Shown in pieces: positions 1-64,000 of a stretch of 64,000 nucleotides of DNA (the first letter of the stretch is position 1; each line of letters begins with the position of its first letter). The notes below the pieces were generated by a model that saw nothing but the letters and a program-made list of their open reading frames with translations, was not told where the DNA came from and ran no database searches. A program made the position numbers and the translations under genes. Location: positions 310,001 to 374,000 of the forward strand of contig NC_004545.1 of NCBI RefSeq assembly GCF_000007725.1. Direction: 5' to 3'. Source of the DNA: Buchnera aphidicola str. Bp (Baizongia pistaciae). Lineage in GTDB: Bacteria > Pseudomonadota > Gammaproteobacteria > Enterobacterales > Enterobacteriaceae.

Positions 1-33
1 TTTTTTAAATACTGTTTTTTAAAATTTGTATTA

Positions 34-717
34 CTAATTTTGAAGCGGTAATTTAATGGTAATTGGAATATGATGTATTTGATTATATATGTTAGGTGTG
101 TATGCAATACACCCTAAATATGGTGATTTCATATTTTTTTTAAGAATATCAATATGTGTTAAATTATATGTATCAGTAGGAAGTAAATAATTAGCAATCC
201 ATCCAAAAAATTCCAAACCTGAAGATAATATAGCTTTTTGTGTCAATATAGCATGATTTATGCAACCTAATTTAATTCCTATAACCAAGATAGTTTTTAA
301 ATTTTCTTTTTTAATCCAATCTGACATTACGAATTCATTAGAAAAGGGTGTATGCAAACCACCAATACCTTCAATTAAAATCCAATTAGATTTTTTTTTT
401 AAACGCTGTAATCCTGATGATAATTTATTCATACAAACGTTCATATGATTTTTTTCATTTGTAAAAAAAGGACATACTGGATCTATAAACAGATATGGAT
501 TAACCTCCTGGTAAGATAGTTTAACAGTACTAAATTTTCGTAACAGAACAGCATCGCTATTATACTGTTTGAAATCGTTAGTCCTGCACCCAGCAGCAAT
601 AGGTTTATATCCGGATGTATTATATCCATATCTTCTCGCTAATTCTAATAGTATAATGCTGCTAACTGTTTTACCAATGTTTGTATCAGTTCCAGTGATA
701 AACCAACAATTTTTCAT
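34..717 (-). CDS. bioD: Dethiobiotin synthetase
   Basis: ATP-dependent carboxylase that closes the ureido ring of dethiobiotin from 7,8-diaminopelargonate and CO2, the penultimate step of biotin synthesis in the cytoplasm. The 227-residue product is about the usual length (E. coli about 225). It opens with the P-loop GTDTNIGKT at residues 9-17, followed by YKPIAAG and the EGIGGLHTPF segment, all typical of BioD. The ATG at 717 overlaps the bioC stop in an ATGA arrangement, so it is probably translationally coupled as the last gene of bioB-F-C-D. No frameshift or missing motif is seen. The 33 bases after the stop are AT-rich and show no clear terminator. Confidence 0.97.
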   Translation of the reverse strand: MKNCWFITGTDTNIGKTVSSIILLELARRYGYNTSGYKPIAAGCRTNDFKQYNSDAVLLRKFSTVKLSYQEVNPYLFIDPVCPFFTNEKNHMNVCMNKLSSGLQRLKKKSNWILIEGIGGLHTPFSNEFVMSDWIKKENLKTILVIGIKLGCINHAILTQKAILSSGLEFFGWIANYLLPTDTYNLTHIDILKKNMKSPYLGCIAYTPNIYNQIHHIPITIKLPLQN

Positions 718-1457
718 AAATATATAACTCCAAAAACAAATCTATAACTAAGCAAATATCCATTTGGATTGTATGGCCAATTTTCTTGTAATTGTCTTAT
801 TTTTTTTTTAGTTAAAATTTTTGAATGATTGCTACTAATATAATTTGCGCCTATTTTTTTAAAAGAATACATTGCTTCTAATATTTTTGAAAAACTAAAT
901 GTAATTAAAATGTTGTCTATCAATGTTTTTTTATTACAACATGATAATTTAATGTCATTTATTGATAAAAACTTATTTTCTTGGTAACTTGAATTAATAG
1001 TGCGATAAGCTTTATTGAATTCATATAATGAACCATGAGCTATAGTAGAAAAAACAACCATTCCTCCTGGTTTAGTTACCCTACATAATTCTGAAATAGC
1101 CTTATTAAATTTATTGCACCATTGTAATGATAGATTACTCCACGATAAATCAAAAATATTGTCGCAAATAGGTAGTTGTTCCATGTCTGCATGTAAATAA
1201 TAATCAGCAGAATTCGTATTTTTAGCAGTTAGTAACATATTTTTAGAAAAATCTAATGCAGTTACTGTATTTCCTAATTGACGCCACTTTTTACTAAACC
1301 ATCCAGTACCGCAACCGGCATCGAGAATAGAAATATTAAAAAAAGTTTCTATTTTAGATAATAAAATGTTACCAGCTATTCTTTGTATTACTGAAAAATT
1401 GTCATAGTTTGCTGCTGCTTTTCCAAATGCTTCTGCAATTTTTTTTTTATCTATCAT
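714..1457 (-). CDS. bioC: Malonyl-ACP O-methyltransferase
   Basis: SAM-dependent methyltransferase that caps the free carboxyl of malonyl-ACP so that the fatty-acid enzymes can extend it to pimeloyl-ACP methyl ester, the first committed step of biotin synthesis. The SAM motif LDAGCGTGWFSKKW lies near residues 44-57, and the later blocks DLSWSNLSLQWC and ELCRVTKPGG match the family. I chose the ATG at 1457 ([19 protein letters not shown]), giving 247 residues; a TTG start at 1478 is open but adds residues with no counterpart in E. coli BioC. The start overlaps the end of bioF by 11 bases and the stop overlaps bioD by 4. Many small Buchnera genomes lack bioC (from memory), so its retention is informative. 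Confidence 0.95.
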   Translation of the reverse strand: MIDKKKIAEAFGKAAANYDNFSVIQRIAGNILLSKIETFFNISILDAGCGTGWFSKKWRQLGNTVTALDFSKNMLLTAKNTNSADYYLHADMEQLPICDNIFDLSWSNLSLQWCNKFNKAISELCRVTKPGGMVVFSTIAHGSLYEFNKAYRTINSSYQENKFLSINDIKLSCCNKKTLIDNILITFSFSKILEAMYSFKKIGANYISSNHSKILTKKKIRQLQENWPYNPNGYLLSYRFVFGVIYL

Positions 1458-2601
1458 ATAATTTATATATACTTTCAATCAATTGTTCGATATCTTCCTT
1501 TGTATGTAATGCATTAAGTGTGATTCTCAATCTCGAACTTTTATTTGGAACAGTAGGAGGACGTATAGCATTTACCCAAATGCCTTTAGATTTTAATTGA
1601 TCAGATAATATCATGGTTTCTTCGTTATCTCCTATTATAATTGGTTGAATAGCAGTATGTGAGCATTTTAATAGATGTGATAAGCATTGAGAATTTTTTA
1701 AAAAAAAATTAATGTTTTCTTGTAATTTTCTTCGTAACTTGTCAGCATGTTGAATACAATAAAGTGCTTGTCGTATAGCATAAGCTTGCGCTATTGGCAT
1801 AGCGGTACTAAACATTAAATGTTTAGAAAATTGCCATAAATATTCAGCAATATTATTACTGCATAATACAGCAGCTCCACTAATACCAAAGGCTTTTCCA
1901 AAAGTAATAGTCAGAATGTCTGGTTTAACACGATGTTGTTCGCAACTACCCTTACCATTATATCCACTAACTCCGATGCCATGAGCATCATCTACCATTA
2001 ACAATCCTTTTATTTTTTTTGAAAATGATGAAATTATAGATAATGGTGCAATATCTCCATCCATACTAAAAATTCCTTCTGTAATTATTAAAGGATTTTT
2101 TCCCGAAGAAGAATAGAATTTGTTCATCAAACTAGATGGATTATTATGTATAAATCGATAACATTTACCGGAACTATTATATGAAGGTTCTAGTATTGAA
2201 GAATGTGACAATTTATCCATAAAAATACGATCGTTTTTTTGTATTAATGTAGAGATTATTGCAGTGTTAGCAGTATATCCAGAAATAAATAATATAGCTT
2301 TAGGATAATCTAACCACTTTGCTAATTTCTCTTCCAAAGATTGATGAATTGTACTATATCCAGTAATTAAACTCGACCCAGTAGATCCAATTCCATAACG
2401 TGTAGCAGCTGTTTTCCAAGCTTGGACGATACGTGCATTGTTTCGTAATCCTAAATAATCATTGCTAGAAAAATTTATATATTGCATACCATTAACATTA
2501 ATAATTCTATTGTTATTTTTTTGAACTGCTACTTTTACTCTAAATTTCTTATTAAAAATATGCATATTTAATTTATGATTTATGCGTTTATTCCAGTTCA
2601 T
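1447..2601 (-). CDS. bioF: 8-amino-7-oxononanoate synthase
   Basis: PLP enzyme that condenses pimeloyl-ACP (or CoA) with alanine to give 7-keto-8-aminopelargonate. The product has 384 residues, the same as E. coli. The PLP lysine is K236 in TITFGKAFG; the motifs SSNDYLGL (about residues 45-52), [18 protein letters not shown] and [11 protein letters not shown] are all present. The ATG at 2601 overlaps the bioB stop as ATGA, and the end overlaps bioC, so expression is probably coupled. The reading frame is intact and nothing suggests decay. Confidence 0.97.
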
Positions 2602-3632
2602 GCAGTTTCTGCGTTATAAAATTGCTGGCTATGTATTTTTGAAGTGTAATTTAAAGAATTGTCGCTTAATATAGAATAATTTAAATTAGTATTTTTGTGT
2701 TTAATATTTAATCCAAGTTTAGAAAATAATTGTTTATCGCGTTCTTTCTTGGGATTAGGTGTCGTTAATAATTTACATCCATAAAAGATAGAATTAGCAC
2801 CAGATAAAAAACACATAGCTTGAGTTTGTTCATTCATATTTTCTCTACCAGCTGATAAACGTATATAGGAAGTAGGCATCATTATACGTGTTATTGCAAT
2901 AGTTTTAATAAAATCAAATGTATCAATACTTGTTTGATTTTCCAACGGCGTACCCTTAACTTTTACTAACATATTTATTGGAATACTTTCAGGTGCTATT
3001 TCTAAATTAGATAGCTCGATTAATAACTCAATTCGATCTTTTAATTTTTCTCCCAAACCTAAAATTCCTCCAGAACAAATCTTCATACCAGACTTTCTAA
3101 CTTTTTTTAGAGTATTTAATCTATCTTGATAAGTTCGAGTAGTAACGATTTTTTGGTAATAACTTTTTGAAGTATCTAAGTTATGATTATAAAAATCTAA
3201 ACCTGCTTTTGCAAGTCTATCAGCTTGATCGTTATGTAGAGTTCCTAACGTCATACAAGTCTCTAATCCTAATTTTTTTACTTCTTGAATAACAGTTTTT
3301 AAAAAATGCATATCTCTTTCCTTAGGATTTTTCCAAGCTGCTCCCATACAAAAACGAGTAGATCCTAGTTTTTTTGCTTGTTGCGCTGATTTTAATATTT
3401 GCTTTAGCGTTAATAATTTTTCTATTTTTATGTTTGTTTTATATCGAGCGCTTTGAGGACAATATTTACAATCTTCAGGGCATGCCCCTGTTTTAATTGA
3501 CAAAAGCGTACTTATTTGTATTTGATTAGCATTAAAATTTTTTCTATGGATATTTTGTGCTAAAAATAATATGTCAAAGAATGGTTGATCAAAGAGCTCT
3601 TTTACTTTTTCAAAATTCCATTGTGTTTTCAT
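2598..3632 (-). CDS. bioB: Biotin synthase
   Basis: Radical-SAM enzyme that inserts sulfur into dethiobiotin, the last step of biotin synthesis. The product has 344 residues (E. coli about 346). The [4Fe-4S] motif CPEDCKYC lies near residues 52-59. The ligands expected for the [2Fe-2S] cluster are visible as cysteines in FCMGAAW, ETCMTLG and [12 protein letters not shown] plus the arginine in [10 protein letters not shown]. The ATG at 3632 is preceded by GGAA at a usable spacing. It is the first gene of the minus-strand bio operon and diverges from bioA across 81 bases. Confidence 0.98.
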
Positions 3633-3713
3633 ATTTTTTCCAAAAATTAATAGCTTTGAATAAATAACAGTTTATAATTGTAATTTATAATCTAATTAAA
3701 TAGATAATGAATC
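3633..3713. promoter_or_regulatory. Shared bioB/bioA divergent promoter region
   Basis: This 81-base gap must hold the divergent promoters for bioB (minus) and bioA (plus). In E. coli the same interval carries the BirA operator. Here I see only a loose AT-rich dyad (TTATAATTGTAATTTATAA, about 3673-3691) and no convincing match to the E. coli operator half-sites. Repression by BirA may therefore be lost; this is inference from poor similarity, and the base composition makes short motifs unreliable. Confidence 0.4.
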
Positions 3714-5003
3714 ATGCAAAAAAATAATTTAAATTTTGACAAACAACATATTTGGCATCCATATGCATCAATGATTCAACCTACCCCATGTATTTTAGTA
3801 AAATCTGCAAAAGGAATTATTTTAAAATTACATAATGGTAAAAAATTAATTGACGGTATGTCTTCATGGTGGTCTACCATACATGGTTATAATCATCCTA
3901 GACTAAACAATGCGCTGAAAAATCAAATCAATAAAATGTCACATGTTATGTTTGGTGGAATTACTCATTATCCTGCAATTTCATTATGTAAAAAACTAAT
4001 AGAAATTACACCAAATTCATTAACTCGAATTTTTTTGTCAGATTCAGGATCTGTTTCTATTGAAATAGCAATAAAAATGATTTTACAATATTGGCAATCA
4101 TTAGGTAAAAATAAAGTAATATTTTTAACTATAAAAAAAAGTTATCATGGAGATACATTCGCAGCTATGTCAGTATGTGATCCTAAAAATTCATTTCATC
4201 AATTTTATCACAACTTTTTACCGATTAATATTTTTGCTGATAACCCAAAATGTTCTTTTGACGGATTATGGAATAAAAAAGATATTATTTCATTTAAAAA
4301 ATTAATTCAAAAACATAAAGATGTTGTTGCAGCTGTCATTTTAGAACCTATTGTACAAAGTGTGGGAGGAATGAAATTTTATCATCCTAATTATTTAAAA
4401 CAAGTTCGTTTTTTATGCGACTTATATAAAATTCCATTAATATTAGATGAAATTGCGACAGGATTTGGGCGAACAGGTAAATTTTTTGCTTTTGAACATT
4501 CTAATATAGTTCCTGATGTTCTTTGCATAGGAAAAGCTATTACAGGTGGAACTATTACTTTATCTGCCACACTTACTACTGATAAAATCGCAAATGTAAT
4601 TAGTAATAGTGCATCCGGGTGTCTCATGCATGGCCCTACTTTTATGGGAAATCCATTAGCTTGTGCAGCAGCTTATGAAAATATATTAATTCTTCAAGAA
4701 AACAAGTGGAAAATACAAGTTAAAAACATTGAAACATGTTTGCGTACTTATTTATTTCCGCTAAAAACACATTATGAAGTTTATGATGTACGTGTATTAG
4801 GCGCAATTGGTGTAGTAGAATGTTATCATTATATTAATATTAGTATGATGCAAAATTATTTTGTAAAAAATAACGTATGGATTAGACCATTTAGAAAATT
4901 GATATATCTTGTTCCAGCTTATATAATTGATAATGCGTCTTTAAAAAAATTAATCAATGTTATTTCTAATGCATTAAATTATGAAAATTTTTTTATGAAA
5001 TAA
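3714..5003 (+). CDS. bioA: Adenosylmethionine-8-amino-7-oxononanoate aminotransferase
   Basis: PLP transaminase that uses S-adenosylmethionine as amino donor to make 7,8-diaminopelargonate. Its 429 residues equal the E. coli length. Conserved blocks include HIWHPYASM near the start, DGMSSWWSTIHGYNHP, HVMFGGITH, DSGSVSIEIA, SYHGDTFAAMSVCDP, LDEIATGFGRTGK and the PLP lysine in CIGKAITGG at about residue 274, then MHGPTFMGNPLACAAA. It diverges from bioBFCD and ends 7 bases before the convergent pgl. No strong ribosome-binding site is visible before the ATG. Confidence 0.98.
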   Translation: MQKNNLNFDKQHIWHPYASMIQPTPCILVKSAKGIILKLHNGKKLIDGMSSWWSTIHGYNHPRLNNALKNQINKMSHVMFGGITHYPAISLCKKLIEITPNSLTRIFLSDSGSVSIEIAIKMILQYWQSLGKNKVIFLTIKKSYHGDTFAAMSVCDPKNSFHQFYHNFLPINIFADNPKCSFDGLWNKKDIISFKKLIQKHKDVVAAVILEPIVQSVGGMKFYHPNYLKQVRFLCDLYKIPLILDEIATGFGRTGKFFAFEHSNIVPDVLCIGKAITGGTITLSATLTTDKIANVISNSASGCLMHGPTFMGNPLACAAAYENILILQENKWKIQVKNIETCLRTYLFPLKTHYEVYDVRVLGAIGVVECYHYINISMMQNYFVKNNVWIRPFRKLIYLVPAYIIDNASLKKLINVISNALNYENFFMK

Positions 5004-5010
5004 TTTTTTT

Positions 5011-6006
5011 TTATAACATAAGGCTAGATATCCAGACTGGTCTGTTTCCAGTAGAATATGTATTTTTTAGTTCTAATAATCCTGTTATTTTCGAAATTTT
5101 ATATACGCTAAAGCTATTAGATTTTTCTCCAACAACTATTAAATTTTCTCCGGTACTGTTAATAGAAAATGTTCTAGGTTGTAATTCTGTTTTAATATGT
5201 CCTATTTTTTCTATATTTTGAACATCTTTTTCAAGTTTTATAATTGAAATTGTATTTTCTATTCTATCAGAAACATATAAAAATTTTTCGCATGGAGAAA
5301 TATGCAAATCAGATGACCAAGCTGCATTACAATAATTTTTAGACATAATGTTGATATTTTTTAATAGTATCAATTCATTTGAAAATGAATTAATAGACCA
5401 TATGTCTACTGATCCGTTTAACTCATTAACACTATATAAGCGATTATTACATTTTTGAAGATCTAAGTGTCTGGGGCCAAAATTTACATTAGTCATAAAA
5501 TTTTTACGTGTATTTTTTAATAATTTGCCGTTTTTTTTAAAATTATATGCATAAATACAATCTTTTTTTAGTGCTGATATAAATAAGCAAGTATTGTAAC
5601 AATTCATTTTGGATGCATGACATCCAAATATGTTCTTAATAGTTTGTGTAACTGGTCGAGGAATTCCTAATGTATCAAGGGGAGTAATACTTAGACAATT
5701 AAAATGATATGAACTAGAAAATAGATATTTTCCTGTATGATCAATTTCAAAATGATTAGGACTACCTGGAAGAGTTGAACATGCATGTTTTGTTAAAGTT
5801 CCATCAGCTTTAATTTTATAAGAATAAACTTTAAATTTAGGTCGTACGCCTATATATAAATATTTCTTATCTTTGGAAATAATTATTGGTTGAGGTTCTC
5901 CTTGTGTTGATATTCTTTGTAATAAATTTAAAGAAAAATCGTCATGTAATTTCCATACTTCAATTTCTTGATTTTTTGCTAATGTAATATAAATTATTTG
6001 TTTCAT
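5011..6006 (-). CDS. pgl: 6-phosphogluconolactonase, YbhE type
   Basis: Hydrolyses 6-phosphogluconolactone in the oxidative pentose phosphate pathway; together with Zwf (39167-40639) it covers the first two steps. The 331-residue product matches E. coli Pgl in length and belongs to the seven-bladed beta-propeller type, with repeated blade strands such as HLDLQKCNNRLYSVNE and HISPCEKFLYVSDR, and PRTFSINSTG near the end. It is convergent with bioA. The frame is intact. Confidence 0.95.
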   Translation of the reverse strand: MKQIIYITLAKNQEIEVWKLHDDFSLNLLQRISTQGEPQPIIISKDKKYLYIGVRPKFKVYSYKIKADGTLTKHACSTLPGSPNHFEIDHTGKYLFSSSYHFNCLSITPLDTLGIPRPVTQTIKNIFGCHASKMNCYNTCLFISALKKDCIYAYNFKKNGKLLKNTRKNFMTNVNFGPRHLDLQKCNNRLYSVNELNGSVDIWSINSFSNELILLKNINIMSKNYCNAAWSSDLHISPCEKFLYVSDRIENTISIIKLEKDVQNIEKIGHIKTELQPRTFSINSTGENLIVVGEKSNSFSVYKISKITGLLELKNTYSTGNRPVWISSLML

Positions 6007-6433
6007 AATTTTATCTAAAGGATTTACCTAATATATAAATATTTTATTTATAATATATTATCAGTTTTAATATAAATTAAAATTGTTTTAATTAATATAT
6101 TAATAAAAAGTTTCGATACATTAATTTATGTGAAAACACTTTTATATAGAAATGAATTATTTTAAAAATATTATTTTTTAAAAAAGTTAATTTTATATTT
6201 AACATTAAAAATAAAATAATATAGTTTTTTTGAATTAATCACAAAATTTAATAAAAGCTTTAAAATTTAGCTAATAACGTGATTCAAAAATAAATTTGAA
6301 ATTAATAATTTAAATAAAACTATTAAAGTTTATATTTTACTTTAGAATGTTAATAATGGTTTTATTTACTATAAAATATATAATTTTAAGCAATAATCAG
6401 TATTAAAAATATAATGTCTATTTGTTAAATGTT
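6007..6433. other. Gene-free spacer between mfd and pgl
   Basis: These 427 bases separate the 3' end of mfd from the start of pgl, both minus strand. The stretch is strongly AT-rich with stops in all frames and no ORF with a ribosome-binding site. I see no convincing hairpin followed by a T-run. It must hold the pgl promoter, but no box can be assigned with confidence. Confidence 0.6.
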
Positions 6434-8527
6434 TTAATTATTTATATTTATTAACATATTTAAAATCCAATCAATTCTTTCGCTGTTATTTTTAAAATTT
6501 TTAGAAAATCTTAAACGATTAGAAGTGTCAAATTTCCAACAGTTTTTTTCTTTTTTGAATTCTTTTAGTAAATTTTGTATGTTAATTTTACTATCTTCAA
6601 AAAATTCTATATATCCCCCTTTGACATCAGATTTTATTTTTTTTACTCCTATTTTTTTAGAAATTAAACGTATCTTAGCAATTTTTATTAAATAGTCTCC
6701 TGAATTAGGTAAATTACCAAAATTTTTACACAATGTTAGTCTGATTTTTTCTAAATCTAAAAAGTTATTAGACGTTGCTATTTTATTATAAAAAAACAAT
6801 CTATGATTTACTTTTTTTATATAACTATCAGGTAATAAATTTGATACATTTAATTCAATTTTAGGATAAGTATTTATGATGTCATTTAATGGTTTGTAGT
6901 AACCATTTTTTATATTTCTTACAGCATTCATTAATAATTTCATGTATAAAGAAAAACCTATTTTTGTTATATGCCCACTTTGGTTATTTCCTAATATTTC
7001 TCCAATTCCTCTAATCTCTAAATCACGATTAGCTAATTCAAAACATGAACCAAAACTTTCTATAGAAGTAATAGCATCAATTCTTTTTTTTGCATCTGAT
7101 TTTATATCCTTTAACGAAGGTACTAACAACCAAGCATACGCTTGGTGTTGAGAACGACCTACTCTGCCTCGTAATTGGTGTAATTGTGCTAATCCAAAGT
7201 TATTAGCATTTTCAATAATAATTGTATTGACGTTAGGAATATCTATACCTGTTTCTATAATAGTAGAACAAACTAATACATTAAATCGTTTATGATAAAA
7301 ATCATTCATTATTGATTCTAAATCTGTACTACGTAGTTGTCCATGTCCTATTCTAATGTTAGCTTCAGGAACAAGTTTTTTTAATTCTATTTTTTTTCTT
7401 TCAATTTTATTTACATTGTTATAAATATAATATACTTGCCCGCCTCGTAATATTTCTCTAAGAATAGCTTTACGAATTACCGTATAACTAAATTCTCGAA
7501 CAAACGTTTTGACAATTAATCTTTGTTTTGGAGGAGTAGCAATAATCGATAAGTCTCGAATTCCAACGAATGCCATATTTAAAGTTCTAGGAATAGGAGT
7601 AGCAGTTAACGTTAAAACGTCAATATTATTAGATATTAATTTTATTTGTTCTTTGTGATGCACTCCAAATCTGTGTTCTTCGTCAACAATTAATAATCCT
7701 AAATTTTTCCATTTTAAATTTTTGAGTAAAATTTTATGAGTTCCGATGAGTACATGAACATTTCCTATATTTACATTATTTATTATCTCATTACATTTTG
7801 TTTCGGATTGAAAGCGAGACAAAATTTCTATTTTTGTAGACCAATATTTAAAACGTAAAGTAAAATTGTTAAAATGTTGTTGGGCTAACAGGGTTGTTGG
7901 AACTAAAATTGCTACTTGTTTTTGGTTACAAACAGCTAAAAAAGTAGCTCGCATTGCAACTTCAGTTTTTCCAAAACCAACATCACCACAAACTAATCGA
8001 TCCATAGGAGTTGATTTATACATATCACTTAGTACAGAATTAATAGCACTATCTTGATCAGGTGTTAACGTAAATGGAAAACGTTCGCAAAATATTTTGT
8101 ATTTTGTATGATGTTTTTTAAATGAAAATCCTTTTTGAGAAATTCTATGTGAATAAATATTTAGAAGTATAGCAGCAGAATCATATGCTTTTTCGTTAGC
8201 TTTTTTTTTCTCTTTATTCCATAAATCATTTCCAAGTCTATGTAGCGGAATATCCTTTTTTGAAGTTCCTATATATCGACTAATTAAATATAAATATGTA
8301 ATAGGAACATACAATTTAGAATTTTGTGCATAATTTATAACTACGCATTCAGTTTTTATATTTCTAGTCGTAACAGTAGTTAAACCTTGATATCTTCCTA
8401 CACCATGTTCAAAATGAACAATAGGTTGATTTATTTTGAGTTTAGATAAATCACATATATTTTTTTCATCAAGACTATTATTAGTAAAATAAACTTGATT
8501 CTTTTGTACTAAGCTTTTTATTAACAT
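6434..8527 (-). CDS. mfd: Transcription-repair coupling factor, N-terminally truncated
   Basis: SF2 DNA translocase that binds stalled RNA polymerase. E. coli Mfd has about 1148 residues; this product has 697 and begins just before the polymerase-interacting domain (QPIVHFEHGVGRYQGL, about residues 34-49). The translocase motor is complete: GDVGFGKTEVA (Walker A, about 180-190), DEEHRFG, TATPIPRTLN, ETGIDIPN and QLRGRVGRS. The C-terminal regulatory domain follows. The missing part is the UvrB-like region that contacts UvrA, so it may release stalled polymerase without recruiting excision repair. From memory, other Buchnera have a similarly shortened Mfd, so this is probably an old, functional truncation. 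Confidence 0.95.
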   Translation of the reverse strand: MLIKSLVQKNQVYFTNNSLDEKNICDLSKLKINQPIVHFEHGVGRYQGLTTVTTRNIKTECVVINYAQNSKLYVPITYLYLISRYIGTSKKDIPLHRLGNDLWNKEKKKANEKAYDSAAILLNIYSHRISQKGFSFKKHHTKYKIFCERFPFTLTPDQDSAINSVLSDMYKSTPMDRLVCGDVGFGKTEVAMRATFLAVCNQKQVAILVPTTLLAQQHFNNFTLRFKYWSTKIEILSRFQSETKCNEIINNVNIGNVHVLIGTHKILLKNLKWKNLGLLIVDEEHRFGVHHKEQIKLISNNIDVLTLTATPIPRTLNMAFVGIRDLSIIATPPKQRLIVKTFVREFSYTVIRKAILREILRGGQVYYIYNNVNKIERKKIELKKLVPEANIRIGHGQLRSTDLESIMNDFYHKRFNVLVCSTIIETGIDIPNVNTIIIENANNFGLAQLHQLRGRVGRSQHQAYAWLLVPSLKDIKSDAKKRIDAITSIESFGSCFELANRDLEIRGIGEILGNNQSGHITKIGFSLYMKLLMNAVRNIKNGYYKPLNDIINTYPKIELNVSNLLPDSYIKKVNHRLFFYNKIATSNNFLDLEKIRLTLCKNFGNLPNSGDYLIKIAKIRLISKKIGVKKIKSDVKGGYIEFFEDSKINIQNLLKEFKKEKNCWKFDTSNRLRFSKNFKNNSERIDWILNMLININN

Positions 8528-9633
8528 AATCAGTTATTTTAAATTAATACATTATATACATTTTTTTAAATAGAAGTAGTAAATTTTTTTAGATTAAATA
8601 TTATATTATGAAATATAATATTTAATCTAAAATTTTATTATCTTTATTTTATAAATGTTAGTATTGAATTCTATTAAGATTATTATTTCAGAAAATTCTT
8701 TGTCCTAAATATTATTAGAGTAAAATGTTTTAATATCAATTTAATGTAATATGCGTGTAAAATTTACAATAAAGAATATCTGTTTTGTAACGTAAAATTT
8801 TTAGTTTTATATTAAAATATATAAATAACAATATTTTTTTTAAAATATTTTATATTTTTAAAAAAAAAATTAACGAAATTCTTATAGAATATAAAACACA
8901 AATGTTGATAAAATTTTAAAGTAATTTAAAATAATACACTATAAATTAATTTCACAAAAGTTACTAAATATTGCAAATATCTTAAAACTTTTCATATATA
9001 TAATACATATATAATGTAATTATTGTATTAAACTTAATATATATATGAGATAAAAATTTTTAAGATATACAGTTAGTTATTTTGTTTATTATTATAAAAA
9101 AAACTATTATACTATGTTTTTATGATTAATAGGTACTATATAGATACAAGTAAGCATATGAACAAAAATATTAAATTCATGTAAACTTCAATTGTAGATT
9201 GCTTTTCTGTACTAATTAATTAAAAAAATTATATTTTTGTACAATTTATACAAATGCATATTATTTTTTTTGTGTATTTATACACAATAATATCTAATAA
9301 TAAAAATTCAAATAGTTTTAAATAAATTCATAAAAATATGTAATAAATTTTTTTGTTAAATGTATAAATAAATTGTATAAACGTAATTTTAGCATGAATT
9401 AGACAAGTACTAATAATCTAACTAAGTATTCTTTATTAAAAACATTTTTTAATTTTATATATTGAGACAATAATTTGTAAAAATTTAAATATAACTAACT
9501 ATATATTTTAGATATTTTGTAATACAAATTAAAAACAATGTTACTAAAATTTATTTTATTTATCATGTGAATAATATTATTTGAAATATTTAAAATTCGT
9601 AATTTAAGAAACTAGTTTTAATACATTATATTT
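8528..9633. other. Gene-free region upstream of mfd
   Basis: About 1.1 kb with no ORF that looks coding on either strand. In E. coli the divergent neighbours of mfd are the lolCDE genes, and I recall homologues here in other Buchnera; nothing resembling them can be read. The 450 codons missing from the mfd N-terminus would also have lain here. The only strong structure is the inverted repeat at 8587-8632. The stretch is most simply read as eroded DNA. Confidence 0.6.
8587..8632. repeat. 20-bp perfect inverted repeat, 6-base loop
   Basis: The arms 8587-8606 and 8613-8632 are exact reverse complements around the loop TATGAA. It starts 60 bases upstream of the mfd start codon. On the plus strand it is followed by TTTTATTA, a weak T-tail, so it could be a terminator left from a lost gene; on the minus strand it would form a leader hairpin for mfd. 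An uninterrupted 20-bp dyad is unlikely to persist by drift in decaying DNA. Confidence 0.75.
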
Positions 9634-9804
9634 ATGCGTTTTCTGTTAATTAAGATTTTTAAAATAGACATAAATATGAAAATAATAAATAAGCGATTAA
9701 AAAGTATTCGTTATAAAAGAAATAAAAAGAAGATGCGACAACGTTTACGAAAAAATATTTTTAAACAAAAAACACTCAAATTATGTTTAAAAATCCAATT
9801 TTAG
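9634..9804 (+). CDS. Possible small basic protein, unrecognised
   Basis: An open frame of 56 codons starts at ATG 9634, with a second in-frame ATG at 9676 giving 42 codons. The protein is extremely rich in lysine and arginine, for example KRLKSIRYKRNKKKMRQR, and uses CGA, CGT and AGA for arginine as the real genes here do. There is no clear ribosome-binding site before either ATG. I do not recognise it; the composition would suit a nucleic-acid or ribosome-associated peptide, but chance in A-rich DNA is a real alternative. It lies between mfd and gapA, 50 bases before the hairpin at 9857. Confidence 0.3.
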   Translation: MRFLLIKIFKIDINMKIINKRLKSIRYKRNKKKMRQRLRKNIFKQKTLKLCLKIQF

Positions 9805-9856
9805 TCAAATTAAATATAATAATAAGTAGGGTAATAAATACTATTTTATAATTAAT

Positions 9857-9884
9857 TTATATACGCATCTTAGGATGTATATAA
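9857..9884 (+). repeat. Hairpin upstream of gapA
   Basis: TTATATAC (9857-9864) pairs with GTATATAA (9877-9884), and inside it, after a two-base bulge, ATC pairs with GAT around a TTAG loop. No T-run follows, so it is not a classical terminator. The bases just after it (about 9885-9915) are richer in G than the surroundings and include TGGTAGAGCAG, which resembles a tRNA D-arm. Possible roles are the 3' end of the small ORF transcript or part of a gapA leader. Confidence 0.4.
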
Positions 9885-10076
9885 CGATTGTGGTATGGTA
9901 GAGCAGTGTTAGTATATTAACGATTTAAAACTAAATTTTTAAAATAAAAATTTGTTATTTCAAAAATTTTTGTAATTATATAAAATGGTGTATTTAAAAA
10001 AATATTTTTTATATTATATAAAAAAATATAATAAAAATGTTGAATTTTATAGAATTTTTATATATAAAATAATTAA

Positions 10077-11111
<1,035 letters not shown>

Positions 11112-11148
11112 CTGATTTTATTTACATATTTATAAAACAATTTATTAT

Positions 11149-11192
11149 AAATTTCATATTGACATTAAATGATTTAACGTCATATGAAATTT
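11149..11192. terminator. Shared hairpin between convergent gapA and fldA
   Basis: AAATTTCATATTGAC (11149-11163) pairs with GTCATATGAAATTT (11179-11192), giving about 14 pairs with a single bulge and a 15-base loop. It sits in the middle of the 145-base gap between two convergent genes, the position expected of a bidirectional terminator. The following T-runs are short, so termination strength is uncertain. Confidence 0.5.
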
Positions 11193-11256
11193 ATTACGCA
11201 AAATTAAATCATGCTATAACTAACTAATTGTTATAACTTATTAACTAACATGCAAT

Positions 11257-11781
11257 TTAATTAAGTAAAGAGTTTAGTTCTGTTTTAATTTTTTTAGTCC
11301 ATTGTATTATTCTCTGGTTACTTTGTTCTGGTTGTCGATCTTCATCTATTACTAATCCCAAAAAATTTTTGTTCTTATCTAATGCTTTAGAACATTCAAA
11401 AGAATATCCTTTCGAAGTCCATGATCCAATAAATCTTACATTTTTTGAAAGTCTAATAACATTATACAAAATTCCAATTCCATCACAAAAGTATTCTGAG
11501 TAATCTTCTTGATCTCCACATCCAAATAAAGCTATAATTTTATTATTAAAGTTAATTTTTTTTAGAGTTGGTAAAAAATCATCCCAATCACACTGAAGTT
11601 CTCCGTAGTACCATGTAGAAACACCAAATATTAGAATATTAAACAACTCAATATCTTTTTTATTCGTATTAGCAATATCGTGAATAGAAGAAATATTCGT
11701 TCCTATATATTTGTGAATTAATTTAGCTACATTTTCTGTATTTCCAGTATCACTACCAAAAAAAATACCAATACTTTCCAT
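11257..11781 (-). CDS. fldA: Flavodoxin 1
   Basis: Small FMN electron carrier; in enterobacteria it reduces radical-SAM and other enzymes, including biotin synthase, whose gene is in this window. The product has 174 residues (E. coli 176). The phosphate-binding loop [11 protein letters not shown] lies near residues 9-19, the FMN-stacking region is [14 protein letters not shown], and [15 protein letters not shown] contains the second flavin loop. The ATG at 11781 has no strong ribosome-binding site. It is convergent with gapA. Confidence 0.97.
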
Positions 11782-12293
11782 AAATAATCCTAATTTTAAA
11801 TTTTTGCATTATATAAATAAATGGGATAACACTGTATGTATTTTAGATTTGTATTATTTTATTTTTATAAAAGAGTATTAATAATATCAATAAGTATTAA
11901 AAAATTCTATTATATGAAAATGTATTAAAAACATTATAAATATTTAACTAATAACTATTATCATTAATCTTTAAACAACGCATATGCGTGCGTTTGTTAT
12001 AGATATATCTCAATATTTGAATTAAATAACAATATTTGATTATTACATTGTATATGTATAATATAAATAGTTAAAATGTTGTTTTTTTGTGAAGAAATAT
12101 ATTTTGTGTAAATATTTATTTAATAAAAATAATTTAAAACATAATATTTTAATTTAAAATTTATAATTTTATTATTAAAATTTGATTTTGCGTAATTTAT
12201 TTCTATATATCTTAATAATAAAATAATTTAATTTAGATTAATATTAATATTAAAATACAAATATTCATTTTAATTTTCATAATATATCAAAAT
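11782..12293. other. Gene-free divergent spacer, fldA to phrB
   Basis: These 512 bases lie between the 5' ends of fldA (minus) and phrB (plus) and must carry both promoters. The region is AT-rich, has stops in all frames, and shows no gene-like ORF, tRNA or strong hairpin. A short GC-richer patch (about 11979-11998) has no recognisable feature. Confidence 0.55.
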
Positions 12294-13730
12294 ATGAATG
12301 TCAATCTTATGTGGTTTCGAAACGATTTGCGCCTCAGTGATAATTCAGCATTACATTTTTCATGTCGAAATAATGCGTCTACAGTATTAGCATTATTCAT
12401 TGCAACACCAAAACAATGGGAACGTCATTGTCTAGCACCAAAAAAAAAAATGTTAATATATAAAAATATTGTTGCACTAAAAAAAAAAATAACAGAATTA
12501 GGAATTATTTTTTATTATTATGAATCTACAGATTATTTAGAATCAACTAATTATATAATTGAGTTTTGTAAAATTCATAAAGTTACTTCTATATTTTTTA
12601 ATCTCGAATATGAATTCTATGAACGTCAAAGAGATAAAATAATAAAAAAAAAATTAAAGAAAAATAATATTATTATAAATTGTTTTCATGATTCCGTATT
12701 AATTACTCCTGGTTCTATAAAAAATAGTTATGGAAAAATGTATAAGAAGTTTAGTTATTTTAAATATAAATGCATCAAACAATTACAACTAAATATTCCA
12801 AGTTGTTTTCCTAAACCTCAAAACAAAAATTTACATGATCATTATTCTTTAGATTTTACTATCCCAATATTTCATACTTATTTAGAAAAATTTGATGCTA
12901 ATATCTTTCCTATTGGAGAAGACATAGTTTATGAAAAACTTAAATTTTTTATAAAATATGCATTTAACAAATATAATTTTGATCAAGAAATTTTTGAATT
13001 AAATAGTACTAGCATGTTATCCGCACATTTGTCAATCGGGGTTATATCACCCCGACAATGCGTAACTTTGTTATTTAAAGAATATCCGGATATTATTCAT
13101 AAACTAGAAGAGTGTAAATGGATAAATGAACTATTATGGCGTGAATTTTACCAACATTTGTTATATTTTTATCCAAATATAGGTCAAAACCAATCTTTAT
13201 ATCATTGGGAAAATCGCATAAAATGGGATAATAATTTGTATTATCTAAATTTATGGAAACAAGGGAATACTGGGTACCCCATAATAGATGCTGGAATGAG
13301 ACAGTTAAAGCAACTAGGATGGATAAGTAATCGATTACGAATGATTACGGCTAGTTTTTTGGTAAAAAATTTATTAATTGATTGGAGAAAAGGAGAAGAA
13401 TATTTTATGTCACAATTAATAGATGGAGACTTTGCATCAAATAACGGAAATTGGCAATGGATTGCATCGGTAGGAACTGATAGCATGCCATATTTTCGTA
13501 TTTTTAATCCTATGTTGCAATCTAAAAAATTTGATATAAACGCGAAGTTTATACGAAAATATATTCCAGAACTAAGTAATGTTTCTACGTATAACATTCA
13601 TAATCCTTGTGATAACAACAAAACAAACAAAATACATTCTAAATATCCACAACCTATAATAAATTATTATCATTCTAAGAAAAAAACATTGTTAGTATTT
13701 AAACATGCTAAATGTAGTAATAAATTATAA
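12294..13730 (+). CDS. phrB: Deoxyribodipyrimidine photolyase
   Basis: Light-driven flavoenzyme that splits cyclobutane pyrimidine dimers in DNA. The product has 478 residues (E. coli about 472). It begins with the photolyase signature LMWFRNDLRLSDNSAL, and the FAD-binding C-terminal half contains WINELLWREFYQH, GYPIIDAGMRQL, NRLRMITASFLVKNL and DGDFASNNGNWQW followed by SVGTDSMPYFRIFNPM. All regions are intact. It is followed closely by ybgI, 35 bases later, as in E. coli. Confidence 0.97.
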   Translation: MNVNLMWFRNDLRLSDNSALHFSCRNNASTVLALFIATPKQWERHCLAPKKKMLIYKNIVALKKKITELGIIFYYYESTDYLESTNYIIEFCKIHKVTSIFFNLEYEFYERQRDKIIKKKLKKNNIIINCFHDSVLITPGSIKNSYGKMYKKFSYFKYKCIKQLQLNIPSCFPKPQNKNLHDHYSLDFTIPIFHTYLEKFDANIFPIGEDIVYEKLKFFIKYAFNKYNFDQEIFELNSTSMLSAHLSIGVISPRQCVTLLFKEYPDIIHKLEECKWINELLWREFYQHLLYFYPNIGQNQSLYHWENRIKWDNNLYYLNLWKQGNTGYPIIDAGMRQLKQLGWISNRLRMITASFLVKNLLIDWRKGEEYFMSQLIDGDFASNNGNWQWIASVGTDSMPYFRIFNPMLQSKKFDINAKFIRKYIPELSNVSTYNIHNPCDNNKTNKIHSKYPQPIINYYHSKKKTLLVFKHAKCSNKL

Positions 13731-13765
13731 AAAATAAAATCAATCAAATTTATTAGAGATGATTC

Positions 13766-14509
13766 ATGAATAATTTTGAACTAGAAAAAATTGTTAATAA
13801 AAAATTAAATTCAAATCAATACAACGACGTTATTCCTAACGGGTTACAAATAGAAGGACGTCCTAAAATAAAAAAAATTGTTACTGGCGTTACTGCATGT
13901 CAACTTTTAATTGATTTAGCTATTTCAAACAACGCTCATGGAATTATAGTACATCATGGATTATTTTGGGATAATCATCCTAAAATAATAAAGGGTATAT
14001 ATCGTCATAGAATTAAATCTATACTTGCTAACAATATCAATTTATACAGTTGGCATTTTCCCTTAGATGTACATCCTATATTAGGAAATAATGCACAAAT
14101 TGGGCATATTTTAAATATTAATGTTCGAGGTTATATAAAGTCTTGCGTACCATGGGGGATGTTAAAAGAACCTATAAAATCAAAAGATATGAGTCAATTA
14201 ATTACACAAAAGTTTCACAGAGTTCCATTCTATTATGGTAATAATATAACACAAAACATTCATAAAATCGCTTGGTGTAGTGGAAAAGGACAAAAATTTA
14301 TTAATTTCATTCCCGAATATGGAGTTGATACATTTTTAACAGGAGAAGTGTCTGAAGAAACTATTCATTTTGCTCACGAAAATAAATTGCATTTTTTTTC
14401 AATTGGGCATCATGCTAGCGAAATTAATGGCATAAAAGCATTAACTAACTGGTTAAAAATTAAATTCTCCTTGGATATAAATTTTATTAACATTGATAAT
14501 CCTATTTGA
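13766..14509 (+). CDS. ybgI: NIF3-family dinuclear metal protein YbgI
   Basis: Member of the widely conserved NIF3/YbgI family, whose members form toroidal hexamers with a dinuclear metal centre. The biochemical role is not settled. The product has 247 residues, as in E. coli. Probable metal ligands are visible in GIIVHHGLFWDN, YSWHFPLDVHP and the C-terminal SIGHHASEINGI with GEVSEETIHFAHE. It lies directly downstream of phrB and may be co-transcribed with it. Confidence 0.93.
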   Translation: MNNFELEKIVNKKLNSNQYNDVIPNGLQIEGRPKIKKIVTGVTACQLLIDLAISNNAHGIIVHHGLFWDNHPKIIKGIYRHRIKSILANNINLYSWHFPLDVHPILGNNAQIGHILNINVRGYIKSCVPWGMLKEPIKSKDMSQLITQKFHRVPFYYGNNITQNIHKIAWCSGKGQKFINFIPEYGVDTFLTGEVSEETIHFAHENKLHFFSIGHHASEINGIKALTNWLKIKFSLDINFINIDNPI

Positions 14510-14851
14510 TGATTCAAATGATCGTTTCAAGTAATTTTTCGGTGTTATTTTTGTATTATAAAGCTTCATAAAATTATTTTTAAAACTATGTATTAATATA
14601 AAAGTGTTCTATATCTTTATTATAAAATTATTAGTAATTGTTATTTTAATAAGTAATTTTTCAAAATATTTATTTGTATTTGTTTAGTAAAAAGTAATTT
14701 TATACGTATTTACTTCATATAAAAACTTTAAATAATTAAACATAATTACCAAAAATATATTATTTATTTGTTGATATAACCATATAATAAATATTATTTG
14801 TTTAAAAAAAAATATAATTTTTAAATTTAATAATATATTCAAGGAAAGTTT
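14510..14851. other. Spacer and leader upstream of sucA
   Basis: These 342 bases separate ybgI from sucA. In E. coli this interval holds gltA, the sdh operon and other genes; none is readable here. The region must carry the sucAB promoter. A good ribosome-binding site (AAGGAAAG, about 14841-14848) is the only clear element. Confidence 0.6.
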
Positions 14852-17602
14852 ATGTATAAAAATGAATTCAATTCTTCGTGGATGTCTAGTTTTAACAGTT
14901 CATATATAGATAATTTATATAACAAATTTTTATTGGATCCAACTTCTATAGATAATTCTTGGTACATTGTTTTTACCGAATTATCTAAAGAAAATTATAT
15001 TAACTCAACAAATAAGTATCTAAATAATAAATTTCAAGATAGTAAAGATACAATAAAATTAACTATAGAATTATTAATTAACATATTTAGAACTCTAGGA
15101 TACAAATTTGCACATTTAAATCCTTTAGATACATTTAAAAATGATAATAGCTTATCCTTAAAAAAATTTTTAAAAAGTTCTGAAGCATTTCGCATTCAAG
15201 ATTCATATTTAGTAAAGTTATCTCAATATGTTCTTGACGATATTACTACAAAAAATGTTTATGATGATTATAAGAATATTTATTGCAAAAGAATTGGATA
15301 TCAGTTTATGCATATTCATAACTCAAATGAAATGAATTGGATTAAAAATTATATTGAAACTAAACATAGTAATATTTTAAAAAAGAAGAAAAAAATTCAA
15401 ATATTAAAACATTTAATTATTTCTGAAATGTTAGAAAAGTATTTTTCTTCTAAGTTTCCTAGTATCAAACGTTTTTCTATAGAAGGTGCTGAATCTTTAA
15501 TACCTATGTTAAAGGAAGTAATAAAATATACAAAAAAATTCAATTTACATAAAATAATATTTGGTATGTCGCATCGCGGGCGTTTAAATGTACTTGCAAA
15601 TATTTTAGATAAACCAATTAAAACTATTTTTAACGAATTTTGTGAAAATAATTCAAATAATTTCAACAGTGGTGATGTTAAATACCATATGGGTTTTTGT
15701 TGCACTAAAACAATAGGATTAAGAAAAATTATTCTAGATTTAAAATCTAATCCTTCTCATTTAGAAGTGATTAATCCTGTTGTTGTTGGATCATCGCGTG
15801 CATATATTGATTCAAATGATAATTTAAATGATGAAAATATCTTACCTATAATAATTCATGGTGATGCAGCAATTTCAGGACAAGGGGTGGTACAAGAGTT
15901 ATTAAATATGTCTCAAGCAAGAGGATATAAGGTTGGCGGGACCATTCATATAGTTGTTAATAATCAAATAGGATTTACGACATCAAAAGTTAAAGATTTG
16001 AGAACTAGCCAATATTGTACAGATATTGCTAAAATGATAGATTCACCTATTTTTCATGTTAATGCAGATGATCCAGAATCTGTAATATTTGTAACGCATT
16101 TAGCATTAAATTACAGATTTTGCTTTAAAAAAGATGTTTTTATAAATTTAGTTTGTTACAGACGACATGGACATAATGAAATTGACGATCCGTCAATAAC
16201 ACAGCCGGTTTTATATTCTAAAATTAAAAATCATCCTACTACTGCTACAAGTTATTATAATAAATTATTATTAAAAAATATAATTAATAAAAGCTTTTTA
16301 ATTACTTACCAAAAAAAAATAAAAAAAAAATTAGATGTAGAATATAACTTACATAATAAAAAAATGTCAGAAAAACGTCTAAAATGTTGTTCGATAGTTA
16401 AAGCTGATTATATAAATGTTTCCAATACACCTATTAATAATATATCTCAGTCTGACTTAACTATTTTAGCCAAAAAAATTTTTTCTATTCCTAACAATAT
16501 AGAAGTACATAATCGCGTTTTTAAAATATATAAAGATAGATTAAAAATGGCTAACAATGAAAAATTATTTGATTGGGGTGCATCAGAATTATTAGCATAT
16601 GCATCGTTATTAAACGAGGGTATATCCTGTAGGCTTTCAGGTGAAGATGTTTGTAGAGGAACTTTTTTTCATAGACATGCTGTTATACATGATCAAAAAA
16701 ATGATTCAAAATACATTCCATTAAAAAATATTAAATTAAAACAAGGAAACTTTTATATTTGGGATTCTGTATTATCAGAAGAAGCAACATTAGCGTTTGA
16801 ATATGGATATTCCATAGATCAAAAAAACACATTAAATGTATGGGAAGCACAATTTGGAGATTTTGCTAATGGAGCTCAAATCATTATTGATCAATTTATT
16901 TGTTCTGGCGAACAAAAGTGGAATGTAACATGTAATCTAGTAATGTTATTACCTCATGGCTATGAAGGACAAGGTCCTGAGCATTCTTCAGCTCGAATTG
17001 AGAGATACCTTCAATTGTCTGCAAATAATAATATAAAAATCATTATACCTACTATATCATCACAAATATACCATATTATACGTAAACAAGCTTTTTCTTT
17101 AATTAAAAAACCACTAATTATTATGTCTCCAAAATCTCTATTACGTTTTCCTTTAGCTGCATCATCGTTATCAGAATTGTCTAATGGAAAATTTAGAACA
17201 GTTATTGATGAAATTGATAATTTAGATACTAAAAAAGTACAACGAATAATTTTATGTTCCGGGAAAATATATTATGATTTATTAACTCAACGTCGTATTA
17301 ATCAGCAAAAAAACATAGTGATTCTCAGAATAGAGCAAATATATCCCCGTCCTACTAAAAAATTATCAGCAATATTATATAATTACAAAGATGTACATGA
17401 TTATATATGGTGTCAAGAAGAACCTTGTAATCAAGGCGCGTGGTTATATCATAAATCTTATTTAAAAAAACTATTACCTAAACATTCTAAACTAAATTAT
17501 GTAGGACGTTCATCATCAGCGTCACCAGCTACTGGATATATGAAAATTCATAAAGAACAACAAAAAAAAATAATTTATGATGCACTAAATATATCAGACT
17601 AA
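14852..17602 (+). CDS. sucA: 2-oxoglutarate dehydrogenase E1 component
   Basis: Thiamine-diphosphate decarboxylase of the 2-oxoglutarate dehydrogenase complex; it passes a succinyl group to the lipoyl arm of SucB. The product has 916 residues (E. coli 933). Conserved regions include [14 protein letters not shown], the ThDP and metal region [13 protein letters not shown] (about residue 337) with NNQIGFTTS, then [17 protein letters not shown] and [28 protein letters not shown] precedes the ATG. It is followed after 10 bases by sucB. The rest of the tricarboxylic-acid cycle is not in the window, so it probably works in an incomplete cycle. Confidence 0.97.
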
Positions 17603-17612
17603 GAGAACCATA

Positions 17613-18845
17613 ATGAATATAATTAACATTTTTATTCCCGATCTTCCTGAATCAGTTACTGATGCTACAATCATCAAATGGCATAAAAAAAAAGGAGATA
17701 AAGTTCAGGAAGATACTATTTTAGTAGATATTGAAACTGACAAAGTAATACTAGAAATACCATCACCTTCCGATGGAATATTAAATTCAATTATTGCAGA
17801 TAAAGGTAAAATAGTTTTACCAGGACAAGTTATAGGGACATTGCTAAAAATAGGTATTAAAAATGAAGAAAAAATAATAAAAACAACTAATAATGTTGTA
17901 AATACGGATAACAACCAAAATATTAATTTAAAATTATTAGAAAAAACATATAGTCCTACTGTGAGACGTCTAATTTCCATGCATGATTTACGCGATGTTG
18001 ATATTATACAAGGCACGGGGACAAAAAATAGGTTAACACGTAAAGATATTCTTAATTACTTAAAAAATATTCGTTCTAATACTAATAAAAAAATAAATAA
18101 TTATGATTTAAATGCATATAATTTTAATACGACACATAAAAACCATAGAAGTATTAAACGTGTTAAAATGACACGTTTACGAAAAAAAATTTCAGAAAGA
18201 TTATTATCAACAAAAAACAATACAGCTTCACTAACAACGTTCAATGAAGTTAATATGCAATCGATACTTAATTTAAGACGCAAATACGGAGAATTATTTA
18301 AACAAAAACATGGAATAAAATTAGGATTAATGTCATTTTATGTTAAAGCAGTTATCGAAGCGTTAAAAATTTTTCCAGAAATCAATGCTTCTATTGATAA
18401 TGATGAAATCATCTACTATAACTATTTTGATATTAGCATTGCTATTTCTACACCTAGAGGATTAGTTACTCCTGTATTAAAAAATGCTGATTTAATGAGC
18501 ATGGCAGAAATAGAGATAAAAATAAAAGATTTTTCTGAGAAAGGAAAAAATTCAAAATTAACTATAGATGATTTAATAGGAGGAAATTTTACCATCACTA
18601 ATGGAGGAGTTTTTGGATCTTTATTTTCTACACCATTAATTAATCCCCCTCAATCAGCAATTTTAGGTATGCATGCTATTCATAAAAGACCTGTAATTGT
18701 AGATGAAAATATAGAAGTGCATCCTATGATGTATTTAGCATTATCATACGACCATAGGTTAATTGATGGAAAAGAATCTGTAGGATTTTTATTAAAAATA
18801 AAAGAATTCTTAGAAGATTTTAGTCGTATTGTGCTAAATATTTAA
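17613..18845 (+). CDS. sucB: Dihydrolipoyl succinyltransferase (E2)
   Basis: Core of the 2-oxoglutarate dehydrogenase complex. The 410-residue product (E. coli 405) has an N-terminal lipoyl domain with the lipoylated lysine in [10 protein letters not shown] (about residue 44), a peripheral subunit-binding domain ([13 protein letters not shown], about 114-126) and a C-terminal acyltransferase domain ending in the catalytic block [14 protein letters not shown]. The E3 subunit is not here and would be shared with pyruvate dehydrogenase. It lies 10 bases after sucA and ends before the strong terminator at 18897. Confidence 0.97.
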
Positions 18846-18896
18846 ATACACAAAAAAACTAGATATAAAAATAGCTAAAATTTATTATGTTAAAAT

Positions 18897-18933
18897 TTGG
18901 TGCTATGATGAATCTTAGCACCAATATGTTTTT
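18897..18933. terminator. Rho-independent terminator between sucB and pal
   Basis: TTGGTGCTA (18897-18905) pairs perfectly with TAGCACCAA (18916-18924) around a 10-base loop and is followed by TATGTTTTT. It is GC-richer than its surroundings and lies between convergent sucB and pal, so it most likely ends the sucAB transcript and may act in both directions. Confidence 0.8.
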
Positions 18934-18947
18934 AGAAATTAAAATCT

Positions 18948-19469
18948 TTATTGATATATAATCACCGAACGTCTATTTTTTGAATATGAATTCTCTTTAT
19001 TTCCATGTGCTACTGGTTTACTAGAACCATAAGAAACAGTAGTTATTTGTTGATTTGAAACTCCTTTGCTTTCTAAATACAATTTGACTGAATCTGCTCG
19101 TTTTTGTCCTAAATACATGTTATATTTGTTTGTACCACGACTATCGGTATGTCCTTCAATCATGATTTTTTGATTAGAGTGATGACATAAAAATTGTGCT
19201 AAATCATTTAAGTTTTTAGCATATTTTGAATTTACTTGGTGATTGTTAAAGGGAAAGTAAATTGTATTTCCTTTTTTTAATTTTTCTAACGTTTCATCAA
19301 AATTATCTTCAGAAAAATTGGTTAATTGTTGTTTACTTTTATTTGTTTCTTGTTCGTAAAAAGTGTCAACATTATTACTATTTAATTTATTTTTTGGAAA
19401 ACTACACGAAAATGTTGTTATCATAGGTAGTAAAAGGGTTAAAATTTTAAATATTTTTTTCGATTTCAT
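18948..19469 (-). CDS. pal: Peptidoglycan-associated lipoprotein
   Basis: Outer-membrane lipoprotein that ties the outer membrane to peptidoglycan. The 173-residue product (the same as E. coli) has a lipoprotein signal peptide with the lipidated cysteine at C22 (TTFSC; the -2 phenylalanine is slightly unusual) and a C-terminal OmpA-like domain with the peptidoglycan-binding sequence IEGHTDSRGTNKYNMYLGQKR-type core at about residues 104-123. Its normal partners TolQ, TolR, TolA and TolB are not adjacent; in E. coli they lie directly upstream, where here there is only spacer. It may serve purely as a structural anchor. Confidence 0.96.
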   Translation of the reverse strand: MKSKKIFKILTLLLPMITTFSCSFPKNKLNSNNVDTFYEQETNKSKQQLTNFSEDNFDETLEKLKKGNTIYFPFNNHQVNSKYAKNLNDLAQFLCHHSNQKIMIEGHTDSRGTNKYNMYLGQKRADSVKLYLESKGVSNQQITTVSYGSSKPVAHGNKENSYSKNRRSVIIYQ

Positions 19470-20197
19470 CGATAATTCCTAAAATTAATGTAATTAAACT
19501 CTCTATCTATAAACATCATAAGCAATAAATGTATATAAATTAATTAATAATTAGTATAATAAACAGATTAACTGTTTAACTTAAAATTAATTATATAATA
19601 AATAATATTTTTAGTGTGAATTAAAAATATTTTATTAAATATAACGTAATTTATATTTATACATTTTTTATTTTTTAAATAGTATTTTAAAATAAATATT
19701 TTTATGAAGAACATTTAAATAATTACACTAACATGTTCGTCGTTATTTAGTATAAATTATTCAGAATCTAAACGTATACTGCTTATATTTAGAATAATTT
19801 TATTATAAAACTATTATTATAATAACATTAAATCTTAATTTTAAAGTCTAATTATTAATTTAAAACTTATAAAAATTTACGTTCTTAAAGTTAATAATAA
19901 AGCAAAAAAATATTTTGAACAATAATTATATGGAGATTTTTAAATGTTATACAAAACTGTTATTTATTCTAAAAATATAAAATATATTAACAAATAATAT
20001 ACGTTATTTATTATTTGAAAAAAATAATCTTATATGCAATACAATAAATATTGTTTACGCATGTTTTAAACATGATTAACTTTTATTTTATTACACGGAA
20101 GTTATGTTTAAATGTAAAACTATTAAATGTATATTAATACTATTAAATAAACTTAGCTTAAAATATAATAAACGTATGTTTAAAAAGAGGAAAAATT
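19470..20197. other. Gene-free divergent spacer, pal to gpmA
   Basis: These 728 bases hold no gene-like ORF on either strand. In E. coli the tolQRAB genes precede pal; no remnant can be read. A short hairpin (TAAACAG at 19560-19566 with CTGTTTA at 19572-19578) lies about 90 bases before pal, and CATGTTTTAAACATG (about 20060) is a small palindrome. Both are too weak to assign a function. The gpmA ribosome-binding site is at the right edge. Confidence 0.55.
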
Positions 20198-20896
20198 TTG
20201 AAAGTATATAAACTAGTTTTAATGCGACATGGTGAAAGTATATGGAACGAATTAAATAAATTTACTGGTTGGCATGACGTAGATTTATCAAACCGCGGCG
20301 TTCAAGAATCGTTGAAAGCAGCAAAATTGTTAAAAAAACACGGTTTTTATTTCGATTACGCATATTCATCGGTGCTTAAACGTTCAATTCATACGTTATG
20401 GAATATTATTAAATTTCTTGATCAATCATGGATTCCAGTTAAAAAGTCTTGGAGATTAAATGAACGTCATTATGGAGCTTTAGAAGGACTAAATAAAGAT
20501 GATGTCATTCAAAAATATGGTAATGATAAAGTACAGCAATGGAGAAGAAGTTTTAATATCGCTCCTCCTAAAATATCATATTTAGAAAAAAAAAAGTTAG
20601 CTCATGATTCTAGATATAATAATATAAATTTTGATATACTACCTTATTGCGAAAGTTTAAAATTAACTACGCAAAGAGTATTACCATACTGGCTTAACGA
20701 AATTTTCCCGCGTTTTCAAAAAAACACAAAGATTATTATAGTTGCGCATGGAAATTCCTTGAGAGCCTTGATTAAATATTTGAATAACATTAATGATATA
20801 GATATTTTAAATTTAAATATTGCTACTGGTTTTCCTATAATATATGAATTTAACTCTGAATTTAAACCCATTCAATATTATTATTTAAAACAATAG
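20198..20896 (+). CDS. gpmA: 2,3-bisphosphoglycerate-dependent phosphoglycerate mutase
   Basis: Interconverts 3- and 2-phosphoglycerate in glycolysis. The catalytic histidine is H11 in LMRHGES; FTGWHDVDLS, SVLKRSIHTLW, LNERHYGALEG and AHGNSLRAL (second histidine) are intact. The start is TTG at 20198, with AGAGG at 20186-20190 seven bases before it; no in-frame ATG lies nearby upstream. The product has 232 residues against about 250 in E. coli because the C-terminal tail after YYYLK is missing. The tail is flexible and shortened in various homologues, so activity is probably kept. Confidence 0.96.
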   Translation: MKVYKLVLMRHGESIWNELNKFTGWHDVDLSNRGVQESLKAAKLLKKHGFYFDYAYSSVLKRSIHTLWNIIKFLDQSWIPVKKSWRLNERHYGALEGLNKDDVIQKYGNDKVQQWRRSFNIAPPKISYLEKKKLAHDSRYNNINFDILPYCESLKLTTQRVLPYWLNEIFPRFQKNTKIIIVAHGNSLRALIKYLNNINDIDILNLNIATGFPIIYEFNSEFKPIQYYYLKQ

Positions 20897-21035
20897 CTTT
20901 ATGACACTAAAAATTTGTATTATCAAATAAAATATAATGCTTTTAAAGTAGTATGATTATAATAATAAAAATCACATATTTATGTTTGAAATACAAGATT
21001 TAATATTATTTAACATCAACGATAATAATATTTAT

Positions 21036-21054
21036 TAGATCTTAATAAGATCTA
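21036..21054 (+). promoter_or_regulatory. Perfect hairpin in the pfkA leader
   Basis: TAGATCTT and AAGATCTA form a perfect 8-bp stem around the loop AAT. It ends only 18 bases before the pfkA ATG and just ahead of the putative ribosome-binding site AAGAGA (21062-21067). There is no T-run, so it is not a terminator. It could shield or stabilise the 5' end of the mRNA, or be an operator-type dyad. Confidence 0.45.
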
Positions 21055-21072
21055 TCACTTTAAGAGATTATT

Positions 21073-22035
21073 ATGATCAAAAGAATTGGTGTATTAACAA
21101 GTGGGGGAGATGCTCCAGGGATGAATGCAGCAATTAGAGGAGTCGTAAGAACTGCCCTAAGTAGAAATTTAGAAGTTTTTGGAATATACGACGGCTATCT
21201 TGGATTATATGAAAATAGAATGATTCTGTTAGATAGATATAGCGTTTCTGATATAATTAACAAAGGTGGTACATTTTTAGGTTCAGCTCGGTTTTCTAAT
21301 TTTTTTAAAAAAGATATACGATCGATAGCAATTAAAAATATGCAACAAAGAAACATTGACTTCTTAGTAGTTATTGGAGGTGATGGTTCATATGTAGGTG
21401 CACAAAAATTAACAGAAATGGGTTTCCCATGTATTAGCATACCAGGAACCATTGACAATGATGTAGCTGGTACAGATTATACTATAGGATATTTTACAGC
21501 ATTAGAAACAGTTGTAGAAGCAATTGATAGATTACGAGATACTTCTTCTTCTCATCAAAGAATTTCTATAGTAGAAGTTATGGGGCGTAATTGCGGTGAT
21601 TTAACTTTATCAGCAGCTATAGCTGGAGGATGTGAATTTATAGTGTTACCAGAAATTGAATTCACTAAAGAAGAATTAGTAAAGGAAATAAAAAATGGTA
21701 TAAAAAAAGGAAAAAAACATGCTATTGTGGCTATTACAGAATACATTTGTAACGTTGAAAAATTAGCCAAATATATTCAACGAGAAACATGTCGTGAAAC
21801 TAGAGCAACAATTTTAGGACATATACAAAGAGGTGGGGCTCCAGTAGTTTATGATCGTATTTTGGCATCCAGAATGGGAGAGTACTCTGTAGATATATTA
21901 TTACAGGGATTTCAGGGCCGATGCATAGGTACGATTAATGAAAAAATGGTACACCATGATATTTCAGATGCACTCAAAAATATGAAAAGACCATTTAAAT
22001 TTGATTGGTTAAAGACTGCTAAACAGTTATACTAA
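21073..22035 (+). CDS. pfkA: 6-phosphofructokinase I
   Basis: Commits fructose 6-phosphate to glycolysis using ATP. The 320-residue product equals E. coli PfkA in length. The ATP site starts with [14 protein letters not shown] (residues 5-18) and includes GGDGSYVGA; the catalytic aspartate lies in [15 protein letters not shown] (about residues 126-140). [13 protein letters not shown] and [14 protein letters not shown] are conserved. It is preceded by the leader hairpin at 21036. The next gene, tpiA, lies on the opposite strand after a 0.9 kb spacer. Confidence 0.98.
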
Positions 22036-22958
22036 ATATATATAAACGTTTAAAATATATATATTATTTACTAAGAAAATAAATCCTATTATTTAACTTA
22101 TAGAAAAAATTATATAAAAAATTTATTTAGAATTTATTATATTAATAATATTTTATGTTTTATAAAAAATTTCAGTTCAAATATAAATATTTTATTAATT
22201 TAAAAATTATATATTGTTTTATGACGTTAGAATTGACTAATATTCATAGATTAAGATGGAAATAAGTGTAATTATTGAATTCAAAAAAATATTATCTACC
22301 TTGTGTTAGCATATTATACTCATAAATAAAATATATTTTATTAAGTAAAATATTATTATACATTTATTTATAAGTAAATATCAACTTTTAACAAAAAAAT
22401 TAAATTTATATATTATTTCTTAAATATTAAAATTACTTATTTTTTGAGTCTTATCTATTGAATATATACTAAGTTTAATATAAGAATTTAAAAAAATAAA
22501 ATATTAAAAATATTAATAATTTAATCTACAGATCAAATGACAATTTTAATTCATGTTTTATTTTATACCAGAAATATAGTGTATAATGTGATAAGTACAT
22601 TTTATATTCAAATTCATTTTTCTAAAACTATATTTTAGATAAAAATAATATTATAAATGCTAAAAAATAAATTTGTTTTTAATTTTTAATATAATCACTA
22701 TTTTTTTTTAATTCATATTATATGTTTTTTTTACAATTGTTATCATAAAATTTGACATACAATATAAGAATTTAAAACGCATTAATATACTGATGTTTAA
22801 TAAAAAATAAAAAACAGAATTAACTGATTAAAAAAATTAATTCTATCTATTTTTTATACATATTTTGTTTAAGATATGTTTAAAAAATAATATACATACA
22901 TTGTAATATTCTTTTTATTACAAGAAAAAATTTAATATTTTAATTATTATTAAATATA
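22036..22958. other. Gene-poor spacer, pfkA to tpiA
   Basis: About 0.9 kb between convergent pfkA and tpiA. No gene-like ORF is visible. In E. coli sbp and cdh lie between pfkA and tpiA, and I recall glpF near here in other Buchnera; none is readable. The only defined element is the tpiA terminator at 22802-22844. The motif TTGACA at 22752-22757 has no matching -10 box. Confidence 0.55.
22802..22844 (-). terminator. Rho-independent terminator of tpiA
   Basis: AGAATTAA (22816-22823) pairs with TTAATTCT (22837-22844). Read on the minus strand the stem is followed by GTTTTTTATTTTTTA, a strong T-rich tail, about 115 bases after the tpiA stop. On the plus strand a second T-run (TCTATTTTTT) follows, so it may also stop transcripts from the pfkA side. 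Confidence 0.7.
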
Positions 22959-23717
22959 TTAACAATTATTAAGTAACTTTTTAAAAAAATCTAAAGATAA
23001 TGATGCAGATCCTACTAGAAATCCATCTATATTTTTTACATCATATAATTCTATGATATTATGTTCGTTAACAGATCCTCCATATTGTAGAGAAAATAAT
23101 TTTATCGTTGAATTCTGTTTATTAAAAATATAATTTTGAATAAACATTAAAATTTTTTGTATAAAATTGATAGATGGAATAGTATTTGTACCTATAGCCC
23201 ATTTAGGTTCATATGCTATTACAGAGTTATTAAATCCACTTGGTCCTAATAGATCAAAAATAGCATCAATTTGAAATTTACAAATTTTTTCAGTTTTACA
23301 TGACAAATATTCATGCTCTGTTTCTCCAATACATAATACTGGAATCAAATGTGAATCTTTAACAATTTTAAATTTTTTAGCAATAATTACATCATTTTCT
23401 CGATGATATTGCCGCCTTTCAGAATGACCTACTAAAACATAACTCACTCCCACATCTTTTAACATATTAATAGAAACTTCCCCAGTAAATGCGCCAATTA
23501 AGTTAATATCTACATTTTGAGAACCTAATAAAATACTTGAATGAGAAATAATTGATTTCATTGGATACAAGTACACATATGGAGGCATAATAACTAATTT
23601 TATTGATGATTTATTTTTATGACGAATATAAAAATTTACTAAAGGTTTTAATAACGTTTGAAGTAATTGAATATTTCCATTTAATTTCCAATTTGCTATA
23701 ATTATTTTTTTTTTCAT
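22959..23717 (-). CDS. tpiA: Triosephosphate isomerase
   Basis: Interconverts dihydroxyacetone phosphate and glyceraldehyde 3-phosphate. The product has 252 residues (E. coli 255). Catalytic positions are visible: lysine in ANWKLNGN (residues 8-15), histidine in VGHSERRQY (about 95) and glutamate in YEPKWAIGTN (about 167), plus the phosphate-gripping loop and GFLVGSASL at the end. It is followed by a strong terminator. In E. coli it is not next to rpsA; here it lies just downstream on the same strand, so deletion has joined the segments. Confidence 0.97.
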   Translation of the reverse strand: MKKKIIIANWKLNGNIQLLQTLLKPLVNFYIRHKNKSSIKLVIMPPYVYLYPMKSIISHSSILLGSQNVDINLIGAFTGEVSINMLKDVGVSYVLVGHSERRQYHRENDVIIAKKFKIVKDSHLIPVLCIGETEHEYLSCKTEKICKFQIDAIFDLLGPSGFNNSVIAYEPKWAIGTNTIPSINFIQKILMFIQNYIFNKQNSTIKLFSLQYGGSVNEHNIIELYDVKNIDGFLVGSASLSLDFFKKLLNNC

Positions 23718-23758
23718 TATTTGATTCTCATAATCTTTATATTTAATTTTATAATTTT

Positions 23759-23804
23759 AACTAAGTTACTTCAACATAATCTATATCCAGTAACTTAGTT
23801 TTTG
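23759..23804. terminator. Strong hairpin between rpsA and tpiA
   Basis: AACTAAGTTACT (23759-23770) pairs perfectly with AGTAACTTAGTT (23789-23800) with an 18-base loop. The plus strand continues with TTTG; the minus strand continues AAAATTATAAAATT. It lies 41 bases upstream of tpiA and about 200 bases downstream of rpsA, so on the minus strand it probably ends or processes the rpsA transcript. The weak minus-strand T-tail leaves the direction open. Confidence 0.6.
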
Positions 23805-24004
23805 TAAACATTTTTCCATTACATTATTGAATATTAATATTAAAAATTTTTAAATTAATACTTGCATATAATCTTTAAAAATTATTGAACAACAACAAAT
23901 ATAATTACTAACACAACCTTTAGTATTTAAATTATTAACATTACTTACTGAACAGATAGTTTTTGAAAAAATTAGTTATAAATATTACACAAAATAATAA
24001 TTTT

Positions 24005-25705
24005 TTAATCAACATTTTTAGCTGCTTTAAACGCTTCAGTCATAGCATTGGAAAAATTTTTATCTTTATCTATTTCTTGTTTATGACTATTATTTTTTTT
24101 TATGTCATTACTTATTTTAAGTTCTTGTTTTTCAAGTATAGATAAATATATGATTCTTTCTTTTTTGTCTATACTATTTAATTTTACTTCAACTATTTCA
24201 CCAATTTTTGCTTTATTCCAAGGTTTGTTGTCATGTACATTCATAATTTCATCAGAAATATTTAAAAATTTTATCAATCCGTCGATATGTTCTGATAACG
24301 AAACAACAATAACATTATTATCAATTTTTTTAATAGTTCCAGATACTAAACTACCTTTTTTATGACTAGAAACATATTTTGCAAATGGGTCTTCTTGTAA
24401 TTGTTTAATTCCAAGAGAAATTCGTTCTCTATCTGGATCAACTTGTAACACCACTGCTAAAACCTCTTCTCCTTTTTTATATTTTTTTACGGATTCTTCA
24501 CCAGATATATTCCAAGATATATCAGATAAATGAACTAAACCGTCAATACTACCTTCTAAGCCAATAAATATTCCAAAATCTGTAATAGATTTAATTTTTC
24601 CTACTACATGACTTCCCTTGTTGTATTTCTTAGAAAACTCCATCCAAGGATTGTTTTTACATTGTTTTAATCCTAAAGAAATACGTCTTCGTTCTTCATC
24701 TATATCTAAAATCATTACTTTAACAACGGAATTCACTTGTACCATCTTTGATGGATGAATGTTTTTATTTGTCCAATCCATTTCCGAAACATGTACTAAC
24801 CCTTCTACTCCTTCTTCAATTTCTACAAAACATCCATAATCTGTTAAATTTGTGACTCTTCCTGTTATTTTAGTTTTTTCGGGATAACGTTCAGAAATTT
24901 TTGTCCAAGGATCATCGCTTAACTGTTTTAAACCTAAAGAAACTCTAATCTTTTCTCGATCAAATTTTAATATTTTAATTTTAACTTCATCACCTATATT
25001 TACAATTTCACTAGGGTGTTTTACTCGTTTCCAAGCCATGTCAGTAATATGTAACAATCCGTCTACGCCTCCTAGATCTACAAATGCTCCATAATCAGTT
25101 AGATTTTTTACAATACCTGATACTATCAGACCTTCTTGTAAAGTTTCCAACAATAAGTTTCGTTCAGCATTATATTCGGATTCAATTACAGCACGTCGTG
25201 ATACAACTACATTATTTCGTTTTTGGTCTAATTTAATAACTTTAAATTCTAATTCTTTACCCTCTAAATGCATGGTTTCTCGAACAGGTCGTATATCTAC
25301 CAATGATCCAGGTAAAAACGCACGAATATCTTCTAATTCAACAGTAAAACCACCTTTAACTTTTCCATTTATTAATCCAACAACAGTTTTAGAATCTTTA
25401 TATGCTTGTTCCAAAGTTAACCAAGCTTCATGTCTTTTAGCTTTTTCGCGTGATAATAATGTTTCTCCAAATCCATCTTCAATAGCATCTAATGCAACAT
25501 CTATTTGATCACCTACTTTAACCTCAAGTTCTCCTTGAGAATTTTTAAATTGATCTATAGGAATTTTAGATTCAGATTTTAGCTTCGCATCTACTAATAT
25601 TGTATCTTTGGTAATAGCAACAACAGTACCTTGAATAATTGAACCTGGTCGAGTCTTAATGTTTTTAAGGGATTCTTCAAATAATTGTGCGAAAGATTCA
25701 GTCAT
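24005..25705 (-). CDS. rpsA: 30S ribosomal protein S1
   Basis: RNA-binding ribosomal protein needed to load most mRNAs. From the ATG at 25705 ([15 protein letters not shown]) the product has 566 residues (E. coli 557); an ATG ten codons upstream adds residues without a counterpart. Six S1 repeats follow one another at about residues 21-87, 105-171, 192-260, 277-347, 364-434 and 451-520, recognisable by repeats of [21 protein letters not shown] type. Conservation is highest in repeats 1 to 5. The tail ends with [10 protein letters not shown] as in E. coli. It is 110 bases downstream of cmk. ihfB, which follows rpsA in E. coli, is missing. Confidence 0.98.
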
Positions 25706-25815
25706 ATTAATAATCGTAAAGTATAATTTTAACATCTATTTAGTGTCATTACTTAAATAGAGTTACGTATAAGATCTATAATTTTCCTTATTATAGGCTA
25801 AAATAAAAATAATAA

Positions 25816-26508
25816 TTATAATTTAAACTTTTGCATTTTTAGTATGTAACTCAGTAATACATTACTTACTTGTTTTAAACTCATATAGGTAGAATCTATT
25901 AAGATAGCATTTTTTGCAGGAATTAATGGAGATATTTTTCGATTATGATCGCGTTGATCACGTGTTTTCATGTCATAAAATATTTTTTTATAATTACAAC
26001 TATTAATACCTTTTTTTTCATATTCTAAACAACGTCGTGCTACTCTTGTTTTAAAATCTGATATTAAAAAAAATTTTATTATTGCATCTGGAAAAACTAC
26101 TGTTCCCATATCACGCCCATTAGCTATTAATCCAGGAAATTTTCTAAATGATCGTTGTTGAAATAAAAGAAAATGTCTAATATAAGGAATACAAGCTAAT
26201 CTTGATGCTAAGTTTCCAATGTATTCTTGACTAATATTAGTAAATAGGGATTGTGATATTACATAGTTTTTAAAATTAATACGTTGAATAAAATCATGTA
26301 AATTTATATTTTTAAATAAAATGTTTAAATTTCTTGATGAAAAACAAACATTATTTTTAAAAATTATAAATGCTAAAACTCTATATATCCAACCTGATTC
26401 TAATACGTTCCATTGAAGTTTTTTAGAAATTACTTTACATACTGAACTTTTTCCTACTCCGCTTGGGCCATCAATTGTAATAACAGGTACTAAGTTTTTA
26501 AAAGACAT
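25816..26508 (-). CDS. cmk: Cytidylate kinase
   Basis: Phosphorylates CMP and dCMP with ATP. The 230-residue product (E. coli 227) starts with the P-loop TIDGPSGVGKSSVCK (about residues 10-24). The NMP-binding region ANGRDMGTVVFPDA and the lid region with RRCLEY and RDQRDHNRKISPL are intact. It is followed by rpsA on the same strand as in E. coli. The central part diverges more than the termini but no stop or frameshift is present. Confidence 0.95.
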   Translation of the reverse strand: MSFKNLVPVITIDGPSGVGKSSVCKVISKKLQWNVLESGWIYRVLAFIIFKNNVCFSSRNLNILFKNINLHDFIQRINFKNYVISQSLFTNISQEYIGNLASRLACIPYIRHFLLFQQRSFRKFPGLIANGRDMGTVVFPDAIIKFFLISDFKTRVARRCLEYEKKGINSCNYKKIFYDMKTRDQRDHNRKISPLIPAKNAILIDSTYMSLKQVSNVLLSYILKMQKFKL

Positions 26509-26664
26509 ATTTTATATAATGTTTTTAAAATAAAATAATTTGTGAAAGAAATGGTTTTTAAAAATCTAAACTAAAAAAATAATATTATTTCCTAAATCTT
26601 TATTTAAAAACTTAAAAATAACATAGTTTGTGTATAAAATATATATGTAACTGCATATAAAATT

Positions 26665-27948
26665 TTAATATGAACAAATAGATTTTAACTTTTGAAAATA
26701 ATCTGGGAACGTTTTGTTTACGCACTTGTAGTTGAGTAATGTAACTTTTATACCAGATAATGCTATCAGCGCAAAACACATAGCTATACGATGATCATCA
26801 TATGTATTTATTTTTGCGTAAACAAAATTAATTGGCGGTAAGATTTCAATATAATCGTTACCTTCTATCACCTGTGCTCCTATTTTTTTTAGTTCATTAG
26901 TCATAGCAGACAATCGATCTGTCTCTTTAACCCTCCAATTATATATATTTCTAATTACAGTTTTTCCTTTAGAAAAAAGTGCTACAATAGCGATAGTCAT
27001 AGCAGCATCAGGAATATCATTCATATCTAGATCAATTCCTATTAAGTCTTTTTTTTTGCAAACAATAAAATCTTTTCCAAAAGTAATATAAGCACCCATT
27101 TTTTTTAGTACATTTGCAAATTTTACATCACCTTGAATACTATTTAAACCTATTCCAGTGACTTTAACTGACCCACCCTTGATTGCCGCAGCTGCTAAAA
27201 AATATGAGGCAGAAGAAGCATCTCCTTCTATACTATATTCTTTTGGAGATATATATTTTTGCCTTCCTTGGACATTAAATTTGGTATAGTCTTTGTGTAT
27301 TATCTTTATACCAAACTTAGAAATTAAATTTAATGTGATATCTATGTATGGTTTGGATACTAATTTTTCAGTTACAGTAATTGTAGAATCAAGTTGTGCT
27401 AATGGAGTTGCAATAAGCAATGCGCTCAAAAATTGGCTAGAAATTTTTCCACTTACAAAAATATTACCTCCAATAAAACCACCTTTTATTTTTATAGGTG
27501 GATATTGATCTTGTTCAGAGTATGTTATTTGTGCACCTCCTTGTTGTAACGCTTGAACTAAATGTTTTATAGGTCGTTGTTTCATTCGTTTATTTCCAGT
27601 TAATAATATATTATTATTATTTAAAGAAAATATAGCAGCTAACGAACGAAATGCTGTTCCAGCATTTCCTAAAAATAGTGATGTTTTATGACTAATATTT
27701 AACGGTTTATTACAACCTTCAATTGTACAACTTAAATTTGTATAAGAACAATTAAATTTTATCCCACATATTTTTAGTGTATTTAGCATATATTGTGTAT
27801 CTTGACTATATAAAATGTTTTTTAAATGCGTAGTACTATTAGACATTGCTGACAATAATAAAGCTCTATTCGTAATACTTTTAGATCCAGGTAAATTAAT
27901 TGTTCCATTGACTAAAGAAATAGGGTTTAATGTTAAACATTCATGCAT
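26665..27948 (-). CDS. aroA: 3-phosphoshikimate 1-carboxyvinyltransferase (EPSP synthase)
   Basis: Transfers enolpyruvate from PEP to shikimate 3-phosphate on the way to chorismate and the aromatic amino acids, which a symbiont would supply to its host. The 427 residues equal E. coli AroA. Conserved sites are [14 protein letters not shown] near residues 20-33, [11 protein letters not shown] (about 92-102), [46 protein letters not shown] and [13 protein letters not shown]. It lies 73 bases downstream of serC, the same order as E. coli serC-aroA, and is probably co-transcribed. Confidence 0.98.
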
Positions 27949-28021
27949 ATGTATTTATTTCCTTCTCATAAAGTTGTTATTTTTAATAAATAATTATTAA
28001 TTTTTTTATTGATAAATATTA

Positions 28022-29143
28022 TTATCCATACTTTTTTTCAAATATTTTCATAAAATTAATTAATTTCAGTACACCTTTTATCGGCATAGCATTATAAATA
28101 GAAGCTCTAATACCTCCTTTAAGATTATGTCCTTTCAAAGCATGTAATCCATATTTATATGCTTCTTTTACAAAAATTTCATGTAATTTAGTATTAATAA
28201 TTGTAAAAGGTACATTCATGCGAGAACGATTGTTACTAACTACATCATTAATATAAAAATCTGTACTATCTATCATATTATAGAGCATATTTGATTTTAT
28301 TATATTTCTTTTTTCAATTTCTTTTATACCACCTATTTTTTTGATCCATTTTAAAATTAGTCCAGATAAATATAAAGAAAATGTATTTGGAGTGTTAAAC
28401 ATTGAATTACTATTAACAAGTATTTTATAATTTAGAATAGATGGTACATATGAATTAATATTTTGTAATAAACTTTCATGCATAATAATTAGCGTAATTC
28501 CAGAAGGGCCAATATTTTTTTGCGAACTAGCATAGATAAAACTATATCGTTCTAAATTAATTCTTTTCGACAAAATTGTAGAAGAAAAATCACCTATAAC
28601 TATTTTTTTATCATTAAATTTTGGCTCTTCATGAATTGCTATACCATCAATCGTTTCATTAGGACAATAATGCAAATATAGACTATTATCATTAATTTCC
28701 CAAGTATTCATAGGAAGTATATATTGTTTTTTATTATTTGTTTTACATACATTTAAAATGTTTGTATAACAATATTTTTTCGCTTCTAATGCTGCACTAT
28801 AAGACCAATACCCACTATTTATATAATCTACAACATTATTATGAGAAGAATGATTAGCATTTTTTGAAAAATTCATAGGGATAGCTGAAAATTGCCCTCT
28901 TGCACCTCCATGGCAAAATACTATCTTATAACTGTTAGGAATATGTAATAATTTTCGTAAATTATGCTTTATTTCTTGAACAACAGATATAAATTCTTGG
29001 CTACGATGACTTATTTCCATGATAGATTTTTTAAGATTTTTCCAATTGTATAATTCTCTTTTAACTTGACATAATACTTCTCTTGGAATCATAGCTGGGC
29101 CAGCACTAAAATTGTAAACTTTAGTTGTGTCATTCATAATCAT
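28022..29143 (-). CDS. serC: Phosphoserine aminotransferase
   Basis: PLP enzyme for serine synthesis; it also acts in pyridoxal phosphate synthesis in enterobacteria. The product has 373 residues (E. coli 362), with NFSAGPAMIPREVL at the start, CHGGARGQFSA, YCPNETIDGIAI, the PLP lysine in YASSQKNIGPSG (about residues 204-215) and HALKGHNLKGGIRASIYNAMP near the end. The ATG at 29143 gives MIMNDTT; the second ATG at 29137 is equally placed relative to the weak GAG. The extra length over E. coli is scattered. Confidence 0.97.
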   Translation of the reverse strand: MIMNDTTKVYNFSAGPAMIPREVLCQVKRELYNWKNLKKSIMEISHRSQEFISVVQEIKHNLRKLLHIPNSYKIVFCHGGARGQFSAIPMNFSKNANHSSHNNVVDYINSGYWSYSAALEAKKYCYTNILNVCKTNNKKQYILPMNTWEINDNSLYLHYCPNETIDGIAIHEEPKFNDKKIVIGDFSSTILSKRINLERYSFIYASSQKNIGPSGITLIIMHESLLQNINSYVPSILNYKILVNSNSMFNTPNTFSLYLSGLILKWIKKIGGIKEIEKRNIIKSNMLYNMIDSTDFYINDVVSNNRSRMNVPFTIINTKLHEIFVKEAYKYGLHALKGHNLKGGIRASIYNAMPIKGVLKLINFMKIFEKKYG

Positions 29144-29255
29144 TTACTCAGATAAAATATCTTATATTCTATTGTTATGTTTTTATAAAAAAAACATAAA
29201 TAAATTAATAATTTATAGCTAATAAAAATTTTAAACATATATATATTTTTCTTAT

Positions 29256-30554
29256 CTATTCTAAAAATTCTAATCCATTCATGTAGTTATTTCTTAATAT
29301 TTTAGGTATTTTAATTCTCCCGTCTTTTTGCTGATAATTTTCTAAAATTGCTGCTAAAGTTCTTCCAACAGCTAATCCAGATCCATTAATAGTATGTATA
29401 AAAATTTTTTTATTTTGTGCGTTACAATGAAATCTTGCTTTTATTCTTCGAGCTTGAAAATCTAACATGTTGGAACAAGAAGATACTTCTCGATAAACAT
29501 TTTGAGAAGGAAACCACACTTCTAAATCATAGGTTTTAGAAGACGAAAATCCTATATCTCGTGTACATAATAACGTTTTTCGATATGGTAATTTTAATAA
29601 TTTCAAAACTCTTTCAGCATGTATTGTTAATTCTTCCAATTTCTGCATAGAATCACTTGGATGTACAATCTGAACAATCTCTACTTTATCAAATTGATGC
29701 GTACGAATTAAACCTTGTGTATCTCGTCCGTAAGACAGAGCTTCTGAACGAAAGCAAGGTGTTTTAGCAACTAACATAATTGGTAATTGTTGTTCATCTA
29801 ATATACAATCACGAAACAAATTAGTTAACGGAACTTCAGCAGTCGGTATTAATGCAAAATTATTATTATTTTGTGATTCATCTAAAAGTGATTTAGCGTA
29901 AAATAAATCCGTTTTAAATCTAGGTAATTGACCTGTACCATATAAATTATTTGTTTTAACTAAACATGGAACATATGTTTCTAGATATCCATGTTCATTA
30001 GTATGCAAATCTAACATAAATTGTCCTAAAACTCGATATAAAAGAGCTATTTTTCCTTTCATAATGAAAAATCTAGATCCAGAAATATTAGCTGCAGATT
30101 TCCAATCAAAACCATTGAGATGATTTCCTAATTCAACATGGTTTTTAATTTTAAAATTATAATTTTTTATAATTCCCCAACGACTAACTTCTTGATTATC
30201 ATCTGAACCCATTCCATCAGGAATGTTAATATCTGGAAGATTAGGAATATTCATTAAAAAAATATGAATTTGTTCTAATAAAATTTTGAGTTCTTTTTTC
30301 ATAACGTCTATTTTTTTTTTTAATGTTATTATTCTTTCTTTCATACATTGAATATTTGGATGTATAAGTTTTATTCTTCCAATATGTTTAGATAAAGTGT
30401 TATGTCTTGATTGAAGCTCTTCTACTTTAGTTTGTAAAATTTTTCGTTTTTTTTCCATTTCAGTAAATTGTTTTACATCTAACGAAAACCCGCGTCTAGC
30501 TAAGTTTTTAAAAACAAACTCTATATGGTTGCGTAACAAATTAGGATTTAGCAT
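29256..30554 (-). CDS. serS: Seryl-tRNA synthetase
   Basis: Class II synthetase that charges tRNA-Ser. The 432-residue product (E. coli 430) has the N-terminal coiled-coil tRNA-binding arm (about residues 30-105, rich in lysine and leucine) and a class II core with motif 2 FRSEALSYGRDTQGLIRTHQ and motif 3 GSGLAVGRTLAAILENYQ. One substrate, tRNA-Ser(UGA), is encoded at 48559. It is divergent from trxB; E. coli has lrp, ftsK, lolA and rarA between the two. Confidence 0.98.
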   Translation of the reverse strand: MLNPNLLRNHIEFVFKNLARRGFSLDVKQFTEMEKKRKILQTKVEELQSRHNTLSKHIGRIKLIHPNIQCMKERIITLKKKIDVMKKELKILLEQIHIFLMNIPNLPDINIPDGMGSDDNQEVSRWGIIKNYNFKIKNHVELGNHLNGFDWKSAANISGSRFFIMKGKIALLYRVLGQFMLDLHTNEHGYLETYVPCLVKTNNLYGTGQLPRFKTDLFYAKSLLDESQNNNNFALIPTAEVPLTNLFRDCILDEQQLPIMLVAKTPCFRSEALSYGRDTQGLIRTHQFDKVEIVQIVHPSDSMQKLEELTIHAERVLKLLKLPYRKTLLCTRDIGFSSSKTYDLEVWFPSQNVYREVSSCSNMLDFQARRIKARFHCNAQNKKIFIHTINGSGLAVGRTLAAILENYQQKDGRIKIPKILRNNYMNGLEFLE

Positions 30555-30723
30555 AATTATATTATTTTATTTTATCTGAATTTTAACATGAAATTGTGTA
30601 ATATCTATTAAATTAGATAGTAAGTTTATTGATTTTTAAAACATTTATTTAGTTTCATAATCTATATTACCTTTAAATTCATAGTTATTAATAGACATTT
30701 TTTAATATCTTTTTAAGGAAGCT

Positions 30724-30831
30724 ATGTTGTTTCTACAAGATAATTTATTTATGATTAAATATAAAAATTACATTTTTTATACATTCTTCTTGATTATTTT
30801 AAGTGAAGGTTGTATTGTCACGCTATTTTAA
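30724..30831 (+). CDS. Possible 35-residue membrane peptide
   Basis: The ATG at 30724 is preceded by AAGGAA (30715-30720), one of the better ribosome-binding sites in the spacers, though the spacing is short. The frame runs 35 codons to a TAA. The second half, NYIFYTFFLIILSEGC, is hydrophobic like a signal or membrane segment. I recognise no family. It could be a real small membrane peptide, the eroded start of a lost secreted protein, or chance. Confidence 0.25.
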   Translation: MLFLQDNLFMIKYKNYIFYTFFLIILSEGCIVTLF

Positions 30832-31051
30832 ATGAAATTAGTTCTTTATTTAAAAAACATATTTAGCAAATATTAATTATTTTATATCCATGTTATTTTT
30901 AATAAAATTAAAATTTATTTATTTCTTCTCTAAAATGTATTCTTTATTAAAAATTATTATTTTTAAATATTAAAATGAAATGTTTAAATTATATAGGATT
31001 AAATTTTTAATTTTTTCTTATTTTAAATTAAATTTTTTATCAAGTTTAAAA

Positions 31052-31089
31052 TTGAAATAAAAATTATGTTATAATAATTTTTATTTCAA
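31052..31089. repeat. 16-bp perfect inverted repeat upstream of trxB
   Basis: The arms TTGAAATAAAAATTAT (31052-31067) and its exact complement (31074-31089) flank the loop GTTATA. It lies 117 bases before the trxB start. On the minus strand the stem is followed by TTTTAAAC. It may be a terminator left from a deleted gene between trxB and serS, or an operator-like dyad for trxB. Confidence 0.65.
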
Positions 31090-31205
31090 AAACAATTAAT
31101 ATGCAATAGATAACATTTAAAAAAACAAAATATATAAATTTTATGTTTTTTACAAAACTAATTTAAATAACTTTATGTCTATCTTATAAATGATATATAT
31201 CATTC

Positions 31206-32186
31206 ATGATTGAAAATACATTGAAAATTGAACATCATAAATTAATTATTTTGGGATCTGGACCAGCAGGATATACTGCAGCTATTTATTCCGCTAGAGC
31301 AAATCTAGAACCCTTGTTGTTCACTGGAAACAACAAAGGAGGACAACTTATAAATACTAACGAAATAGAAAATTGGCCTGGAGATTCAAAATCACTTACA
31401 GGTTTAGAATTAATGGAAAGAATGCATAACCATGCAAAATCATTAAATACTAAAATTATTCCTAACGAAATTATTCGTGTAAACTTTTTTAAAATACCAT
31501 TTTTATTGGTAAGCGATACTAATCAATATTACACTTCTGATTCAGTAATTATTGCTACAGGTGCATCTCCAAAATATTTAGGTCTAACTTCAGAATCTAA
31601 ATTTATAGGAAAAGGGGTATCAGTATGCGCTGTTTGTGATGGCTTTTTTTATAAAAACGAAGACGTTGCTGTAGTAGGCGGAGGAAACACTGCTTTAGAA
31701 GAAGCATTATATTTATCTAATATAGCAAGAAAAGTATATTTAATACATCGACGCAAAACATTTAGCGCTGAAAAAATATTAATTTCTCGTATGTTAAACA
31801 AAACAAAAAAAAATATAATTTTGCGTACAGGATGCATCGTGAACAAAATTATTGGAGGAGTAAACGGTGTACGTGGAGTACAAATTACATGCAATGATTC
31901 TAAAGAAAATAAATGTTTAATAAATTTATCCGGGGTTTTTATAGCTATTGGACATGCTCCCAATACCAAACTTTTTAAAAATCAATTATTCATGAAAAAT
32001 GATTATATCCTAGTAAAATCAGGAATTCATGGAAATGTTACTCAAACCAACATTCCAGGAATTTTTGCAGCAGGTGATGTAATTGATCATGTTTATAAAC
32101 AAGCGATCACATCTTCAGCAAGCGGGTGTATGGCTGCTCTAGATGCAGAAAAGTATATTGATCAAAAATATGGTTTTAAAATATAA
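31206..32186 (+). CDS. trxB: Thioredoxin reductase
   Basis: FAD enzyme that passes electrons from NADPH to thioredoxin. The 326-residue product (E. coli 321) has the FAD-binding [16 protein letters not shown] near residues 17-32, the redox pair C141 and C144 in [10 protein letters not shown], the NADPH-binding [10 protein letters not shown] with HRRKTF, and [16 protein letters not shown] near the C-terminus. The frame is intact. It is followed 54 bases later by infA; cydDC and aat, between them in E. coli, are lost. Confidence 0.98.
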
Positions 32187-32240
32187 ATATGTTAATATTT
32201 AGCGATTATTGACATAAAAATACATAATAATGAGAATAAC

Positions 32241-32459
32241 ATGACAAAAGAAGATTGCATAGAAATGCAGGGGGTGGTAATAGACACTCTTCCTAATACT
32301 ATGTTTCGTGTACAATTAGATAACAAACATATTGTAACAGCACATATTTCAGGAAAAATGAGAAAAAATTATATACGCATCCTAACTGGAGATAAAGTAA
32401 CCTTAGAATTAACTCCATATGATTTGAGTAAAGGTAGAATTATATTTCGTAGCCGATAA
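32241..32459 (+). CDS. infA: Translation initiation factor IF-1
   Basis: Single OB-fold factor that binds the A site of the 30S subunit during initiation. The 72 residues match the universal length, with the conserved blocks [28 protein letters not shown] and [14 protein letters not shown] at 32241. It lies between trxB and aspS on the same strand. Confidence 0.98.
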
Positions 32460-32534
32460 AATATTATAGTAAAAATTATACCTATAAGAAGTATATTTTG
32501 CTTTTAATAAAATCACTGTTGGTAGGGCCTATTT

Positions 32535-34265
32535 ATGAGAACCAATTTCTGTGGAACATTAAATGTATCACATGTAGGAAAGACGATAAAATTATGTGGT
32601 TGGGTTAATAAATTTAGAAACTTAAAAGAAATATTATTTATCGATATACGTGATCAAACGGGGATTATACAAGTATTATTTAGTAAAAAATCAGAATTAT
32701 TGTTCAAAAAAGCTGCTGATCTTCGTAATGAGTTTTGTATACAAGTGTTAGGAATTGTTCAAGAACGAATCACAAAAAATAAAAATTATACAATGTCTAC
32801 AGGAGAAATAGAAATTTTCGCATTAGAATTAAAAATTTTTAATAAATCTCAACCATTACCTATAGATTTAAAATCCTGCAATATAGAGGAAACTCGTTTA
32901 AAATTTCGTTACTTAGATCTTAGACATCCTAATATGATTCGTAATATTATTATTAGGAACGATATTACTATTATTATTAGAAACTTTATGAAAAAAAATA
33001 AATTTTTAGATATTGAAACACCTATATTAACTAAGTCTACACCAGAAGGCGCACGAGATTATATAGTACCAAGTAGAATTCACAAAAATAAGTATTATGC
33101 ATTACCCCAATCCCCCCAATTATTTAAACAATTACTTATGATATCTGGAATTGACAGGTACTATCAAATTGCAAAATGTTTTCGAGATGAAGATTTACGT
33201 TCAGATCGGCAACCTGAATTTACACAAATTGACATTGAAGTATCATTTTTAAATGCAAAAAAAGTACGAAAAATTATCGAACGTATGATTACAAGCGTAT
33301 GGAATAAAATTATCAACGTTCATTTAAAAAAATTTCAAAAATTAAGTTTTTATGATGCAATAAAAATGTATGGTACAGACAAACCTGATTTAAGAAATCC
33401 TATACAATTGATAGATGTAACAAATATCATTCATGTAAAAAATAACATTAATGCTATAACTTTACCTAATAAAAAAACTCAACAAAATATAGTGATTGCA
33501 ATGTGTATACCAAGGGGTATGTCCTTAAATATTAATTACATTAATTCATATCATCATTTAGTACAAAAATACACCAAAAATAAGTTATTTAACGTTGAAG
33601 TGTTAAATCATTGTCCGATTAAAGAACAAAAAAAAACATCTTTTCATAAAAAACCTTCTAGTGATTTAACATTTCAATTAATTTCTAAAACTTCTGCAAA
33701 ACATGGAGATATGATATTCTATCTATCTGAAAAATCCCCTTTAGTATATGAAATTATGGGAAAACTAAGAATAGAATTAGGAAAAGATCTTAACTTAATT
33801 GATTATAATTCTTGGAAACCATTATGGATAACTAACTTTCCATTATTTAAAAAAAATGAGTTAAATCAGTACATTTCAACTCATCACCCTTTTACAGCTC
33901 CAAAATATATGAAAATTGACACCTCTATAACAAATTATGAAGAGATTGTTGCTGATTCTTATGATTTAGTAATTAATGGTTATGAAATAGGTAGTGGATC
34001 AGTTAGAATTCATGATTTAGAATTACAAAAAACTGTTTTTAATATTTTAGGTATAAATACAGTATTGCAAAAGAATAATTTTAATTTTTTTTTAAACGCT
34101 CTTAAGTATGGTACACCACCTCATGCTGGTATTGCGCTTGGGTTAGATAGAATTACAATGTTATTAACAAATAGTCACAACCTTAGAGATGTAATAGCCT
34201 TTCCAAAAACTACTACAGGATCTTGTTTAACTACTGGAGCACCAAGTAAAATTATACATTTTTAA
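32535..34265 (+). CDS. aspS: Aspartyl-tRNA synthetase
   Basis: Class IIb synthetase that charges tRNA-Asp. The product has 576 residues (E. coli 590). An N-terminal OB-fold binds the anticodon (LCGWVNKFRNLKEILFIDIR, about residues 20-39). The catalytic core has LPQSPQLFKQLLMISG, motif 2 CFRDEDLRSDRQPEFTQID and motif 3 GIALGLDRITMLL near the C-terminus, with the bacterial GAD-type insertion between. No strong ribosome-binding site stands out; GGTAGGG lies about 14 bases upstream. Confidence 0.97.
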   Translation: MRTNFCGTLNVSHVGKTIKLCGWVNKFRNLKEILFIDIRDQTGIIQVLFSKKSELLFKKAADLRNEFCIQVLGIVQERITKNKNYTMSTGEIEIFALELKIFNKSQPLPIDLKSCNIEETRLKFRYLDLRHPNMIRNIIIRNDITIIIRNFMKKNKFLDIETPILTKSTPEGARDYIVPSRIHKNKYYALPQSPQLFKQLLMISGIDRYYQIAKCFRDEDLRSDRQPEFTQIDIEVSFLNAKKVRKIIERMITSVWNKIINVHLKKFQKLSFYDAIKMYGTDKPDLRNPIQLIDVTNIIHVKNNINAITLPNKKTQQNIVIAMCIPRGMSLNINYINSYHHLVQKYTKNKLFNVEVLNHCPIKEQKKTSFHKKPSSDLTFQLISKTSAKHGDMIFYLSEKSPLVYEIMGKLRIELGKDLNLIDYNSWKPLWITNFPLFKKNELNQYISTHHPFTAPKYMKIDTSITNYEEIVADSYDLVINGYEIGSGSVRIHDLELQKTVFNILGINTVLQKNNFNFFLNALKYGTPPHAGIALGLDRITMLLTNSHNLRDVIAFPKTTTGSCLTTGAPSKIIHF

Positions 34266-34356
34266 ATTCTATGATAATAATATAAAATAATATATGTAAT
34301 TAATTATGTACATAAAATTTTAAACATAATTTATTTTTAAAATTTAGATAAAATCA

Positions 34357-35142
34357 CTATAATATTTTTTTTAAATTACTTATCACAAAAACAATTGAAG
34401 AACAAAATACTATTGTTGGACTAATTGCAAGATTATAATAAACAGACATTAATATTCCCCAAGTTATTGATATAATTCCAATTATAACGGAAAAAAATGC
34501 CATTTTTTCTGGTGAGGTAGAAAAGCGTTGCGCTGTTGCTGCTGGAATAATTAATAATGATATAGCTATCAGTGATCCGATAAATTTTATAGCTATTCCT
34601 ATGGTTAATGTAATTAAGAATATTAATATACTATTAATTTTAAGAACGTTTACACCATCTATTTTAGCTAAATCAGAGTTTATAGTAGTTAATAACATTA
34701 AATCCCAATACCATACTAGAACAAAAAGTATGCTAACACAACTAATTATTAAAATTACTATATCAATATAAGTAACTTCTAATAAATTTCCAAATAAATA
34801 ATTAGTTAACTTATTTTTTTGAAAATTAGAAATTGAATTTATTATTATCATACCTAACGACAAAAAACTATAACCAATAATTCCAAGAATTGTATCTAAT
34901 GACAAAACTGTAGTATAATTCAACCAGATAATTAACATTCCAAATAATAAAATTGTAATAATTACCATAAAAAAAGGATGTATATTTAACAAAACAGCGA
35001 AAGATATACCTAACAATGATGAATGTGACAATGTATCACCAAATGAAGACATACGTCGCCATATTATAAATAAACCTAATGGTCCAGTAATAGTAGTTAA
35101 TAAAACTCCAGCTAACCATCCAAAAAAAAATGTTTTATACAT
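34357..35142 (-). CDS. znuB: Zinc ABC transporter permease
   Basis: Inner-membrane permease of the high-affinity zinc importer. The 261-residue product (the same as E. coli) consists of about eight hydrophobic segments; GDTLSHSSLLGISFA (about residues 34-48) and the cytoplasmic coupling region SLLIIPAATAQRFS are family features. It follows znuC by 35 bases. The periplasmic binding protein ZnuA is not in this neighbourhood. It is convergent with aspS. Confidence 0.94.
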   Translation of the reverse strand: MYKTFFFGWLAGVLLTTITGPLGLFIIWRRMSSFGDTLSHSSLLGISFAVLLNIHPFFMVIITILLFGMLIIWLNYTTVLSLDTILGIIGYSFLSLGMIIINSISNFQKNKLTNYLFGNLLEVTYIDIVILIISCVSILFVLVWYWDLMLLTTINSDLAKIDGVNVLKINSILIFLITLTIGIAIKFIGSLIAISLLIIPAATAQRFSTSPEKMAFFSVIIGIISITWGILMSVYYNLAISPTIVFCSSIVFVISNLKKIL

Positions 35143-35177
35143 GTTTAATATCTCTTAAAACATAATTATAAATATAT

Positions 35178-35894
35178 TTAAAAATCATGATGATGATTAT
35201 GCCTATGACGATATAATGCTAAATAGTTTTTTCCTATATTACCAAAAATAGCGATAAACTCTGAATTTTTAGAGATAGTTTCTGGAGGTCCAGAACAACA
35301 TATGTGATTATTTAAACAAATAACTTTATCTGTATTTGCCATAACTATACTTAAATCATGAGATACCATTAAAATAGAACACTTTAATTCATTTTTTATT
35401 TGATTAACTAACTTATAAAATGCTATTTTCCCAATAATATCTATGCCTTGAGTGGGTTCATCTAAAACTAACAATTCAGGTTTTTTTAATAAAGCTCGCG
35501 CTAATAATACTTTTTGCATTTCACCACCAGATAACTTTTGCAGTGGATGATGCTTTAAATGAATAATATTAATACGAGATAGCATACCTTGAATATAATT
35601 TTTATCGTTAAAATAAGATAAGTTCATGAATCGATTAACTGTTATAGGTAACGTAGAATGCAAGTTTAATTTTTGAGGTATATAACCGATGCGCAAATTG
35701 TTTTTAAAGAATATTTTTCCTTGATTAGGCTTTAACAAACCAAGAATAACTCGAACTAATGTAGATTTACCAGCACCGTTTGGCCCGATTAAAGTTAAAA
35801 TACAATTTGGAGTTAAAGCTAATGAAATATTTGATAAAATTGAACGATTATTAAAATTAACAGATATATTGTTTAATTGAATAAATATAGACAT
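35178..35894 (-). CDS. znuC: Zinc ABC transporter ATP-binding protein
   Basis: ATPase of the zinc importer. From the ATG at 35894 (MSIFIQLNNISVNF) the start aligns exactly with E. coli ZnuC; an upstream ATG at 35939 would add 15 unsupported residues. Walker A is GPNGAGKST (about residues 37-45), the signature is KLSGGEMQKVLLARAL, Walker B is LLVLDEPTQG, and the switch histidine is in MVSHDLS. The histidine-rich tail YRHRHNHHHD resembles the E. coli tail and may bind zinc. The product has 238 residues (E. coli 251). Confidence 0.95.
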   Translation of the reverse strand: MSIFIQLNNISVNFNNRSILSNISLALTPNCILTLIGPNGAGKSTLVRVILGLLKPNQGKIFFKNNLRIGYIPQKLNLHSTLPITVNRFMNLSYFNDKNYIQGMLSRINIIHLKHHPLQKLSGGEMQKVLLARALLKKPELLVLDEPTQGIDIIGKIAFYKLVNQIKNELKCSILMVSHDLSIVMANTDKVICLNNHICCSGPPETISKNSEFIAIFGNIGKNYLALYRHRHNHHHDF

Positions 35895-36064
35895 ATATTC
35901 ATGCGCGATATACAAATTATTAATTCTATATGATATCATACTGACATGTATTTATATATTAAAAGTACAATGTTATTATTTTTTTAACACAGTTTGACTA
36001 AATAATATTTTATATATTGTTGATTTCTTAAAAAATAGACATTAAAATCATTAATTTATTAATC

Positions 36065-37210
36065 ATGAGAATTTATAGGATGACAAAGTGTAATATATTT
36101 AACATGATATTTTTAAAATTTTCAAATGCATTTATTAAAAAGATAAAGTATTTGTCAATTATTTCTATTATTAGTGTCTTTTTACTTAATTCAAGTATCG
36201 TATACAGTTGTAGTAAAATTATTTTAATATTTGATAATAACTTTAAAGAAAATAATAAAAACATATTAAATAAATTAGTTCTTCCAATTAAAAATATTAT
36301 CTTGAAAGGTACTTCTAATTTAGAATTCAACGATTATTTACTAAAACTTTCGAATTTTTATGGTTCACCTATACATAAATGTATTTATAATTTTCCATAC
36401 AAAAAATTACAAAATAATAATTTAAATAATTTAAAATATATTATTTTTAAAAGTAAAATAGATAATAATTTTATTAAAAACATGCAATATCTTAATGTTT
36501 CAAATGATAATATAGATAATGTAGTACGTTGTATAAAACTAGAACTTAAAATTCACCAATTAAAACAAGATCACAAATGCAATATTTTAATTCAAAATAA
36601 TAGTTTTTTAAAACATAACATTGTACAAAAAAATATAATTTTAAGTTTTGAAATTCCTTATAATACCAAAAATATTTACGGATTTTTTACAAAAAAAAAT
36701 AAATTTTTTGATGTACATGGAATTAGTTCCGCTCCTATTTTTTTAAAATTTCCGTTTCTAAAAAAATATCGTATTTCTTCCAAATTTAATCCCAATAGAT
36801 TTAATCCAATTACGAAAAAAAATTCACCACATCAAGGTATAGACTTTGCTATGCCAATAGGAACTCCTATTTTATCTATAGGCGACGGAGTAATATTGAA
36901 TGCCAAATTTAGCATTCAAGCAGGTAATTATATTACAATACAACATAATTGTTCTTATATTACTAAATATATGCATTTAAAAAAGATCCTAGTGAAAATA
37001 GGCGATAAGGTAAAAATGCGTGATAAAATAGGATTGTCTGGAAACACTGGTTATTCTACTGGCCCTCATTTGCACTATGAAGTATGGTTACACAAGAAGG
37101 TAATAAATCCAAAAAATTTAAAAACAAGAGAATGCTTGATAAAAAAAAATTTGAAAGAACATATAAATTTTTCTAACATAATCATTACTCAATTTGAAAT
37201 ATTTAAATGA
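36065..37210 (+). CDS. mepM: Murein DD-endopeptidase, M23 family
   Basis: Zinc metallopeptidase that cuts peptidoglycan cross-links. The 381-residue product (E. coli MepM/YebA 440) has one N-terminal hydrophobic anchor (YLSIISIISVFLLNSSIVYS, about residues 29-48), a poorly conserved middle where the E. coli LysM-type region would be, and a well-conserved LytM domain (about residues 240-350). Zinc ligands are visible in SPHQGIDFAMP and in GPHLHYEVW. Two ATGs, 36065 and 36080, are possible. In E. coli znuA and lpxM flank this gene; both are missing. Confidence 0.93.
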   Translation: MRIYRMTKCNIFNMIFLKFSNAFIKKIKYLSIISIISVFLLNSSIVYSCSKIILIFDNNFKENNKNILNKLVLPIKNIILKGTSNLEFNDYLLKLSNFYGSPIHKCIYNFPYKKLQNNNLNNLKYIIFKSKIDNNFIKNMQYLNVSNDNIDNVVRCIKLELKIHQLKQDHKCNILIQNNSFLKHNIVQKNIILSFEIPYNTKNIYGFFTKKNKFFDVHGISSAPIFLKFPFLKKYRISSKFNPNRFNPITKKNSPHQGIDFAMPIGTPILSIGDGVILNAKFSIQAGNYITIQHNCSYITKYMHLKKILVKIGDKVKMRDKIGLSGNTGYSTGPHLHYEVWLHKKVINPKNLKTRECLIKKNLKEHINFSNIIITQFEIFK

Positions 37211-37230
37211 ACTTATATTCTGGAAACATG

Positions 37231-37249
37231 TTATTTATCTTATAAATAA
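37231..37249. terminator. Weak hairpin between convergent mepM and pykA
   Basis: TTATTTAT and ATAAATAA form an 8-bp AT-only stem with a 3-base loop in the 68-base gap between two convergent genes. No T-run follows. The location fits a shared transcription end, but the pairing is weak. Confidence 0.3.
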
Positions 37250-37278
37250 ACTATTCAATAAACACAATATTAACACAA

Positions 37279-38718
37279 TCACACTTTTAAAATTCTACTT
37301 GTATTAGTTTTTCCTACTTTTCCCATAATATCTCCTTGAGTAATAATAACTAAATTTCCAGGTTCTAAAAAACCCCTTTTTACTAATAAGTTAATAACTT
37401 CATTAGCAGCAGAAACACCTTCTTTGCTACTATTAAAAAAAATTGGCGTAACTCCTCGATATAACGCAGTTAATTTCAGCGTTTGTATATGTGAAGATAA
37501 CGCGAAAATTGGTAAACCAGAAGTAATTCTAGAAGTCATTAAAGATGTTTTGCCAGATTCAGTCATAGTAATAATAGCAGTAATACCACTTAAATGATTT
37601 GCAGCATACATTGCAGACATAGCAATAGCTTCTTCAATATCATGAAATTTGTCATGAATCCTATGCTGAGAAACATTGATGCTAGGCATTTTTTCTGCCC
37701 CCATACAAACTTTAGACATAACTTTAATAGTCTCAATAGGATATTTTCCTGACGCAGTTTCCGCTGATAACATAACAGCATCACTACCATCTAATACAGC
37801 ATTAGCAACATCCATGACTTCAGCACGAGTTGGCATAGGATTATTGATCATAGATTCCATCATTTGTGTAGCAGTTATAACTACTCGATTTAATTGGCGT
37901 GCTCGCCTTATCAATGTTTTTTGTATTCCAGCTAATTCAGATTCTCCTATTTCTACACCTAAATCTCCTCGTGCTACCATTATTGCATCAGATGCTAATA
38001 TTATTTCATCAATTATTTTTAAATCTTTGACTGCTTCAGCTCTTTCTATTTTAGCAATTATTTTTGCTTTACTACCAAATTTTACTGCACACTTACGTGC
38101 ATGATCTAAATCACTTCCATATCTCGGAAATGAAACAGCTAAATAATCTACCCCAATATCAATCGAAGTGATAATATCTCTTTTATCTTTTTTAGTTAAA
38201 ATCCTTGCTGATAAACCTCCTCCTAATTTGTTAATTCCCTTATTATTAGATAACACACCACCTATAATTATTTTAGTAAATATTTCTTGATCTACTATAT
38301 TAATAACCTTTAATTGTATTTTTCCATCATCTAATAAGAGAATATCACATTTTTTTACGTCTTTAGGTAAATTCTTATAATCTATTCCAACTCTTTCCGA
38401 TGTCCCTAAATTTTCATTTAAATTAGCGTCTAATATGAAATAATTATTTACTTTTAAAAAAACTTTTTTATCTTGAAATTTACAAATTCGAATTTTAGGA
38501 CCTTGTAAATCACCTAAAAGAGCAATGTGACAATTTAATCTTTTTGCAATACTTGTTACGAGTTTTGCTCTATAAATATGTTCTTCTCGTGTTCCATGTG
38601 AAAAGTTTAAACGAAAAACATTAACACCAGATTTAATCATATTCTCTAAAATAATATGATTATCAGTTGACGGACCTAATGTAGCAACAATTTTTGTTCG
38701 TCTAAAACGACGTATCAT
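37279..38718 (-). CDS. pykA: Pyruvate kinase II
   Basis: Last step of glycolysis, making ATP and pyruvate from PEP. The 479-residue product (E. coli PykA 480) aligns end to end with PykA rather than Pyk[15 protein letters not shown] at the start, [49 protein letters not shown] and a full C-terminal regulatory domain ending TNTSRILKV. In E. coli it lies beside hexR and zwf; here zwf is the divergent neighbour and hexR is gone. Confidence 0.97.
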
Positions 38719-39166
38719 CTATATACTTCCTCTTTATGTTTCAAATAAATGTTTTTATTACGAAGCTTGGAAAACGTTCATACACTATTTTTATATAATA
38801 TATAATTTTAATATTTTTTTATAAAAATTTCTAAATACAAACTGTCTCATATAATCTATTTTAAAATTTTTAACTATAATTACGTATATTACGAGTATAT
38901 GACAAAAAGATTTTTTAGAAAATAATTATTTATAATTTTATTAGTATTATGATGCTATACTGAACATGTTATTTACTTATAAAGTTTAGATACAATAGTT
39001 GAATATATTTAATAAATAAATATTAAAAAATTAAGTAAAGAGGTTATATTATACATATTTTAAAATTTTATATTTATAAATAACAAAGTTTATCAAAAAA
39101 ATGCATTACAAAATTATTACTAATTTATTTAACATTTTATTGCAAATAGAATAGTGCGAGATTATT
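38719..39166. other. Divergent spacer, pykA to zwf
   Basis: These 448 bases lie where E. coli has the regulator gene hexR. No ORF or remnant is readable. The promoters of pykA and zwf must lie here. Without HexR, local repression of these genes is presumably lost (inference). Confidence 0.55.
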
Positions 39167-40639
39167 ATGAAAAATAAAAATTCAGGATATGATTTAGTTA
39201 TTTTTGGAGCAAAAGGAGATCTATCTTGTAGAAAACTACTACCTTCATTATATCAATTAGAAAAAAAAAATAAATTATGTACTCACACTAGAATAATAGG
39301 CGTAGGTCGCGCTAATTGGGATAAAATTATTTATACTAATGTAGTATATAAATCATTAATTAAATTTTTAAATGAAACAATAATCGAATCTATTTGGAAA
39401 AAATTTTCGTCTCGGTTAGAATTTTGTAATTTAGATATTAATTGCTTGCACAATTTTAAAAAATTAAAACAAATAATTCAACAAAATAATAACATTATAA
39501 TTAATTATCTAGCTATGCCACCTCACACATTTGGAAATATTTGTTTAGGATTAGAATCAATAAATTTAAATTTAGAACCTACGCGTATTATAATTGAAAA
39601 ACCATTAGGTTCTTCTTTAAAAACATCTATAAATATTAATAACAAAATTGGAAAATTTTTTAAAGAAAAACAAATTTTTCGAATAGATCATTATCTTGGA
39701 AAAGAAACTATACAAAATTTGTTAGCATTCAGATTTTCAAATTCACTTTTTTACTATAATTGGAATAATAAATTTATTGATCATGTTCAAATTACTGTAT
39801 CAGAAACAATTGGAGTTGAAGGAAGATTTAATTATTTCGATACAGTTGGACAAATTAAAGATATGGTTCAAAACCATTTATTACAAATATTGACGATTAC
39901 TACTATGTCGACACCAATTGATTGCCATGAAAATAGCATAAGGGATGAAAAAGTAAAAATTTTAAAATCATTACGACCATTTAACATTAATAATATTCAT
40001 AAAAATGTAATATTAGGTCAATATACTTCAGGAATAATAAATCAAAAAAAAGTTAAATCTTATTTAGATGAAACTAATAATCAAGAATATCAAATGAATA
40101 AATATACCGAAACATTTGTATCTATGAAAATATATATCGATAATGATCAATGGTCTGGAGTCCCATTTTATTTGCGTACTGGAAAACGACTTCCAAAAAA
40201 ATGTTCAGAAATCGTTATTTTTTTTAAAACACCTCCTTTAAATATTTTTAGTAAAAATTACAATACGTTATCTAAAAATAAGTTAATATTATCGTTACAG
40301 CCTAACGAAGCGATTAAGATATATATTTTAAATAAAAAACCAAAACTAACTTCTCAATACAAATTAGATTTAATTACTTTAGATTTTAATTATTCAAAAT
40401 TTTATAAAAAAATACAGTTATCTGATGCATATGAAAAATTGTTATTAGAAAGCATGAAAGGAATTCAGTCTCTATTTGTTAGACGAGATGAAGTTGAATT
40501 AGCATGGAAATGGATTGACTCTACTTTGCAATGTTTACATCTAAAACCTAGATTACCAGATCTATATCCAGCTGGAACTTGGGGACCTGCACGTTCGAAA
40601 ACTATGATAAATAATGATGGTTACGAATGGAATGAATAA
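39167..40639 (+). CDS. zwf: Glucose-6-phosphate 1-dehydrogenase
   Basis: First step of the oxidative pentose phosphate pathway, producing NADPH and the lactone used by Pgl (5011-6006). The 490-residue product (E. coli 491) has the NADP-binding FGAKGDLSCRKLLPSLYQL near residues 14-32, EKPLGSS, the active-site block RIDHYLGKETIQNL (about 178-191) and the C-terminal PAGTWGP. The middle is more divergent than in E. coli but in frame throughout. Confidence 0.97.
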   Translation: MKNKNSGYDLVIFGAKGDLSCRKLLPSLYQLEKKNKLCTHTRIIGVGRANWDKIIYTNVVYKSLIKFLNETIIESIWKKFSSRLEFCNLDINCLHNFKKLKQIIQQNNNIIINYLAMPPHTFGNICLGLESINLNLEPTRIIIEKPLGSSLKTSININNKIGKFFKEKQIFRIDHYLGKETIQNLLAFRFSNSLFYYNWNNKFIDHVQITVSETIGVEGRFNYFDTVGQIKDMVQNHLLQILTITTMSTPIDCHENSIRDEKVKILKSLRPFNINNIHKNVILGQYTSGIINQKKVKSYLDETNNQEYQMNKYTETFVSMKIYIDNDQWSGVPFYLRTGKRLPKKCSEIVIFFKTPPLNIFSKNYNTLSKNKLILSLQPNEAIKIYILNKKPKLTSQYKLDLITLDFNYSKFYKKIQLSDAYEKLLLESMKGIQSLFVRRDEVELAWKWIDSTLQCLHLKPRLPDLYPAGTWGPARSKTMINNDGYEWNE

Positions 40640-40971
40640 AAAAATAATTTTTCATATAAATATATTAGGTACTTGATATATAAGAATTAGTAACTATCAT
40701 AGTTGATATAATTAAATTTAAGAATAAACGTATAGTGTTTAAAGTAATTATTTTAAACAAATGTATTGACTACATACATTTTCTTGTTTGTAATGAAAAA
40801 TAAAAATTAATCATTAAAAAAAAATTATAAAAATTTTATTAAACATATTTATTTAAAAAACATTATTTCAATAAAAAAGTTTTTTATACTAAATTAAATG
40901 TAAAAATTTTATTTTTTTAAAATATTTTAACCAGTTGTGTTTTTATTTTATACTTAGGAAAATAATATTAT
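40640..40971. other. Spacer, zwf to htpX
   Basis: These 332 bases are strongly AT-rich and contain no gene-like ORF or strong hairpin. The htpX ribosome-binding site (AGGA, about 40955) is at the right edge. Confidence 0.5.
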
Positions 40972-41847
40972 ATGATGCGTATAATTCTTTTTTTATTAAC
41001 TAATTTGGCCGTTGTATGCGTTTTTGGATTTATTTTAAGTTTTACAAAAATACCACCTGAAAGTATTAGTGGATTACTCATTTTCTCTAGCATATTCGGA
41101 TTTAGTGGGTCAATAATATCATTATTAATGTCAAAATGGATTGCTTTAAAGTCTGTTAATGGACAAGTTATTTATCAACCATCAAATAATACCGAACAAT
41201 GGTTAATAGATACTATTAATTCTCAATCTAAAAAAATGGGCATAAAAACTCCAACTATAGCAATATATCATGCATTTGACATGAATGCTTTTGCAACAGG
41301 TGCATATAAAAATTCAGCATTAATTGCTGTTTCTACTGGATTACTGGAAAACATGAGTTATGATGAAGCAGAAGCAGTTTTAGCCCATGAAATAAATCAT
41401 ATTTCAAACGGTGACATGGTAACTATGACGTTAGTTCAAGGTATAGTTAATACTTTCGTTATATTTATCTCTCGAATTATTGCTCAATTTGCATCGTCTA
41501 TTTTATCTGAAAATAGAGAAGATAATAATTCTAACAGGAATACATGGGTTTATATAATTTGTTCAACAATTTTAGAGCTCATTTTTGGAATTTTTGCTAG
41601 CATAATTACAATGTGGTTCTCACGGCATCGTGAATTTTATGCTGATGCAGGATCGGCAAAATTAGTAGGTCGCAAAAAAATGATTTCTGCATTACAAAAA
41701 TTAAAATTAAGTTATGAACCTCAAGAAAAAAGCAACATAATTGCATTTTGTATAAATGGAAAACACAGTTCTTTTTTAAATTTATTTATGTCACATCCAT
41801 CACTAGACAAAAGAATTCAAGCTTTATACAATAGAGACTACATGTAA
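40972..41847 (+). CDS. htpX: Membrane-bound zinc protease HtpX
   Basis: Inner-membrane M48 metallopeptidase for quality control of membrane proteins. The 291-residue product (E. coli 293) has two N-terminal membrane segments (about residues 3-23 and 33-53), the zinc motif HEINH in [15 protein letters not shown] (about 137-151), two further hydrophobic segments and the third-ligand region [18 protein letters not shown]. The start MM is also conserved in E. coli. AGGA precedes the ATG. It is the only obvious envelope protease in the window. Confidence 0.97.
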
Positions 41848-42487
41848 AAATAACATAGATAGAAAACTTTTGATATATATCATTAAATATAATAACATTA
41901 ATCAGATTTTCAACAACATTATTACCAAAAAGATGTTATTAAAAATGTTTATAATATTATTTATATGAACTATAAATTAATAAATGTTAATAAAAATATT
42001 AAATAAACGTTTTTAAAAAAACGAGTGAAATTAAATTTTGTGTGTTTAAAAATATTCAATTTTTATACCAATGTCTTATTTTAGGATCACTTAAACAAAA
42101 ACATTAATTTCAAAACTAAAAAAATTTAGTTTAAAACTACCTTATTTTTTTAATATACAAATAATATTTTAATTAAAAGTTTTTAAATTTACATTTAATT
42201 AAACAATTTTACTATACTTTAAATTTAAATATTTAATTTAAAGAAAATTTTATTTAGACAATTAATATTTGTACATGTTTTAAAAACATAACGTTTTTAA
42301 AAAAGGCCTTTGTATGTTTTTACAAAAGGCCTTTATTATTAAAAAATCAATAATTTTGTTATCAAAGTATGATACTTAAGATATTAGATATTAAAATTTA
42401 TCTTTAGAAAAAATTATTTATCATAACTATATTATCAATAACGTTATTACAATTCATTCTGTCCTTTTACTTTTTCGGAGTTTTTTA
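41848..42487. other. Spacer with orphan terminator, htpX to yoaE
   Basis: These 640 bases hold no readable gene. I recall cspC between htpX and yoaE in other Buchnera; its sequence is not recognisable here. The hairpin at 42301-42334 looks like a terminator yet lies about 450 bases after the htpX stop, as though it once served a gene in this gap. The yoaE ribosome-binding site CGGAG (about 42476-42480) is at the right edge. Confidence 0.55.
42301..42338 (+). terminator. Orphan terminator-like hairpin before yoaE
   Basis: AAAAGGCCTTTGTA (42301-42314) pairs with TACAAAAGGCCTTT (42321-42334) with one bulged base and a six-base loop TGTTTT. It is followed only by ATTATT, so the T-tail is weak. 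The GGCC core is GC-richer than anything in the 640-base spacer. Confidence 0.55.
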
Positions 42488-44047
42488 ATGGAACTGTTTT
42501 TAGATCCATCGACTTGGGCAGGCCTGTTAACACTTATTATACTAGAAATAGTTTTAGGTATTGACAATTTAGTTTTTGTAGCAATATTGTCAGAAAAGTT
42601 GCCTCCATGTAAGCAAGATAAAGCACGCTTAATTGGTTTAAGTTTTGCATTATTCATGCGATTAGGATTACTTGCATTAATGTCTTGGATGGTCACTTTA
42701 ACATCAGAAATAATTAGCAATAAATATTTTTCTTTTTCAGGACGGGATTTAATACTATTATTTGGAGGTTTATTTTTATTATTTAAAGCAACAATTGAAC
42801 TACATGAAAGATTAGATAACGATATTCAGAAAAATGAAAATAATAAACATTATGCAGGATTTTGGACAATAGTAATTCAAATTGTGATTTTAGATTCTAT
42901 TTTTTCATTAGACGCTATTATTACTGCTGTAGGCACAATTAATAATTTACCTATTATGATGATTGCAGTAGTCATAGCTATGGTATTAATGTTAATTGCT
43001 TCTAAACCATTAACAAAATTTATTAATCTTCATCAAACAGTTGTAGTACTATGTTTAAGTTTCTTATTAATGATTGGATGTAATTTAGTTTCAGAAGCAT
43101 TAGGATTTTATGTACCAAAAGGTTATTTATATGCCGCTATAGGATTTTCTATAATTATAGAAATTTTCAATCAAATAGCTCGTAGGAATTTTATGTTACA
43201 TCAATCTCGTAGACCTATGAGACAACGTGCTGCAGAAGCAATATTAAGATTAATGATTGGAGATCAATTTAGAAATACAACAACGAATATCTCAACAAAA
43301 AATAAAGATAAAGAAAAAATACGAAATCGTACTACAGACACAGAATCATTTAAAGAAGAAGAACGATATATGATAAACGGTGTTTTAACATTAGCTGCTA
43401 GATCTATTCGTAGTATTATGACACCTAGAAATGAAATTTCTTGGGTAAATATCTATCAACCAAAAAATAAAATCAGGTCTCAACTTTTAGATACACCTCA
43501 CAGCTTATTTCCAGTGTGTAAGGGGCAATTAGATGAAGTTATAGGAATTGTTCGCGCTAAAGAATTATTAGTAGCTTTAGAACGTACAATTAATATAATT
43601 GATTTTTCATCTACAACACTACCAATTATCATACCGGATACACTTGATCCTATAAATTTATTAGGAGTTTTAAGACGAGCTAAAGGGAGTTTAGTGATTG
43701 TAACCAATGAGTTTGGCGCAGTTCAAGGTCTCATTACTCCATTGGATGTTTTAGAAGCTATTGCTGGAGAGTTTCCTGACGCAGATGAAACACCAGACAT
43801 TATTTTTGAAAAAGATAGTTGGTTGGTAAAGGGAGGTACAGATTTGCACTCTTTACAACAATGTCTTAATATAACTAACTTAATAAAACAAGAAAATAGT
43901 TATGCTTCGTTGGCTGGATTATTAATTGCTCAAAAAGGTCAATTACCTCTTCCAGGAGAAACAATTGTAATTCCTCCCTTACGCTTTTATATTTTAGAAG
44001 CTACACAATATCGTATTAATTTAGTGCGTATTACTAAACAACATTAA
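42488..44047 (+). CDS. yoaE: TerC-family membrane protein with CBS and CorC domains
   Basis: The 519-residue product matches E. coli YoaE (518) along its full length. The N-terminal half (about residues 1-240) is a TerC-type membrane domain with about seven hydrophobic segments and acidic motifs such as [12 protein letters not shown] and [16 protein letters not shown] that suggest metal-ion handling. After a charged linker come two CBS domains (about 300-430, with [10 protein letters not shown] and [19 protein letters not shown]) and a C-terminal CorC/HlyC domain. The substrate is not established. Its persistence in so reduced a genome suggests an important membrane or ion role. Confidence 0.93.
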
Positions 44048-44070
44048 CTATATAACTAAACACAATTGAT

Positions 44071-44098
44071 AACAGTTTATATTTTTTTTGACTGTTTT
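44071..44098 (+). terminator. Weak hairpin downstream of yoaE
   Basis: AACAGT (44071-44076) pairs with ACTGTT (44091-44096), with a 14-base loop and TT after the stem, 24 bases past the yoaE stop. The position suits a terminator but the stem is short. Confidence 0.3.
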
Positions 44099-44197
44099 AA
44101 AAACTTGAATTATTATTTAATAAATATTCAATTATAATGAAATCTAACAATGATACTAAAGTTAGTGTAAATAATATTTAATTAAAAAAGGTTTAAT

Positions 44198-44863
44198 ATG
44201 TTAAAAACAATATTAGCATTTGACACTTCCATGTCAGTATGTTCAATTTCACTACTTCATAAGAACCGAAAATATAATATTCAAAAAGAATGCCGTAACA
44301 ACCATACCTTATATCTTTTACCAATGATACACGAGATATTAAAAAAAAATCATGTCTCTTTAAACGAAATAAATATTATTGCTACTTCAAAGGGCCCAGG
44401 AAGTTTTTCAGGTGTAAGAATAGCTCTTGCTGTTGCTCAAGGTATATCCCTTGGTTTAAATTTACCACATGTAATTTCATTATCTACTATATTAATTATG
44501 GCTGAACAAGTTTGGAACAATCATAAAATTTCGAAAGTTTTAGCAATAATCACTGTTAATAAAACAAGTGTATATTGGATTCAATATTCTAGAAATTTTC
44601 ATGGTTTATGGATAAAAAAATCAAAAGCAATAATATTGAATCTTTCTAAAGCTTTAGAAAAAATATTATCTTTAAAAAAACAATGGGCATTAGTAGGAAA
44701 TGGATGGGATAAATTTCCAAAGAATATTTTAAAAAAAATTTTTATTACAAATATCACATTTCCAAATTCTAAATATATTATTTCTTTAATATCAGCCAAC
44801 TCAATATATCAAAAAAAAGAAGTATTACATAAAATTATTCCAATATATTTAAATGAACGTTAA
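44198..44863 (+). CDS. tsaB: tRNA threonylcarbamoyladenosine synthesis protein TsaB
   Basis: Scaffold subunit of the TsaBDE complex that makes t6A at position 37 of ANN-decoding tRNAs. The 221-residue product (E. coli YeaZ 231) has the ASKHA-fold start LAFDTSMSVCSISLL and the conserved KGPGSFSGVRIALAVAQGIS (about residues 66-85). The C-terminal half is more divergent. It ends 20 bases before the convergent end of minE. Confidence 0.94.
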   Translation: MLKTILAFDTSMSVCSISLLHKNRKYNIQKECRNNHTLYLLPMIHEILKKNHVSLNEINIIATSKGPGSFSGVRIALAVAQGISLGLNLPHVISLSTILIMAEQVWNNHKISKVLAIITVNKTSVYWIQYSRNFHGLWIKKSKAIILNLSKALEKILSLKKQWALVGNGWDKFPKNILKKIFITNITFPNSKYIISLISANSIYQKKEVLHKIIPIYLNER

Positions 44864-44883
44864 TAAATGTAAACATATCGCTG

Positions 44884-45135
44884 TTATTCTGAAAGAGTCA
44901 CATTCAATTCTAATATAGAAATGTTTTTATTTGTTTGATCTAATTGAATTTTAATTTTTTCAGGATTAATTTTAATATATTTACAAATAACTTGAAAAAT
45001 TTCTTTTTTAAGTTTTGGTAAATACTGTGGTTCAGTATCCATTCTTCTACGCTCAGCTACAATAATTTGAAGCCGTTCTTTTGCTATATTAGCAGTATTT
45101 TTTTTACGGGACAAAAAAAAATCTAATAAAGCCAT
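44884..45135 (-). CDS. minE: Cell division topological specificity factor MinE
   Basis: Drives pole-to-pole oscillation of MinCD and keeps division at mid-cell. The 83-residue product (E. coli 88) has the membrane-targeting start [16 protein letters not shown], the MinD-interacting helix [14 protein letters not shown] (about residues 19-32) and the C-terminal dimer domain. It starts three bases after minD ends, in the order minC-minD-minE. Confidence 0.97.
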
Positions 45136-45138
45136 ATT

Positions 45139-45951
45139 TTATCTCCTAAATAGTCGTCTTAAAAAACTTTTTTTTTCATCCTTAACAAAACGAAATGGAC
45201 AGTTTATACCTAATAAACGATTAACAGTGTCATAATAGGCTTGCCCAGCGTTAGAATTATAATTTAAAATCACAGGTGTTCCCTGATTAGAAGCTTTTAA
45301 TACTGAAGTATCTTCTGGAATAACACCAATTAATGGAATTCTAAGAATATCTAACACATCTTCCGTACTAAGCATATCGCCGTTTGAAACCCTCTTTGGA
45401 TTATAACGCGTTAATAATAAATGTTCTTTGATAGGTTTGAAATTTTGAGACGAACGTTGAGAAGTAGATGCAATAATACCTAAAATTCTATCTGAGTCTC
45501 GTACAGAAGAAACTTCAGGATTAGTAATAACAATTGCTTCATCTGAAAAGTATATTGCTAAAACAGCCCCAGATTCTATTCCTGCAGGAGAATCACAAAT
45601 AATTATGTCAAAGTTCATATTTACAAGCTGAGTAAATACTCTATCAATTCCAGATTTAGTTAATGCATTTTTATTTCTTGTTTGAGAAGCTGGAAGAATA
45701 AACAAACCTTCAGTTCGTTTGTCTTTAATTAGTGCTTGATTAAGTATAGCTTCACCATTGATAACATTAATAAAATCATAAACAACTCGACGTTCACAAC
45801 CCATAATTAAATCTAAATTACGCAAACCTATATCAAAATCAATCACTACTGTTTTTTTTCCTTTTTTTGCAAAACCTGTTGCAAGTGCTGCACTAGAAGT
45901 AGTTTTACCTACACCTCCTTTACCTGACGTAACTACAATAATGCGCGTCAT
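45139..45951 (-). CDS. minD: Septum site-determining ATPase MinD
   Basis: ParA-type ATPase that binds the membrane and recruits MinC. The 270-residue product (the same as E. coli) has the deviant Walker A GKGGVGKTT (about residues 10-18), switch I IDFDIGLRNLD, CDSPAGIESGA and a C-terminal amphipathic membrane anchor KKSFLRRLFRR. It follows minC by 24 bases. Sequence conservation is very high. Confidence 0.98.
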   Translation of the reverse strand: MTRIIVVTSGKGGVGKTTSSAALATGFAKKGKKTVVIDFDIGLRNLDLIMGCERRVVYDFINVINGEAILNQALIKDKRTEGLFILPASQTRNKNALTKSGIDRVFTQLVNMNFDIIICDSPAGIESGAVLAIYFSDEAIVITNPEVSSVRDSDRILGIIASTSQRSSQNFKPIKEHLLLTRYNPKRVSNGDMLSTEDVLDILRIPLIGVIPEDTSVLKASNQGTPVILNYNSNAGQAYYDTVNRLLGINCPFRFVKDEKKSFLRRLFRR

Positions 45952-45975
45952 ATATTTTTCCTTAATAAAATACTA

Positions 45976-46680
45976 TTAATTCAATTTTACAATATGCAAT
46001 TTTTTGTTTTTCATATATATTTTTACACTATTTCCTATAGTATCTTCAGAAAAGTCTCCACTTAACAAATATTCTCCTGAAATTGCTACTAGTTCAGAAA
46101 AGAGTTTTGTACAAAATATTTGACATGTGTTATCTCCTTTAGCACCAGCTAAAACACGACCTCTAACTTCACCATATATATGAATATTTCCATCTGCAAT
46201 AACCTCTGCACCAGAATTTACATTATTTGTAATAATTAAATCAGAGTTATTAGCATAAATTTTTTGTCCAGAACGAATAGGAGAATTAAAAATTGGCGTT
46301 TTATTGTAATTTTTCTTTTCAAAAGATAAAATCTTATCATCAAGATTAATATTATTGAAAAAATTAAACACTTCTTTACCTTCTGATAAAATTGGCAGTC
46401 CTGATTTTATAATATTATTTTTCAATTTACCATTTTTACAACCACTCACACCTATAATATTGAAGCCACATGAAATAATTGCATTTTTTATGTTATTCCA
46501 ATTTATTTCATTGGAACATTTTTCCACATTAATTGCTATTGGAGCATTTTTAAACAATGTTGGAAAATTCTTAATTTTATCACGTAAATTATTTTTAAAT
46601 AATTCTACTGGATGATTTTGTAAATACAAAACTAATAGTGTAAAAATACTTCCTTTTATTTTAATTGGTAATATTTTCAT
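45976..46680 (-). CDS. minC: Septum site-determining inhibitor MinC
   Basis: Inhibitor of FtsZ assembly. The 234-residue product (E. coli 231) has a divergent N-terminal FtsZ-inhibiting domain (about residues 1-110) and a conserved C-terminal beta-helix that binds MinD, seen as RSGQKIYANNSDLIITNNVNSG, abbreviated core VIADGNIHIYGEVRGRVLAG (about 160-180). It is the first gene of minCDE. A complete Min system in a cell that has lost many envelope genes implies division placement is still controlled. Confidence 0.96.
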   Translation of the reverse strand: MKILPIKIKGSIFTLLVLYLQNHPVELFKNNLRDKIKNFPTLFKNAPIAINVEKCSNEINWNNIKNAIISCGFNIIGVSGCKNGKLKNNIIKSGLPILSEGKEVFNFFNNINLDDKILSFEKKNYNKTPIFNSPIRSGQKIYANNSDLIITNNVNSGAEVIADGNIHIYGEVRGRVLAGAKGDNTCQIFCTKLFSELVAISGEYLLSGDFSEDTIGNSVKIYMKNKKLHIVKLN

Positions 46681-47004
46681 ATTTTGTTTAATACATATAA
46701 ATATATGAATAATGTCACACTGTTATAACATTTGGAATAAACAAATTAAAAATAATTATATGTGTGATTTGTTTATTATAAAAAATAATAATAATACTAA
46801 AAAAATTATAAAACGTTAACGTTATATATAGTCTAAATTTATTAATCTAACATAAACATTATCTATAAATTTTTTACAAAATTTTATGTTTTGTTATTTT
46901 AAATATATAATTATGAAAAAAATTATTTATATAAATAAATTATAATTTATTTGTATTTTTAATTTATAATAGATATAAGTGTAAATATTTTTAAAACTAA
47001 TATC
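46681..47004. other. Divergent spacer, minC to rsmC
   Basis: These 324 bases contain the start regions of minC (minus) and rsmC (plus) and no gene. They are strongly AT-rich and show no persuasive promoter boxes or hairpins. Confidence 0.5.
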
Positions 47005-48039
47005 TTGAAAATAAATAGAATAAATAAAATTTTTTTAAAAAACATTGATAACGTAATCATGTCATCTACTAAAAATGTTCTTATAACAGGTAATACAATT
47101 AATTTTTATATGCCGAACAGACCTAAATTAAAAGTAAAAATGCATACTCAATGTTTTAATAATTTCAAAAACAACCAAAAAAATAGTATGTTTGCAATAA
47201 TATTTGATGTATTAGTAAATAAAAAAATAATACAAAATTCTGATGTAATAATATATATCTGGCCAAATAGTAAACTAGAAGCATTATTCCAAATTAATTA
47301 TATCATATCATTATTAAGTAAAACTCAAAAAATATTTTTTTTAGGGAGTAACCGCAGTGGTATAAAATGCATACAAAATTTATTAAAAAAATGGATCATT
47401 ATTACTAAAATCGATTCATCTAACCATTGCATATTATATTCTGGAATTATTGTTTTAAAACCTATATTCTTATACGAAAATTTTATAAAATTTAACAAAT
47501 GGAATAATATTGTTGTAAAAACTATTCCTGGAGTTTTTAGCTATAATAATATTGACCATGGAACAAAATTGTTGATGTCTACATGCACTAAAAATTTGAG
47601 ATGGAAAACAGTATTAGATATAGGATGTGGTTCAGGAGTACTATCTACATACTTAGCAACAATATTTCCTGAAATAAAACTGACATTAATTGATTCTAAT
47701 ATAGCTGCCTTAGAATCAAGTAAATTAACATTAACATCAAATAATGTTTGTGGGGAAATATTTCCCAGTAACATTTATTCAAATGTACATTATCAAAATT
47801 TTGATCTAATTATATCTAATCCTCCTCTACATGTAGAAAATAAATTAAATTTTAGTATCATAGACAACATAATAAAAAATTCAGTTAAATATTTATCAAA
47901 TAAGGGAGAAATTAGAATTGTTACTTTGAAAAATGTTCCTTGCCATAAAAGTTTTACATTATATTTTAAAAAATACACTATTCTAAAAACCAGTTCTCAT
48001 TATAAGGTTTATCAAGCTAATTATAAAGATCGAGTTTAA
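47005..48039 (+). CDS. rsmC: 16S rRNA guanine-N2 methyltransferase RsmC
   Basis: SAM-dependent methyltransferase for G1207 of 16S rRNA. From the TTG at 47005 the product has 344 residues (E. coli 343). NKIFLKNIDN aligns with the start of E. coli RsmC, which supports TTG over the first ATG at 47059, though no clear ribosome-binding site is present. The SAM motif is VLDIGCGSGVLS (about residues 199-210) after TIPGVFS. The catalytic motif reads SNPPLH, where E. coli has SNPPFH; the changed aromatic residue could affect base stacking. Confidence 0.92.
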   Translation: MKINRINKIFLKNIDNVIMSSTKNVLITGNTINFYMPNRPKLKVKMHTQCFNNFKNNQKNSMFAIIFDVLVNKKIIQNSDVIIYIWPNSKLEALFQINYIISLLSKTQKIFFLGSNRSGIKCIQNLLKKWIIITKIDSSNHCILYSGIIVLKPIFLYENFIKFNKWNNIVVKTIPGVFSYNNIDHGTKLLMSTCTKNLRWKTVLDIGCGSGVLSTYLATIFPEIKLTLIDSNIAALESSKLTLTSNNVCGEIFPSNIYSNVHYQNFDLIISNPPLHVENKLNFSIIDNIIKNSVKYLSNKGEIRIVTLKNVPCHKSFTLYFKKYTILKTSSHYKVYQANYKDRV

Positions 48040-48163
48040 AGAAATTGACAAATAATTTAAAAATATCATGACATAACTACACAAGTCGTGTTGTTGTATA
48101 AAAATATAGAAAACTAAATAAAAATTTAAATATATTTTTTCTGATTTTTTTTAGAAACATATT

Positions 48164-48247
48164 TACCCGGAGCGGGACTTGAACCCGCAAAGCCATAAGG
48201 CCGAGGGATTTTAAATCCCTTGTGTTTACCGATTTCACCATCCGGGC
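48164..48247 (-). tRNA. leuZ: tRNA-Leu (anticodon UAA)
   Basis: Clear class II tRNA on the minus strand. The acceptor GCCCGGA pairs with TCCGGGT (one G-U), the anticodon loop TTTAAAA gives UAA (48211-48213), the variable arm is CTCGGCCTTATGGCTT-like, and the T-arm is GCGGGTTCAAGTCCCGC. Discriminator A; the CCA end is not encoded. It lies downstream of tRNA-Cys, the same order as cysT-leuZ in E. coli. Confidence 0.97.
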
Positions 48248-48278
48248 ATATTAATTTTAATAGTTTATATTTTTAAAA

Positions 48279-48349
48279 AGGCGCATCCCGGAATTGAACC
48301 GGGCTAGGCGGATTTGCAATCCGCTACATAACCAATCTGTCAACGCGCC
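48279..48349 (-). tRNA. cysT: tRNA-Cys (anticodon GCA)
   Basis: Minus-strand tRNA closely matching E. coli cysT. The acceptor is GGCGCGT with ATGCGCC (one G-U), the anticodon stem-loop is GCGGATTGCAAATCCGC with GCA at 48315-48317, and the discriminator is U, as CysRS requires. The CCA end is not encoded. glyW, which precedes cysT in E. coli, is not present upstream. Confidence 0.97.
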
Positions 48350-48558
48350 ATAAAAACTAAATGATATCAATGTTAGTACATAATTACAAGTATTAAAATT
48401 TAATTGTAATAAATTATTTTTAATGAAAAATTTTATTATAATAAATAAAAATTTAAAATAAAAAAAAAATAATTTCTTTTAAATTTTTTGAGATAGTTAT
48501 ATAATAATATTTTTCATGCTTCTATTTTTATAAAATTAAAATATATAGAAATACATTC

Positions 48559-48643
48559 GGAGGAATGGCTGAGTGGTTTAAAGCAGCGGTCTTGAAAACC
48601 GCCGATGAGAAATCATCCGAGAGTTCGAATCCCTCTTCCTCCA
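48559..48643 (+). tRNA. serT: tRNA-Ser (anticodon UGA)
   Basis: Class II tRNA. The acceptor GGAGGAA pairs with TTCCTCC, the anticodon stem-loop GCGGTCTTGAAAACCGC carries UGA at 48593-48595, and the long variable arm is GATGAGAAATCATC. The T-stem GAGAG faces CCCTC, leaving one A-C mismatch (52-62) that E. coli serT does not have. The discriminator is A rather than the G usual in tRNA-Ser. The CCA end is not encoded. Confidence 0.96.
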
Positions 48644-48701
48644 AAAATATTACTTGAAATAATAATTACATTATAAAAACAAATATTTTTGTAATACTTT
48701 G

Positions 48702-50261
48702 TTAATATTTATAAGATTTTAAATAAAAATGATTAAAACGCAGTCCTAAACAAAACAAAGTAAATAAATATCCACCTCCAGAACTTGCGCAAATATAAAA
48801 TAGACGCAAAATTTTAAAAAAAATGGAATGTGTATTAGCACTAAGTATTAAGTTTTTGTTTATAAATAATAGAATTAACATAACCATTGCTGCAGCAAAA
48901 ATCTTTAATAAAAATCTTAACCAATTTGTAGAGGGAATAAAAAACTCGCTTTGACATAATTTTCGATAAAGCAAAAAAAAATTTATCCAAGATGCTAAAC
49001 TAATAGCTAAAGCAAAACTAGTATATTGAAAATATTTTATAAAAAATATATTCATCAGCTGTGTTAAAACTAAAATAAAAATAGAAATCTTCATTGGAGT
49101 CTTAACATTTCTAATTGAATAAAATCCAGCTAGTAAAATTTTTATTAAAACAAACGGGAGTAAACCAATTGAATAAAATTCAATAACATTTTTAGTCATG
49201 ATTACATCATTGTAAGTAAACGCTCCATATTTAAACAATAAAGTAATTAGAGATTCAGATAATGTAAACAAAATTATAATACTAGGAATAACTAATATAC
49301 ATACTAATCTAAGTGCCCAATTTAACAATCTAGAATATTCTTTAATATTAATATTGTTTACACTTTTAGATAATAGAGGTAAAAGAATTGTACTCAATGA
49401 TACACCAAAAATTCCAGAAATAAATTCTACTAATCTATCTGAATAATAAATCCAAGATATAGATCCAGATATCAAAAAAGATGAACTAATTGTTGCAATT
49501 ATTATTGAAACTTGGTTTACAGACATTCCTAATGCTACTATTCCTATTTGTTTTAAAAATTTCAATACACCTAAATTTAAAATATTAAATTTAGGAAATA
49601 TTAACATGTTAATGTTCTTGAGATAAGGAAATTGATACAATATTTGAAAAACACCACCTACAATGACAGCCCAAGCTAGAGATAAAATTTTAGGATTGAA
49701 GTATGCAGTTACAAATGATATAAACATAATCATACTTAAATTTAAAAAAATAGAAGAATATGCTGGCACAGAAAAATAATTCCAAGCATTTAAAATAGAT
49801 CCAGTCAATGAACCTAAAGATACAAAAAAAATATATGGAAACATAATTTTTAACATTTTTGTAGCTAAATACAATTTTTCATGAGAATTTATAAATCCTG
49901 GAGCACATATTTTTACTATATCATTTGCAAAATATATTCCAAACGCTGTAAACAAACTGAGAATTATTATCATCAAACCTAAAATATTTGATATAAAATT
50001 TCTTGTAAGTTCAATGTTTTTATTATTTTTGTATTCTGATAAAATTGGAATAAAAACCTGGGAAAATGCGCCTTCGGCGAAAATACGACGAAATAAATTA
50101 GGTATTTTAAATGCTAAAAAAAAAGCATCTGTAATACCTGACGCTCCAAAACTGTAAGCAATCAATAAATCACGCATAAAACCTAATATTCTAGATATAA
50201 AAGTTATTAAACTTAAAGATATTAAAGATTTTAAAATATTCACAAAAACTACCTTTTTCAT
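48702..50261 (-). CDS. murJ: Lipid II flippase MurJ
   Basis: Polytopic inner-membrane protein that flips the peptidoglycan precursor lipid II. The 519-residue product (E. coli MurJ/MviN 511) has about 14 hydrophobic segments and the family start SRILGFMRDLLIAYSFGAS with FFLAFKIPNLFRRIFAEGAFSQ-type core near residues 45-66, including the functionally important arginines. It stands next to the flagellar genes as in E. coli. Retention with MepM and Pal shows that a peptidoglycan layer is still made. Confidence 0.95.
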   Translation of the reverse strand: MKKVVFVNILKSLISLSLITFISRILGFMRDLLIAYSFGASGITDAFFLAFKIPNLFRRIFAEGAFSQVFIPILSEYKNNKNIELTRNFISNILGLMIIILSLFTAFGIYFANDIVKICAPGFINSHEKLYLATKMLKIMFPYIFFVSLGSLTGSILNAWNYFSVPAYSSIFLNLSMIMFISFVTAYFNPKILSLAWAVIVGGVFQILYQFPYLKNINMLIFPKFNILNLGVLKFLKQIGIVALGMSVNQVSIIIATISSSFLISGSISWIYYSDRLVEFISGIFGVSLSTILLPLLSKSVNNINIKEYSRLLNWALRLVCILVIPSIIILFTLSESLITLLFKYGAFTYNDVIMTKNVIEFYSIGLLPFVLIKILLAGFYSIRNVKTPMKISIFILVLTQLMNIFFIKYFQYTSFALAISLASWINFFLLYRKLCQSEFFIPSTNWLRFLLKIFAAAMVMLILLFINKNLILSANTHSIFFKILRLFYICASSGGGYLFTLFCLGLRFNHFYLKSYKY

Positions 50262-51918
50262 AATTTTTAAACTATATATTAAAAACTAATTTATTTAGCG
50301 ACTTATTCAATACTACCTTATAATAAATTATGTTTGTTTTAAAACATTTAGATCATGTATATCCATACAATAAATAATCTGCAAAATTATTGTTTTAATA
50401 TTTAAAATTAGTTAATTAAAATTTACAAAAAAGAGTATTGATTGTTAAGTTTAAAAAAATACTTTTTAAAAATGTTATGAAAAATATCTAATTATTAATA
50501 CTCCTTCATTAATAAATATATAAACTAAAATGTCTTTTCAAATATTGTCGCTTTATTTAACCCAATTATAAATTATATCAAATGTTTTTAAATCTAAAAT
50601 ATGATTTATATTAGATTAGATTGTACAAGTTAAATTAACTAAAATACAATATTTCCAATATCACTTTTCTAAAAAACACAAAATTAATTTAATAATAGTT
50701 TAAGAACAATTTTTACTAAAAATTTTTGTTTGAAAACATAAATTTATCAGTAATATTCTAATTAACTCGCTATTTTAAAACAAAACAAAATTTTTAATAA
50801 CAATTTTTAAGGTTATAATATTTAAAATAATGAAATCTTTAAACTTTAATATATAATTTCGTATTTTTTTATAAAAATTAATTAAATTCAATTTTATGAA
50901 ATTGTTGTTAATTATTAAATAATAATTTTTAAAAAACAAATTCATAAATATTTTATCATAAAATAATTTAGTTAACTTTTAAAAACCATCTTTTTTATAT
51001 TTCTATTATGGAGCTAAAATTTATTAACATCAAATACCTAATAATTAATCAAAAATAATAATAGTTTAAAATTTGATCTTTAAAAAATGAAAAACCTAAT
51101 TTTATATTATTAAATATTTTAACGTTATTTTTAATATCTAATTCAATATTAATTTTTGAAATTTAAAAATAATACCGCTGTAAACATTTTTTATTCTTAC
51201 TATTTAAAATTAATATTACTATCAAATGTTTTTATTAACAAAGTTAATAAATCAAAAATGATAATATATATTTATTATATAGTATAAACTTCATAAAAAG
51301 TATCTGAAAACTTATTCTTAAATATTTAATTTAAAAAGTTATTAGAATTTTTAGATATACTTAAAAATACAATCTATTCCTTAAAATTTATGTTATAAAT
51401 TATAAACGTTAAAATTTATAAAAATTTCTTAAATTTTTGTTAATTAGTAATATTTAAATAAAATAACAAATATGCATAATTCAATAAACGAATTTTATAT
51501 TATATAAACAAATATGACTATAGACCAATGTTTAAATGAACTTTAAACATTACATGTTATTTTCAAAAAAAAAAAAAAAAAAACAAATTTATTAATCTAT
51601 AAACTTATTAATATTAATATTATTAATACAATTAAAATTAATACAGTAAAAATTTCAAAAAATTTATATATACATTGTTTGTACAATTAATTTTTACTGC
51701 TATAATAACTTGTTTTCGGAAATACTATCTTTAATAATACGGACTATAAAAATTTAAATAAACAAATCAAATAAAAATATATATCTTTTAAAATATGTTA
51801 AAAACGTTTTTTTATTTGATATTTAAATAGATTATTATATAATTAATGTACATGTATTATTAAAATTAATTTCCATTTAAAATTAAAATTTTAAAATATA
51901 AAAATTTGGAGTCAAAAT
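50262..51918. other. 1.66 kb gene-free spacer, murJ to flgB
   Basis: The longest gene-free stretch of the window. In E. coli this interval holds flgN, flgM and flgA. No remnant of any of them can be read, and all frames are broken by stops. It contains a run of 19 A at 51565-51583 and, at its right end, the flgB ribosome-binding site GGAG (51908-51911). The flgB promoter must lie here but no box is assignable. Confidence 0.6.
51565..51583. repeat. Poly-A tract of 19 bases
   Basis: An uninterrupted run of 19 A within the murJ-flgB spacer, by far the longest homopolymer I noticed here. It may be a slippage product in neutral DNA, and its exact length could vary between cells or be a sequencing artefact. 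Confidence 0.8.
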
Positions 51919-52329
51919 ATGTTAGATAAAATTAATAATGATTTTAATATCAATAAAATATTGTTAAATTTACATGCATATCGGCAAGAAATATTAGCAT
52001 CTAATATTGCTAATGCAAACACCCCAGGACACAAATCATCTGATATAAATTTTTCAAAAACATTTGGTAAATTATTCAGTAATGCGCTTCAGGGAAAAAA
52101 GAACAATTTAACTACTACGTCTAACAAACATATATCTAATAATGATAATGTAGAATTATCTAATTATGATGAACAAACAGTTAAAAATAATAGCTATGTA
52201 TCTAAAAACAATGCAATAAATATTGATGTTGACAGAATAAATTTTGTTCATAATGGGTTAAAATATAACGCTGACGTTGTATTTATTAATAATAAATTCA
52301 AAAATATTATGAATGTATTAAAAGGATAA
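51919..52329 (+). CDS. flgB: Flagellar proximal rod protein FlgB
   Basis: Proximal rod subunit of the flagellar basal body, exported by the flagellar type III system. The 136-residue product (E. coli 138) has the rod signature ASNIANANTPGHKSSDINF (about residues 32-50) and a C-terminal helix. GGAG precedes the ATG by a good distance. It is the first gene of the flg cluster and ends three bases before flgC. Confidence 0.96.
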   Translation: MLDKINNDFNINKILLNLHAYRQEILASNIANANTPGHKSSDINFSKTFGKLFSNALQGKKNNLTTTSNKHISNNDNVELSNYDEQTVKNNSYVSKNNAINIDVDRINFVHNGLKYNADVVFINNKFKNIMNVLKG

Positions 52330-52332
52330 AAT

Positions 52333-52743
52333 ATGTCTTTATTTAATATTTTTAACATTTCAGGATCAGCTTTAGAAACTCAATCTAAAAAAATGGATGT
52401 GCATGCAAAAAATTTAGCTAATTCAGATAGCTACATTTATAAAAATGGAACCCTTTATCCATATGTTGCAAGAATACCCATGTTACAATTTGATCCTATA
52501 TCAGAAAATAATGTTGGAGGAGTAAAAATGCATACAGTTGCTGGTGATACTTCTTCATTAAAATCAATATATAATCCTAATAGTCCTATTGCGGATTCAA
52601 ATGGATATTCAAAAGTATCAAACGTAGATATTATGTCTGAAACGATTAATGCTATTACAGCATCAAAAAATTATCAAACAAATTTGGAGATTTTAAATAC
52701 AACTAAGAATATGATTATGAAAACACTAACCATAGGACAATAA
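52333..52743 (+). CDS. flgC: Flagellar proximal rod protein FlgC
   Basis: Rod subunit that stacks with FlgB. The 136-residue product (E. coli 134) carries MSLFNIFNISGSALETQSKK at the start, the rod motif AKNLANSD, YPYVARIP and the C-terminal helix SKNYQTNLEILNTTKNM. The ribosome-binding site AAGGA lies within the end of flgB. In E. coli flgD and flgE follow; here there is only spacer. Confidence 0.96.
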   Translation: MSLFNIFNISGSALETQSKKMDVHAKNLANSDSYIYKNGTLYPYVARIPMLQFDPISENNVGGVKMHTVAGDTSSLKSIYNPNSPIADSNGYSKVSNVDIMSETINAITASKNYQTNLEILNTTKNMIMKTLTIGQ

Positions 52744-53478
52744 AATAAAAGTTTTTTATAATTACAATTATTACTATTTTTAAAATAATGATCTATTTTT
52801 AAAATAATTAGATCACAACAATAAATATAGAATAATATATACATTAATTATACAAAACATTAAATAATAACAAATTATCATCAAAACATTAACTACACGT
52901 TGTTATTGATGATAATCAAATAATTTATAAAAACCTCACCATATAATAGATGTGATAATAACTTTAATGTATTAACTACAACACAAAAATGTTACAATAT
53001 GCATTAATAATTAAAATCAAGCATATTTTTAAAATTACTAAAATAATTTATATAAAATAGAATATATCGTTTTATTTACATATTATTAAACATTTAATAA
53101 TTAAATATTTTATCGTTAAATATTTAATTATTAAATTTAACTTATGGAATTAATTCTAATATGCTTACAAAAATAAAATCAACACAAAAAACTAGAATTG
53201 TATTCTAAATTTTAAGTATGCATTAAATTATATGTTTTTAAATGAAATTCTAAATATAGAGAAACATGTCAAAATTATTAGCAAGTAAAGTGTAATTTTA
53301 GAATTTTTATAACATAAACGTTATTAATCAAAACAATAGCTGTTTAAATATAAAAATTTTTAATATTGATTAATTATACATGTTTTGAAGTACAAATTAA
53401 TCATATAATTTTGACACTAATAAATTAAAAATTTTTATGTTATTAAAAACTCAAAATAGTAGGAATAATATAATATTT
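52744..53478. other. Gap where flgD and flgE are expected
   Basis: These 735 bases lie between flgC and flgF. E. coli has flgD (hook cap) and flgE (hook), together about 1.9 kb. No frame longer than about 15 codons with a start can be read and no similarity to either is visible. A 10-bp inverted repeat (52875-52884 with 52916-52925) is present. Confidence 0.7.
52875..52925. repeat. Inverted repeat downstream of flgC
   Basis: TTATCATCAA (52875-52884) is the exact reverse complement of TTGATGATAA (52916-52925), with a 31-base loop. It lies about 130 bases after flgC and has no T-run. It could mark a new 3' end for the flgBC transcript after the loss of flgDE. Confidence 0.4.
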
Positions 53479-54225
53479 ATGGAATCAATAGTTAACGCAA
53501 TTATAACATCAACTAATAAAATATTCGAAAATCAAGCAAGAATAGCAAACAATATAACTAATATTTCAACACCAGGTTTTAAATCAGAATTAGAATTAAA
53601 AATTTTACTACCTTCACAAAAAGACCAAAATTCTCAAGAAGATAATTTTTTATATAAACAGTACAAAAACAAAAATCAAGGTACATTAAGACGTACTAAT
53701 CAACCCTTAGATTGTGCTATTATAGATAAAAATGATTGGTTTGTAATCAAGATAGATCCTAAAACAATTGCATACACTAAAAATGGCCATTTTAAAATTA
53801 ATTCTAATAGACAACTAACTGTCCAAAATCATCCAGTTTTAGGAGAAGATGGAGAGATTTTCATACCAAAAAATGAAAATATTGTTATCTCTTCTGATGG
53901 ATACATAAATATTATAAAAAATAATGTTCTACAACATAAAGTTGCACAATTTAAGTTAAAAAATTTTGATATTAATGACTTAACGTACAAAACGAACGGG
54001 TTATATTTATTAAACAAAAACAATAAACTCAACCATACTAATCATAAAAACGTTTCTAATATAAAATTAGTATCCGGAATACTAGAAGATAGCAATGTAA
54101 ATTTAGAAGAAAATATGGTTGAAATGATTTCTAATGCAAGAAAATTCGATATGCAAATAAAAATTTTATCTATGTATAACGAAAACACACAAGCAGCAAG
54201 TAGATTTTTAAATCTAAACTATTAA
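53479..54225 (+). CDS. flgF: Flagellar proximal rod protein FlgF
   Basis: Rod subunit between FlgB/FlgC and FlgG. I chose the ATG at 53479 (MESIVNAIITSTN), giving 248 residues (E. coli 251); an upstream ATG at 53437 adds 14 residues with no homologue. Motifs are NNITNISTPGFKSE (about residues 26-39), the central Dc-domain (NHPVLGEDGEIFIP) and the C-terminal ENMVEMISNARKFDMQIKIL. It is more divergent than FlgG but complete. The nearest Shine-Dalgarno-like AGGA is rather far upstream. Confidence 0.94.
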   Translation: MESIVNAIITSTNKIFENQARIANNITNISTPGFKSELELKILLPSQKDQNSQEDNFLYKQYKNKNQGTLRRTNQPLDCAIIDKNDWFVIKIDPKTIAYTKNGHFKINSNRQLTVQNHPVLGEDGEIFIPKNENIVISSDGYINIIKNNVLQHKVAQFKLKNFDINDLTYKTNGLYLLNKNNKLNHTNHKNVSNIKLVSGILEDSNVNLEENMVEMISNARKFDMQIKILSMYNENTQAASRFLNLNY

Positions 54226-54254
54226 CTGCTATCTCTAAATACTAAGGAGAAAAT

Positions 54255-55037
54255 ATGATTCCTGCATTATGGATTGCAAAAACAGGATTAGACGCCCAAC
54301 AAATAAATATGAACGTAATTGCTAATAATTTAGCTAATGTTAATACAAATGGATTTAAACGTTCCAAAGCAATATTTGAGGATTTAATTTATCACACTGT
54401 ACAACAACCTGGTTCAAAATCTTCTGAAGAAACTATATCACCTTCAGGATTTCAATTAGGAACTGGAGTTAGACCAATAACTACAGAGAGAGAACATAGT
54501 CAAGGAAATTTATCAAAAACAAATTCATTAAAAGATGTAGCAATAAACGGAAATGGTTTTTTTCAAGTACAATTACCTGATGGTAATGCTGCATATACAA
54601 GAGATGGATCATTTCAAATTAATCCAAATGGGCAACTAGTAACTAATAATGGATTTCTTATTCAACCAGTTATTAATTTTCCTGCAAACGGAAATAATAT
54701 GAGCGTAAGTCGAGATGGAATAATTACTGTTCGAATTCCAGAACAAACTCAACCTATTCGAGTCGGAAAATTATATTTAGCTAATTTTGTTAATGACTCA
54801 GGATTATCTAACATAGGAGAAAATTTATACCAAGAAACTGAAGCATCAGGAAATCCTTCTATTTCTTCGCCTGGTTCTCATGGTACAGGATTGTTATATC
54901 AAAGTTACGTAGAAACTTCTAATGTTAATATTGCTGAAGAATTAGTTAATATGATACAAGCACAACGTGCCTACGAAATAAATAGTAAAGTAATTACTAC
55001 TGCAGATCAAATGCTTCAAAAATTATCATTGTTATAA
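54255..55037 (+). CDS. flgG: Flagellar distal rod protein FlgG
   Basis: Distal rod subunit. Its 260 residues equal E. coli FlgG, and it is the best conserved flg product here: [16 protein letters not shown] at the start, [50 protein letters not shown], and [17 protein letters not shown] at the C-terminus. AAGGAG is well placed before the ATG. In a complete flagellum the hook (FlgE) would polymerise on it; that gene is missing here. Confidence 0.97.
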
Positions 55038-55106
55038 CTACCAATAAAAACATTGTATTCAAAAAAGTTATTAACATATAATTTTAATTACTTAAGTTTT
55101 CATTTT

Positions 55107-55841
55107 ATGGTGATTACGTTGCTTAATTTAAATAAAAAACATTACTTATTAATTTTATTTTTTATATTATTAAATGGTTGCTCAATTGATAAGAATATCA
55201 TTCTAAATAAAAAACAGAAACAACACAAAATTTTTAATTTACCTATAACACATACTTCTAAAGAAACTCATAATTTTAATTATCAAGATAACAAACAGTC
55301 CAATAATAATTACCTTGAACCATTATTTGAAGATTACAAACCAAGAAATGTTGGAGATATACTTACCATTATACTACAAGAAAATACAAGCGCTAGCAAC
55401 AGTGTCTCTAATAATTCTATACATAATGGAAATTCAAATTTTGATATAGATATAGGTAATGCAAGAGCATTTGATGACCCAAATGGTATTCTCAATAAAA
55501 TAGAACTAAACTCGTCTATTAAAAATAATTTCTTAGGTAAAGGTAGTTCTTCTGCAAACAACACATTTGTTGGATTAATTACAGTTATAGTAGATAGAAT
55601 ATTACCTAATGGAAATTTAGAAGTATCAGGAAGTAAAAATATTACAATTAATGATGGTATAGAAAAAATTTGTTTTTATGGTATAGTAAATCCTCATACT
55701 ATTTCTAAAAATAATTCTGTATTATCAACAAAAGTTGCTAACACAAATATTACATATATTAGTAGTGGGCCTATTAATATTGGTAGTAAAATAAATTGGT
55801 TACAGCGTTTATTTGTAAGTTTATTTACTTTATCTAAATAA
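55107..55841 (+). CDS. flgH: Flagellar L-ring lipoprotein FlgH
   Basis: Forms the outer-membrane L-ring bushing around the rod. From the ATG at 55107 the product has 244 residues (E. coli 232) with a lipoprotein signal ending LLNGC (lipidated C25). A TTG at 55053 also opens the frame but would place 18 residues before the signal peptide. Conserved are PLFEDYKPRNVGDILTIILQEN (about residues 78-97 for its core), NTFVGLITVIVD and LPNGNLEVSGSKNI. It implies an outer membrane that still receives lipoproteins. Confidence 0.95.
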   Translation: MVITLLNLNKKHYLLILFFILLNGCSIDKNIILNKKQKQHKIFNLPITHTSKETHNFNYQDNKQSNNNYLEPLFEDYKPRNVGDILTIILQENTSASNSVSNNSIHNGNSNFDIDIGNARAFDDPNGILNKIELNSSIKNNFLGKGSSSANNTFVGLITVIVDRILPNGNLEVSGSKNITINDGIEKICFYGIVNPHTISKNNSVLSTKVANTNITYISSGPINIGSKINWLQRLFVSLFTLSK

Positions 55842-55945
55842 TTCAAAAAAAGAACAATATAAATATATTAATCAAGTTTTTATAAAACAGTTTATACAAT
55901 TTCATTAAAAACTTAGTCATAAAAATTCAATTAATAGGAAATTTT

Positions 55946-57073
55946 ATGTTTAATCAGTCATTCTTAAAGTATATGCTGTTTGGTTTTTTTTTATTTAGTT
56001 TTCATGCACATGCTGATAGAATTCGAGATTTAATAACTATCCAAGGTATTCGATATAATCAACTAATAGGGTATGGATTAGTTGTTGGACTTGATGGAAC
56101 AGGAGATCGTACAAATCAAATATCTTACACAACTCACGCATTAAAAAATATGCTATTTCAGTTAGGGATTACATTTCCTAACGAGCAAAACGCAAAATTT
56201 AAAAATATTGCTGCTGTTATGGTAACTACGAAATTCCCAAATTTTACTCATATTGGACAACAAGTAGATGTTATAGTGTCTTCTGTAGGTGATGCCACAA
56301 GTTTACAGGGAGGGACCTTACTTATGACTCCACTCAGGGGAACTGATAATAAAATATATGCTGTAGCACAAGGTAATATCATAATTAATGACAAAAACTC
56401 TGTTGAACGATTCAAAAATATTTTAGTTAATAATCATTTAAACAATGGAATGATTATCAACGGAGCAACAATAGAAAGAGAAATGCATACTGATTTTGGA
56501 AAAAATGAAACTTTAAATTTACAATTAAACAATGAAGATTTTACTGTAGCACAGGAAATTAGTAAAAAAATTAATATGCAGTATCCTAAATCAGCTGTTG
56601 CTTTAAATTCTAAAATAATTCAAGTTTGCATACCTAACAATAATATTGAACAAGTAGAAATGTTAGCAACTATTCAAAATATAAACATACCAATTCCTAT
56701 TCAAGATGCAAAAATATTAATTAATGCTAAAACAGGAAATATTATTACCAATCAAACAATAAATATTAACACATGTGCTATTACTCATAAAAATATTTCA
56801 ATGACTATTGCGTTTAATAAACTAAAAATAAATCGACTTGTACCAAATCCTATAATAAAAAGCGATAAAAATAATAATAAAACTCTAAATGACGAACAAA
56901 TCTATAAAAATAATTATAATACAAATAACTTTCAATATTTAGAAAAAACTTCTAATCTTAACACTATTATTTGTGCATTAAATCTTTTTGATATTACAAC
57001 AACAGAATTAATATCAATATTGCAATCTATGCATGATGCTGGTTGTTTTCATGCTAAATTAGAGATTACATAA
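55946..57073 (+). CDS. flgI: Flagellar P-ring protein FlgI
   Basis: Periplasmic P-ring subunit that surrounds the rod in the peptidoglycan layer. The 375-residue product (E. coli 365) has a cleavable signal peptide (about residues 1-23, ending AHA) followed by DRIRDLITIQGIRYNQLIGYGL and GLDGTGDR. AGGAAA precedes the ATG. Its usual periplasmic chaperone FlgA is absent from the expected site upstream of flgB. A somewhat lysine- and asparagine-rich insertion (about residues 300-330) explains the greater length. Confidence 0.96.
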   Translation: MFNQSFLKYMLFGFFLFSFHAHADRIRDLITIQGIRYNQLIGYGLVVGLDGTGDRTNQISYTTHALKNMLFQLGITFPNEQNAKFKNIAAVMVTTKFPNFTHIGQQVDVIVSSVGDATSLQGGTLLMTPLRGTDNKIYAVAQGNIIINDKNSVERFKNILVNNHLNNGMIINGATIEREMHTDFGKNETLNLQLNNEDFTVAQEISKKINMQYPKSAVALNSKIIQVCIPNNNIEQVEMLATIQNINIPIPIQDAKILINAKTGNIITNQTININTCAITHKNISMTIAFNKLKINRLVPNPIIKSDKNNNKTLNDEQIYKNNYNTNNFQYLEKTSNLNTIICALNLFDITTTELISILQSMHDAGCFHAKLEIT

Positions 57074-57076
57074 ATC

Positions 57077-57529
57077 ATGAGCACTAACTTTTTTACATAT
57101 CTCCTTAATAATACAAAAATAAACAGTGAAAAAAAATATAATCGGTTAATTCAAAACAAGAATAACCAAAAACATAGCATACATAAAAGCTCGAATATTT
57201 CACAACAAGTAGAAAGTTTATTTCTTTACATCATGTTTACAAACATGAAAAAAAGTAGTTATAAAAATGAATTTTGGACAACTAGCAATTCAGAATCTAT
57301 ATATCAAAATATGTATGATCAATTTATCACTCAGACATACGATAAAAAGGGTATAGGACTAGCTAAAATTATTGATAATCAAATACAGAAATATAAGAAT
57401 CAAAAACATTTAACAAACTTAGAAATATTTGATAAATTTTCAAATAAATTAATCTCTTTTAAAACAAATAATACTACTGATGATATTGATACTATTATCA
57501 AAACATCAAAACTATTTCGCTATCTGTGA
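57077..57529 (+). CDS. flgJ: Rod-capping protein FlgJ, rod domain only
   Basis: In E. coli FlgJ (313 residues) is a rod cap joined to a C-terminal muramidase that opens the wall for the rod. This product has 150 residues and aligns only to the rod-cap half: ISQQVESLFLYIMFTNMKKS (about residues 41-60) and MYDQFITQTYDKKGIGLAKII (shortened core about 94-112). No muramidase domain follows in any frame. The start ATG lies three bases after flgI. From memory other Buchnera also have a short FlgJ, so the loss is probably old. Confidence 0.9.
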   Translation: MSTNFFTYLLNNTKINSEKKYNRLIQNKNNQKHSIHKSSNISQQVESLFLYIMFTNMKKSSYKNEFWTTSNSESIYQNMYDQFITQTYDKKGIGLAKIIDNQIQKYKNQKHLTNLEIFDKFSNKLISFKTNNTTDDIDTIIKTSKLFRYL

Positions 57530-58537
57530 TAAATGTTAACAAAAAATATTCTATTACCAATGTATACAATTTTAAACTATTATTTTATAAATATTTAATA
57601 ATCTTATAAATTATAATATTAATTAACTTATAATTATTTATAAAAATATTAATCATTATATTGTTAATTTTCAAAAAGGTGAACGTTATTTTTAAAAAAG
57701 CCAACACATAATTTCCCATAGCTAAATAAAAATTTCGTTATGGGAAATTTAGTTTAATATTAATTAAATAATTATATATATTAATAACATATAAAAATTT
57801 AACTTATAACAACAAGTGTAACTTTAAAAAATACTAACAGACATTAATAATAAGTTTTTAACTAAAACAGCTTAAATTATTAATTGTTCATATTACTTAC
57901 TAAAGAATTAATGGTTTTCGTTTACAACAATAAATTAATATTTTTAAAAATTAGTTATGAATACAAATTATTAATTTTTTTTAACTTAAATTTTAAAAAT
58001 ATAAAATCACTTCTTAAATATCAAAAAATTATAAAAATATAATTATTTTTTATAATTTGTAAATTTTAATATAAAAATTCTTATAAATAAATGATCTAAA
58101 TTAAAATATTATTATATATATAAATATTTAATCTATGCATTAAAGTATAATATAAAAAACAAATAATTTTAACATTAAATATAAATTATATATCTAAAAT
58201 ATATTTACTTTTAACAACATATAATAAAATTTGTTTAAATTATTACCAAAATATAACATTTACACACATAATTATTTTGTTTTTTTTTTAAATATCACTT
58301 TTGCATATATTCAAAAATAATATAACTAGAAATTTTTATAATGTTATTTTAATGATATTAATAGTTTTTAAAACATTTTGGAATTTATTAATAAAACTCT
58401 CATATTTGCTATTTATTTATATATTAAACACCAAATAATTTCTAAAAATTTAATATTATAAAATTACGTGTAATACCGCATGTTTTATATGTAGTGAATT
58501 TTAAGATAGATAAAATAATGCATTTTTTCTAGTAGTT
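57530..58537. other. Gap where flgK and flgL are expected
   Basis: About 1 kb between convergent flgJ and rne. E. coli has flgK and flgL (hook-filament junction) here. No gene-like ORF can be read. It contains a terminator-like hairpin (57710-57750) and, at the right end, a short out-of-frame stretch that looks like the lost continuation of rne (58501-58554). Confidence 0.65.
57710..57755 (+). terminator. Terminator-like hairpin after flgJ
   Basis: AATTTCCCATAGC (57710-57722) pairs with GTTATGGGAAATT (57737-57749) with one mismatch and a 14-base loop, followed by TAGTTTAAT. It lies 180 bases after the flgJ stop and probably ends the flg transcript. The T-tail is modest. Confidence 0.5.
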
Positions 58538-58554
58538 CTAACACTTTTGCATTT
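58501..58554 (-). pseudogene. rne: Out-of-frame remnant of the rne zinc-link region
   Basis: Directly downstream of, and partly overlapping, the end of rne, another minus-strand frame reads KCKSVRTTRKNALFYLS before a stop. It resembles the E. coli stretch that follows the zinc-link (CSGTGTVRDNESLSLS): the cysteine, a T-x-R-x-N pattern and the final serine line up. This suggests a frameshift cut rne here and the rest has since eroded. The match is short and the reading is tentative. Confidence 0.35.
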
Positions 58555-59770
58555 CAAATAAATAATTATGATTTATTTTTTTTAGCGGCGAACCTAAACA
58601 TTGTCTAGACATTTCTAATAAACCAAATTGTGATATAGATCCTACTTGAACTCGTGCACGATCTTTTTGGAGAACTTGATGCAAATGTAATTCAATCATC
58701 TTCTGATGTTTTAATACACTCATATCTATAAAATCTATAACAATTAAACCTCCTAAGTCACGTAATCTAAGTTGACGAGCAATTTCTCTAACAGCTTCAT
58801 AATTAGTATTAAAAGCTGTTTCTTCTATATTTACACCTTTAGTCGATTGAGAAGAGTTAATATCAATAGCTGTTAATGCCTCTGTGTAATCAATTATAAT
58901 AGAACCTCCGGATGGTAATTTTACAATCCTACGTAACAAAGCATTAATTTGAGATTCTATTTTGTAATAACTAAACAAAGGATCACTACCAGTATACAAT
59001 TTTATTTTTTTTTCAAAATACGAGCAATTCATATTAAACATATAGTCTCGTGCTAGTTCTAATATTTCAGGATTATCAACAATAATTTCTTGAATATCTT
59101 TTTTTAAATAATCCCTTAATGTACGAATAACAATGTTACTTTCTTTATGAATTAAACAAGGAGCTGTATTAATTTCAGCAGATTTTTTAATTGTGTACCA
59201 ATTTTTCACGCGAAAATTTAAATCTAATTGTAAAGTTTCAATTGATCTTCCCACACCAGAAGTACGAATAATTATTCCCATGTTTTCAGGGACCATTAAC
59301 ATAGATATTATTTTTTTTAAATGAAATCTATCGATACCTTCTATTTTTCTTGAAATTCCTTCAAGATGGGGACAATTAGGCATCAAAACTAAATAGTTAC
59401 CAGCCAAACTAATGAATGTTGTTAATAAAGCACCTTTTGTACCCCGTTCCTCTTTGTCTATCTGAACAATACATTCTTGACCTTCTTTTAAAATATTTTT
59501 AATATGAAGATGTCTATAATTTGAACAATTATTTGGAAAATAATTTCTAGAAATTTCTTTTAATGGCAAGAATCCATTCTTTTTTTCACCGTAATCAACA
59601 AACGCAGCTTCTAAACTTGGTTCTATCCTTACAATTTTTCCTTTGTAAATGTTTGATTTCCTTTGTTTTTTATCTATATTTTCTACGTTTAAATCATATA
59701 GTTGCTGCCCATCAATAAGAGCAATGCGGAGTTTTTTTATTTCTATTGCATTAATTAACATTCTTCTCAT
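58538..59770 (-). CDS. rne: Ribonuclease E, truncated to the catalytic core
   Basis: Endoribonuclease for mRNA decay and rRNA/tRNA processing. E. coli RNase E has 1061 residues with a catalytic half of about 529. This product has 410 and stops at the point of the zinc-link CPRC, reading NYLFEMQKC instead. Present are the RNase H-like start, the S1 domain (NIYKGKIVRIEPSLEAAFVD, about residues 39-58), the 5' sensor, and the DNase I-like site with the metal ligands in TAIDINS (about 303) and VIDFIDMS (about 346). Missing are the full zinc-link pair, the small domain and the degradosome scaffold, so tetramer formation is doubtful. Confidence 0.93.
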   Translation of the reverse strand: MRRMLINAIEIKKLRIALIDGQQLYDLNVENIDKKQRKSNIYKGKIVRIEPSLEAAFVDYGEKKNGFLPLKEISRNYFPNNCSNYRHLHIKNILKEGQECIVQIDKEERGTKGALLTTFISLAGNYLVLMPNCPHLEGISRKIEGIDRFHLKKIISMLMVPENMGIIIRTSGVGRSIETLQLDLNFRVKNWYTIKKSAEINTAPCLIHKESNIVIRTLRDYLKKDIQEIIVDNPEILELARDYMFNMNCSYFEKKIKLYTGSDPLFSYYKIESQINALLRRIVKLPSGGSIIIDYTEALTAIDINSSQSTKGVNIEETAFNTNYEAVREIARQLRLRDLGGLIVIDFIDMSVLKHQKMIELHLHQVLQKDRARVQVGSISQFGLLEMSRQCLGSPLKKINHNYLFEMQKC

Positions 59771-60166
59771 TATAAAATTTTCTCGCTAAAAATAATATTT
59801 CTAAATTGTTATCAATAAAAAATACATACTTATAATATTTTATAAATTAAAATTATTACTTTTATAATAAACTTGACAGAATAATATAAATATTATTTTT
59901 ATTTAACGAAAATATGAAATAATTATTTCAAAAATGTACACAAATTTTTCAAAAATAAGAACAAAATATATTTAAAAACTAATATTTAAATAATATTTTA
60001 TAAATTTGTGATAATTGTTTATATTAATCAATATATACACTAATTATAATATATTTACATAACAACATTAAATAATAATATTGTTAAATGCTATTCACAG
60101 TCTAAAATTACATATAAATTAAAAATATTTCTTAAAAAATTTTTAAAGGTGTTACAGGATTTCTAA
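59771..60166. other. Divergent spacer, rne to rluC
   Basis: These 396 bases hold the leaders of rne (minus) and rluC (plus). In E. coli the long rne leader folds and mediates autoregulation; no comparable GC-rich structure is visible here. No ORF is present. TTGACA at about 59873 has no clear -10 partner. Confidence 0.5.
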
Positions 60167-61114
60167 ATGACAAATCAATTCTCGTCTACACATTTTTTAA
60201 ACATTACTGAAAATTCTGAAAAACAAAGGATAGATAACTTTTTACGAAAAACCTTTAAAAGGTTACCATTCAATTTAATTTGCAAAATTATACGAACAGG
60301 GCAAATTAGAATAAATAAAAAAAGAATAAACCAAAATTACAAATTAAAATTAGGTGATTCTGTTAGAATTCCACCTATTACAATACAATCAGACAGTAAT
60401 AAAAAAATTAAACTTAATACAAGATTGTCTATTATATTCAATAATATGATTTTATATGAAGATAATTATTTTTTAATACTAAATAAACCTTCAGGTATGT
60501 CTGTTCACAGCGGTAGTGGTATTAATTACGGAATGATAGAAAATCTTAGAATATTACGTCCATATAACCGTTACCTTGATTTAGTTCATCGTTTAGATCG
60601 TGATACTTCAGGCGTATTAATAATAGCCAAAAAACGTTCAATTTTAAGAAATTTACATGAACAATTAAGAGAAAAAAAAATTAAAAAGAAGTACGTTGCA
60701 TTAGTACATGGTGTATGGCCAGATATATTGAAATCAATTTCAAAACCATTACTTAAAACTTCTTCAAGAAAAAATAAAAATATAGTAAAAATTGATCCAA
60801 AAGGCAAAGAATCTATCACGCATTTTAATATCAAAAAAAAATATACTAAAAATACTTTAATATCTATTACTCCAATTACTGGCCGTACTCATCAAATTAG
60901 AGTCCATTTGTTACATTTAAATTATCCAATTGTTCTAGATGCTAAATATGGAATAAAAAAATTAGATTATTTTATTAAAAATAAGTTTAATATTAACCGA
61001 TTACTTTTGCACGCTGAAAGTATTAATTTTTTCCATCCAAAACGTAAAAAAAATATATTAATAACAGCTCCTTTAGATTACGTATTTAAAACAGTATTAA
61101 AAAATCTTATATAA
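60167..61114 (+). CDS. rluC: 23S rRNA pseudouridine synthase C
   Basis: Makes pseudouridines at positions 955, 2504 and 2580 of 23S rRNA (E. coli numbering). The 315-residue product (E. coli 319) has an N-terminal S4-like RNA-binding domain (about residues 19-80) and the RluA-family catalytic motif HRLDRDTSGVLIIAK with the active aspartate at about residue 145, then GRTHQIRVHLLHLNYPIV. It diverges from rne as in E. coli. The usual neighbours yceF and yceD are missing before rpmF. Confidence 0.96.
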   Translation: MTNQFSSTHFLNITENSEKQRIDNFLRKTFKRLPFNLICKIIRTGQIRINKKRINQNYKLKLGDSVRIPPITIQSDSNKKIKLNTRLSIIFNNMILYEDNYFLILNKPSGMSVHSGSGINYGMIENLRILRPYNRYLDLVHRLDRDTSGVLIIAKKRSILRNLHEQLREKKIKKKYVALVHGVWPDILKSISKPLLKTSSRKNKNIVKIDPKGKESITHFNIKKKYTKNTLISITPITGRTHQIRVHLLHLNYPIVLDAKYGIKKLDYFIKNKFNINRLLLHAESINFFHPKRKKNILITAPLDYVFKTVLKNLI

Positions 61115-61348
61115 GTAATATACTAAATTTAATTTGAACATTATTACATAAATAATACGACTTAAAAAAAAATAGAAATTGCTTTTATAATATTTTGCGA
61201 TTATTATCATTTTAAATTGCTCCTTAAAATAACTAGTTAGTTAAACATTGTTAACTAACATTAATAAATCATATTATCCATAATAATTTTTAATTAATAT
61301 CTATTCATAATAATGCAACAAACATTTTAAATAAGGATTACATAACTA

Positions 61349-61513
61349 ATGGCAGTACAAAAAAATAAACCAACTCGCTCCAAAAGAGGAATGAGACGTT
61401 CACACGATTATTTAAAAATCCCTCTACTTTCCAAAGATAAGTTATCAGGAGAAATTCATATTCGTCATCATATTACCAAAAACGGATATTACAAGGGTAA
61501 AAAAGTAATTTAA
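61349..61513 (+). CDS. rpmF: 50S ribosomal protein L32
   Basis: Small ribosomal protein of 54 residues (E. coli 57), starting at ATG 61349. The sequence begins [20 protein letters not shown], nearly identical to E. coli, and ends [15 protein letters not shown] without the last two residues of the E. coli protein. AAGGA (about 61332-61336) precedes the start. In E. coli it is followed by plsX and fabH; here fabD is the next gene. Confidence 0.97.
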
Positions 61514-61795
61514 ATAAAAAATTATATTTGAAAACATAAATTGCACTTAATAAACAGCGTGTTAATTATTAATACTCTGTTTATGCATGCAAATAAAATA
61601 CTAAAAATTTTTATATACTTTTGTTAAATACTTTTAGAATACCTGTTATTTAAAAATAATATATTAAATATCATTCTAAACTTTAAAACATAAATATCAT
61701 GGCAAAACATATAAAAAAATCATTTTAAAAACTTTTATTTAAAAGTAAACAACAATAATTGAAACAATTCTAATAATTTGGAACCTTGAATTATA
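61514..61795. other. Spacer where plsX and fabH are expected
   Basis: These 282 bases lie between rpmF and fabD. plsX and fabH, which occupy this interval in E. coli, are absent without readable remnant. The stretch contains the long hairpin at 61550-61584. Confidence 0.65.
61550..61584 (+). terminator. Long imperfect hairpin after rpmF
   Basis: The arm 61550-61566 (starting ATAAACAG) pairs with 61568-61584 (ending CTGTTTAT) over about 17 positions with one mismatch and one G-U pair. It starts 37 bases after the rpmF stop. No T-run follows, so it may be a processing or stabilising element rather than a strong terminator. Confidence 0.45.
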
Positions 61796-62731
61796 ATGTT
61801 TAAATATACGTTATTATTTCCTGGACAAAATGATATCAACAGGAAAAAAATTCTTTCTCCTTTTTTTTCAAAAAATAAAATAGTTCAAAGCATATTTAGA
61901 GAATCTTCTGAATATATTGGATATGATATTTGGAAATTAATTCAAGATGATCCAAAAAAAAAATTAAAAAACAACAAGTATTCACAACTTGTTACTCTTG
62001 TATCATCTATTGCTATATATGAACTATGGAAAAATAAACAATGTACACATCCAAATTTAGTCATAGGACATAGTCTTGGAGAATATACTGCACTAGTATG
62101 CTCACAATCTCTAAAATTATCTGATGCAATACAATTGATTATTACACGTTATAAATTTATGATGGAAGCAATGTCTAAAAAAATAGGATTAATGACAGCT
62201 ATTATAGGATTAAACGAGCGCACTATACGAAAATTGCTAAAAAAATATGATTATTCCCACGAAGTTTCAATTGCTTGTATTAATACTGATAACCAAATAG
62301 TTTTGTCAGGAGAACGAAATTCTGTTAAACATATTAACTTGCATTGCAAAAAGGCAGGGGCTAAAAACATTATTAATCTTTATATACATCCTCCTTCGCA
62401 TTGTACACTTATGAAAAAAGCTTCAAAAAAACTATTGTATGTACTAAAACACACAACATTTAAAATTCCAATATATCCAGTAATTAGTAGCACGAGTTTA
62501 AAATTTCAAAATTCTGAACAAGCTATTCGAATATCACTAGCCAAACAAATATATAGTACTGTAAGATGGAATTCAATAATTAAATATATAAAAAAAGACA
62601 TTTTTATTTTTTTAGAAGTTAGTACCAAAAGCATATTAACTAATTTAAACAAAAATATTATCAAAAAATCATTATCAATATCATTAAATTGTCAAGCTAA
62701 CTTTCTAAAAGCATTAAAAATTATCTTATAA
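61796..62731 (+). CDS. fabD: Malonyl-CoA:ACP transacylase
   Basis: Loads malonyl groups onto ACP, the substrate for fatty-acid elongation and, here, for BioC. The 311-residue product (E. coli 309) has FPGQ near the start, the nucleophile S93 in IGHSLGEYTALV, a conserved arginine in ITRYKFMMEAM and the catalytic histidine in PPSHCTLM. The segment after FPGQ (NDINRKK) departs from the usual GSQ. It is nine bases before fabG in the conserved order fabD-fabG-acpP. Confidence 0.94.
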   Translation: MFKYTLLFPGQNDINRKKILSPFFSKNKIVQSIFRESSEYIGYDIWKLIQDDPKKKLKNNKYSQLVTLVSSIAIYELWKNKQCTHPNLVIGHSLGEYTALVCSQSLKLSDAIQLIITRYKFMMEAMSKKIGLMTAIIGLNERTIRKLLKKYDYSHEVSIACINTDNQIVLSGERNSVKHINLHCKKAGAKNIINLYIHPPSHCTLMKKASKKLLYVLKHTTFKIPIYPVISSTSLKFQNSEQAIRISLAKQIYSTVRWNSIIKYIKKDIFIFLEVSTKSILTNLNKNIIKKSLSISLNCQANFLKALKIIL

Positions 62732-62740
62732 AAACTTATT

Positions 62741-63478
62741 ATGAAAACAACCAAAAAAATAGCTGTAATAACAGGAGCTAATCGTGGGTTAGGAAAAGGT
62801 ATTGCAGAAGAACTTTCAAACACAAATAATATAACAGTAATTGGAACATCTACCTCTCAAAAAGGTTGCAAAATTATTAATAAGTATTTAAAAAATAATG
62901 GAATCGGCATAAAGTTAGATATCACTAATCCTAATGAAATTACTAAAACGATGGATTTTGTTTACAAAAATTTCGGACGCGTTGATATTTTAATCAATAA
63001 TGCAGGTATTATACGAGATAAATTATTAATAAATATGAAAACACAAGATTGGAATTCTGTATTAAATGTTAATTTAAATTCTATATTCTATATGTCTAAA
63101 TCTGTTATAAGAAATATGATTAAAAACAAACAAGGAAAAATTATAACAATAGGATCTGTAATCGCGCATATTGGAAATTGTGGACAAACTAATTATTCCG
63201 CAGCAAAATTAGGATTAGTAGGATTCCACAAATCATTAGCATTAGAATTAGCACCTAAAGGAATCACTGTAAATATGATTGCACCAGGGTTAATAAAAAC
63301 CGGTATGACCAACAATCTTAGCCAAAAACAATTAAGTAAATATCTTTCAAAAATACCGATGAAAAGATTGGGAACAATTAAAGAAATTTCTAAAATAACG
63401 TTATTTTTAATTTCTAATGATGCTAATTATATTACAGGACAAGTGATTCATGTTAATGGCGGGATGTACATGCCATGA
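62741..63478 (+). CDS. fabG: 3-oxoacyl-ACP reductase
   Basis: NADPH-dependent reductase of the fatty-acid cycle. The 245-residue product (E. coli 244) is a short-chain dehydrogenase with TGANRGLGKGIAEEL (about residues 11-25), NNAG, the catalytic serine in IGSVIAHIG (about 138) and the Tyr-Lys pair in TNYSAAKLG (151 and 155), ending GQVIHVNGGMYM. It is probably co-transcribed with fabD and followed 104 bases later by acpP. Confidence 0.97.
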   Translation: MKTTKKIAVITGANRGLGKGIAEELSNTNNITVIGTSTSQKGCKIINKYLKNNGIGIKLDITNPNEITKTMDFVYKNFGRVDILINNAGIIRDKLLINMKTQDWNSVLNVNLNSIFYMSKSVIRNMIKNKQGKIITIGSVIAHIGNCGQTNYSAAKLGLVGFHKSLALELAPKGITVNMIAPGLIKTGMTNNLSQKQLSKYLSKIPMKRLGTIKEISKITLFLISNDANYITGQVIHVNGGMYMP

Positions 63479-63582
63479 TATAACAACAATATTTATTATT
63501 CAAATTATAATTTATTTATAAACCATAATCATAATACTTTTAAAATGCTAAAAAATAAAAATTATACAGGTAATACAAGTAC

Positions 63583-63819
63583 ATGCAAAACATAGAAAAA
63601 AAAATAAAAAAAATTATCGCACAACAATTGGGTTTAATAGAGCAAAAAATTACTAATGAATCATTGTTAGTTGAAGATCTTAATGCAGATTCATTAGACA
63701 TCGTAGAATTAATTATGGCTTTTGAAGAAGAATTTAATATAGAAATTACAGACGAAGAAGCTGAAAATTTAACTTCAGTGCAATCTATATTTGATATAAT
63801 AAAAAAATACGTTTTTTAA
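63583..63819 (+). CDS. acpP: Acyl carrier protein
   Basis: Carries acyl chains on a phosphopantetheine arm. The 78 residues equal E. coli AcpP. The modified serine is S37 in NADSLDIVELIMAFEEEF, and the protein is acidic with the typical four-helix pattern and DEEAENLTSVQSIFDII at the end. It is the natural partner of FabD, FabG, BioC and BioF in this window. The following 181 bases to the window edge contain no complete gene. Confidence 0.98.
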   Translation: MQNIEKKIKKIIAQQLGLIEQKITNESLLVEDLNADSLDIVELIMAFEEEFNIEITDEEAENLTSVQSIFDIIKKYVF

Positions 63820-64000
63820 TAAAAACTAAAAAAATAAAAATCTCTATATATATTTATTATATTATAATAACATAACATTGAATATCTAAAATAGATAAAC
63901 AATGTTATAAAAATTCTAGTACACTAAAAAAATAAAATAAATACGATTCTAATCACTGTAGAAAACTTATTAAACTAATATACAAATAATGTTAAAACTA

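Follow-up and report, generated by a model that had tools for sequence, protein, structure and literature searches.

Rod and ring genes without hook genes in the flagellar operon of Buchnera from Baizongia pistaciae

Results

The flagellar operon of Buchnera from Baizongia pistaciae encodes the rod and the rings but no hook. The hook loss is common to the whole genus (11 genomes), whereas purifying selection acts on the genes for rod and rings, with dN/dS values of 0.13–0.32 in five genome pairs. The hookless gene set of this strain (BBp) has already been published as flgBCF-J, fliE-K, fliM-R and flhAB (Charles et al., 2011; PMC3246468), so that the core finding is known and the list of genes is not new. 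The genus-wide absence of the hook, the missing remnants, the dN/dS values and the decay of fliK are added here. We consider it rather likely that these genes specify a truncated basal body kept by selection, which ends at the distal rod and perhaps serves as a conduit for flagellar type III export.

The window is a 64,000-nucleotide stretch of the 615,980 bp chromosome (NC_004545.1, positions 310,001–374,000), for which a completeness of 99.96% is given. Coordinates are window positions, and the seven flg genes are on the forward strand. The proximal rod proteins of 136 residues each are encoded by flgB (51919..52329; PF00460) and flgC (52333..52743; PF06429 and PF00460). A spacer (52744..53436; 14.9% G+C) occupies the place of flgD and flgE in hook-bearing relatives. 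It is followed by flgF (53437..54225), encoding a rod protein of 262 residues from the first ATG, with a second ATG at 53480, and by flgG (54255..55037), encoding the distal rod protein of 260 residues. The frame of flgH (55053..55841; PF02107), the L-ring lipoprotein gene, is listed from a TTG and keeps the lipobox LNGC. The P-ring protein of 375 residues is encoded by flgI (55946..57073; PF02119), and its two cysteines align with those of E. coli. The short flgJ (57077..57529; PF10135) encodes 150 residues, consisting of the rod-binding domain only, without the muramidase domain. According to the Pfam searches, all seven ORFs match their own families. FlgF was assigned by PF06429 and PF22692, with PF00460 on its own below the cut-off, and also by a tblastn search using the E. 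coli K-12 protein. The order and the intact frames proposed in the first-pass annotation are thus confirmed.

As in E. coli K-12, the operon runs flgB-C-(D-E)-F-G-H-I-J between murJ and rne. In contrast to E. coli K-12, flgD, flgE, flgK, flgL, flgA, flgN and flgM were not detected here, the last three being absent from the earlier list of missing genes, and FlgJ lacks the muramidase half. The murJ–flgB spacer (50262..51918; 1657 bp) is where flgA lies in nine of the 11 genus members. The gene was not detected in the other two, G000 and G008, and a search of the 1657-bp spacer for a flgA or pyrC remnant gave nothing better than E 0.4. A structured RNA at 50200–58600 was also rejected, with zero Rfam matches up to E 0.1.

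The flgC–flgF spacer measures 693 bp to the first ATG of flgF, or 736 bp to the ATG at 53480 (735 in the first-pass annotation). It had been judged too small for flgD plus flgE and free of readable frames. Both points hold: the spacer is 1970–2153 bp in three compared genomes with flgD and flgE, and no frame of at least 50 residues lies wholly inside it here. Likewise, neither flgK nor flgL, said to be missing after flgJ, was found between flgJ and rne. The FlgK search covered the flg locus and, indirectly through PF00460, the whole genome, in which the only four PF00460 proteins are FlgB, FlgC, FlgF and FlgG. Genome-wide, FlgD (PF03963) and the flagellin/FlgL N-domain (PF00669) gave zero matches, and FlgE gave no full-length match. 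The PF00460, FlgD and FlgE searches reject the idea that a hook gene lies at another site of the genome.

FlgD and FlgE were each found in 0 of the 11 genomes of the genus; the same FlgD model detects FlgD in five other genomes of 0.5–0.7 Mb. The comparison left out 80 loci from named genomes, all of which carry titles of other Enterobacterales or of MAGs from them (none Buchnera). At the locus itself, flgD and flgE are absent in all ten resolved genomes, with a flgC–flgF spacer of 169–799 bp. G001 was left out of the resolved-locus counts because of a 100-N gap shortly after flgC, and an apparent loss of flgF-J in that genome was withdrawn for the same reason. This gap is the one feature that favours an annotation or assembly artefact, in which hook genes are present elsewhere or were dropped in assembly; nothing in the Baizongia genome favours it, and the near-complete chromosome, the same absence in ten further genomes and the agreement of the published gene list (PMC3246468) bring it close to refuted.

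Decayed copies of flgD, flgE or flgK within the flgC–flgF spacers were likewise rejected. On the ten hookless spacers, the best among the matches listed had E 1.7 for the FlgK model and 5.7 for the FlgE model; when all the tested stretches were shuffled in two-base blocks, values down to 0.06 and 0.56, respectively, were obtained. No hookless spacer was among the best 14 matches listed for the FlgD model (to E 1.8). The flg tree does not resolve the number of flgE losses. The AU test does not reject a grouping of the genus with G040 and G100 in one clade (p 0.064), which, if real, would permit a single flgE loss.

Taken together, flgB, C, F, G, H and I have a dN/dS of 0.131 (95% interval 0.098–0.171), 0.215, 0.218, 0.244 and 0.324 in the five pairs, the last being the own-lineage pair G000/G008 (0.277–0.377). 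These values are well below 1, so the relaxed constraint that would speak against the first-pass annotation is not seen. They are similar to those of the neighbouring genes rne, rluC and murJ, which give 0.10–0.44 in these pairs wherever the sequence is of sufficient length. The flgG value (0–0.18) is the lowest of the flg set in each pair, with one tie-free check only. The frames of the six genes are open and full length in all ten resolved genomes.

The genome keeps flhA, flhB, fliE-K and fliM-R, which fits an export channel, and the export genes for which a check had been proposed (flhA, flhB and fliI) are among them. The MS-ring protein FliF, the export gate proteins FlhA, FlhB, FliP, FliQ and FliR, and the ring proteins FlgI and FlgH were all found. 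Across the genus, FlhA (a partial match in G004), FliF and frames of FliI, FliP, FliQ and FliR are present in 11 of 11 genomes.

Discussion

Judged by genes alone, the set agrees with a reduced Buchnera basal body (FlgB/C/F/G, FlgI/FlgH, FliF and the export gate, no flagellin); FlgE and FlgD, which define a complete flagellum or hook-basal body, are absent. This clade has lost the hook (flgD, flgE and flgK) and, by the published account of Buchnera at large, the filament and the motor. The remaining parts could build the MS ring, C ring, export gate, rod, P ring and L ring, and assembly should halt at the distal rod (FlgG) for want of hook protein. In Salmonella, FlgD replaces the FlgJ rod cap upon L ring formation. 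As FlgD is missing, the rod end would be uncapped, and the conduit, supplied through the flagellar type III gate, would stay open. The first-pass annotation suggested that selection keeps a hookless basal body, which would suit an export channel or surface complex. The purifying selection, absent hook genes and retained export genes agree with this; from them we infer that a basal body is assembled with an open rod end, and that export may be the selected function.

Basal bodies of pea aphid Buchnera were reportedly described by Maezawa et al. in 2006. That symbiont likewise lacks filament and motor genes and keeps the rod, rings and type III gate, but it retains flgD, flgE and flgK, a partial hook (Schepers et al., 2021; PMC8109811). 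The same source describes these three genes as 'frequently shed' in Buchnera, and loss of filament and motor is already published for Buchnera in general. An export role has been proposed in both papers (PMC3246468; PMC8109811), and Charles et al. state that it is not yet demonstrated in Buchnera.

Several observations count against a selected export conduit. We know of no substrate exported via a Buchnera basal body. The identity of rod and ring proteins to those of E. coli is about equal in hookless and hook-bearing relatives, which gives no mark of a new function. Signs of decay and the state of the envelope, both described below, also count against it.

It is possible, though unlikely, that the set is decaying slowly and in one direction, the hook having gone first as useless without a filament, and that the departing rod and ring genes are functionless now. 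FlgJ, FliJ, FliM and FliK evolve fast, the G004 flgJ frame lacks its start region, and flgA was not detected in G000 and G008, so some decay is ongoing. FliK is decayed in two of 11 genomes (G004 and G007), and its dN/dS is 0.56–1.2 in six other hookless pairs, the interval spanning 1 in five. As proof of hook-linked decay, however, FliK is weakened by the sixth pair (interval 0.38–0.80), by its faster evolution than FliI in E. coli (0.29–0.37 versus 0–0.02, three comparisons) and by the hook-bearing G082 and G129, in which the FliK frame appears to be split or shortened. The small relative G020 has FlhA yet zero PF00460 matches, and Stegophylla Buchnera has lost the entire set (PMC8109811). 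Against this reading stand the upper 95% limits of the rod and ring dN/dS (≤0.377) and the genes flgB, C, F, G, H and I, none of which has a shortened frame in any resolved genome.

Somewhat less likely still is recognition by the host of displayed rod and rings at embryo transfer, with export for self-assembly only, as proposed for Buchnera basal bodies generally (PMC8109811). FlgG, which would form the exposed tip, shows the strongest conservation among the flg proteins. However, it is 64–73% identical to E. coli FlgG in every relative compared (14 genomes), so this constraint is not specific to hookless genomes, and its exposure is uncertain if the outer membrane is lost.

No Omp85/BamA match was detectable in any of the 11 genus genomes. 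Charles et al. (2011; PMC3246468) likewise report Bam proteins absent from BBp and propose that its outer membrane is absent. The L ring would thus be without its usual seat. A bolder form of the truncated basal body is doubtful: an open-ended hookless structure held by selection since the clade ancestor, in an envelope that lacks BAM and perhaps also a normal outer membrane, where FlgH and the distal rod would lead directly into the space beneath the host membrane and the whole would be a natural, minimal machine for flagellar secretion.

The hook deletion kept across this symbiont genus separates the parts held by selection (rod, rings and export gate) from those needed for motility (hook and filament). 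It narrows the role of the Buchnera basal body to one that requires no hook and that, in this genus, would need to work without BAM-inserted outer membrane proteins. LspA, present in 11 of 11 genomes, and the lipobox cysteine of FlgH and the two cysteines of FlgI, aligned in 10 of 10, also speak for the truncated basal body kept by selection. Mur ligase matches are kept in the genus, and one ligase looks broken in six of the 11.

Results and discussion

The flg locus and the absence of hook genes

The genes are arranged in the order flgB, flgC, spacer, flgF, flgG, flgH, flgI and flgJ, and all seven frames were found at the positions read in the first-pass annotation. According to the profile searches, each product matches its own family, and each also matches its E. 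coli K-12 counterpart. The locus lies on a 615,980-bp chromosomal contig (assembly total, 618,379 bp). It is flanked upstream by murJ, on the minus strand, and downstream by rne and rluC, and the arrangement in E. coli is the same. The flgC–flgF spacer is 693 bp long (736 bp if the second possible flgF start is used) with a G+C content of 14.9%. It fully contains no frame of at least 50 aa, and no match was obtained by an Rfam search. In own-genome searches with PF00460, which is common to rod and hook proteins, only four matches were found: FlgB, FlgC, FlgF and FlgG.

No FlgD (PF03963) was matched in any of the 11 genus genomes. The same model detects FlgD in 92 of 149 family genomes, including five of 0.5–0.7 Mb (G040, G082, G100, G110 and G129). 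PF00460 recovers the FlgE of the hook-bearing relatives G082 and G110 and misses that of the third, G129. As PF00460 alone is too insensitive for FlgE, a dedicated model was built from the sequences of G082, G110, G129 and E. coli and run on 17 genomes. Full-length matches are confined to its three endosymbiont members. Partial matches, located inside rod protein frames, were obtained in 12 further genomes, and none in the genus member G001 and the small relative G020. The flagellin/FlgL N-domain was detected in one of the 17 genomes (G110). FlgK, which was looked for in the flg loci, is present in G082, G110 and G129 and in no genus member.

The flg locus is resolved in 10 of the 11 genus genomes; G001 was excluded for flgF–flgJ because a 100-N gap lies 324 bases past flgC. 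The genes flgB, C, F, G, H, I and J occur in all 10 loci; flgD, flgE, flgK and flgL are missing from every one. Frame lengths of the six rod and ring genes are comparable across the 10, and the flgJ frame of G004 lacks the start region. The flgC–flgF spacers of these genomes are 169–799 bp, and no remnant of flgD, flgE or flgK was detected in them. In the three compared genomes with flgD and flgE, the spacer measures 1970, 2024 and 2153 bp. The locus is thus confirmed as a hookless rod-and-ring locus by the frames, the family matches and the FlgD and FlgE searches, and the 10 resolved loci together with the genome-wide searches indicate that hook loss is genus-wide.

In two other small relatives, G040 (L137:3217-3867) and G100 (L139:3403-4080), an open flgD frame is present and flgE was not detected, with spacers of 1758 and 1019 bp. 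The hook cap gene therefore outlives the hook gene there. In a tree of the six concatenated rod and ring proteins, the 10 genus genomes (without G001) group with full support, and the placement of the genus relative to G040, G100, G129 and G082 is not resolved. A clade permitting one flgE loss stays unrejected (AU p 0.064).

The flgJ gene (57077-57529, plus strand) encodes about 150 aa with the rod-binding domain only. Buchnera FlgJ without the wall-cutting domain is already known (PMC9116674). FlgJ is of similar length in the nearest relative G008 (L134:7315-7776), and spans 85–128 residues from stop to stop in eight other genus members. The additional FlgJ tail of our genome matched no Pfam family. 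The downstream rne encodes 410 aa, covering only the N-terminal part; that of G008 (L134:7815-9052) lies in two frames, possibly by a frameshift.

Selection on the rod and ring genes

The dN/dS ratios were calculated by Nei–Gojobori-type counts with Jukes–Cantor correction, pooling flgB, C, F, G, H and I. The values are 0.131 (95% interval 0.098–0.171) for G004/G007, 0.215 for G003/G006, 0.218 for G009/G010 and 0.244 for G005/G007. Between our genome and the others, silent sites are near saturation (median pS 0.44–0.56 by gene), so G000/G008, the pair that includes our genome, is the only one informative on this lineage; its value of 0.324 (0.277–0.377) is rough because dS is 0.81. All five values lie far below 1. 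In the same pairs, rne, rluC and murJ gave 0.10–0.44 where the sequences were long enough. FlgG is the slowest flg gene in these pairs (0–0.18). For FlgF, one pair gives a value as high as 0.49, and the FlgJ values lie between 0.16 and 0.86, the top value coming from 60 codons only.

The identity of FlgG to E. coli is 65–73% in the 10 hookless genomes, versus 68.5 and 64.2% in hook-bearing relatives. The median identity of the rod and ring proteins is also similar in both groups, with FlgB and FlgF of the hookless set slightly below those of G082. Neither the dN/dS values nor the identities reveal clearly relaxed constraint on the rod and rings since the hook was lost, and nothing in them points to a new role.

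The export gate and FliK

FliF is found in all 11 genus genomes, as is FlhA, with a partial match in G004. Our genome retains fliE, F, G, H, I, J, K, M and N, a joined fliO–fliP, fliQ, fliR, flhB and flhA. The joined gene is a single 360-aa frame (L142:9037-10119; contig C1:83536-84618) matching PF04347 and PF00813; the two genes are apart in eight of the other 10 members, including G008, and fliO was not detected in G004 and G007.

A frame of more than 200 aa for FliK, the hook ruler, is present in nine of the 11 genomes. Each of the nine is matched by PF02120; the E value is 0.0034 or lower for eight and as weak as 0.088 for G003, and three pass the curated cut-off. In G004 (L146:6241-7338) and G007 (L149:6315-7420), decayed traces of fliK remain between fliJ and fliM. 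The dN/dS of FliK is 0.56–1.2 in six pairs, and 1 lies inside five of the intervals and outside one. This pattern fits a ruler with nothing left to measure. It does not prove hook-linked decay, because FliK also evolves faster than FliI in the E. coli comparison and appears broken or short in the hook-bearing G082 and G129.

The first-pass annotation had proposed that selection seems to keep a basal body unable to carry a hook or filament, which would suit a type III export channel or surface complex. This is partly supported: selection on the rod and ring genes without a hook is borne out, and the step to export is conjectural. Most likely, the locus encodes a selected hookless basal body and a possible export conduit. 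The rod and rings would assemble as far as the distal rod, no hook being added, and the truncated body may then act as the conduit. The flgJ of G004, the broken Mur ligase of six genomes described below and the FliK interval below 1 are small effects in opposing directions and leave the balance between readings unchanged.

The hookless set itself is already known: it appears for strain Bp in a table of Charles et al. (PMC3246468), with which our genome agrees, and these authors cite Toft and Fares (2008) for export specialization. Schepers et al. (PMC8109811) describe hook genes as often shed across Buchnera, with rod and gate genes retained, and suggest that the function could be export or recognition. 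Among literature titles on Buchnera flagellar genes, with subscription papers mostly outside the scope, none describes hook loss across the whole genus or decayed fliK.

The cell envelope

The FlgH lipobox and its cysteine are retained in 10 of 10 genomes, and both FlgI cysteines align with Cys273 and Cys357 of E. coli in all 10. LspA is present in all 11. The Mur ligase domain has five or six matches in each of the 11 genomes, whereas nearly all wall genes are described as lost in a survey of Eriosomatinae Buchnera (PMC9116674). In our genome, five matches have open frames. The match near 177 kb is probably FolC, which would leave four Mur ligase frames. One ligase appears split with internal stops in six of the 11 (G001, G002, G003, G006, G009 and G010), and some genus members may thus be losing the ability to make a wall.

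Omp85/BamA gave no match in the 11 genus genomes or in G040; five other relatives are positive. Charles et al. reported that strain Bp lacks Bam proteins and possibly the outer membrane, and the absence found here extends their report to the whole genus. The hook-bearing G082 shows the reverse of the genus, with Omp85 retained and the Mur ligase match absent, and G129 retains Omp85 and one weak Mur ligase domain match.
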